A stretch of DNA of 30,076 nucleotides from a virus. Location of the stretch: positions 1-30,076 of IMG/VR virus record IMGVR_UViG_3300042691_015359; one strand, written 5' to 3'. Shown here in pieces: positions 1 to 30,076 of the stretch. Below the pieces are notes generated by a model that saw only the letters and a list, made by a program, of their open reading frames with translations, searched no databases and was not told where the DNA came from. A program made the translations under genes and the position numbers. How positions within the stretch are numbered: the stretch's first letter is position 1; each line of letters starts with the position of its first letter.

Positions 1-1
1 C

Positions 2-82
2 GACCGTATGCCCTGCCGTATCGACGTTCTGTACGGCTACAGCACCATCCGTCCGCAGATGGCTTGCCGCCTCTGGGGCTAA
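2..82 (+). CDS. Major capsid (coat) protein, P22 gp5-like, C-terminal fragment
   Basis: Only the last 26 codons are present; the reading frame is open at the left edge and ends in TAA at 80-82. The visible tail contains IDVLYGYSTIRPQMACRLWG. A final stretch of the form DVLYG-x(4-5)-RPEMACR is typical of P22-type coat proteins, which form the icosahedral shell. Its place just upstream of small virion-like genes and a gp4-like neck gene fits P22 gene order. The fragment is too short to exclude another virion protein, but sequence and context agree. The rest of the gene lies outside the window. Confidence 0.72.
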   Translation, partial: DRMPCRIDVLYGYSTIRPQMACRLWG

Positions 83-91
83 CCTGAACCC

Positions 92-113
92 GCCCTCGGC
101 TTCGGTCGGGGGC
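92..113 (+). promoter_or_regulatory. RNA hairpin with UUCG tetraloop after the coat gene
   Basis: GCCCTCGGC pairs with GTCGGGGGC through 9 base pairs, two of them G-U, closed by C(UUCG)G, a very stable RNA tetraloop. It lies 9 bases after the coat stop codon and before the ribosome site (AAAGGA) of the next gene. No U-run follows directly, so mRNA protection or partial termination is more likely than full termination. Two more hairpins of the same design follow in the next two gaps. Confidence 0.6.
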
Positions 114-136
114 AACACCTTTGAAAGGATACTACC

Positions 137-541
137 ATGACTCTCCCCAATGGTGCCGGCGGTTATCAGGTCGGCGACGGCAACATCAACCAGGCTCTTC
201 TCGGTGTGCAGGCTATTCCGACTGCTTTCACCGGCGCGGCCACGCTCACCCCGCTCAACCTTGAGCAGGGGCTGATCGTCTTCACTTCTGGCAGCGGTGC
301 TAACCTCGCTCTCCCGCCGGTCACTGGCGTTGGCGGCGTCGATGACCGCATCAACAGCGCGCGTGTCAACTCGTGCTTTGACTTCGCGGTTCTCAGCACC
401 GGCGCGGGCGCAGCCACTCTGACGGCTGGCACCGGCTGGACGCTGGTTGGTTCGGGCGTTTGCGTCGCGGGCGCTGCGGTGATGTTCCGCGCGGTCAAGA
501 CCGGCGACGACACCTACACCCTGTACCGGATTGCCAACTAA
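137..541 (+). CDS. Hypothetical virion protein, possible head decoration protein
   Basis: This 134-residue protein has no recognised family. It is rich in Gly, Ala, Thr and Val with few charged residues, and its alternating small and hydrophobic residues suggest an all-beta fold. It has no signal peptide or membrane segment. The ATG is preceded by AAAGGA at good spacing. Lying directly after the coat gene, isolated by a stable hairpin on each side, it could be an abundant head decoration or stabilising protein. That role is inferred from position and composition only. The next gene (590-1003) has similar length and composition and may have a related job. Confidence 0.75.
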   Translation: MTLPNGAGGYQVGDGNINQALLGVQAIPTAFTGAATLTPLNLEQGLIVFTSGSGANLALPPVTGVGGVDDRINSARVNSCFDFAVLSTGAGAATLTAGTGWTLVGSGVCVAGAAVMFRAVKTGDDTYTLYRIAN

Positions 542-548
542 TCGGTTC

Positions 549-568
549 GCCCCAGCTTCGGCTGGGGC
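549..568 (+). promoter_or_regulatory. RNA hairpin with UUCG tetraloop
   Basis: GCCCCAGC and GCTGGGGC form a perfect 8-bp stem closed by C(UUCG)G, beginning 7 bases after the stop codon of the preceding gene. It is followed by AACCTTTT and then the strong ribosome site AAGGAG of the next gene. It could be a weak terminator or a 3' end stabiliser that sets transcript levels for the upstream virion gene. Confidence 0.65.
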
Positions 569-589
569 AACCTTTTAAGGAGAAACGAA

Positions 590-1003
590 ATGGCAAACTC
601 TCAGGCCATCGGCGTTGCCTACCTCGACCAAGACATTCGCGGCGCGGACGTTGTCTACGTCGCGGATGAACTCGGCTATACCGCCGCCGCTCGCGGGACG
701 GTCACGCAGGCTACCGACAAGTCCACCGCCGTCACGCTGAACCGCTCGGCGGGCACTGTCACCATGAACGCTGCTGCGCTGGCCGCGAACACTTCGGTCA
801 CGTTCACGCTCAACAACAGCAAGATTTCGGCAGGTGATGCCGTGATCCTGTCGATTGTCGGCGGCACCGCTACCCCTGGCACCTACACCCTGGGGGTGAC
901 GGGCCTGACTGCGGGCGCTGCGACCATCACGCTGCGCAACATTTCGGCGGGCAGTTTGAGCGAAGCCGTTGTGTTCAATTTCGTGATTGTCCACGCAGGC
1001 TGA
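590..1003 (+). CDS. Hypothetical virion protein, beta-rich
   Basis: This 137-residue protein is not recognised. Its N-terminal 35 residues are mixed (YLDQDIRGADVVYVADELGY) and the rest is Thr/Ala/Val/Gly-rich with repeated beta-like stretches such as SVTFTLNNSKISAGDAVILS, suggesting a secreted-style or virion beta-sandwich. The start is supported by an ideal AAGGAG seven bases before the ATG. It sits between two UUCG hairpins in the head gene block, so a decoration or head-fibre role is plausible but unproven. No Cys and no membrane segment are present. Confidence 0.75.
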   Translation: MANSQAIGVAYLDQDIRGADVVYVADELGYTAAARGTVTQATDKSTAVTLNRSAGTVTMNAAALAANTSVTFTLNNSKISAGDAVILSIVGGTATPGTYTLGVTGLTAGAATITLRNISAGSLSEAVVFNFVIVHAG

Positions 1004-1010
1004 TAAACTT

Positions 1011-1030
1011 GGGCGGCCTTCGGGCCGTCC
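1011..1030 (+). promoter_or_regulatory. RNA hairpin with UUCG tetraloop
   Basis: GGGCGGCC and GGCCGTCC form an 8-bp stem with one G-U pair, closed by C(UUCG)G, starting 8 bases after the preceding stop codon and just before the ribosome site of the next gene (GAGG near 1038). It is the third hairpin of this design within the first kilobase. Confidence 0.62.
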
Positions 1031-1047
1031 ATTTCACGAGGTATCCT

Positions 1048-1287
1048 ATGTCCGTCATCTATCTGACCCACCCCGTCCACGGCGCCAAGGTCGCTATCAG
1101 CGAGCATGAGGCCCAGCAGGACGAAATGTACGGCTGGTCGCGCTACGAGCCTGAAGCCCCCGCGCCCGCCACCAACGCCTTTGCGCACCCGCTCGACCAT
1201 GACGGCGACGGCCGCCTCGGCGGTTCGCCCGCGGGCGAACAGTCTACCCGCCGCCGCGGGCGTCCCCGCGCAGCGCCGGAAGAATAG
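1048..1287 (+). CDS. Small hypothetical protein between head and neck genes
   Basis: The product has 79 residues. I chose ATG 1048 over TTG 1009 because GAGG lies at a suitable distance and because the TTG start would run through the upstream hairpin. The N-terminus (MSVIYLTHPVHGAKVAISEH) looks folded; the second half is Pro/Ala-rich and ends in a basic-acidic tail with RRRGRPR, an AT-hook-like GRP core. Small proteins of this style often lie between coat and neck genes in podoviruses of alphaproteobacteria. No function is assigned. The stop is 3 bases before the GTG of the gp4-like gene. Confidence 0.7.
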   Translation: MSVIYLTHPVHGAKVAISEHEAQQDEMYGWSRYEPEAPAPATNAFAHPLDHDGDGRLGGSPAGEQSTRRRGRPRAAPEE

Positions 1288-1290
1288 GCC

Positions 1291-2001
1291 GTGACGAGCG
1301 CGGGCGAGATCATCAACGGTTCGCTTCGCCTCCTCGGCGTTCTGGCCGAAGGCGAAACGCCGTCGGCCGAAACGTCGCAGGACGCGCTGGCGGCCATGAA
1401 CCAGATGATCGACAGTTGGAACACGGAGCGTCTGTCCGTGTTCGCAACGCAAGATCAGGTGTTCACGTGGCCGGCCGGTCAGCTTTCCCGCACGCTTGGC
1501 CCGACAGGCAATTTTGTCGGCAGCCGCCCCGTGCTGCTCGAAGACAGCACCTATTTCCGCGACCCCGGCACCGGCGTCAGCTACGGCATCAAGTTTATCA
1601 ACCAGCAGCAGTACAACGGGATCGCGGTCAAGACCGTGACCTCGACGTACCCGCAGGTGATCTTCGTCAACAACACGTTCCCCGACGTGGAGATGTACGT
1701 CTATCCGCGCCCGACGCGCGATCTGGAATGGCACTTCATTTCCGTTGAGGAACTGACCAAGCCCGCGACGCTGGCCACGCAGTTGCACTTCCCGCCGGGC
1801 TACCTGCGCGCCTTCCGCTACAACTTGGCCACCGAGATGGCGCCCGAGTTTGGCATGGAGCCGACGCCGCAGGTGCAACGCATCGCTATGACCAGCAAGC
1901 GCAACCTCAAGCGGATCAACAACCCTGACGACATCATGTCGATGCCGTACAGCATTGTGGCGACCCGTCAGCGGTTCAACATCTACGCCGGGAACTACTG
2001 A
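1291..2001 (+). CDS. Head-tail neck protein, P22 gp4-like (packaged DNA stabilisation)
   Basis: This 236-residue protein resembles P22 tail accessory factor gp4. It begins with a helix-rich stretch (GEIINGSLRLLGVLAEGETP) and a segment AALAAMNQMIDSW-like in style, followed by FATQDQVFTWPAGQ; this N-terminal pattern is typical of gp4-like adaptors. In P22, gp4 binds under the portal after packaging and starts tail assembly. The start is GTG, 3 bases after the previous stop; the end overlaps the next ATG in a TGATG junction. Its position directly before a gp10-like gene supports the call. P22 gp4 also has muralytic activity; nothing here shows whether this one does. Confidence 0.82.
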   Translation: MTSAGEIINGSLRLLGVLAEGETPSAETSQDALAAMNQMIDSWNTERLSVFATQDQVFTWPAGQLSRTLGPTGNFVGSRPVLLEDSTYFRDPGTGVSYGIKFINQQQYNGIAVKTVTSTYPQVIFVNNTFPDVEMYVYPRPTRDLEWHFISVEELTKPATLATQLHFPPGYLRAFRYNLATEMAPEFGMEPTPQVQRIAMTSKRNLKRINNPDDIMSMPYSIVATRQRFNIYAGNY

Positions 2002-3431
2002 TGAAGACGCCGATCTTGGGATCGGCGTATGTCGCTCGCAGCGTCAACGCCGCCGCCAACCGCATGGTCAACCTGTTCCCGGAGATCGTCCCGGAGGGCG
2101 GCAAGGAGCCTGCCTTCCTCCAGCGTGCGCCCGGCCTGACGCGGCTGGCGACCATCGGCATCGGTCCGATCCGCGGGATGTGGACCTTCGGCAACTACGG
2201 CTACGTCGTGTCTGGCCCGACGCTGTTTCAGGTGGACAGCAACTGGAACGCCGTCGCCAAGGGCACCATCGCCGGCACCGGCCCAGTCAGCATGTCCGAC
2301 AACGGCATCCAGCTATTCGTGGCGGCCAACCCGCAGGGCTACATCTACAACTCCCAGACCGACGCGTTCCAGCAGATCACCGACCCGGACTTTCCCGGCG
2401 CAGTGACGGTCGGCTACCTCGACGGCTACTTCGTGTTCAACGAGCCGAACAGCCAGAAGATTTGGGTCACGCAGTTGCTGGACGGCACCAGCGTCGATCC
2501 GCTGGACTTTGCCAGCGCCGAAGGCAACCCCGACAACGTCGTGGCGATCTTTGTCGATCACCGCGAGGTCTGGGTGTTCGGCTCGAACTCGACCGAAGTC
2601 TGGTACAACGCTGGCTTGCTCGACTTCCCGCTGGCGCGCATTCAGGGCGCCTACAACGAACTCGGCTGCGCGGCCCCGTATTCCATCGCCAAGATGGACA
2701 ACCAGATTTACTGGCTGGGCAAGGACGCCCGCGGTCAGGGTATGGTCTTCCGCGCGGCTGGCTACATGGGCCAGCGCATCTCGACCCACGCAATCGAGTG
2801 GCAGCTACAGGAATACTCCGACCTGTCGGACGCGGTCGGCTACACCTACCAGCAGGACGGCCACAGCTTCTACGTGCTTAACTTCCCGACCGCCAACACG
2901 ACGTGGGTGTTCGACGTGGCGACCGGCGCATGGCACGAGCGCGCCTCGTTCCAGAACGGCGACTTCAACCGTCACCGCGGCAACAGCCAGATGTTCTTCA
3001 ACGCCACCAACGTGGTCGGCGATTACCAGAACGGCAAAATCTACAAGTTCGATCTTGAAGTCTACGCCGACGATGGCCAGCCGCAGAAGTGGCTGCGCTC
3101 GTGGCGGGCGCTGCCGACCGGCGCCAACAACCTGACGCGCACGATCCAGCACGGGATGCAACTCGACTGCGAGACGGGCGTCGGCCTTAACGTTGGGCAG
3201 GGCAGCGACCCGCGGGTCATGCTGCGCTTCTCGGACGACGGCGCCCATACGTGGTCGAACGAGCACTGGAAGTCGATGGGCCGCATCGGCCGCTACGGCT
3301 TCCGCACGATCTGGCGCCGGCTGGGCGCGACGATGAAGATACGCGACCGCGTCTACGAATTGTCCGGCACTGACCCAGTCCGCATCTACATCATGGGCGC
3401 GGAACTGATCCTGAGCGGGACGCGTGCCTGA
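2001..3431 (+). CDS. Neck/tail hub protein, P22 gp10-like (packaged DNA stabilisation)
   Basis: This 476-residue protein matches the phage stabilisation family of P22 gp10. The opening (GSAYVARSVNAAANRMVNLF, then PEIVPEGGKEPAFLQRAPGL) is diagnostic: conserved NLFPE followed by a short acidic-basic stretch and a PGL motif. The body shows repeating beta-blade-like segments (VSGPTLFQVD, VYNSQTDAF-like, VDHREVWVFGSNSTEVWYNA). In P22, gp10 forms the hexameric nozzle below gp4 and receives needle and spikes. Length is close to P22 gp10 (472). It overlaps its neighbours through TGATG at both ends, indicating translational coupling. Confidence 0.88.
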   Translation: MKTPILGSAYVARSVNAAANRMVNLFPEIVPEGGKEPAFLQRAPGLTRLATIGIGPIRGMWTFGNYGYVVSGPTLFQVDSNWNAVAKGTIAGTGPVSMSDNGIQLFVAANPQGYIYNSQTDAFQQITDPDFPGAVTVGYLDGYFVFNEPNSQKIWVTQLLDGTSVDPLDFASAEGNPDNVVAIFVDHREVWVFGSNSTEVWYNAGLLDFPLARIQGAYNELGCAAPYSIAKMDNQIYWLGKDARGQGMVFRAAGYMGQRISTHAIEWQLQEYSDLSDAVGYTYQQDGHSFYVLNFPTANTTWVFDVATGAWHERASFQNGDFNRHRGNSQMFFNATNVVGDYQNGKIYKFDLEVYADDGQPQKWLRSWRALPTGANNLTRTIQHGMQLDCETGVGLNVGQGSDPRVMLRFSDDGAHTWSNEHWKSMGRIGRYGFRTIWRRLGATMKIRDRVYELSGTDPVRIYIMGAELILSGTRA

Positions 3432-4276
3432 TGGTCGCACCGATTAACCCCACACAGCTTACGCCGCCGCGGGTTGACTTTATCGACCCGCGGTCCGGCG
3501 CGATCAGCCGTGAGTGGTATCGGTTCTTCCTGTCGCTGCTGACGGCGACGCAGACCAACCAGCAAGAGACGGAACTGGCGCCCGCCACCGCGTCGCTGCT
3601 GGCGTCCTACGACGCGGTGTTCGGTGAGGCTATTCAGGCGCTGGAGAGCGCCCCTGACTGCTGCTCCGAGACGGCCAGCGTAGACGCCAAGGTCAACAGT
3701 CTCGCGCAGGCCACCGGCGTCACGCCGCCGGCTGCCAGCGAAGACGACATCGCGGTCATCCAATCGCAGCTTCAGGCGCTGGCGCTGTCGCCGCCGCCGA
3801 AAGAGTTTATCTCGCCGCGCTACGGATCGTTCTACGACACGACCGATCAGACGGCCGCCGTCATCAACACCGCTTACCCGATGACGTTCAACACGACCGA
3901 CTTGTCGTTCGGCGTCACGCGCGGCTCGCCAACGTCGCGTATTTTCGTTGACCGGGCCAACGTCTACAACATTCAGTTCTCCGCGCAGTTTATCAACACC
4001 GGCGGCGGCGCCCACCGCGTTTGGGTATGGCTGCGCAAGAACGGCACCAACGTGCCTGACAGCGCAACAGTCGTTCGTATTGAGGGCAACAGCACGGAAG
4101 CTGTCGCGGCGTGGAACTTTCTGCTACAAATGAACGCTGGCGACTATTTCGAACTGATGTGGGAAGTGGATAACACCGGCATTTCGCTGTTTGCAGATCC
4201 TGCCACGGCCGTTCACCCTGCAATCCCGTCGATTATTTTGACTGTGACTGACAACGTGAGTTCCTTGGAGGTATAA
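3431..4276 (+). CDS. Tail needle or short fibre candidate with jelly-roll-like C-terminal domain
   Basis: This 281-residue protein starts with a motif common in podovirus tail proteins, FIDPRSGAISREWYRFFLSL (residues about 17-36), probably the virion attachment end. Residues 40-120 are helical or low complexity. Residues about 130-280 contain the pattern VYNIQFSAQF, GGGAHRVWVWLRKNGTNVPD, AAWNFLLQMNAGDYFELMW, which resembles C1q/TNF-like jelly-roll tips seen on phage fibres. It occupies the place of P22 gp26 (needle), directly after the gp10-like gene. Some P22-like needles (phage Sf6) carry a TNF-like knob, so a needle is reasonable; a receptor-binding fibre is the alternative. Two adjacent Cys lie near residues 77-78. 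Confidence 0.7.
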   Translation: MVAPINPTQLTPPRVDFIDPRSGAISREWYRFFLSLLTATQTNQQETELAPATASLLASYDAVFGEAIQALESAPDCCSETASVDAKVNSLAQATGVTPPAASEDDIAVIQSQLQALALSPPPKEFISPRYGSFYDTTDQTAAVINTAYPMTFNTTDLSFGVTRGSPTSRIFVDRANVYNIQFSAQFINTGGGAHRVWVWLRKNGTNVPDSATVVRIEGNSTEAVAAWNFLLQMNAGDYFELMWEVDNTGISLFADPATAVHPAIPSIILTVTDNVSSLEV

Positions 4277-4612
4277 ATGGCCGTTACCATCAGCAACATC
4301 ATCCCGGCCAAGACCGCGGAGAATGCCCAGACGACGCAGTACACGTCGAACGGCGTCCAGACGATCATCGACAAGTTCACGGCCACCAACTACAGCGCGG
4401 CCGCGGCGACGATCAGCGTCAACCTCGTGACCGCTGCGGGCAGCGCGGGCAACGACAACCTGATCGTCAAGACCAAGACGCTCCAGCCGTCCGAGACGTA
4501 CACCTTTCCGGAACTGGTCGGCCACGTCCTGCCGCTGGGCGGCTTCATCTCGACCATCGCCGGCACCGCGTCGGCCATCAACATCCGTGCCTCGGGGCGC
4601 GAGATTAGCTGA
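4277..4612 (+). CDS. Small beta-rich virion-associated protein, unknown
   Basis: The product has 111 residues. The order is a short N-terminal stretch (MAVTISNIIPAKTAENAQTT), then Thr/Ala/Val-rich strands ending in NIRASGREIS. The strand pattern (FTATNYSAAAATISVNLV) suggests an immunoglobulin-like or jelly-roll sandwich similar to small phage proteins found beside tail fibres. It starts directly after the preceding stop with GGAGG upstream, and its stop overlaps the next start (TGATG). No catalytic motif is visible. A minor tail or decoration protein is the best guess, from context. Confidence 0.7.
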   Translation: MAVTISNIIPAKTAENAQTTQYTSNGVQTIIDKFTATNYSAAAATISVNLVTAAGSAGNDNLIVKTKTLQPSETYTFPELVGHVLPLGGFISTIAGTASAINIRASGREIS

Positions 4613-5034
4613 TGATCTTGAGCCGCACCCAAGACGCGGAGCACGTTAACGCGGTCATCAACGACCCGGACGTGCGCCCGTTTGTGGGTGCACCGGATGC
4701 AGGGCCGCTGGACCTTGCGCCGGTGGTGGAGCGGCCGGAACACTGGTTTCTGATGGGTGAGCACGGCGGGTTTGCGCTGCTTTGGTCGGCACCGCGCACC
4801 TACGAAGTGCATACCTTCGTCTTGCCTGCGGGGCGGGGCAAGTGGGCGGCGGATGCGCGGCGGGCGATGATCGACTTCGCCAAGCGTCACAAAGCCCAGA
4901 CGCTCTGGACGAAGATACCGCCTAATGCGCGTCATGTCGAGCGGTTTGCGCGGCAGGGGGGTATGCAGCCGACAGAAGAAGTGATAGAAACTTTTGGCGA
5001 ACCTTACATGGTTTATAGCATGGAGTTGGCGTAA
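4612..5034 (+). CDS. GNAT-like acyltransferase domain protein in the virion gene block
   Basis: This 140-residue protein has the layout of a GNAT fold: an N-terminal helix region (DAEHVNAVINDPDVRPFVGA), central strands (HWFLMGEHGGFALLWSAPRT), a strand then acetyl-CoA loop-like VHTFVLPAGRGKWAADARRA, and a C-terminal part (NARHVERFARQGGMQPTEEV). The RGKWAADA segment matches the pyrophosphate-binding region loosely. Similar GNAT-like proteins occur in the same slot of several podoviruses. It occupies the place of P22 gp14, a small protein needed for head or ejection function. Substrate unknown; it could be structural rather than enzymatic. Confidence 0.68.
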   Translation: MILSRTQDAEHVNAVINDPDVRPFVGAPDAGPLDLAPVVERPEHWFLMGEHGGFALLWSAPRTYEVHTFVLPAGRGKWAADARRAMIDFAKRHKAQTLWTKIPPNARHVERFARQGGMQPTEEVIETFGEPYMVYSMELA

Positions 5035-5771
5035 TGCCTGTAGCTGGTGCAATTATCGGCGGTGTCGCTTCGGTTGGCAGCGGCCTTATGGCCGCGCGCG
5101 GTGCCCGTAGGGCTGCTCGCGCGCAGACGCAGGCAGCGCAAGCTGCCGAGCAGACTCAGCGCGAGATGTTCGAGCGCCAGATCGCGCTTCAGGAACCGTT
5201 CCGTCAGGCGGGGATGACCGCCCAGCAGCAGATCATGCAGTTGCTGGGCATTGGCGGTGACGCCAACGCGGCAGACTACGGCAGCATGGCGCGGCCGTTC
5301 GGGCAGCAGGACTTCGAGGCCGACCCCGGCTACGCTTTCCGGCAGGCCGAGGGAATGCGCGCGCTGGAGCGGTCGGCGTCTGCACGCGGCGGTCTGCTGT
5401 CGGGCAACATTCTGCGCGGCGTCCAACGCTTCGGGCAGGACTTGGCCAGCCAAGAGTACGGCAACGCCTTCAACCGCTTCCAAATCGAGCGCGCCGCGCG
5501 CCTCAACCCGCTCCAGTCGCTGATGGGGTCGGGCCAGTCGGCCGCCAATGTGATGACCGGCGCGGCCGGACAGGCGGGACAGAACATCGGCCAGATGCAG
5601 CTTGGCGCCGGGCAGGCCCGCGCGTCGGGCTACGTCGGTAGCGCCAACGCGCTGGCCGGTGCGTTGCAGGGCATTGGCTCGGCAGCGATGGGCTTCCCGA
5701 TGTATCAGGCGCAGATGAACTACTTCAACCGCAATCCCAGCGTAAACCCTAGCCAAGTTCCGGGGACTTAG
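5034..5771 (+). CDS. DNA ejection/transfer protein, P22 gp7-like
   Basis: This 245-residue protein begins with a glycine-rich hydrophobic segment (AIIGGVASVGSGLMAARGAR), followed by an Ala/Gln-rich coiled coil (residues about 22-60). Conserved-looking blocks are DPGYAFRQAEGMRALERSAS and GGLLSGNILRGVQRFGQDLA, then ALAGALQGIGSA near the end. This order is characteristic of podovirus DNA transfer proteins, which are packed in the head and ejected to help DNA cross the cell envelope. The hydrophobic start may insert in membranes. Its start overlaps the preceding stop (TAATG) and it is the first of three ejection-like genes, as in P22 (gp7, gp20, gp16). Confidence 0.75.
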   Translation: MPVAGAIIGGVASVGSGLMAARGARRAARAQTQAAQAAEQTQREMFERQIALQEPFRQAGMTAQQQIMQLLGIGGDANAADYGSMARPFGQQDFEADPGYAFRQAEGMRALERSASARGGLLSGNILRGVQRFGQDLASQEYGNAFNRFQIERAARLNPLQSLMGSGQSAANVMTGAAGQAGQNIGQMQLGAGQARASGYVGSANALAGALQGIGSAAMGFPMYQAQMNYFNRNPSVNPSQVPGT

Positions 5772-5773
5772 TC

Positions 5774-7570
5774 GTGGCCAACCAAGCAATCGCCCTTCAG
5801 GCTCGCGCGCCCCAGAATGACTTCATGGGCAGGGCAATCCAGCAGAACGCCCAGATGTTGAACATGATGTCTCAGCAGCGCGCTGCTGAACGTCAGGCGG
5901 CGCAGGCGGCGCAGGAGATGGAGTTCGCCCGCGCGGCGGAAGGCCGTGCTGCTGCTGAAGAAGGGCGCAAAATTACCCAGTTTGAGATTGAACAGGCTGA
6001 CCGTCAGTTCGAATACCACGGCAAACGGGCTACGGTGGTGAACACCCCACAAGGCTACGAAATGTGGCTCGCGGGCGTCGGTAAAGACTCCCGCGAAATG
6101 GCGGATTTCATCCGCGCAAACTTGCCGCCGGAACAGTTTAGTGTCGATCCTGAGCGCGGCCGCGATCTTTTGATTAAGTTGGTCGGCAGCCTCAAACAAA
6201 ACTTTGACGCCACGTATGGTCCGAAGGAAAGCCAAGTCCAAGTCCGCCTTGACGGCACGCCGCTTGAAATAGTCACCGGCGGCTTCGGTAAGCCGGGCGC
6301 GTACCCAGTCGAACAATACGAACTCGCGCCGCAGGGCGGAAACGCCGCGCCGCCCCCGCCGCCGGCTGCGAGCGGCGCCAGCGCGCGCCCGACGCAAGGC
6401 ACGGCTACTGCGCCGGCCGACCTGCGCGCGCAGGGCGTAGACCCGCGGTCCATCCCGAGTGGCAACCCACTACAGCCGATCAGCATGACGACTGGCCCGC
6501 AGATGGGCGGACAGCCGGACCTGACCGGTATTGTCGAGCAGATGATGTCGTCGGGTCAGATTTCGCAGTCTAACCTTCAACTGATGCGCGACGCCGCCGG
6601 TCCCGACAAGGACGCTCAACTGGCGGAAATCCTCAAAGCCAACAACATCCAGATCGTGCCTGACGAGCAGCCGTCGCTGCGCAGCGCCGTGTTCCGTCCC
6701 GGCGAAGACGCCGCGCCGCAAATGCAACAGGTGCAGGCGAGGGAAGGCTACGTTCCTACCGGCCGCGCTGCTCGCGTCAAAGACCCCATGCAGTCGCCGG
6801 CGCCGGGGTCCACAATCGTCCCGATTGAACGCATCCAGCGGGAGTCCGACGCCGAACGCCCCTCGCCGCAGCGCGTATACGAGGAGGAACTGGCCCGCGA
6901 AAAGGCTAAACTAGACGCCGCAGCGGGACGGCCCAAACCGCTCACGCCGGTGCAAGAGACCAAGCTGCGCGACAACATCGCAAAAGACTTTAAGGCGGCG
7001 CAGTCTACCCTAGACATGATGCTCGCGCCGGACACCGGCGTGGTCGCTGCGGTGGACGCAGTCCGCAAACTTTCGCCAACGCAAAAAGAGGCCGTCACAG
7101 GGTTTAGCGGCTACGTACCGTCTGTCCTACCTTCCTCGCGCAGCGCGGACACGGCGATCAAAAACTTGCAGGGCAAAGTCACCCAAATGGGCAAGGCGAC
7201 AGCGTCTCTAAGCGGCGCTATCGGGCAGATGGCGGTCCAAGAGTGGAAGATCGTCAGCGATATGATCGCGGCCCTCGATGTTACGGGCATGGAGCCTGCC
7301 GACCTCGACAACCAGCTAGACATTATCGAAGCCACCGCGCGGCGGGCGGCGCAGACCACCCGCGACGCGTATGAAAGCCAGTACGCCGAAGAGTTCGCTC
7401 GCTATCCGGGCCGCTTTATACTGAAAGAGCCGGCAAGGGTCCGCACGACGCCCGGAAAAAAAGCCGAGACGGCGATCCCTCGCGTTCGCAGCGACGCGGA
7501 CTATAACCGGCTTAAACCCGGTACGGTGTTCATCGACCCTAACGGTCAGCGGCGGAGGAAACCGCGATGA
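5774..7570 (+). CDS. Internal virion/ejection protein, P22 gp20-like position
   Basis: This 598-residue protein starts at GTG 5774. Residues about 1-90 are Gln/Ala/Glu-rich and predicted coiled coil (RAAERQAAQAAQEMEFARAA). Residues about 190-225 form a Pro/Ala-rich linker with six consecutive prolines. The C-terminal half (about 370-600) is helical and charged and ends in a basic tail (GQRRRKPR). Such long, Ala/Gln-rich, helical proteins after a gp7-like gene are usual for ejected internal proteins. Homology to P22 gp20 itself is not visible; the role comes from position and composition. The stop overlaps the next start (ATGA). No RBS is obvious, so coupling to the upstream gene is likely. 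Confidence 0.72.
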   Translation: MANQAIALQARAPQNDFMGRAIQQNAQMLNMMSQQRAAERQAAQAAQEMEFARAAEGRAAAEEGRKITQFEIEQADRQFEYHGKRATVVNTPQGYEMWLAGVGKDSREMADFIRANLPPEQFSVDPERGRDLLIKLVGSLKQNFDATYGPKESQVQVRLDGTPLEIVTGGFGKPGAYPVEQYELAPQGGNAAPPPPPAASGASARPTQGTATAPADLRAQGVDPRSIPSGNPLQPISMTTGPQMGGQPDLTGIVEQMMSSGQISQSNLQLMRDAAGPDKDAQLAEILKANNIQIVPDEQPSLRSAVFRPGEDAAPQMQQVQAREGYVPTGRAARVKDPMQSPAPGSTIVPIERIQRESDAERPSPQRVYEEELAREKAKLDAAAGRPKPLTPVQETKLRDNIAKDFKAAQSTLDMMLAPDTGVVAAVDAVRKLSPTQKEAVTGFSGYVPSVLPSSRSADTAIKNLQGKVTQMGKATASLSGAIGQMAVQEWKIVSDMIAALDVTGMEPADLDNQLDIIEATARRAAQTTRDAYESQYAEEFARYPGRFILKEPARVRTTPGKKAETAIPRVRSDADYNRLKPGTVFIDPNGQRRRKPR

Positions 7571-9513
7571 GTTGGCGCGACGCCCCTTTAGCGACCCCAA
7601 CAAAAACTAAACCAAAAAGCGCTCCGGCGAGGCTGCCCTCGCAAAACCCGCTTGCAGACCGGATGAAGGCGGCGGCGCGCGGCGAAGCATTGCCCGCGCC
7701 GGCCCCCACGCCGCGGCGCGGTAGTTGGGAACGAGCACCTAAAGTCAAAGAAGATAGGTCGTGGTTGGATACAGCATCGGAAGCTGTCCAGAATGTTCCG
7801 AGCAGCGGCGGCGCCTTCGCAAAAAATCTTTTTGAAGCGGTGACTAGCCCATTAGAAACGGCTGGGTCGCTATTGGATATTGGCGCCGGCGCTTTGCAAA
7901 TGGCCGTGCCCGAGCCTGTGCGCAATTTCGTTAATCAGTTCGAGACAGACCCTGAAGCGGCGCAGAGAGCCGTACAGACCGCGCAGCAAGTCGGCGGTTT
8001 TTACCGCCAGCGGTATGGGTCGGAAGAAGCACTGAAGCGCACCATCGCCACGGACCCTGTCGGCGCGGCGGCTGATCTGTCTACCATTCTAAGCGGCGGC
8101 ACGGGCGTGGCTCGCGTTGGCGCGCGCGTCGCGCCCACTGCGGCGCCTAGGCTAACGCAAGCAGCCAACGTATTGGCAAGAGGCGCCGAGGTAACTAACC
8201 CCGTCAATGTTTTGGCGGTACCGGGCAAGGTTGTGCCTCGGGTCATCAAGCAAGTGCCGCCTGCCGTCCAGCGAATGATTTCGCCGAAACAGACCGCTTA
8301 CATGGAAGCGGCCGAAGGCAGGGCGCCCGCGATTATTCAGCAGCTTCGTTCGCCCGACATTAAGATTGTGCCCGGCAGTGCTCCGACGGCGGCGCAAGCC
8401 GCTTCGCCTGTCGGCGCGACAAAGTTTTCCGCTCTGGGCGCGTCTGCCGAGCGCGTGCTTCCGACGCAGTATTTTGAGCGTGGCCAACAGCAGCAGGCGG
8501 CGCGGGCGGCCGCCATTCAAGATGTCGGCGGTACGCCAGCGGACATCGCGGCGGCTACGGCTGCCCGCGAAACGGCCACTTCACCGATGTATCGTGCTGC
8601 GGAGGCGCGGCGCTTTGCGGCTGATCCGCAGCTTCTGCAACTCGCCGATGACCCGTACATCCGCCAAGCGCTGCCGGACGCGGCGCGGTTGTCGGAGTCC
8701 CAAGGCGTGACTTTCGCCAGCAATCCTACTCGGTACATCCACAACGTCAAAATCTCGTTGGATAAGATGCTCACCCGGACCGGCGAAACTGCACTGGCGC
8801 GCGGCGAACGCGCGCAAGTCATGGATGTGCGTAACCGCCTGATTGGCTGGTTGGAGACAAAAGCGCCCGAATATGGCCAAGCGCGCACGACGTTCGCCGC
8901 CATGTCCAAACCCGTCAACCAGATGGAAGTCGGGCAATATCTTGAAGGCAAACTGGCTACGCCGCTGGACGTGGGTGAACGGGCGAATGTGTTTGCGGCT
9001 GCGGTCAAGGACGCCGCGGGCACGCTGAAGCGCGCGACCACAAACGAAGCCCGCTTTAAGGCGCTGACCGATGTTCTGTCGCCGGATCAGGTGCGCGTCG
9101 TCGAAGCTATCCGCGCCGATCTGGCGCGTGCTGCTGAGACGACAGCCCAAGCGCGGGCAGGCGCGGCGGCCGCACCGCGGGCCGCTAATATTGCGTCGGC
9201 CGCGACCCGGAATGTTCGGTCGCCGCAATTTTTGAGCCGCATCGCGACTGTTGCTAACGACATTATGAGCCGTTTGGCCGGCCAGATCGACAGCAAGTTG
9301 GCCATTCAGTTGGCCACTGAGATGCTAGACCCGCAAGCTGCGGCGAACGCGCTAGAAAAAGCCATGAAGGCGCAGGAGCGTGCGGCGAATGTCGGTAAGG
9401 CAGGCGCTGCCGCGGCGCACGCTGCCGGCCGCGCGGCGCGTTCGCCGGCGGCCGTAGCTGGCGCGCAAACGCAAAACGCTATGCTTGACGCGCAAGCAAA
9501 CCAAACGGATTAA
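7567..9513 (+). CDS. Internal virion/ejection protein, P22 gp16-like position
   Basis: This 648-residue protein opens with a basic, Lys/Pro/Ala-rich segment (residues 1-60), continues with amphipathic helices (SLLDIGAGALQMAVPEPVRN) and long Ala-rich helical stretches to the end. It contains KISLDKMLTRTGETALARGE and VMDVRNRLIGWLETKAPEYG (about residues 390-440), patterns seen in large phage internal proteins. No lytic transglycosylase or peptidase signature is evident. A GGAGG precedes the ATG, which overlaps the previous stop. As the third ejection-like gene it occupies the P22 gp16 slot; in P22 that protein moves DNA into the cytoplasm. Some AT-ending codons make its start look slightly different from the neck genes. 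Confidence 0.72.
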   Translation: MSWRDAPLATPTKTKPKSAPARLPSQNPLADRMKAAARGEALPAPAPTPRRGSWERAPKVKEDRSWLDTASEAVQNVPSSGGAFAKNLFEAVTSPLETAGSLLDIGAGALQMAVPEPVRNFVNQFETDPEAAQRAVQTAQQVGGFYRQRYGSEEALKRTIATDPVGAAADLSTILSGGTGVARVGARVAPTAAPRLTQAANVLARGAEVTNPVNVLAVPGKVVPRVIKQVPPAVQRMISPKQTAYMEAAEGRAPAIIQQLRSPDIKIVPGSAPTAAQAASPVGATKFSALGASAERVLPTQYFERGQQQQAARAAAIQDVGGTPADIAAATAARETATSPMYRAAEARRFAADPQLLQLADDPYIRQALPDAARLSESQGVTFASNPTRYIHNVKISLDKMLTRTGETALARGERAQVMDVRNRLIGWLETKAPEYGQARTTFAAMSKPVNQMEVGQYLEGKLATPLDVGERANVFAAAVKDAAGTLKRATTNEARFKALTDVLSPDQVRVVEAIRADLARAAETTAQARAGAAAAPRAANIASAATRNVRSPQFLSRIATVANDIMSRLAGQIDSKLAIQLATEMLDPQAAANALEKAMKAQERAANVGKAGAAAAHAAGRAARSPAAVAGAQTQNAMLDAQANQTD

Positions 9514-9541
9514 TTCGGCAACTACATCGGACCGCGCTAGA

Positions 9542-9715
9542 ATGACCACGATTGACCACACTGAAGCACGACTGAACACGCACGAAGAGGTCTGCGCCCT
9601 GCGGTACGAAAGCATTTCTGCACGCCTCAAGCGGTTAGAAAGTGTGGGCCTGACCGTTGCCGGTACGATCATCATGCTGTTGCTGGGCATCCTGTTAGGG
9701 GGCGCGACCATATGA
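9542..9715 (+). CDS. XhlA-like small membrane protein of the lysis cassette
   Basis: The product has 57 residues if ATG 9542 is used; a TTG at 9485 would overlap the previous gene by 29 bases and seems less likely. It has an N-terminal charged coiled-coil-like part (TEARLNTHEEVCALRYESIS, then ARLKRLESV) followed by one membrane helix (GLTVAGTIIMLLLGILLGGA) at the very C-terminus. This layout is that of XhlA-like haemolysin/holin-accessory proteins found beside endolysins. The stop overlaps the endolysin start (ATGA), supporting a lysis role. It could act as a holin itself or as an accessory membrane anchor. Confidence 0.68.
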   Translation: MTTIDHTEARLNTHEEVCALRYESISARLKRLESVGLTVAGTIIMLLLGILLGGATI

Positions 9716-10197
9716 CCTCGCCCCCGCGCTGGCTTCGCACGGCCTACACATATGAAGGCACCCGCGAAGTGCGCGGGCCGAAGCACAACCAGACCATTCT
9801 CGGATGGCTGGTCAAGCTGCGCGCATGGTGGCGCGACGACGAGACGCCGTGGTGCGGCGTGTTCGTCGCGCACTGTATGCAGGAGTCCGGTCTGCCCTAC
9901 CCGCGGCTGTACATGCGCGCGAAGGAGTGGTCCACTTACGGCTCGCTGCTGCGGCCCGACCGGCTGGCGCCGGGCGCCATCCTCGTCTTTGACCGCAAAG
10001 GCGGCGGCCACGTTGGCTTCTACGTCGGCGAGGACGCCGGCTTCTACTATGTGTTGGGCGGCAACCAGTCCAACCTTGTGAATGTGATGAAGCTGGGCAA
10101 GTCCCGGCTCGTCGCATCGCGCTGGCCCAAGGGCGAGCCTGTCTACGGTGGGCCGGTGCGCATGAACGGGGGCGTCGTGTCCACCGACGAAGCATAG
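9712..10197 (+). CDS. Endolysin, TIGR02594/NlpC-P60-like cysteine peptidase
   Basis: This 161-residue enzyme is expected to cut peptidoglycan cross-links at the end of infection. The nucleophile is probably Cys48 in TPWCGVFVAHCM; the partner histidine is His100 in GGGHVGFYVGED; a polar third residue may be Asn118 in LGGNQSNLVNV. The TPWCG..VA and GHVGFY..G pattern with conserved GGNQ is typical of the TIGR02594 family of CHAP/NlpC-P60-type hydrolases. No signal peptide is present, so release needs a holin. Its start overlaps the XhlA-like gene and a holin candidate follows 9 bases later. Confidence 0.88.
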   Translation: MTSPPRWLRTAYTYEGTREVRGPKHNQTILGWLVKLRAWWRDDETPWCGVFVAHCMQESGLPYPRLYMRAKEWSTYGSLLRPDRLAPGAILVFDRKGGGHVGFYVGEDAGFYYVLGGNQSNLVNVMKLGKSRLVASRWPKGEPVYGGPVRMNGGVVSTDEA

Positions 10198-10206
10198 GAG
10201 TTCGAT

Positions 10207-10380
10207 ATGGTTCAGTTCATTCTCTTGCGGCTCAAGGAGCCTTCGACCTTCGCCGGTCTGTCCGGCATCGCCCTCGCCCTCGGCGTGTCGGGCGAACTGT
10301 ATAACGCGGCCGCGGGCGCCATCGCCGGCGTAGCCGGTCTGGTCGCGGTGCTCTTGGCCGAAAAGGGCAAGCCCGAATGA
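10207..10380 (+). CDS. Small holin-like membrane protein
   Basis: The product has 57 residues, opening MVQFILLRLKEPSTFAGLSG. It has two hydrophobic stretches, residues about 14-26 (FAGLSGIALALGV) and 31-50 (AAAGAIAGVAGLVAVLLAEK), with a charged tail KGKPE. AGGAG precedes the ATG at suitable spacing. The KEPSTFAGLSGI opening is common in small phage holin-like proteins next to endolysins. The stop overlaps the i-spanin start (ATGA). Holin function, making inner-membrane holes that release the endolysin, is inferred from size, hydrophobicity and position. Confidence 0.72.
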   Translation: MVQFILLRLKEPSTFAGLSGIALALGVSGELYNAAAGAIAGVAGLVAVLLAEKGKPE

Positions 10381-10598
10381 TGAAGTTCCTGACGGCCCTG
10401 CTGACGCTGGCCGGCCGCCTGTTGGGGGCGTGGTCGGATCACAAGCTACGGCAGCAGGGCCGTCAGGACGCGCAGAAGGAAGCGGTCGATGAAGTCCAAC
10501 GCCAAGTTGAACTGGCAGAGCACGCTGTTGATGCTGTCGATCCTGCCCGCGTTAAGCGCCTGCGCGCACGGTTCGACGCCGCCGCCGGCGGTCAATAG
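10377..10598 (+). CDS. i-spanin, Rz-like
   Basis: The product has 73 residues. The N-terminus (MMKFLTALLTLAGRLLGAW) can act as an inner-membrane anchor; residues about 25-60 are charged and heptad-like (QGRQDAQKEAVDEVQRQVEL), as expected for a periplasmic coiled coil. Together with the lipoprotein gene that starts inside it in another frame, it forms a spanin pair that would fuse inner and outer membranes. The start overlaps the holin stop (ATGATGA region). Sequence similarity to lambda Rz is not visible; the call rests on architecture and the nested partner. Confidence 0.75.
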   Translation: MMKFLTALLTLAGRLLGAWSDHKLRQQGRQDAQKEAVDEVQRQVELAEHAVDAVDPARVKRLRARFDAAAGGQ

Positions 10599-10737
10599 CT
10601 ACTGCGCCATCGCCAAGCCGATCTACTACGACACCCGCGCCGATAGCGCGAACACTGTCAAGCAGATCGAAGGCCACAACTCGGTGTGGGTGTGCTTGTG
10701 TGAGCAGGACTGTCCTAAGTCCGACGCTGCATCATAA
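10489..10737 (+). CDS. o-spanin, Rz1-like lipoprotein, starting inside the i-spanin gene
   Basis: The product has 82 residues. Lys-containing N-terminus, hydrophobic core (STLLMLSILPALSAC) and a lipobox L-S-A-C with the lipidated Cys at residue 25, directly followed by AHGSTPPPAV; the proline run after the lipobox is typical of Rz1 proteins. It begins within the i-spanin frame and extends 139 bases past its end, the overlapped arrangement known from many phages. Three more Cys near the C-terminus (CLCEQDC) could make disulfides. The 3' end overlaps the convergent gene 10715-10846 by 23 bases. Confidence 0.85.
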   Translation: MKSNAKLNWQSTLLMLSILPALSACAHGSTPPPAVNSYCAIAKPIYYDTRADSANTVKQIEGHNSVWVCLCEQDCPKSDAAS

Positions 10738-10846
10738 CGCCGATCAGTTCCACGGTGCGGCCGTGGTCTTCGGGCGCCGCCCCACCGCGCAACAAATCCA
10801 CCACGCGCTGTAAAAGTTCGGCCGTCGCAGCGGCGTGGTCGGTCAC
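10715..10846 (-). CDS. Small hypothetical protein (43 residues), last gene of the helicase operon
   Basis: The start is a GTG that overlaps the TGA of the upstream gene (GTGA on the minus strand). The product is mostly one amphipathic helix (ATAELLQRVVDLLRGG) followed by a charged link and a second helix (GRTVELIGVMMQRRT). The overlap with the upstream gene argues for coupled translation. Its 3' end runs 23 bases into the o-spanin gene from the opposite side. Function unknown. Confidence 0.5.
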   Translation of the reverse strand: MTDHAAATAELLQRVVDLLRGGAAPEDHGRTVELIGVMMQRRT

Positions 10847-11034
10847 GCGCTCATCTCCCTCACGATCTCGTCGCGCTCGCGCATCGTCCGCAGCTTGGAC
10901 AGCCGCTGGTGCAGCCGCTTGGCGATGGCGATACGCTTGTGCTTCTTGATCTCGTCGTCGAGCATCCGCGCCAGCGTCGGCTCGTCGTACTCGGGTAGCT
11001 TCACGGCAATCGTCTGCCACGGTACCTTAGCCAT
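10843..11034 (-). CDS. Small basic helical hypothetical protein
   Basis: The product has 63 residues. It is Lys/Arg-rich and helical (DDEIKKHKRIAIAKRLHQRL, then SKLRTMRERDEIVREM). The ATG overlaps the helicase stop by 8 bases and its own stop overlaps the next start, so it is translationally coupled to the helicase on the minus strand. It may help the helicase or bind nucleic acid, but no family is recognised. Confidence 0.68.
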   Translation of the reverse strand: MAKVPWQTIAVKLPEYDEPTLARMLDDEIKKHKRIAIAKRLHQRLSKLRTMRERDEIVREMSA

Positions 11035-12343
11035 TCTTGAGTTCCTCTAGTGCTACGTCCGACACGGCGCGCTTGTCGTGCAGCGCCGCCCAGATACGTT
11101 CGTCGATGGTTTTGTCCGTCAGCATGACGTAGACCCAAACGTCGTGCGCTTGCCCACTGCGGTGCAGGCGCCCGACGGTTTGTTCGTAAAGTTCGAGGCT
11201 CCACGGCAGCGACAGGAACACCATGTGGCAGCCGCCGTGCTGGAGGTTGAGGCCGTGGCCGGCCGACTTGGGATGGACCAGCAGCAGTTCGACCTCGCCG
11301 CGGTTCCAGCGTTCGATCACGTTGTCGTCGTCCATCGTCTGCGCGTGCGGGAAGCGGCGCTTGAGTTCGGCCAGTTCCTCCAGATAGCTGTAGGCCACAA
11401 TCGTGTTCGCCCGCTGGTTCTCCGCCAGCAGTTCTTCCAGCCGGTCAAACTTGTGGCTGCTGAACCAGATGGACTCCTGCGCCGCGCCGCGGTTGTAGGC
11501 AAAGCCGCTGGCCATCTGCTGTAGCTTGCTGGTGACGGCGCCGGCGTTCTGCGCCACGACCATGTCGTCCTTAAAGCGGGCGACGTACTCGCGCTTCATC
11601 TCGTCGTAGGGCGTGCGGTTGTCGAGCGTGACCCGCACCTCGACGACGTGGCACGGCGGCAGCTTGTCCTTGTACTCGCCCGGCTCCAGCACATAGGTCG
11701 CCTTGCGGATGCGCTGCATCACCTGCTCCAGCGCGCCGTGGGCGGGCGTCCACTGCCCGAAGTCGCGGTTGATGCAGATGAAGTACTGCTGCATGAAGGC
11801 GCCCTTGGCGCGGCCGAGCAGCGACTGGTCCACGATCTTGCACTGGCCGAAGACATCTTCGAGGCCGTTCGACGTGAACGACCCAGTCAGCCCCCAGCGC
11901 ACGTCGATGGGACCGATCAGCTTCTCCAGCGCCTTGAAGCGCTTGCCGCCGGGGTTCTTCAGGCGCGTAAGTTCGTCAAAGACGATCCCGTCAAAAGCGG
12001 ACAGGTCGGACAGGGTCTGAAGGTTATCGTAGTTCGTGACGATAACCTGAGCGTCGCTGTTCCAAGCGGCGGTACGTTCGGCGGGGGTTCCGACCGCAAC
12101 GCGCAGAGCAAGTCCCGGCGCCCACTTGGGCTGCTCGACAGGCCATACGTCGGTGCACACACGCTTTGGTGCAAGCACGAGCCACCGCTTGACATGTCCG
12201 TCATCGAGCATCGCTTTCATCGCGGTCAGGGTAATCGCCGTCTTGCCCGCGCCGACCGGCGCGAGGATCATCGCGCGGTCCCGCTCGTACAGGAAGTCGG
12301 CCGCGTCGTTCTGGTAGGGTCTTAGCTGAAGCGGCTGCACCAC
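11027..12343 (-). CDS. SNF2-type superfamily 2 DNA helicase/translocase
   Basis: This 438-residue protein has the full SF2 set: motif I APVGAGKT (28-35), motif II FDEL (122-125), motif III LTGSFTSNG (151-159), a C-terminal RecA-like domain and motif VI QTVGRLHRSGQ (388-398) with the two arginines. The GRLHRSGQ signature and size place it in the compact phage SNF2-like helicase group. These ATP-driven translocases act in phage replication or recombination; the exact substrate is unknown. The start is GTG 12343 (GTG GTG) and lies 22 bases inside the VRR-NUC gene, so both are co-translated. The gene runs opposite to the main replication array. Confidence 0.9.
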   Translation of the reverse strand: MVQPLQLRPYQNDAADFLYERDRAMILAPVGAGKTAITLTAMKAMLDDGHVKRWLVLAPKRVCTDVWPVEQPKWAPGLALRVAVGTPAERTAAWNSDAQVIVTNYDNLQTLSDLSAFDGIVFDELTRLKNPGGKRFKALEKLIGPIDVRWGLTGSFTSNGLEDVFGQCKIVDQSLLGRAKGAFMQQYFICINRDFGQWTPAHGALEQVMQRIRKATYVLEPGEYKDKLPPCHVVEVRVTLDNRTPYDEMKREYVARFKDDMVVAQNAGAVTSKLQQMASGFAYNRGAAQESIWFSSHKFDRLEELLAENQRANTIVAYSYLEELAELKRRFPHAQTMDDDNVIERWNRGEVELLLVHPKSAGHGLNLQHGGCHMVFLSLPWSLELYEQTVGRLHRSGQAHDVWVYVMLTDKTIDERIWAALHDKRAVSDVALEELKNG

Positions 12344-12597
12344 TCGTCCACTTGCTCCTTAGACCACAGGCAGGCGTAGTGCTGCCGCGTGTGCTTCATC
12401 TCGTCGGCGAACAACTGCTGCAAGGCAGACAGGCGGCCGCCGGGCTTCTTCAATTCCACGAACCACGCCTCGCCGTTCGGCATACAGGCGATGCGGTCAG
12501 CCACGCCCCGCTGCGACACGCTGCGGAACTTGTAGACAAAACCGCCCAGCGCCTTCACGCGCTTGACGAAGTAGGTCTCGATTTCCTTTTCGGTCAT
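12322..12597 (-). CDS. VRR-NUC domain nuclease
   Basis: The product has 91 residues and is essentially one VRR-NUC domain (PD-(D/E)XK superfamily). Key features are Glu4-Glu7 (TEKEIETY), QRGVADRI with Asp34, and the catalytic E48-L-K50 in AWFVELKKPGGRLSALQQ. Stand-alone VRR-NUC proteins are common in phages beside SNF2 helicases and can act as structure-specific (junction-type) nucleases. It is the first gene of the minus-strand operon and overlaps the helicase start by 22 bases. ATG 12597 has AGAGAGG upstream. Confidence 0.9.
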   Translation of the reverse strand: MTEKEIETYFVKRVKALGGFVYKFRSVSQRGVADRIACMPNGEAWFVELKKPGGRLSALQQLFADEMKHTRQHYACLWSKEQVDEWCSRFS

Positions 12598-12694
12598 GCG
12601 CGACCTCTCTCACAAAATTTTTTACAGATCAAGAGTTGACCTAATTTTTGTGTCGTGTAGGGTGGGCGGCCTAGACAGTAAAGTGAGGTACAGT
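12598..12694 (+). promoter_or_regulatory. Divergent control region between nuclease and DUF2800 operons
   Basis: This gap separates the two divergent replication operons. It is AT-richer than its surroundings (AAAATTTTTTA near 12615-12624). Rightward, TTGACC at 12636-12641 is a good -35 element; TAGGGT at 12658-12663 (16-base spacer) is the best but weak -10. No convincing leftward promoter pair is seen, although TTGATC occurs on the minus strand. GAGGTACAGT before the DUF2800 ATG is nearly repeated as AAGGTACAGT before the next gene. Confidence 0.45.
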
Positions 12695-13816
12695 ATGCAG
12701 CATAGTAGGATCGTCGGCGGCTCGACCGCCAAGCGCGTCATCGCCTGCCCCGGCAGCGTGGCGCTGGTGGACCAGATGCCACCGCAACCCAGCAGCAGCT
12801 ACGCCGACGAAGGCACGCTCCTGCACGACACCATCGCCGACATTCTGGACAAGGGCCAGTCCGCAGACGAGCATCTCGGCCGCAAGCACAACGACGCGGT
12901 GCTGACGCAAGACCTGATCGACGACAAGTTGTGGCCCGCGCTGCTGGCGCTCGACACCGTCGATCCTGACGGCGAGATGGAATACGCGGTCGAGAGCCGC
13001 GTCGGCTTCGGCGACCTGTTGCCCGACGTGTTCGGATCGACCGACTTTCTCGGGCGTCTCGGCGACCGCGCCGTGGTGCTGGACTGGAAGTTTGGCGACG
13101 GTGTGGCCGTCGATGTCGAAGAGAACGCGCAGTTGCTGTTCTACGCCGCTGCCGCCATGCGGACGCCGGAAACAGCGTGGGTGTTCGATGGCGCCAAAGA
13201 GATCGAACTGGTCATCGTCCAGCCGCCCAGCGTCAAGCGCTGGCTGACGACGCCCGAGCGCGTCAAGGCGTTCGAGCAGGAACTGGTTGCGGCGGTCAAG
13301 AAGGCCCTCAAGCCCGACGCGCCGCTGGCGTCGGGCGACCACTGCCGCTGGTGCGCAGCCAAGCCCATCTGCCCGCTGATGACGGGCGCAGTGGACCGCA
13401 TGGTCAAGGCCAAGCTGGAGTCGCTGCCGCACGACCAGATCGCCCGCTACCTCGACATGGTGCCGACCGTGGAAGCCTTCATCAAGGACTTGCAGCAGTT
13501 GGCGCACGGGCTGCTGGAGGAAGGCCAGCCGGTGCCCGGCTACAAACTGGTGCCCAAGCGCGCCATCCGTAAGTGGACCTCTAACGAGGCCAAGGTCGCC
13601 GCGTGGCTGGAGGCCAACGGGGTCGAGCCGTGGGTGAAGAAGTTGCCGACCATCACGGATGTCGAGAAGGTCTTGAAGAAGTCCAAGACGCAATTGCCGG
13701 CGGAACTCGCACCCGCCGTCTCAAGTGGTAGCACCCTCGCACCGGAGAGCGATCCTCGGCCGGCGGTGTTGCAGATCGGCCAGATGCTGTCGAAGGCAAT
13801 GGCTAAAATCCAGTAA
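12695..13816 (+). CDS. DUF2800 family RecB/Cas4-like nuclease
   Basis: The product has 373 residues. ATG 12695 is preferred because GAGG lies upstream; the frame is open further but crosses the promoter region. The N-terminus (HSRIVGGSTAKRVIACPGSV) has Cys18; His44 lies in EGTLLHDTIA. The nuclease core has E100 (AVESRV), D117 (FGSTDFLG), D130-W-K132 (VVLDWKFGDG) and QLLFYA. A C-terminal cluster C217-x2-C220-x5-C226 can, with Cys18, hold a 4Fe-4S cluster as in Cas4/AddB nucleases. DUF2800 genes usually sit before an SSB-like gene and DNA polymerase, as here, suggesting DNA end resection in recombination-dependent replication. Confidence 0.85.
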   Translation: MQHSRIVGGSTAKRVIACPGSVALVDQMPPQPSSSYADEGTLLHDTIADILDKGQSADEHLGRKHNDAVLTQDLIDDKLWPALLALDTVDPDGEMEYAVESRVGFGDLLPDVFGSTDFLGRLGDRAVVLDWKFGDGVAVDVEENAQLLFYAAAAMRTPETAWVFDGAKEIELVIVQPPSVKRWLTTPERVKAFEQELVAAVKKALKPDAPLASGDHCRWCAAKPICPLMTGAVDRMVKAKLESLPHDQIARYLDMVPTVEAFIKDLQQLAHGLLEEGQPVPGYKLVPKRAIRKWTSNEAKVAAWLEANGVEPWVKKLPTITDVEKVLKKSKTQLPAELAPAVSSGSTLAPESDPRPAVLQIGQMLSKAMAKIQ

Positions 13817-13834
13817 GAAGAAAGGTACAGTACA

Positions 13835-14494
13835 ATGACGGAACTTATGAAGTTTGGCGGGTCGAACCTGCCGTCGGTGCAGTCGCTGTCGTCGGCCCTG
13901 CGTTCGGTTGCGGCCGATGTGGGCGCGGGCGGTATGGTCATCCTCAAGATGGACAAGACCGGCCATTGGGTGTTCGGCGCGGACCAAGACGAAGTCGAAG
14001 ACGACAGCATCTGGGCGGTCAATCCCTTCTCGTTCGTCCACGGCTACATCTGCTGGGGCGATGGTGAGGTGCTGGCCGAGAAGATGGTCGGCGTGGCCGA
14101 GCCGCTGCCCGAACTGGAGCCTGCTCCGGCCGCTTCGAAGCGGGGCTGGGAGATGCAGGTCGGCATGACGCTGGCCTGCACCAACGGCGAGGACGAAGGG
14201 ATGCAGGCGCGCTATGCGGCCACGTCCGTCGGCGGGAAGAAGGCCGTGCAGGCGCTTGCCGTGGCCATCGCCGAGCAGGTGGACAAGGATCAGTCCAAGC
14301 CGGTGCCGATGGTGCGTCTGAAGAAGGACCACTACAGCCATAAGTCTTACGGGAAGATCTACACGCCCGTCTTCGAGGTCGTGAAGTGGGTGGGTCTTGA
14401 CGCCCAGCCGACCGAAGGCGACACTGAAGAGGCTGTCGAAGACGAAGTGGCTGCGGAAGAGGCTCCGCGCCGTCGTCGCCGCGCGACAGCATAA
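13835..14494 (+). CDS. Probable single-stranded DNA-binding protein
   Basis: This 219-residue protein lies between DUF2800 and the polymerase, where many phages carry their SSB (DUF2815-type). Visible features: N-terminal helix region (SVQSLSSALRSVAADVGAGG), an aromatic segment WAVNPFSFVHGYICWGDGEV (about 48-67), a central strand KRGWEMQVGMTLACTNGEDE, KKDHYSHKSYGKIYTPVFEV (about 169-188), and a very acidic stretch followed by a basic tail (PRRRRRATA). The aromatic and GKIYTP parts fit an OB-like DNA-binding protein. I do not recognise a specific family with certainty; SSB is an inference from context and layout. Confidence 0.65.
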   Translation: MTELMKFGGSNLPSVQSLSSALRSVAADVGAGGMVILKMDKTGHWVFGADQDEVEDDSIWAVNPFSFVHGYICWGDGEVLAEKMVGVAEPLPELEPAPAASKRGWEMQVGMTLACTNGEDEGMQARYAATSVGGKKAVQALAVAIAEQVDKDQSKPVPMVRLKKDHYSHKSYGKIYTPVFEVVKWVGLDAQPTEGDTEEAVEDEVAAEEAPRRRRRATA

Positions 14495-14505
14495 GGGGCG
14501 CGAAA

Positions 14506-14537
14506 GCCGGGGGTGGTCATTTTCGGCCGCCCCCGGC
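14506..14537 (+). promoter_or_regulatory. GC-rich hairpin after the SSB-like gene
   Basis: GCCGGGGGTGG (14506-14516) pairs with CCGCCCCCGGC (14527-14537) over 11 bp with one G-U pair and a 10-base loop. It starts 12 bases after the stop codon. No U-run follows, so it is more likely a 3' stabiliser or attenuator that limits expression of the genes downstream than a full terminator. Confidence 0.6.
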
Positions 14538-14562
14538 GAGTAGCGGATGAGTGAGGCATCCG

Positions 14563-15105
14563 ATGAAACATGATAGTATTAGAGAACTTGAGTGCGCGTC
14601 TGGTTTTGACTTGACGGCGCCGCCTACTGAAGAATGGGCGGTAGTGCCCACCACGCTTCGAAAAGCGAACGATTTTGTCGCCGCGCATCACCGCCACACA
14701 GGCCGAACTGCTCGGAACGGCGGTAAATTCGCTATCGGCCTAGCTAAAAACGGTGTGCTCGCTGGCGTTGCTATTGTTGGCAACCCGTTAAGCGCGACGC
14801 TTATGGATGGGTTTACTGCCGAAGTTTTGCGGCTGTGCGTCATCAAAGGCGCGCCTGACTGCGCGTGCTCACGGCTTTACGCCGCCTGCTGGCGCGCGTG
14901 GAAAGCTATGGGCGGTCGGCGCATGATGACCTACACGTTAGAAAGCGAACCGGGCACTAGCCTCAAAGCGGCGGGGTGGGTTCAAGTCGGCAAGACTAAG
15001 CCGACGGCGGGCGGCTGGCGTAAAAGCGGCGACAATTGCACGCGAACAGAAACGGCAGTTTTGGCGTTGGTAAAGCACCGCTGGGAAATCCGGTCGGAAA
15101 AATGA
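14563..15105 (+). CDS. XF1762 family protein, Mom/GNAT-like acyltransferase relative
   Basis: The product has 180 residues. ATG 14563 has GAGG at ideal spacing; a GTG at 14551 is the alternative. Features: NDFVAAHHRHTGRTARNGGK (about residues 37-56), strand pair FAIGLAKNGVLAGVAIVGNP, VLRLCVIKGAPDCACSRLYA and a C-terminal RRMMTYTLESEPGTSLKAAG. This matches the XF1762 family, which is GNAT-like and related to the Mu Mom group of DNA base-modifying acyltransferases. DNA modification is therefore possible but not shown. Its codons (many GCT, GTT, TTT, GAA) are more AT-rich than its neighbours, suggesting separate acquisition. The stop overlaps the polymerase ATG (ATGA). Confidence 0.75.
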   Translation: MKHDSIRELECASGFDLTAPPTEEWAVVPTTLRKANDFVAAHHRHTGRTARNGGKFAIGLAKNGVLAGVAIVGNPLSATLMDGFTAEVLRLCVIKGAPDCACSRLYAACWRAWKAMGGRRMMTYTLESEPGTSLKAAGWVQVGKTKPTAGGWRKSGDNCTRTETAVLALVKHRWEIRSEK

Positions 15106-17069
15106 CTGTTCTTTGGTGCGACTTTGAGACGCGCAGCCGCTGCGACTTGCGCAGCCGCGGCGTCTACAACTACGCGATGGACGCCAGCACCGACGTGCTG
15201 TGCATGTCCTACGCCTTCGACGATGACGACGTGCGGACGTGGACGCCTGACCAGCCGTTCCCGCAGGACGTGGCGCAGCACACCGGCCAGATACGCGCGC
15301 ACAACGCCGCGTTCGAGCGCCTGATCTTCTGGTACGTGCTCCAGACCGACTTCAAGCTGGAGCAGTTCTACTGCACCGCCGCCCAAGCCCGCGCCAACTG
15401 CGCGCCGGGCAGCCTCGAAGACGTGGGCCGCTTCGCTGGCGCAGGGATGCGCAAGGACCACCGCGGCAACCAACTCATTCGTCTGTTGTCCATCCCGCAG
15501 GCCGATGGCACGTTCCGCGAGGATGCTGACCTGATGGCCGAGATGGTCGCCTACTGCGAACAAGACGTGCGGGCGATGCGGGCGATCAGCAAGGCGCAGC
15601 GGGCGTTGTCGGCCGACGAATTGCACGACTATCATGTTAATGAGCGCGTCAACGACCGCGGTGTCCTGCTTGATAAACCTCTGGCTCTGGCGGCAGTGCG
15701 TTACGCAGAAGCGGAGGCTGTCGAGATACAGCAAATCGTACGCGAGGTTACTGACGGCGAGATCACGTCGGTTCGTAGTCCCAAGATGCGCAAGTGGGTG
15801 CTCGACCGCGTCGGCCCCCAAGCCCTGAAACTGGCCACGGTTCACAAGGACGGCGAGGCCAAGCTATCCATCGACAAGAACGTGCGCGCCAACCTGCTGG
15901 CGCTGGCAGAGGAAAACCCAGATGAAGTTCCGTCGGAAGTGGCCGAAGTCATCCAATGCGCCGACGACCTTTGGGCATCGTCAGTGGCGAAGTTCAGCCG
16001 TGCGGCGGCGCTGGCTGATGAGGAGGATAGCCGAGTTAGAGGCGCGTTCGTATTTGCAGGAGGTAGCGCTACTGGCCGTGCTTCGTCATTTGGACTTCAG
16101 GTTCACAACTTCCCCCGAAAGTGCGCCGCCGACCCAGCACTAGCCCGCGAGGCGATGGTGCGCGGACACCAGATCGTGCCCAAGTTCGGCCCCCGCGTCA
16201 CGGACGTGCTCAAGGGTATGCTGCGCCCAGCGCTGACGGCTGCGCCGGGCAAAGTGCTGGTGGTGGCCGACTGGGCCGCCATCGAGGCGCGGGTGACGCC
16301 GTGGGCGTCGAACACCAACAGCGGTGCGATGAAGCTGGACATCTTCGCCAAGGGCGAGGATGTCTACAAGCACAACGCCGCGGCGACCTTCCACGTCCCC
16401 TACGCCGAGGTCACGAAAGACCAACGCCAGATCGGCAAGGTGCAGGAGTTGGCCTGCGGGTTCGCCGGCGGCGTGGGCGCCTTCGCCGCAATGGGCCGCA
16501 TCTATAACGTTTTGCTGCCCGAGAGCGACGCGCGCCGCATGGTGGACGCATGGCGCCGGGCGAATAGCTGGTCGGTGCCCTACTGGTCGGCGCTGGAGCG
16601 GGCCTACTCGGCCGCCATGCGCAACCCCTACCACGAGTTCACTGCTGGCCGGATCACATATTTATTCGACAAACAGCACCTGTGGTATGCCCTGCCGAGC
16701 GGGCGTGTGCTATGCTACCCTTTCGCCCGCTTCGACGAGGAGGGCAACATCGCCTACGCGAAGGCGGCGTGGAAGCCGTCAGCCGACGCGAAGGAATGGC
16801 CGCGCGCCCGCTTGTGGCGCGGTCTGGCCTGCGAGAACATCACGCAAGCGGTGGCCAACGACCTGTTGCGCCACGCGCTGCGGCGTCTTGACAGCTTGGG
16901 GTTAGAAGTTGTATTAACAGTTCACGACGAAATTGTGTTAGAGGTTGACGAAAAGAAAGCAGATTGGGCGAAGGAACAGCTTGTAGAAGTCATGTGCACG
17001 CCGCCCGATTGGTGCTCTGGTCTCCCTCTAAACGCGGAAGCGGCTGTTATGGAAAGGTATGGGAAGTGA
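15102..17069 (+). CDS. Family A DNA polymerase with 3'-5' exonuclease
   Basis: This 655-residue enzyme copies the phage genome. Exonuclease motifs: Exo I D7-F-E9-T, Exo II around H67-N68, Exo III Y151-CEQ-D155. Polymerase motifs: the template-binding region RASSFGLQVHN (about 326-336), motif A VVADWAAIEAR with catalytic D390, motif B DQRQIGKVQELACGFAGGVG (440-459) with Lys446, motif C VLTVHDE with H608-D609-E610. The 5' nuclease domain of Pol I is absent, as usual in phages. ATG 15102 overlaps the upstream stop. Two stretches, about 16020-16110 and 16895-17066, switch to AT-richer codons, the second running into the homing endonuclease gene. Confidence 0.95.
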   Translation: MTVLWCDFETRSRCDLRSRGVYNYAMDASTDVLCMSYAFDDDDVRTWTPDQPFPQDVAQHTGQIRAHNAAFERLIFWYVLQTDFKLEQFYCTAAQARANCAPGSLEDVGRFAGAGMRKDHRGNQLIRLLSIPQADGTFREDADLMAEMVAYCEQDVRAMRAISKAQRALSADELHDYHVNERVNDRGVLLDKPLALAAVRYAEAEAVEIQQIVREVTDGEITSVRSPKMRKWVLDRVGPQALKLATVHKDGEAKLSIDKNVRANLLALAEENPDEVPSEVAEVIQCADDLWASSVAKFSRAAALADEEDSRVRGAFVFAGGSATGRASSFGLQVHNFPRKCAADPALAREAMVRGHQIVPKFGPRVTDVLKGMLRPALTAAPGKVLVVADWAAIEARVTPWASNTNSGAMKLDIFAKGEDVYKHNAAATFHVPYAEVTKDQRQIGKVQELACGFAGGVGAFAAMGRIYNVLLPESDARRMVDAWRRANSWSVPYWSALERAYSAAMRNPYHEFTAGRITYLFDKQHLWYALPSGRVLCYPFARFDEEGNIAYAKAAWKPSADAKEWPRARLWRGLACENITQAVANDLLRHALRRLDSLGLEVVLTVHDEIVLEVDEKKADWAKEQLVEVMCTPPDWCSGLPLNAEAAVMERYGK

Positions 17070-17584
17070 ATTGGAAAGCCGTACCTGAATGGCCGCGCTA
17101 TGATGTGAGCGATACTGGTCTTGTGCGGTCGCGCGACATGGTCGTCGGGGCCAGAGGTGGTAAGACTGCTGTCCGTAAAGGTCGCATTTTGGCGGCTGCT
17201 AGAGCGTCGAATGGCTATTGGGTTGTCACTGTGACTGACGGCAAGCGCCGTCAACAAGCCGCTGTGCACCGGCTAGTCGCGACGGCGTTTCATGGCGCGC
17301 CGCCGCATTCTGGCGCGCACGTTTTGCACAGCGACGGCGATAAAGATAACAACGCAGCGTGTAATTTGCGTTGGGGTACGCCGGCCGACAACCATGCCGA
17401 TACGGAAAAGCATGGCCGCCGCCGCAAAGGCGAAGCCCATCCGTACGCAAAACTGAACGAAGCTGCGGTGCGTCATATTCGTGGTTCGGCTGCCGACGCC
17501 AGCGAATTAGCGGGCGCCTATAGCGTAACTCGCGAACATATCTGGGCCATACGCAAAAATCGCGTCTGGCGCCACGTCAATTGA
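17066..17584 (+). CDS. NUMOD4-HNH homing endonuclease (free-standing)
   Basis: The product has 172 residues. NUMOD4 at the N-terminus (WKAVPEWPRYDVSDTGLVRS, residues 3-22), then an HNH core: H68 in AVHRLVATAF, H88 in VLHSDGDKDNN, N100 in NLRWGTPADN. The C-terminus (AYAKL-like EAHPYAKLNEAAVRHIRG and YSVTREHIWAIRKNRVWRHV) is a helical DNA-binding module like those in other NUMOD endonucleases. Such enzymes cut a site in related phage genomes so that their own gene is copied in. The GTG start overlaps the polymerase stop (GTGA). Codons are less GC-rich than those of the primase that follows. Confidence 0.9.
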   Translation: MNWKAVPEWPRYDVSDTGLVRSRDMVVGARGGKTAVRKGRILAAARASNGYWVVTVTDGKRRQQAAVHRLVATAFHGAPPHSGAHVLHSDGDKDNNAACNLRWGTPADNHADTEKHGRRRKGEAHPYAKLNEAAVRHIRGSAADASELAGAYSVTREHIWAIRKNRVWRHVN

Positions 17585-17601
17585 ACAGGAAGGGAAACGC
17601 G

Positions 17602-19941
17602 ATGAGTGAGGATCGCACGACGTTTATCGACTACATCATAGGGCTGGGCGACGTGGACGGCGAGACCGCCCTGCTGGTGCGGCAGAAGCCGAAGAAGGAT
17701 GGTGAGGGCAACATCATCTACCACGGCGACGGAGCGCCGAAGTCCACCTTCCTGTTCCACCTGCCGCACACTGCGCGCATGAAAGACGGCGAGGCGTGGT
17801 ATATCAACACCGGCTCGTTCATCATCGACCGCTTCCCCGAAGGCAAGCCGAGCGCCAAGCGCGAGCACTGCGAATACGTCCTGTTCATGATGCTGGACGA
17901 CATTGGCACGAAGTCGAAAGAGCCGACGCTCCCGCCGACGTGGGTCATGGAGACGAGCGCCGGATCGTTCCAGTGGGGATACGCCTTCAGCGAGCAGCCT
18001 ACCAAGCACGAGTTTACGGCGGCCATCAAGGCCATTGCCGAGGCGGGCTACACCGACCCCGGCGCGACCAACGCGGTGCGCAACTGCCGCATCCCCGGCA
18101 GCGTCAACCTGAAGCGGGGCCGGAACAACTTCGAGGCGCGGCTGGTCGAGTTCCACCCTGAGCGCGAATACACACTGGCCGAGATTTGCGAGGCGCTGGG
18201 CGTCGAGCCTGCCGAGGCGGACACGGCCGAGCACCGCAGCATCGCCATCCGCGACACCGGCGGCGACACTGTCCTGCAATGGCTGTCCGACAACAATCTG
18301 GTGCTGACCAAGGTCAATAACGAAGGCTGGTGCGGCGTGGTCTGCCCCAACCATGCCGAGCACAGCGACGGCAACATCGAGGGCCGCTACAAACCGCTGG
18401 ATCGTTCCTACTGCTGCTACCACGGCCATTGCCAGCACATCGACAGCCGCACGTTCCTTGAGTGGGTGGCCGAGAACGACGGGCCGAAGGTGACGCCGGG
18501 TCTGCGCGAGGAATTGCTGACCGAGCGGCTGCGGCTGATGAGCGAGAAAATCCAGCCGACCGAAGCCTTCCCCGACGAGGCGGCGGCTATCGTGCGTGAG
18601 GTCGAGCGCAAGGAAGCTGGTCGGCTGGAGCGTTCGGAGTGGTTCGAGCGCTTCGCCTACATCCAGTCGGATGATGCCTACTTCGACATGGTGACGCGGC
18701 GGGAGGTGGCGCGGGGCGTGTTCAACGCGCTGTTCCGTCACGTCGATTGCCGGTCGGTGCACAACAAGAAGAAGGCCGTGCAGGCGTCCACCTATTTCGA
18801 CGAGCGCCGCCAAGAGTATGGCGCGAAGGCGCTGATCGGCGTGACGTTCGCGCCGGGCGAGGACGTGCTGGTCGCGCGTGACGGGCTGGTCTACGGCAAC
18901 CGCTGGGTCAATCACCGCCCCGACATGAGCGGTTCGGACGCGATGTCCGACGCGGATGTGGAGCGTTGGCTGGATCACTGCCGCGTGCTGGTGCCAAACG
19001 AGAAAGAGTTGGCGCACGTGCTGGACGTTATGGCGTTCAAGGTGCAGCGCCCGAATGTGAAGATCAATCATGCGGTGCTGCACGGCGGTGACGAGGGGTC
19101 GGGCAAGGACACCATGTGGGCACCCTTCCTGTGGGCCATTGGCGGCCAGCATCAGCACAATCGGTCGATCATCGAGACGGGCGGGCTGGACAGTCAGTGG
19201 GGCTATGGCCTCGAAGCCGAAGTGGTCATCCTGAACGAGTTGAAGGAACCCGAGGCACGCGAGCGCCGCGCGCTGGCCAACAAGCTGAAGCCGATCATCG
19301 CCGCGCCGCCCGAGACGATCACCATCAACCGCAAGGGGCTGCACCCCTATGAGATGCTGAACCGCTTGCAGGTGATCGCATTCACCAACGACCCGCTCCC
19401 CATCACCATCCCGACGCAGGATCGCCGCTGGTTCTGTCTGTGGTCGCACGCGCCGCGCATGGCCGAGGAAGCAGGCCCAGCGCTGTGGGCGTGGTATAAG
19501 CAGGGCGGCTTTGAAAAGGTCGCTGCGTGGCTCTGGCAGCGCGACGTGAGCCGGTTCAACCCGGCCGCTGCGCCGCCCGTCACCGAATGGAAACTCAACA
19601 TGGTCGAACACGGCCTGTCGGTCGCGGAAAGCTACTTGGTCGATATGCTGCGCGCACGCACGGGCGTGTTTGCGCGGGGCGTTATCGGTGGGCCATTCCA
19701 CAAGGTATGCGACACCATCGCGGGCAGCCTTCCGGCAGGCACGAAGGTGCCGCAGGCGGCACTGCTGCACGCCTTTAAGGAAGCGGGCTGGATTGATTGC
19801 GGTCGGATTGCGTCGGTCGAATACGCGACCAAGAAGCAGATTTACGCTGCGCCGGACGCGCTGGCAGCCCACAGCAAGAGCGATTTGCGCCGCATGGTGG
19901 AACATGTTGCACCGCCCGAAGATGGTGTGGTAAAGACCTGA
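17602..19941 (+). CDS. Primase-helicase (RepB/AEP-like N-terminus, DUF5906/D5-like SF3 helicase)
   Basis: The product has 779 residues; ATG 17602 has AGGAAGGG upstream. Residues 1-200 look like a RepB-type archaeo-eukaryotic primase: LFMMLDD (94-100) and the signature NCRIPGSVNLK (161-171). Residues 248-277 carry a Cys/His zinc-binding set (C248, H251, C271, C272, H274, C277). The C-terminal helicase has Walker A HGGDEGSGKDT (494-504), Walker B-like VVILNELKE (541-549), a sensor FTND (594-597) and DRRWF arginines. It would unwind DNA and make primers for the adjacent polymerase. It is the last gene before the two-way terminator. Confidence 0.9.
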   Translation: MSEDRTTFIDYIIGLGDVDGETALLVRQKPKKDGEGNIIYHGDGAPKSTFLFHLPHTARMKDGEAWYINTGSFIIDRFPEGKPSAKREHCEYVLFMMLDDIGTKSKEPTLPPTWVMETSAGSFQWGYAFSEQPTKHEFTAAIKAIAEAGYTDPGATNAVRNCRIPGSVNLKRGRNNFEARLVEFHPEREYTLAEICEALGVEPAEADTAEHRSIAIRDTGGDTVLQWLSDNNLVLTKVNNEGWCGVVCPNHAEHSDGNIEGRYKPLDRSYCCYHGHCQHIDSRTFLEWVAENDGPKVTPGLREELLTERLRLMSEKIQPTEAFPDEAAAIVREVERKEAGRLERSEWFERFAYIQSDDAYFDMVTRREVARGVFNALFRHVDCRSVHNKKKAVQASTYFDERRQEYGAKALIGVTFAPGEDVLVARDGLVYGNRWVNHRPDMSGSDAMSDADVERWLDHCRVLVPNEKELAHVLDVMAFKVQRPNVKINHAVLHGGDEGSGKDTMWAPFLWAIGGQHQHNRSIIETGGLDSQWGYGLEAEVVILNELKEPEARERRALANKLKPIIAAPPETITINRKGLHPYEMLNRLQVIAFTNDPLPITIPTQDRRWFCLWSHAPRMAEEAGPALWAWYKQGGFEKVAAWLWQRDVSRFNPAAAPPVTEWKLNMVEHGLSVAESYLVDMLRARTGVFARGVIGGPFHKVCDTIAGSLPAGTKVPQAALLHAFKEAGWIDCGRIASVEYATKKQIYAAPDALAAHSKSDLRRMVEHVAPPEDGVVKT

Positions 19942-19970
19942 CGTCAGTTTGCTCCTGACTTCAGCATAAA

Positions 19971-20013
19971 GCCCCCTGCGGTATGGCCTCACTCCACACC
20001 GCAGGGGGCTTTT
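19971..20013. terminator. Bidirectional intrinsic terminator between convergent operons
   Basis: GCCCCCTGCGGT (19971-19982) pairs perfectly over 12 bp with ACCGCAGGGGGC (19998-20009), with a 15-base loop. TTTTCTTT follows on the plus strand, and on the minus strand the hairpin is followed by TTTATGC. It sits 30 bases past the primase-helicase stop and 3 bases beyond the end of the first minus-strand gene, so it can stop transcription from both sides. Confidence 0.9.
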
Positions 20014-20015
20014 CT

Positions 20016-20207
20016 TTATTCAACGCGGGTGATGGTCGTCACGCCTTCGATGGTGCGGCACTGGTAGAAGCGCCCTGTGCGGATGCCGTATTGGCTGGCG
20101 TTGCGGCAGATACGCTTGACGTCGGCGCTGGTGGGCGCTGGCAGTTGCACCACGTCGCCAAGGTTCATTGCGTGAAAGGGATAGGTCGGCGGTCGTCCTA
20201 CGGGCAT
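20016..20207 (-). CDS. Small hypothetical protein, terminal gene of the minus-strand small-gene operon
   Basis: The product has 63 residues. Basic and polar, with VVQLPAPTSADVKRICRNAS followed by QYGIRTGRFYQCRTIEGVTT. The middle can form a helix-turn-helix-like pair and similar short proteins occur in other phages of alphaproteobacteria, but I assign no function. The ATG overlaps the end of the upstream gene by 10 bases. Two Cys are spaced widely. The stop is directly before the two-way terminator, marking it as the operon end. Confidence 0.72.
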   Translation of the reverse strand: MPVGRPPTYPFHAMNLGDVVQLPAPTSADVKRICRNASQYGIRTGRFYQCRTIEGVTTITRVE

Positions 20208-20389
20208 AGCTGGATCGCCTCCACGTCGTCGATGCGCGCGACCGCGCGGCGTTTGTCGCGCACGAGGCGGCGCTTGGCGATAGCTACCGCTTGGCGCGGG
20301 TCGGGTGCACGTGTGCGGATCGATGTCGTCCGGCGGTGGCCGAAGGGCGTGTAATAGGTCACGCGGCAGAAATAGTCGAAGTCGGGCAC
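20198..20389 (-). CDS. Small basic hypothetical protein
   Basis: The product has 63 residues from a GTG start supported by AGGGAG upstream. It has a strand-like start (FDYFCRVTYYTPFGHRRTTS) and a basic helix (PRQAVAIAKRRLVRDKRRAV) followed by an acidic end. This beta-beta-helix layout with many Arg suggests nucleic acid binding, but no family is recognised. It overlaps both neighbours (31 bases of the upstream gene, 10 of the downstream one). A longer open frame extends upstream but covers other better supported genes. Confidence 0.6.
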   Translation of the reverse strand: MPDFDYFCRVTYYTPFGHRRTTSIRTRAPDPRQAVAIAKRRLVRDKRRAVARIDDVEAIQLCP

Positions 20390-20529
20390 GGGGTTTGCTC
20401 CCTCTGTTTCAGCTTGGGCTTGGACTGGCAGTCGGCGCGCAGGCACGAGCGCACGCCAGCCGGGGCGATGATGGCGCGGCAGTGGTCGCACCATATCGCG
20501 CGGGGGTGGGGCTTGAGTTGACGGGTCAC
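20359..20529 (-). CDS. Zinc-ribbon microprotein
   Basis: The product has 56 residues; GTG start overlapping the upstream TGA (GTGA). It contains WCDHCRAII (C14-x2-C17) and SCLRADC (C29-x4-C34), a CxxC...CxxxxC pair able to bind one zinc ion, with His16 nearby. The rest is basic (KPKLKQREQ). Small zinc ribbons of this kind in phage early regions often bind nucleic acid or host RNA polymerase, but nothing here shows which. The 3' end overlaps the next gene by 31 bases, so the exact C-terminus deserves caution. Confidence 0.55.
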   Translation of the reverse strand: MTRQLKPHPRAIWCDHCRAIIAPAGVRSCLRADCQSKPKLKQREQTPCPTSTISAA

Positions 20530-20729
20530 AGCAGCCCCCTAATCTCGCAGGCGCGTCGCAGGTGTTCGGGTGCTGTGCCCCAGACATGGCCTGCGCGGTC
20601 GTATGAGCGGCATAGGGCGCGCAGATGGGTTTCTGAGGCCCTGAGGGCCTGCCGCAGCCGTTCGTGTTCCTGTAGGGCCTGAGCGGCCTCTCTGAGCACG
20701 TCAATGTCCGTTAGGGTGTTCGTATACAT
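20526..20729 (-). CDS. Small coiled-coil hypothetical protein
   Basis: The product has 67 residues from ATG 20729 (a GTG one codon upstream is possible). Helical with heptad-like leucines (DVLREAAQALQEHERLRQAL, RASETHLRALC) and a C-terminal WGTAPEHLRRACEIRG. It is coupled to both neighbours: TGATG with the gene upstream and GTGA with the gene downstream. Function unknown. Confidence 0.68.
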   Translation of the reverse strand: MYTNTLTDIDVLREAAQALQEHERLRQALRASETHLRALCRSYDRAGHVWGTAPEHLRRACEIRGLL

Positions 20730-20854
20730 CACCAGTCGTCCTCCTCATCAATCAGTTCTGGCATGTGCTCACGCAGCCATGCGCGGCGGCGGCACTCGGC
20801 CATGTATTCCGCTTGCTTGTCTGCCCATTTGGCGAGGTAGCTGGCGGGGGTCAT
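20729..20854 (-). CDS. 41-residue protein with SYLxKWxxxQAxY motif
   Basis: A very short gene starting MTPASYLAKWADKQAEYMAE and ending in an acidic tail (DEEDDW). The ATG overlaps the upstream stop (ATGA) and its stop overlaps the next ATG (TGATG), so it fits a tightly coupled operon. Its N-terminal half matches the small gene at 21349-21471 (SYLTKWNERQADY), showing two related copies. Function unknown. Confidence 0.6.
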   Translation of the reverse strand: MTPASYLAKWADKQAEYMAECRRRAWLREHMPELIDEEDDW

Positions 20855-21057
20855 TTGGAAGCCCTAAGTTTATCGGTCGTTTGCACAGTGCCGTAGCCGA
20901 AGCCGTTGCCGTAGCCGTAGCCGTCGCCGTAGCCGTAGCCGTTGCCGTTGCCGTAGCCGTCGCCGTAGCCGTAGCCGTTGCCGTTGCCGTTGCCGTAGCC
21001 GTTGCCGTAGCCGTTGCCGTTGCCGTAGCCGACCGGCATGAAGTTAGGGGCCGTCAC
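20851..21057 (-). CDS. Gly-Tyr-Asn low-complexity repeat protein
   Basis: The product has 68 residues. A short head (MTAPNFMPV) and tail (TVQTTDKLRASK) flank residues 10-56 made almost only of GYG, GNG and GDG steps. This composition predicts a disordered or glycine-loop protein, similar in style to sequences that phase-separate or stick to surfaces. It is translationally coupled to both neighbours (ATGA at its end; ATG 4 bases inside the upstream gene). Coding use of this strand is supported by the operon overlaps; the opposite strand reads as an Ala-Val repeat and lacks such support. Function unknown. Confidence 0.65.
   Translation of the reverse strand: MTAPNFMPVGYGNGNGYGNGYGNGNGNGYGYGDGYGNGNGYGYGDGYGYGNGFGYGTVQTTDKLRASK
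20890..21030. repeat. Hexanucleotide repeat tract (GCCGTA/GCCGTT/GCCGTC)
   Basis: About 140 bases made of 23 or so consecutive units of the form GCCGTN, with N mainly A or T and sometimes C. On the minus strand they encode the Gly-Tyr/Asn/Asp steps. The third-variable pattern keeps glycine at every other codon, so the reading frame is under selection or the tract expanded by slippage recently. Confidence 0.9.
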
Positions 21058-21356
21058 AGCCCCCAGCCTTCCTTGACGGGAACGCAGAACACTTCAGCGC
21101 CCGCCGGAATGTCAACGTCTGCGACGGGGCGCAGGTCGGCATTAGCCTTCTTCGGGTCTGCGATCATGCCCGCAAAGCCGAGGCTCTCCCACTTGAAAAC
21201 GTGCAGGGCGTTGGTCAGCAGGATGCGACCATTCTCACGGGTCACATCGCCCGCAAAAATCCAGCCGCGATCCACAACCACCACGGCGCGGGGGCCAGCG
21301 GGCTTGCTATTGGCGGGGACGTAGTCAATTCCGTTGATCGTAATCTTATCAGTCAT
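21054..21356 (-). CDS. Conserved phage hypothetical protein (possible DUF6948)
   Basis: The product has 100 residues: MTDKITINGIDYVPANSKPA at the start, a core RAVVVVDRGWIFAGDVTREN, then VFKWESLGFAGMIADPKKAN and an end EVFCVPVKEGWGL. The VVVVDRGWIFAGD core is familiar from small phage proteins, which I believe belong to DUF6948, without known function. The beta-rich pattern suggests a compact barrel. The start overlaps the upstream gene by 8 bases and the stop overlaps the next start. AAGGAGGAAAAC precedes the ATG, a strong ribosome site. Confidence 0.75.
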   Translation of the reverse strand: MTDKITINGIDYVPANSKPAGPRAVVVVDRGWIFAGDVTRENGRILLTNALHVFKWESLGFAGMIADPKKANADLRPVADVDIPAGAEVFCVPVKEGWGL

Positions 21357-21471
21357 TGTTTTCCTCCTTGATTGTGTAGTCGGCTTGTCGTTCGTTCCAT
21401 TTGGTTAGGTAGCTGTCGGAGATCATTTGCGCCGCCAGAACCCGCGCGTATTGGCTAAAGCCCCCGTTCAT
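21349..21471 (-). CDS. 40-residue protein with SYLxKWxxxQAxY motif (second copy)
   Basis: The protein begins MNGGFSQYARVLAAQMISDS and continues with YLTKWNERQADYTIKEENND. ATG 21471 overlaps the upstream stop (ATGA); an internal ATG (residue 16) is the alternative and would line up with the start of the related gene at 20729-20854. The shared motif is SYL-x-K-W-x3-QA-x-Y. Function unknown. Confidence 0.58.
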   Translation of the reverse strand: MNGGFSQYARVLAAQMISDSYLTKWNERQADYTIKEENND

Positions 21472-21632
21472 GACAGCCACCGCCACAGCAGCGCGCCGAT
21501 CACAATCCAGAAGGCGGCGCTGCCGCACAAGATCACGCGCCATGCCATCGCAGCCTCGCGGTCGAATGGCGGGTCGGGCGGCTCGTCCGGCGGCGGCAGG
21601 GGGCGGTGCGGGCGCGGTGGTCGGTCAGTCAT
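21468..21632 (-). CDS. Proline-rich single-pass membrane microprotein
   Basis: The product has 54 residues. The N-terminal half is Pro/Arg/Asp-rich (MTDRPPRPHRPLPPPDEPPD) and the C-terminal half is a membrane helix (AWRVILCGSAAFWIVIGALL) ending WRWLS. This tail-anchor-like layout would place the proline-rich part in the cytoplasm. It overlaps the start of the downstream gene (ATGA) and the end of the upstream micropeptide. Possible roles are superinfection exclusion or host membrane interference; this is speculation. Confidence 0.6.
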   Translation of the reverse strand: MTDRPPRPHRPLPPPDEPPDPPFDREAAMAWRVILCGSAAFWIVIGALLWRWLS

Positions 21633-21693
21633 CGTTAGTTTCCCATGCGAGCGCCAGCGCGGCGAGCGCCAGCCCAAAGACAAAGGCCATCAT
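21625..21693 (-). CDS. 22-residue hydrophobic micropeptide
   Basis: The protein reads MMAFVFGLALAALALAWETN plus DD. It is one hydrophobic helix with an acidic tail. The ATG overlaps the upstream gene's stop (ATGATGG) and its stop lies 8 bases inside the next gene, filling the gap between two coupled genes exactly. Its size makes it uncertain; the seamless overlaps on both sides are the main support. Confidence 0.42.
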   Translation of the reverse strand: MMAFVFGLALAALALAWETNDD

Positions 21694-21932
21694 GCGGCGT
21701 TGTCTGCGTCGTAAAAGGCTTTGAGTTCGGCCATCAGCAGGTCAACGCGCTGGTCGAGTTCATCGACTATCGCGCGCAGGTCGATATTCTCGGCCTCTGC
21801 GTTCTCCAATTCTTCCAGCCGCTCGCCCAGGGCGATTGCCAATTCATTCGGGCAATCGCGCGCGGCTTCGATCAGGGTGCGGGTCGAAAGCGCGCGCCAG
21901 TCGGTGCGGTCAAGGGTGGGTCGATAGGTCAT
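21690..21932 (-). CDS. Small coiled-coil hypothetical protein
   Basis: The product has 80 residues. After MTYRPTLDRTDWRALSTRTL comes a helical acidic region (ALGERLEELENAEAENIDLR, AIVDELDQRVDLLMAELKAF), a likely coiled coil. The start overlaps the upstream stop by 4 bases. Small acidic helical proteins of phage early regions often inhibit host enzymes, but no family is recognised here. Confidence 0.68.
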   Translation of the reverse strand: MTYRPTLDRTDWRALSTRTLIEAARDCPNELAIALGERLEELENAEAENIDLRAIVDELDQRVDLLMAELKAFYDADNAA

Positions 21933-22147
21933 GCGTCGGTTTCCTCTTCATAATGGCTTTTGACCATGTCGAGCACGAGCGAAACGCTCGCCTGCCCCTC
22001 GTAAGTGTCGAGCAGGTGCAACAGATCGGTAATTAGGTCGGTGATGTCTTCATCGGGCGCGTTGAGCGTTCCACGGGCGTTGCAGTAGGCGTTGAGCGCC
22101 TCGCCCGCGAGGTAGACGCGCTGTTCGTGTGCGTCGGTGTCAGTCAT
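21929..22147 (-). CDS. Small acidic helical hypothetical protein
   Basis: The product has 72 residues from ATG 22147, supported by AAGGA upstream; the frame is open further but covers the neighbouring gene. It is acidic and helical (DEDITDLITDLLHLLDTYEG, SLVLDMVKSHYEEETDA). It overlaps the upstream gene by 8 bases and the downstream one by 4. Function unknown. Confidence 0.68.
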   Translation of the reverse strand: MTDTDAHEQRVYLAGEALNAYCNARGTLNAPDEDITDLITDLLHLLDTYEGQASVSLVLDMVKSHYEEETDA

Positions 22148-22358
22148 TGGGAATTCCTTGTGCTTTATTAAGCGCGGCGTCCGCTTGCGCGTGCAGTTTG
22201 TCCAACAAGCACCAAGCGCTCGGCGGTGCGTAGCCATGCACGGCGAGCGCGTGCGTCCATGTGGCGAGGTCATCCAGCGCGGTGAACAGGTCGGTCAATG
22301 CGTCCGCCTGCAAGCGCGCCACTTCGACGTATAGCTTTAGCTGTTTATTGTCCGTCAT
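22140..22358 (-). CDS. Small helical hypothetical protein
   Basis: The product has 72 residues: MTDNKQLKLYVEVARLQADA, LTDLFTALDDLATWTHALAV and SAWCLLDKLHAQADAALNKA. All helical, amphipathic, no motif. The start overlaps the upstream stop by 4 bases; the stop lies 8 bases inside the next gene. Function unknown. Confidence 0.68.
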   Translation of the reverse strand: MTDNKQLKLYVEVARLQADALTDLFTALDDLATWTHALAVHGYAPPSAWCLLDKLHAQADAALNKAQGIPND

Positions 22359-22540
22359 AGTTCATCCTCTTCTATTGCGTAGGCCCATCCGTCGCGCACG
22401 ATGCGTTCGGCGGCGGCTTCGGCGTGGTTAATGTCGATATAGCGCGCGGCGCAGGCCTCGCAGGTGGTGGTCTTACCATCAGCGGCGAGATAGGCCTCGC
22501 CGTCTTCGGGGTTCCATAGGGTCACAATGTAGGTGTGCAT
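22355..22540 (-). CDS. Small hypothetical protein with CxxC
   Basis: The product has 61 residues. MHTYIVTLWNPEDGEAYLAA, then TTTCEACAARYIDINHAEAA, and an acidic end. One CEAC pair (residues 27-30) may bind metal with another molecule or be redox active; a second pair is absent. The start follows the upstream stop by 3 bases, with GGAG across the junction. A 14-base junction GCATGGGTTAGGCC at 22537-22550 is repeated exactly at 24247-24260. Function unknown. Confidence 0.7.
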   Translation of the reverse strand: MHTYIVTLWNPEDGEAYLAADGKTTTCEACAARYIDINHAEAAAERIVRDGWAYAIEEDEL

Positions 22541-22543
22541 GGG

Positions 22544-22798
22544 TTAGGCCTCCCAGCCGTCCATAGCGTGATAGATAGCGCTCACGCTGTAGGGCGCGCC
22601 GTCAGGCGTGCGCGGTGTGGGCGTGCCATAATCGGCGCTTGTCAGGGCGCGCAGGAACGCCTTAGCCGCGCGCTTGCGGGAGCCGCCAGCCGCGCGCAGC
22701 CATGACAGGCCGGAGCGGTAAAGGTTTTCATCATTATTGAGCCACAGGCTCACGTTCCAGTGGTTCCAATTGCGGTGTCCGTTGTAAGGATTGTTCAT
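22544..22798 (-). CDS. Small hypothetical protein, YNGHxNWNHWNVSLWLNND type
   Basis: The product has 84 residues. The opening NPYNGHRNWNHWNVSLWLNN is a recognisable motif seen in many phage and bacterial small proteins of the form YNGY-xN-x-ETW-x-V-x-LW-x-xND (DUF7249-like, from memory). The middle (SRKRAAKAFLRALT) is basic and helical, and the C-terminus ends AIYHAMDGWEA. No enzymatic residues are evident. It is preceded by AGCAATGAC and a weak AGGA-like site. Function unknown. Confidence 0.72.
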   Translation of the reverse strand: MNNPYNGHRNWNHWNVSLWLNNDENLYRSGLSWLRAAGGSRKRAAKAFLRALTSADYGTPTPRTPDGAPYSVSAIYHAMDGWEA

Positions 22799-22831
22799 GT
22801 CATTGCTCCATATCAGGCACTAGCGCCAATG

Positions 22832-22857
22832 CTGCCACGGACGCGCGCCCGTGGCAG
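22832..22857. promoter_or_regulatory. Hairpin after the clamp-like gene
   Basis: CTGCCACGG (22832-22840) pairs perfectly with CCGTGGCAG (22849-22857), loop of 8 bases, in the 73-base gap between the clamp-like gene and the next minus-strand gene. No U-run on either strand follows. It may stabilise the 3' end or partly reduce read-through. Confidence 0.6.
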
Positions 22858-22871
22858 TGAGGGCGTTAGTG

Positions 22872-23459
22872 TCAGCCCGCCATGGCCGATCGGGCGGCCC
22901 ACGCGTCGCACGGATCCGTGTGCCCCGATCGGATCGGCATCAGCACGGCGAAAGCATCATCGCAGGTGGGGAAAGTCACGCCAGCCGGGCCTTCGCCGTT
23001 ATGGTGGATATGCGCGGGCAGGACAGGCTTGCCCCGGCCAAACAGGATCTCGCCAATCTTGCCCATGTCGGAGACGTAGGCGGGATTGAATTGCGCCGTT
23101 TCACCGGACAGTTCGGTCGGCACCACGCGACGCCATTCAGGGAAAGTGCCGTCAACGGACTGGCAGGCAATGTCGCCCACGTGAGCCGGGCTTATGCCGA
23201 TCAGGTCCGCCTTGAAGCCTGTCAGCGCGCGCTTTATAGCAGCATAGGGCAGGATCCAGCCGTCAAACGCAGGAACGTCGCTAACGTCGATCGCGCCACA
23301 AAACAGGCGGTGCCCGTCGGTCGAAACAAGAAAACCCTTGGGATCCACGTAAACGCCGTTCAGGTAATACCGCGCTTGTTCGGTCGACGCGCAAACAAGC
23401 GCGGCCTTCAGCATGGCGGCCGGGACTGCAATCGAATTCGGGTGGGCAATGTCGGTCAT
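22872..23459 (-). CDS. Sliding-clamp (DnaN/beta)-like processivity factor, compact
   Basis: The product has 195 residues. RYYLNGVYVD (residues 30-39) and VSTDGHRLF (45-53) match the RYYLNG...ATDGHRL signature in domain II of bacterial beta clamps; WILPYAAIKRAL follows as in DnaN, and FAVLMPIR near the C-terminus resembles the VMPMRL end of domain III. At about half the length of DnaN (366) it appears to keep a reduced two-domain version. Clamps tether polymerase to DNA; here it would serve the family A polymerase. It could instead compete with the host clamp. AAAGGAAA precedes the ATG. Three-domain geometry cannot be judged from sequence. Confidence 0.75.
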   Translation of the reverse strand: MTDIAHPNSIAVPAAMLKAALVCASTEQARYYLNGVYVDPKGFLVSTDGHRLFCGAIDVSDVPAFDGWILPYAAIKRALTGFKADLIGISPAHVGDIACQSVDGTFPEWRRVVPTELSGETAQFNPAYVSDMGKIGEILFGRGKPVLPAHIHHNGEGPAGVTFPTCDDAFAVLMPIRSGHTDPCDAWAARSAMAG

Positions 23460-23474
23460 GGTGTCGTTTCCTTT

Positions 23475-23494
23475 ACTGTAGTGGACTGTAGTGG
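23475..23494. repeat. Tandem 10-bp repeat upstream of the clamp-like gene
   Basis: ACTGTAGTGG occurs twice in direct succession, followed by a degenerate third unit (ATTGTGGCGG). A 10-bp period puts each unit on the same DNA face. It lies 15 to 35 bases upstream of the clamp-like start codon, where a regulator could bind. Confidence 0.7.
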
Positions 23495-23504
23495 ATTGTG
23501 GCGG

Positions 23505-23534
23505 CGGATCCGGGCGATTGCGCGCCCGGATCCG
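23505..23534. promoter_or_regulatory. 12-bp GC-rich hairpin upstream of the clamp-like gene
   Basis: CGGATCCGGGCG (23505-23516) pairs perfectly with CGCCCGGATCCG (23523-23534), loop of 6 bases. It lies between the stop of the gene at 23547-23750 and the clamp-like start. It lacks a U-run, so attenuation or RNA processing is more likely than full termination. It overlaps the 24-bp direct repeat at 23527-23550. Confidence 0.62.
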
Positions 23535-23550
23535 GTCGATCGGCCGTCAC
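23527..23550. repeat. 24-bp direct repeat, copy 1 (gene 3' junction)
   Basis: The sequence from CGGATCCGGTCG to ATCGGCCGTCAC is identical at 23777-23800. In both copies, on the minus strand, the stop codon TGA of a small gene lies at the edge of the repeat. The centre contains a CGATCG palindrome. Confidence 0.85.
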
Positions 23551-23750
23551 CAGTTATAATGGCCGTTCAGCAAATTGTGGCGGCCGTTTAAGATATGCTC
23601 GGGCGCTTTGCGCCCGGCACGGTCATATGCGGCAATCTTATCTGTCAGGCGATTGTATGCCGCCGCTAGCGGTGCAGTGACGGTGACGCCGTTCCAAAGC
23701 CGTTCCCCGGCCGTGATGTAGTGCAGCATATTTGCGTTAGTGTCGGTCAT
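23547..23750 (-). CDS. Small hypothetical protein
   Basis: The product has 67 residues from ATG 23750, with GGGAG upstream. MTDTNANMLHYITAGERLWN is followed by a helical part (APLAAAYNRLTDKIAAYDRA) and an Asn/His-rich end (NGRHNLLNGHYNW). No family is recognised. Its leader (AACTGGGAGCAACTG before CATGACCG) is nearly identical to that of the next upstream gene, and its stop lies in the 24-bp repeat. Confidence 0.68.
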   Translation of the reverse strand: MTDTNANMLHYITAGERLWNGVTVTAPLAAAYNRLTDKIAAYDRAGRKAPEHILNGRHNLLNGHYNW

Positions 23751-23773
23751 GGCAGTTGCTCCCAGTTGAGGTT
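23743..23773. repeat. 31-bp leader repeat, copy 1
   Basis: The stretch covering start codon, ribosome site and leader of the gene at 23547-23750 recurs at 23966-23996 with a single difference. On the plus strand it starts TCGGTCATG and ends CCCAGTTGAGGTT. It carries the GGGAG ribosome site on the minus strand. Confidence 0.85.
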
Positions 23774-23776
23774 TAG

Positions 23777-23800
23777 CGGATCCGGTCGATCGGCCGTCAC
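23777..23800. repeat. 24-bp direct repeat, copy 2 (gene 3' junction)
   Basis: Identical to 23527-23550, 250 bases away. Here it contains the TGA stop of the gene at 23797-23973. Confidence 0.85.
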
Positions 23801-23973
23801 ATGCCGCGCGCTTGCATTTCGGCATTGACGGCGGCCCATGCAGCCATATCGCGCGGCGGTGCGTTTTCTTCGCTATCGCGGCCGTAGAGCCACCAATAGC
23901 CCTTAAGCGCGTCGGATCCCATGCGCGCGAAACGGTCGGTGTAGAATTCTAGCCACTGGTCGAAATCGGTCAT
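23797..23973 (-). CDS. 58-residue hypothetical protein, aromatic-rich
   Basis: The gene is bounded by a leader repeat at its start and the 24-bp repeat at its stop. The product begins MTDFDQWLEFYTDRFARMGS, continues DALKGYWWLYGRDSEENAPP and ends in a helix with ARGM. It is rich in Trp and Tyr and slightly acidic. GGGAG lies upstream of the ATG. No known family. It is just under common gene length cut-offs. Confidence 0.62.
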   Translation of the reverse strand: MTDFDQWLEFYTDRFARMGSDALKGYWWLYGRDSEENAPPRDMAAWAAVNAEMQARGM

Positions 23974-23996
23974 GTCAGTTGCTCCCAGTTGAGGTT
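23966..23996. repeat. 31-bp leader repeat, copy 2
   Basis: Second copy of the leader described at 23743-23773 (30 of 31 bases identical), in front of the gene at 23797-23973. Confidence 0.85.
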
Positions 23997-24156
23997 AAAA
24001 ATTCCACGGCGTCGCGCCGTGGGCCTTAGCGACGGCGCGCGCCTCGCGCTTGCCAGCCACCTTGATGCCGATCGCCAGCCAAGCGCGTTGACCGTTGACG
24101 GTTTGCGCGATGCAAACCGTGGGCTGCTTGCCGGTGGTGTAGTGCGCTTCAGTCAT
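23995..24156 (-). CDS. 53-residue basic hypothetical protein
   Basis: The protein reads MTEAHYTTGKQPTVCIAQTV, NGQRAWLAIGIKVAGKREAR, then AVAKAHGATPWNF. Two or three strands followed by a basic helix suggest a tiny nucleic-acid-binding fold. The ATG has AGGAGCAAAC upstream, a good site. The TAA stop lies at the edge of the leader repeat of the next gene. Function unknown. Confidence 0.62.
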   Translation of the reverse strand: MTEAHYTTGKQPTVCIAQTVNGQRAWLAIGIKVAGKREARAVAKAHGATPWNF

Positions 24157-24178
24157 ATCGTTTGCTCCTGCATTGGGT

Positions 24179-24250
24179 TTAGTTGGTGCGATACGCGGCG
24201 ACGAAACACATCGCCGCGATCACAAGGATGATGAAGGCTTCAAAGGGCAT
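24179..24250 (-). CDS. 23-residue hydrophobic micropeptide
   Basis: The protein reads MPFEAFIILVIAAMCFVAAY plus RTN: one membrane helix with a basic end. It fills the gap between two supported genes, starting 3 bases after the upstream stop. The ribosome site is weak. Its start junction shares 14 identical bases with 22537-22550. Real expression is uncertain. Confidence 0.4.
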   Translation of the reverse strand: MPFEAFIILVIAAMCFVAAYRTN

Positions 24251-24253
24251 GGG

Positions 24254-24460
24254 TTAGGCCCACGGCTCGATCTGCATTACGCGATTGCAGGCGGTGTAAA
24301 AATCCGCGCAGCGCGGATTGAGCGCGTCAATCTCAAGGTCGATGACATTGAACATGGAACGCGCCAGCGCGATTGCGTCCGCCAGCGTGTCGGCGCTGGC
24401 GATATGGTTGCGGCGCAGGTTAGGGCCGATACCGAACGTTTCGATAATTTCGTATGTCAT
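24254..24460 (-). CDS. Small hypothetical protein, first gene of the minus-strand operon
   Basis: The product has 68 residues. MTYEIIETFGIGPNLRRNHI is followed by an alpha-helical part with ASADTLADAIALARSMF and a C-terminal NPRCADFYTACNRVMQIEPW. The start is preceded by GGAGCACCTGTC, a ribosome site at normal distance. As the first gene behind the TTGACA promoter it should be expressed early and strongly. No family recognised. Confidence 0.7.
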   Translation of the reverse strand: MTYEIIETFGIGPNLRRNHIASADTLADAIALARSMFNVIDLEIDALNPRCADFYTACNRVMQIEPWA

Positions 24461-24493
24461 GACAGGTGCTCCGTGCTGTTGTTGTTGAACCCT

Positions 24494-24522
24494 CTAATGA
24501 ACCCTCAAACCTACCTTGTCAA
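24494..24522 (-). promoter_or_regulatory. Sigma-70-type promoter for the minus-strand small-gene operon
   Basis: On the minus strand, a perfect TTGACA (complement of 24517-24522) is followed after 17 bases by CATTAG (complement of 24494-24499). It lies 34 bases before the first start codon of the operon. The -10 is imperfect, but the position and -35 are very good, so host RNA polymerase probably starts here early in infection. Confidence 0.7.
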
Positions 24523-24575
24523 CATAAAAAATGTGACAGAAAGAGAAAAAAGAGCGCTTGCCAGCGCCGCGCAGG

Positions 24576-24607
24576 TTTGATAAAGCGACAGCCGTCGCTT
24601 TATCAAA
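24576..24607. terminator. Perfect 14-bp hairpin (terminator-like or origin element)
   Basis: TTTGATAAAGCGAC (24576-24589) pairs perfectly with GTCGCTTTATCAAA (24594-24607), loop AGCC. The stem ends in A/T pairs, giving a short A/U flank on both sides. It lies just upstream of the leftward promoter. It may block transcription entering the early promoter, or act as a structured element of an origin. Confidence 0.55.
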
Positions 24608-24683
24608 AAGCGGTTGGGCAATCCTAGGCTATCAAAAATCGAGAATTGCCCAGAATTACCCATGGTTGTCGCACAATCTGTTT

Positions 24684-24709
24684 CCTTACTTACACGAGTG
24701 TAAATAAGG
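24684..24709. promoter_or_regulatory. Operator-like palindrome
   Basis: CCTTACTTACAC, a GA spacer and GTGTAAATAAGG form a 12-bp inverted repeat with one mismatch. The size and symmetry are those of a dimeric repressor or activator binding site. No repressor gene is recognised in the window, so a host regulator is possible. Confidence 0.55.
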
Positions 24710-25097
24710 CGAACCCTTAATAGGCGTTCTAGGCAAAATTCGCGGTCATGGCGCGGGGCCTAGTTGCCTAGGGAAAATGCGTTCGCGGCCAAGGGGATCA
24801 CTAGCTAATAGGCTATATTGGTTATTAGAAAGATATTCAGCTAGGGTTTCTGTATTATTGAGAATGGTTCTTAAGTAGGAATTTGGGGCAGTTAAAAACG
24901 GATGACCCAGATTGCCCAGATGACCCAGCGCCCGCCCCGCTCCCCGCGCATTTTGCCCTCGCGTTTGCGTTCACGCTATGTTCCTTATTGAAATAATGTT
25001 GCGCGGTCTGGCCGGGCGCGTTGATGTGCCCGCGCATCGCGCGCCAGCCGAATATATCCACGCACAATAGCCCAGAACGCCCAGCCGAAAGGTCAAC

Positions 25098-25132
25098 GCA
25101 AAATGCTGCGTTGCAGCAAAATGCTGCGCTGC
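25098..25132. repeat. Two tandem copies of a 17-base unit (18-base period)
   Basis: GCAAAATGCTGCGTTGC (25098-25114) is followed by GCAAAATGCTGCGCTGC (25116-25132), with one difference. Each unit contains GCAAAATGC, a small palindrome. This may be an iteron-like binding site. Confidence 0.75.
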
Positions 25133-25268
25133 GAAAAGCTGGAGGGGGAGGGGGGTGGGGCCGACGGGCGCGTGATTGTCACGGGCACGGACCGCAAACA
25201 ATTTTTTATTTTTTAAAAAATCCTGTCCCATCCCGACAAGTCGCATGGCTTTACGGTATAGGAGCAAC

Positions 25269-25346
25269 ATGGTGCGACGCTCCAGCGCATCCATGTCGGG
25301 GGGGCCGGGCGGCGCAATCGGGGGCGCCGTCCGGCACTTGCCCTAG
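25269..25346 (+). CDS. Possible 25-residue leader ORF before terminase
   Basis: ATG 25269 has AGGAG at 4 bases' distance, the best ribosome site in the area. The frame reads MVRRSSASMSGGPGGAIGGA and stops at TAG 25344-25346, which overlaps an in-frame GTG (25346) of the terminase small-subunit frame. It could couple ribosomes into terminase. However CCGACA-18-TATAGG (25233-25262) reads as a promoter whose -10 overlaps this ribosome site, so the two readings compete. Product function, if any, unknown. Confidence 0.35.
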   Translation: MVRRSSASMSGGPGGAIGGAVRHLP

Positions 25347-25372
25347 TGCACGAAACATATTATCGTGCGGCC

Positions 25373-25876
25373 ATGACCTTCTACTCACTGCCGTTCACGC
25401 CCGAGCGCGTCGAAGCCACCGAGGCGCGGCTAGAGGCGATCTATGAGGCCGCGCGTTATGGCCTGAAGGGCGACAGCCTCGCGCTCAAGGCTGGCCTCAC
25501 CCCGGCGCAGTATCGCCGGCTGGCGGAGTTTGACCCGCTGGTCGAGATGGCGGAACTCAAGGGCCGCGCTGACGGTGAATACATGGCGGCCAAGACGCTG
25601 TACGACGCTGCGCAAGACGGCGACGCCAAGGCCGCGCTTGACATCCTCAAGCACAGCCATGGCTGGGTCGCCAAGCAGCAGATCGACGTCAACGTAGACC
25701 AGCAGATTTCCGTCATCGGCGCGCTGGAGCGCGCGCAGACCCGCGTCATCGAGGGGTTGTATACGGAACTGCCCCCGCACCAGTTAGAGGACAACACCAG
25801 TGCAGCAGCCGATTTACAGCCCGCAAGACGAAATGGAGTTGATGGCGCGGCTGTGGTCCCCGACGATCAAGGATGA
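25373..25876 (+). CDS. Terminase small subunit
   Basis: The product has 167 residues from ATG 25373 (176 from GTG 25346). It begins TFYSLPFTPERVEATEARLE, followed by a helix-turn-helix-like region (AARYGLKGDSLALKAGLTPA, then QYRRLAEFDP) for DNA recognition, a helical centre (GEYMAAKTLYDAAQDGDAKA) and KHSHGWVAKQQIDVNVDQQI before the end. This order is usual for small terminase subunits that bind phage DNA and start packaging. It precedes and overlaps the large subunit by 77 bases. ATG 25373 fits the usual SLPFT start, but lacks a ribosome site; a TATTAT at 25358 could give a leaderless message. Confidence 0.82.
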   Translation: MTFYSLPFTPERVEATEARLEAIYEAARYGLKGDSLALKAGLTPAQYRRLAEFDPLVEMAELKGRADGEYMAAKTLYDAAQDGDAKAALDILKHSHGWVAKQQIDVNVDQQISVIGALERAQTRVIEGLYTELPPHQLEDNTSAAADLQPARRNGVDGAAVVPDDQG

Positions 25877-27335
25877 CCCGCTCGCGTTCGTGCTGCTGGC
25901 CTTCCCGTGGCGCGAGAAAGGCACACCGCTGGAGCACTTCGAGGGACCGCGCAAATGGCAGCGGCGCATCCTCGCAGACATCCGCGACCACATCCGTGAG
26001 AACAACGGCCGCGTGGATTTCGACGTGTTCCGCGAAGCGGTCGCGTCCGGCCGCGGGATCGGCAAGTCGGCTCTCGTCTCGTGGCTGGTCATCTGGATGC
26101 TGACCACGCGCATCGGCTCGACGACCATCGTGTCGGCCAACTCCGAGGCGCAGCTACGCTCGGTCACATGGGCGGAAATTACCAAGTGGCTGGCGATGTC
26201 GCTCAACAGCCACTGGTTCGAGATCGCCGCAACGCGCATCATGCCGGCCAAGTGGCTGACGGAGATCGTCGAGCGCGACCTCAAGAAAGGCACGCGCTAC
26301 TGGTCGGTCGAGGGCCGTCTGTGGTCGGAAGAGAACCCTGACGCCTACGCCGGGGTGCACAACTTCGACGGCGTCATGCTGATGTTCGACGAAGCCAGCG
26401 GTATCCCCGACAGCATCTGGTCGGTCGCAGACGGCTTCTTCACCGAGAACACGCCGCACCGCTTCCATCTGGCCTTCTCCAACCCCCGCCGCAACACGGG
26501 GTACTTCTACGAGACGTTCAACTCCAAGCGGGCGTTCTGGCGCACGCGCAACATCGACGCGCGCGACGTAGAGGGCACCGACAAGAACCTCTACCAGCGC
26601 ATTATCGACGAGTACGGCGCGGACAGCTATCAGGCCAACGTCGAGGTCTACGGCAACTTTCCGTCGGAAGGCGACGACCAGTTCATCGCCGTCAACGTGG
26701 TGGACGACGCCATGCGCCGGCCCAAGCACAAGGATGAGAGCGCGCCGATCACTGTCGGCGTCGATCCGGCGCGGTTCGGCTCGGACGCCACCGTCATCGC
26801 CGTGCGGCAGGGGCGCGACATCATCGCGCTGAAGCGCCACCGGGGCGCAGACACGATGGAAGTGGTCGGACACGTCATCGACGCCATCGAGGAGTACAAA
26901 CCGGCGCTCGTGTGCATCGACGAGGGCGGTCTGGGCGCTGGCGTCGTGGACCGTCTCAAGGAGCAGCGCTACAAGATCAGGGGCGTCAACTTCGGCAACA
27001 AGGCGCAAAAGCAACTGATGTACGGCAACAAGCGCGCCGAGATGTGGGGCGCCATGCGCGACTGGCTCAAAGACGCCTCGATCCCTGAAGATCGCTTCCT
27101 GAAGACCGACCTGATCGGCCCGCGCATCAAGCCGGACAGCAAGGGCACGCTTTTTCTCGAAAGCAAGAAGGATATGAAGGCCCGCGGGCTGGCCTCGCCC
27201 GACGCCGCCGACGCTATCGCGCTCACATTCGCCTTTCCGGTGGCATCCCGCGAGTATCGCGGCGACCGCGTTGACAGAAAACCCGTCCGAGGGTATTCTT
27301 CGGCCGGTGTATCTACAAGTTGGATGGGCAGCTAA
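25800..27335 (+). CDS. Terminase large subunit (ATPase-nuclease)
   Basis: The product has 511 residues from GTG 25800, with GAGG upstream. The ATPase has Walker A GRGIGKS (84-90) and Walker B LMFDEAS (194-200; D197, E198). The RNase H-like nuclease has D322 in VGVDPARFGSDATVI, D374 in CIDEGGLGAGVVDR and an acidic pair in SPDAADAI (468-471). It pumps DNA into the head through portal and cuts it. All functional residues are present and the length is normal. Its 5' end overlaps the small subunit in another frame by 77 bases, longer than usual. Confidence 0.95.
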   Translation: MQQPIYSPQDEMELMARLWSPTIKDDPLAFVLLAFPWREKGTPLEHFEGPRKWQRRILADIRDHIRENNGRVDFDVFREAVASGRGIGKSALVSWLVIWMLTTRIGSTTIVSANSEAQLRSVTWAEITKWLAMSLNSHWFEIAATRIMPAKWLTEIVERDLKKGTRYWSVEGRLWSEENPDAYAGVHNFDGVMLMFDEASGIPDSIWSVADGFFTENTPHRFHLAFSNPRRNTGYFYETFNSKRAFWRTRNIDARDVEGTDKNLYQRIIDEYGADSYQANVEVYGNFPSEGDDQFIAVNVVDDAMRRPKHKDESAPITVGVDPARFGSDATVIAVRQGRDIIALKRHRGADTMEVVGHVIDAIEEYKPALVCIDEGGLGAGVVDRLKEQRYKIRGVNFGNKAQKQLMYGNKRAEMWGAMRDWLKDASIPEDRFLKTDLIGPRIKPDSKGTLFLESKKDMKARGLASPDAADAIALTFAFPVASREYRGDRVDRKPVRGYSSAGVSTSWMGS

Positions 27336-27338
27336 AGC

Positions 27339-27605
27339 ATGGCCGACAAGCGCAAGTCAGTGTCGCTGGCCGTCGGGCGCGGCGAAAAGCTGCCCGTATC
27401 CAAGGGCGCGGGGCTGACGGCCAAGGGCCGGGCCAAGTATAACGCCGCCACGGGCAGCAAACTCAAGGCGCCGGCGCCCAACCCCAAGACCAAGGCCGAT
27501 GCGGCCCGTAAGAAGTCGTTTTGCGCCCGTATGGGCGCCGTTGCAGCCAAGGCCAAGGACGGCGAACGCGCCCGTGCCAGCCTCAAGCGGTGGAAATGCT
27601 CATGA
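27339..27605 (+). CDS. DUF6321-like small basic phage protein
   Basis: The product has 88 residues: VSLAVGRGEKLPVSKGAGLT, AKGRAKYNAATGSKLKAPAP, then KSFCARMGAV and an end SLKRWKCS. The KGAGLTAKGRAKYN...GSKLKAPAP...KKSFCARM order is characteristic of a small conserved phage family (DUF6321 as I recall it). Very Lys/Arg/Ala-rich; probably nucleic-acid or capsid bound. No enzymatic function known. It follows terminase by 3 bases and its stop overlaps the next ATG. Confidence 0.8.
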   Translation: MADKRKSVSLAVGRGEKLPVSKGAGLTAKGRAKYNAATGSKLKAPAPNPKTKADAARKKSFCARMGAVAAKAKDGERARASLKRWKCS

Positions 27606-28147
27606 CGGCTAAAATAGCCATCATTCGCTCCGACGGGTTGCGGACCTGTTCTAAATGCGGTTCGGCGCACCCGCCGACATATGAGCATTTTTTTAAGCAT
27701 TCGCAGCGTTCGGACGGGCTTCATTCGTGGTGTAAGCCTTGCTGCAAAGAAGGTAACCGGCGCTCGCTCGAAAAGGCGCAATCGTCTGTAGAAGGCCGAG
27801 CAAAAGCCATGCTGCGCAATTGCCAAAATAGCGCGGAAAAGCGTGGTCAGGTTTGTGAACTTACAGTCGAAAGTTTTAGGCGGATGTGGGACGCGCAAAG
27901 CGGCGTATGCGCCTATACAGGGTGTGAAATGTCGCTGCGGCCGGGCGCTAACGACACTATGTCGATTGAGCGTATCGACAGTTCTCTTGGGTACATAGAA
28001 GATAATTGCGTGCTTGTTTGCGCTGCGGTAAACAGAATGAAGTCCGACTTACCGGCTACCGATTTTTATGAGTTTTGCCGCGACGTAGTCCGTTGGCTTG
28101 GCGATGACCAAGGCGAACTTGCAGTGGATTGGAAGCGAGATGGCTAA
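27602..28147 (+). CDS. HNH homing endonuclease with zinc-finger N-terminus
   Basis: The product has 181 residues. C16-x2-C19 and C44-x2-C47 (TCSKCG; WCKPCC) form an N-terminal zinc finger; C103 and C108 (GVCAYTGCEM) a second metal pair; the catalytic part is SIERIDSSLGYIEDNCVLVC plus AAVNRMKSDL (121-150), the RIDs...GY...DN...NRMKS pattern of this HNH group. Codons are clearly less GC-rich than those of terminase (for example TTT and GTT). It is inserted between two tiny basic phage genes using overlaps at both ends (ATGA; 8 bases), so it disturbs neither. Confidence 0.88.
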   Translation: MTAKIAIIRSDGLRTCSKCGSAHPPTYEHFFKHSQRSDGLHSWCKPCCKEGNRRSLEKAQSSVEGRAKAMLRNCQNSAEKRGQVCELTVESFRRMWDAQSGVCAYTGCEMSLRPGANDTMSIERIDSSLGYIEDNCVLVCAAVNRMKSDLPATDFYEFCRDVVRWLGDDQGELAVDWKRDG

Positions 28148-28292
28148 AAAAGGATTATACGCTGCAATTCACGCCAAACGCGAGCGCATCAAGGCCGGAT
28201 CGGGCGAAAAAATGCGCAAACCGGGCGCTAAGGGCGCGCCGACCGCCAAAGCGTTCAAAGACAGCGCCAAAACCGCCAAGAAAGGCAAGTAA
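28140..28292 (+). CDS. Small lysine-rich conserved phage protein
   Basis: The product has 50 residues: MAKKGLYAAIHAKRERIKAG, SGEKMRKPGAKGAPTAKAFK, then DSAKTAKKGK. The GLYA-x-I-x-AKR-x-RI-x-AGSGEKMRKPG-x-KGAPTA pattern is well known from short proteins near terminase genes in many phages. Function unknown; strongly basic, with a likely helical start and disordered end. The start overlaps the upstream homing endonuclease by 8 bases. Confidence 0.8.
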   Translation: MAKKGLYAAIHAKRERIKAGSGEKMRKPGAKGAPTAKAFKDSAKTAKKGK

Positions 28293-28523
28293 ATGACCAA
28301 ATTCCCTATGCGCATCAAGCTGGGCAAGCCGATGGCGGCCAAGCCGGCCCCGAAACCCACCCCCAAGCCGATGCCCAAGCCGACCCCTAAGCCGGCCCCC
28401 AAACTCAAGGCTACGGCCGCCGAAGCAGCGGCTATTGACCGCGCCAACCGCGCGCAGGCCCGCGAAGCGTCGTTTATTCGCACCACCGTGCGCGAGCGCA
28501 CCACCCCGCCGAAGAAGAAGTAA
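28293..28523 (+). CDS. KP-repeat basic protein
   Basis: The product has 76 residues. Residues about 12-37 consist of repeated K-P-x-P units (KPTPKPMPKPTPKPAPK), probably extended polyproline; the C-terminal half is helical (AAEAAAIDRANRAQAREASF) and ends PPKKK. It begins directly after the preceding stop. Proline-lysine repeats suggest binding to DNA or capsid surfaces, but the function is unknown. Confidence 0.7.
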   Translation: MTKFPMRIKLGKPMAAKPAPKPTPKPMPKPTPKPAPKLKATAAEAAAIDRANRAQAREASFIRTTVRERTTPPKKK

Positions 28524-28524
28524 G

Positions 28525-28668
28525 ATGCCGCTCGTCAAATCGACCAGCAAGTCGGCCTTTCGCAAGAACATCAAGGCCGAGTTGGCCAGCGGCAAAAAGC
28601 GCGACCAAGCAGTCGCGATAGCGTATAGTGTTCAACGCAAAGCAGCCCATAAGAAAGGCAAGAAATGA
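28525..28668 (+). CDS. Small conserved basic phage protein (MPLVKSxSKxAF type)
   Basis: The product has 47 residues: MPLVKSTSKSAFRKNIKAEL, ASGKKRDQAVAIAYSVQRKA, then AHKKGKK. The MPL-x-KS-x-SK-x-AF-x-KN...QAVAIAYS-x-KRKA pattern is widespread in phages near terminase and portal genes. Function unknown. The ATG at 28525 is preferred to an upstream in-frame start that covers the neighbouring gene. The stop overlaps the next ATG. Confidence 0.8.
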   Translation: MPLVKSTSKSAFRKNIKAELASGKKRDQAVAIAYSVQRKAAHKKGKK

Positions 28669-29108
28669 ACCTTGCGTATGTAGCTGGTCTTATGGACGGC
28701 GAAGGCTCTATTGGCTTTACGCGCAGCCGCAGCGCAATGGTCCCTCGCGTCAGCATTACAAACACCGATATTGAGCTATTAGAAGACCTTAAGTCGGCTT
28801 TTGGCGGCCATATTCAAAAGCTAACGCGCGGCAAGGACCATTGGAAAGCCGCGTATGCGTGGATTTTGAATAACTCTAGAGCGGTGGAGTTTATCGAAAA
28901 AATTGAGCCTTGGCTGCGCGTCAAAAAAGAGCAGGCATGGCTTTTGTACGCATGGGACGCTATTCGCCCCGGCTATGGGCGGGTATGGGACGACGAAAAA
29001 CTCGATGTTTTGAGCCTGATTAACGCGCAGTCTAAGTGGCTAAACTACCGCGGCGTCGGGCGCGCGGAAGTTAGCCCGATTGACGCCGAACTGAAAGCAG
29101 CAGCATAA
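28665..29108 (+). CDS. LAGLIDADG homing endonuclease, single motif
   Basis: The product has 147 residues. YVAGLMDGEGSIGF (residues 5-18) is a clear LAGLIDADG motif with catalytic acid E13. One motif implies a homodimer. Later segments (VSITNTDIELLEDLKSAFGG, AYAWILNNSRAVEFIEKIEP) follow the fold's usual order. The codons are more AT-rich than in portal and terminase. The gene uses an ATGA overlap with the upstream gene and ends 1 base before portal. No intron or intein is visible, so it is free-standing. Confidence 0.88.
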   Translation: MNLAYVAGLMDGEGSIGFTRSRSAMVPRVSITNTDIELLEDLKSAFGGHIQKLTRGKDHWKAAYAWILNNSRAVEFIEKIEPWLRVKKEQAWLLYAWDAIRPGYGRVWDDEKLDVLSLINAQSKWLNYRGVGRAEVSPIDAELKAAA

Positions 29109-29109
29109 C

Positions 29110-30076
29110 ATGGCCGACCCTACGGGTATTCTCGACGCTGGAAAGGTCGCTAACGCCGGTGCCGGCCGGTCGCCCCGCGACGACGACAAGATGGCGACCA
29201 TGCGCAGCCGTCTCCAGATGGCGATGGCGGCCTATTCGGACAGCCGCGAGGACGAGTTGGACGATCTGCGCTTCATGGCAGGCTCGCCCGACAACCAGTG
29301 GCAGTGGCCAGCCGACGTGCTGGCGACCCGTGGGGCGGTGCAGGGCCAAACGATCAACGCGCGGCCGTGTCTGACCATCAACAAGCTGCCCCAGCACGTC
29401 CGTCAGGTCACAAACGAGCAGCGCCAGAACCGCCCGTCGGGTAAGGTCATTCCGGCTGACGACAACGCCGACGTGCAGGTCGCCGAGGTGTTCAACGGCA
29501 TCGTGCGGCACATCGAGTACATGTCGGACGCCGACGTGGCCTACGACACGGCCTGCGACAATCAGGTCACGTATGGCGAGGGCTATATCCGCCTGCTGAC
29601 CGAGTATTGCAACGACGAGACGTTCGATCAGGACATCCGCATTGGCCGTGTGCGCAACGCCTTCAGCGTCTACATGGACCCCACGATCCAAGACCCCTGC
29701 GGCGCGGACGCCAAGTGGTGCTTCATCACTGAAGACATCCTTAAGATCGAATACGAAGAGATGTTCCCCGACGCCACACCCGTCAGCACGCTGCTGGCGC
29801 AGGGCGTCGGCAATGAGAGCATGGCGCAGTGGTTGGCCGAAGACACCATCCGCATCGCCGAGTATTTCTACTACGAAACCGAGCGCGCCACGCTTCACCT
29901 GTATCCGAACAACCAGACGGCGTTCAGCAAGACGCCGATGGATAAGCAGCTTATGGCGCTGTACGGGAAACCCATCCGCACCCGCGACGTGAACCGCAAA
30001 AAGGTCATGTGGATGAAGACCAACGGCTTTGACGTGCTCGAAGAGCGCGAATGGCCGGGCAAGTGGATACCTGTCG
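29110..30076 (+). CDS. Portal protein, P22 gp1-like, N-terminal part
   Basis: The frame is open to the right edge with 322 codons visible. Markers of P22-type portals: RSRLQMAMAAYSDSREDELD (about 31-50), QINARPCLTINKLPQHVRQV-like sequence (TINARPCLTINKLPQHVRQV), NEQRQNRPSGKVIPADD, IEYMSDADVAYDTACDNQVT, and YGEGYIRLLTEYCNDETFDQ. The portal is the dodecameric channel for packaging and ejection. It starts directly after the LAGLIDADG gene. About half of a normal P22-type portal lies beyond the window. Confidence 0.88.
   Translation, partial: MADPTGILDAGKVANAGAGRSPRDDDKMATMRSRLQMAMAAYSDSREDELDDLRFMAGSPDNQWQWPADVLATRGAVQGQTINARPCLTINKLPQHVRQVTNEQRQNRPSGKVIPADDNADVQVAEVFNGIVRHIEYMSDADVAYDTACDNQVTYGEGYIRLLTEYCNDETFDQDIRIGRVRNAFSVYMDPTIQDPCGADAKWCFITEDILKIEYEEMFPDATPVSTLLAQGVGNESMAQWLAEDTIRIAEYFYYETERATLHLYPNNQTAFSKTPMDKQLMALYGKPIRTRDVNRKKVMWMKTNGFDVLEEREWPGKWIPV

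Follow-up and report, generated by a model that had tools for sequence, protein, structure and literature searches.

Serial UUCG-capped hairpins behind the coat gene and the two following genes of a P22-like phage

The stretch of DNA analysed here (30,076 nt, referred to as the window) comes from a P22-like phage with a short tail and revealed three UUCG-capped hairpins, one behind the coat gene and one behind each of the two following genes, designated D1 and D2. A hairpin of this sort is a known kind of element, and our findings extend a known pattern rather than describe a new kind of system. New are the serial form with one hairpin per gene, the exchanged third gene, and a U-tract that is found mostly on the last hairpin in the clade of the window. 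Based on the comparison of sequences, we favour, with a probability of about one in two, the explanation that they are serial post-coat stem-loops that would act as 3'-end barriers and insulators, the third one acting additionally as a leaky terminator. Their use would probably lie in higher levels or better protection of the mRNAs encoding the most abundant shell proteins.

The window begins with the last coat codons, followed by D1, D2, a small gene designated S, a gp4-like tail adaptor, and a gp10-like protein (Table 1). DNA replication genes, terminase, and a partial portal gene are located further along. The coat assignment in the window is based on the last 26 codons only; relatives of the DSL-LC05 coat protein are annotated as "P22 coat protein", which identifies it as a coat of the P22 gene 5 kind.

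Table 1. Genes and hairpins at the start of the window (positions in nt, energies as calculated)
Feature	Position	Strand	Remarks
Major capsid (coat) gene, P22-like, 3' end	1..82	+	Stop TAA 80-82; C-terminus 85% identical to the coat protein of phage DSL-LC05
Hairpin 1	92..113	+	GCCCUCGGC(UUCG)GUCGGGGGC; 9 bp including two G-U; -16.3 kcal/mol
D1, putative capsid spike or decoration protein, 134 aa	137..541	+	AF2 model compared with Pa223 capsid spike 9ny6_C
Hairpin 2	549..568	+	GCCCCAGC(UUCG)GCUGGGGC; 8 bp, no G-U; -17.2 kcal/mol
D2, putative virion surface protein, exchangeable C-terminal part, 137 aa	590..1003	+	phrog_18251 (unknown function)
Hairpin 3	1010..1031	+	UGGGCGGCC(UUCG)GGCCGUCCA; 9 bp including one G-U; -17.6 kcal/mol
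S, 79 aa, function unknown, first gene past the hairpin block	1048..1287	+	Start picked by ribosome site
Tail accessory factor / head-tail adaptor, P22 gp4-like	1291..2001	+	phrog_12985, phrog_637 "head-tail adaptor Ad3"; weak Pfam P22_Tail-4, below cut-off
Packaged DNA stabilisation protein, P22 gp10-like, head closure Hc3	2001..3431	+	phrog_578, E 2.9e-134

For D1, neither a PHROG nor a sequence match in the PDB was found. Its AF2 model (pLDDT 86.9) resembled the C-terminal domain of the capsid spike of Pseudomonas phage Pa223 (9ny6_C), both in Foldseek (E 7.7e-5, TMq 0.45) and in VIA (Z 9.8, rmsd 2.3 over 93 residues), with tailspike and baseplate domains next at Z values of at most 7.8; the predicted fold marks D1 as a putative capsid spike or decoration protein. 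A tblastn search with D1 in phage records resulted in no match despite a 45% relative in DSL-LC05, which is probably due to the low-complexity filter of BLAST. The AF2 model of D2 (pLDDT 85.3) matched uncharacterised phage proteins and, at lower ranks, collagen-repeat and capsule-lyase-like virion proteins, and no PDB fold matched it with an E value below 0.001. These modelled similarities are suggestive of a virion surface protein. Thus, the label of a coat-decoration block, given to these genes in the original prediction, is supported for D1 by the capsid-spike fold and remains suggestive for D2. In both proteins, the alignments show a conserved N-terminal end that the models leave poorly ordered, as would suit arms docking on the shell.

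A window-wide search for UUCG stems confirmed the three predicted hairpins with stems of 8-9 bp and a C(UUCG)G loop. Two of them are located exactly where they had been placed, and the third one, predicted at 1011-1030, is one pair longer. Instead of the proposed 7-10 bases, hairpins 1, 2, and 3 begin 9, 7, and 6 nt past the respective stop codons, namely the coat stop, TAA 539-541 of D1, and TGA 1001-1003 of D2, the latter being directly followed by an in-frame TAA (1004-1006) to form a tandem stop. Behind hairpin 1 follows the tail AACACCUUUGAAAGG without a U-tract, behind hairpin 2 the tail AACCUUUUAAGGAG with no U-tract adjoining the stem, and behind hairpin 3 the letters UUUCACGAGG, with UUUU or UUUUU in many relatives. 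As predicted, each hairpin precedes the next ribosome site, in that a purine stretch resembling such a site and an ATG (at 137, 590, and 1048) follow, the distance from hairpin to ATG being 16-23 nt. No other UUCG hairpin with at least six contiguous pairs was found on either strand of the window. In dinucleotide-shuffled windows, UUCG stems of at least 8 bp occurred with a mean of 0.155 and a maximum of 2, and three of them in none of 200 shuffles. When 22 gene ends of the window were scored for post-stop hairpins, the three UUCG hairpins took ranks 2 to 4; hairpin 1 was detected there although the coat end had been set one base off. The strongest of these 22 was a non-UUCG hairpin (14506-14537) past an early gene, which we counted against the favoured explanation.

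No Rfam family reached its gathering threshold anywhere in the window; weak matches to the sX6 sRNA within positions 1-1300 (13.4 and 13.2 bits, the gathering score being 40; one match falls on hairpin 2) were judged to be chance similarity of GC-rich stems. Simple promoter and terminator scans of the window listed none of the three hairpins, and terminator-like sites in the simple scan numbered 12 in the first half (14.2 in shuffles) and 22 in the second half (15.2 in shuffles).

A hairpin 6-9 nt past a stop codon might also be a recoding signal stimulating read-through or bypassing. Known signals of this type are similar in position and loop, T4 gene 60 using a tetraloop stem-loop (PMC3014915), and the commonest junction lengths among relatives, 54 for the coat gene and 48 for D1, are multiples of three. 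We nevertheless consider recoding extremely improbable, since UAA stops were found in 28/28, 27/28, and 36/37 junctions, with UAAU in 27/28 at D1, and the tandem UGA UAA closes D2 in the window. Moreover, junction lengths vary and the frame is not strictly kept (some coat lengths are a few bases too long because the D1 start was extended), and in-frame extensions ranged from 0 to 153 codons.

That the later virion genes lack such hairpins, as had been stated originally, is true for UUCG hairpins but weak as evidence, since the ORFs from 1287 to 7570 abut or overlap with gaps of -4 to +3 nt and leave no room for them. The same arrangement could speak for a mainly translational role, with hairpins that insulate neighbouring genes, block re-initiation by a just-terminated ribosome, and keep the next ribosome site unstructured; they occupy the space between the terminating (6-9 nt) and the initiating ribosome (16-23 nt), and the overlapping or abutting later virion genes do without them. 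We consider this role improbable as the main one, because a spacer would suffice for it and the UNCG loops, the GC-rich stems, and the compensatory changes described below would be left unexplained, as would the match with coat genes across families.

Relatives were collected in three protein searches in viral contigs, resulting in 80 (of at least 600), 79, and 51 loci. A hairpin was called stable at -12 kcal/mol or better with its start at most 25 nt from the stop, and each junction sequence was counted once, with related sequences among those counted. Among junctions with a named next gene, stable hairpins were detected in 48/75 for the coat gene, 55/57 for D1, and 32/36 for D2, while dinucleotide shuffles of these junctions gave 0.6 to 1.4% under the same criterion. 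As controls, the gene ends of S, the tail adaptor, and gp10 revealed 1/33, 14/122, and 1/125, respectively, and the six listed of the 14 tail-adaptor hairpins all lay within the opening codons of gp10. Where the next gene could not be named, a laxer cut-off of -8 resulted in 17/31 (coat), 42/46 (D1), and 5/28 (D2). Several of the coat and D2 relatives with such an unnamed next gene come from a lineage that leaves little space between the coat stop and the following gene. Among 11 distinct coat junctions of this lineage (coats 37-42% identical to that of DSL-LC05), seven had no 6-bp stem, two an A/U-rich one, and two a GC-rich one, so that the hairpin is not essential, a further point against the favoured explanation.

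The window itself harbors a hairpin of 9 bp at 2007-2028, within the opening codons of the gp10-like gene and 5 nt past the stop of the tail adaptor. Close relatives have this hairpin as well; it could limit the translation of the low-copy gp10-like protein.

A set of 13 genomes, made up of three annotated complete ones and ten contigs with a length of 36-39 kb, contained 33 strong UNCG stems. Of these, 20 were located directly past coat, D1, or D2, and two of the other 13 stems were hairpin 3 past an exchanged gene. Three of these 13 genomes had no UNCG stem labelled coat, D1, or D2, namely G005, with other loops on its first two stems, G006, and MW202483. When gene ends were ranked by their post-stop hairpins, the coat junction took rank 1 and the D1 junction rank 2 in DSL-LC05 (57 gene ends scored); the coat junction was also first in Rhodoferax phage P26218 (44 gene ends) and second in P22 (16 gene ends), after the end of the tailspike gene. 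More distant P22-like coat junctions folded a hairpin in 15 of 17 cases, taken from 79 phage records with a coat match (60 of them listed) and excluding P26218, DSL-LC05, and MW202483, which were looked at separately. The choice was meant to keep out near-identical junctions, although X14, 1.184.A, and 41E34.2 still resemble each other closely. Those of Thalassomonas phage BA3, Vibrio phage VvAW1, and Xanthomonas phage PBR31 are canonical terminators with a U-tract; others have none. Hairpins past most of these P22-like coat genes, and likewise in P22, HK97, and lambda, fit a role for the most abundant proteins.

For a closer group, termed the window clade, we compiled 33 distinct blocks with a D1 at least 55% identical and a tail adaptor in the same locus; these blocks are related and not independent. 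A strong stem was found past the coat gene in 33/33, past D1 in 33/33, and, wherever a third gene is present, past that gene too (26/26); the remaining seven blocks harbor two hairpins only. Two of these seven (L038 and L107) carry a D2 relative outside the block, past the tail adaptor. No UUCG hairpin accompanies it there, indicating that the hairpin tracks the block and not the protein, which we also counted against the favoured explanation. UNCG loops, including UACG and UCCG, cap 19/22 (coat), 22/28 (D1), and 20/22 (D2) of the strong window-clade hairpins, a preponderance that would fit selection on an RNA tetraloop.

In nine of the 33 blocks (nine of the 26 with a third gene: L009, L090, L095-L100, and L104), the third gene is not the usual D2, and the flanking hairpins retain their place and kind. 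Eight exchanged genes were extracted, comprising 94-100 codons and having in common with D2 mainly the first c. 20 residues, in most cases with the motif M-x-N-T-K-A-I-G-V-A-Y; one of the eight carries yet another C-terminal part. Altogether, D2 and the exchanged genes look like proteins with a shared docking arm and swapped outer domains. This exchange of D2 between conserved hairpins 2 and 3 in 9/33 blocks would be expected if the hairpins served as recombination boundaries for swapping decoration genes as cassettes. However, the exchanged part starts c. 20 codons inside D2 and not at hairpin 2, and compensatory changes keep the stem while altering the DNA sequence, which homology-based exchange would not select, so that we give this explanation little credence.

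Compensatory base-pair changes in relatives, named in the original prediction as its own test, were found in all three stems. For hairpin 2, five of eight pairs showed changes on both sides (28 sequences; equalled in 0/500 shuffles), compared to two of nine pairs for hairpin 1 (18 sequences in one register; 2/500 shuffles) and two of nine for hairpin 3 (20 sequences; 7/500 shuffles), all counted in alignments with the structure imposed. Pairing dropped from 98-100% to at most 67.5% when the partner was slid by 1 to 3 columns. The alignment for hairpin 2 (A2) includes all 28 D1 junctions. For junction 1, alignment A1 (27 of 28 coat junctions, without L167) was not counted as it mixes two stem registers; the alignment used instead (A6) holds the 18 of its 27 rows in one register, and the row of the window, being in the other register, is hence absent. 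Alignment A3 contains 20 of the 37 D2 junctions, a choice that favours structure: among the 17 left out, seven have no hairpin, with the next gene starting at once, and ten have other stems, mostly from the other clade. An arm-swap test was given no evidential use, since the hairpins had been selected by pairing.

The original prediction treated the three as one design with one function, whereas relatives show a difference: hairpins 1 and 2 lack the U-tract that hairpin 3 has there, in the window only marginally. Terminator character was assessed by a score of the d'Aubenton-Carafa type, for which seven annotated P22 terminators gave four positive values, two negative values, and one that was not computable. 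Hairpins 1 and 2, with AACACC and AACCUU adjoining their stems, scored -43 and -27; hairpin 3 scored only +0.7, right at the threshold, and this low value also counts against our favoured explanation. Terminator-like junctions of the window clade amounted to 0/22 (coat), 1/28 (D1), and 19/26 (D2), those of the other clade to 14/43, 43/74, and 6/38, respectively. What stays constant is thus the stem, and what varies is the U-tract. Over all relatives, terminator-like hairpins also occur inside the block (17/61 at the coat-D1 junction and 14/29 at the D1-D2 junction), so that the clean split holds for the window clade only. Accordingly, a rule that only the last gene of the block carries a U-tract was dropped for the relatives as a whole, being a tendency there (36/62 hairpin-bearing last ends versus 31/90 internal ends; Fisher p 0.005 for non-independent sequences). 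Within the window clade, locus L116 has S directly after D1 and has kept a type-2 hairpin without a U-tract. Judging from these sequences, labour appears to be divided between the hairpins of the window clade, the first two being without a U-tract and the third mostly having one, in the window only marginally.

These counts also bear on the explanation that all three hairpins are leaky terminators causing a stepwise transcript gradient (coat > D1 > D2 > tail genes) like T-phi of T7. According to PMC5592923, the only T7 terminator for its own RNA polymerase lies past gene 10, and genes 11-12 are read by read-through only. Hairpin and T-phi are alike in lying directly past the coat gene and parting a high-copy coat from low-copy tail genes; T-phi differs in being single, in acting on the phage's own polymerase, and in having a U-tract, which hairpins 1 and 2 lack. 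In favour of such a gradient, there are the canonical U-tracts in BA3, VvAW1, and PBR31, the score of +16 for the P22 post-coat hairpin, and the positive D1 and coat junctions of the other clade. In the window clade, however, hairpins 1 and 2 are mostly followed by A/C-rich letters instead of U, and hardly any of these junctions scored positive. Late transcription is antiterminated in P22 (gene 23 annotation) and likewise in lambda, there by Q, and yet the stem-loop is retained. Furthermore, the stems lie 6-9 nt past the stops, where a coupled ribosome represses termination: in an E. coli reporter described in PMC4824070, an intrinsic terminator 5 nt past the stop was repressed by the ribosome from c. 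90% to below 10%. We thus regard a gradient set by three terminators as unlikely. By the same token, stems so close to their stops should act mostly on finished RNA if translation is good.

Hairpin 1 falls under the definition of a post-coat stem-loop in that it follows the coat stop at a distance of no more than about 10 nt and the next gene begins only after it. The P22 record lists a stem-loop at 6102-6119 as "putative; similar in location to stem-loops in phage HK97 and phage lambda", and the HK97 record a "putative" terminator at 5192-5213, past gp5; neither states a function. The P22 post-coat hairpin reads AGGGGC(UGCG)GCCCCU, and that of HK97 is a GAAA-capped stem. In lambda, AUGGCCC(UUCG)GGGCCAU begins two bases past the stop of gene E, and gene D is followed by a hairpin that carries seven U in a row. 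The place is the same, 2-6 nt past the coat stop in these phages and before the next gene; the window differs by having a series of three, in which every gene of the block has its own hairpin and, in its clade, the U-tract is mostly limited to the last one. A search for literature on the function of the post-coat hairpin in P22-like phages found no such title, subscription journals being mostly outside its scope. In HK97 (L256, 4444-4463), a putative terminator is also annotated past the gene for the major tail subunit, another high-copy virion protein.

With an intergenic position and a UUCG loop closed by C-G, all three hairpins also fit the definition of C(UUCG)G intercistronic hairpins. 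CUUCGG hairpins are common in intergenic regions of phages, are especially abundant in T4 phages, and have varied functions (PMC8948821, citing Tuerk et al. 1988). Loop, closing pair, and intergenic position are shared with the T4 type; what sets the hairpins of the window apart is their association with genes for coat and putative decoration proteins in a P22-like phage. Regarding their possible action, a comparison can be made with segmental mRNA stabilisers outside phages. REP elements (malE-malF) and the Rhodobacter puf hairpins are stable intercistronic hairpins of this kind, proposed to block 3' exonucleases and thereby to yield more protein from the upstream gene; the likeness lies in this proposed action.

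According to our favoured explanation, the coat-D1-D2 block would repeat in series the post-coat stem-loop known from P22, HK97, and lambda, each gene having its own 3' hairpin. The block would be transcribed as part of a long late mRNA, and each hairpin would bar exonucleases running 3' to 5'. Cuts in the U/A-rich linkers past the hairpins, or breaks further downstream, could then leave stable coat, D1, and D2 segments, and the tail part of the mRNA would decay faster than these shell segments. The hairpins may also insulate each gene from its neighbour, unlike the overlapping tail genes. Hairpin 3, with its U-run in many relatives, would additionally be a leaky intrinsic terminator that lets less transcription into the low-copy tail genes. 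A higher yield of coat and decoration proteins by way of the hairpins, as proposed originally, is plausible.

In a more speculative version, to which we assign only a slim chance, the hairpins would form a ribosome-gated governor of stoichiometry: a tailing ribosome would hold the stems open, and hairpin 3 would terminate only on poorly translated shell messages. If so, expression of the tail genes would be tied to synthesis of the shell proteins, with hairpins 1 and 2 protecting the shell messages. Either way, the block touches on the old question of how hundreds of shell proteins and a handful of tail proteins are made from adjoining phage genes. The family provides a natural series, with two or three hairpins, a single one behind the coat gene in P26218, with or without a U-tract, and with exchanged genes in between, which could separate protection, termination, and insulation from each other.

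Some further features were identified in the remainder of the window. The non-UUCG hairpin at 14506-14537 (13 bp, -29.6 kcal/mol, loop AUUUUC) begins 11 nt past the stop of a nucleotidyltransferase-like gene (13835-14494) and is followed by a gene for a Mom-like DNA modification protein (14551-15105; phrog_1384, E 4.6e-33), which is located among the replication genes. ARAGORN called a tRNA-Phe of 99 nt at 19476-19574, within the primase ORF (17581-19941), which is probably a false call. No hairpin of the window has a lower calculated energy than the one at 19968-20012 (19 bp, -38.6 kcal/mol, in the minus-strand listing), which lies past the primase gene and overlaps the start of the ORF at 19983-20354.
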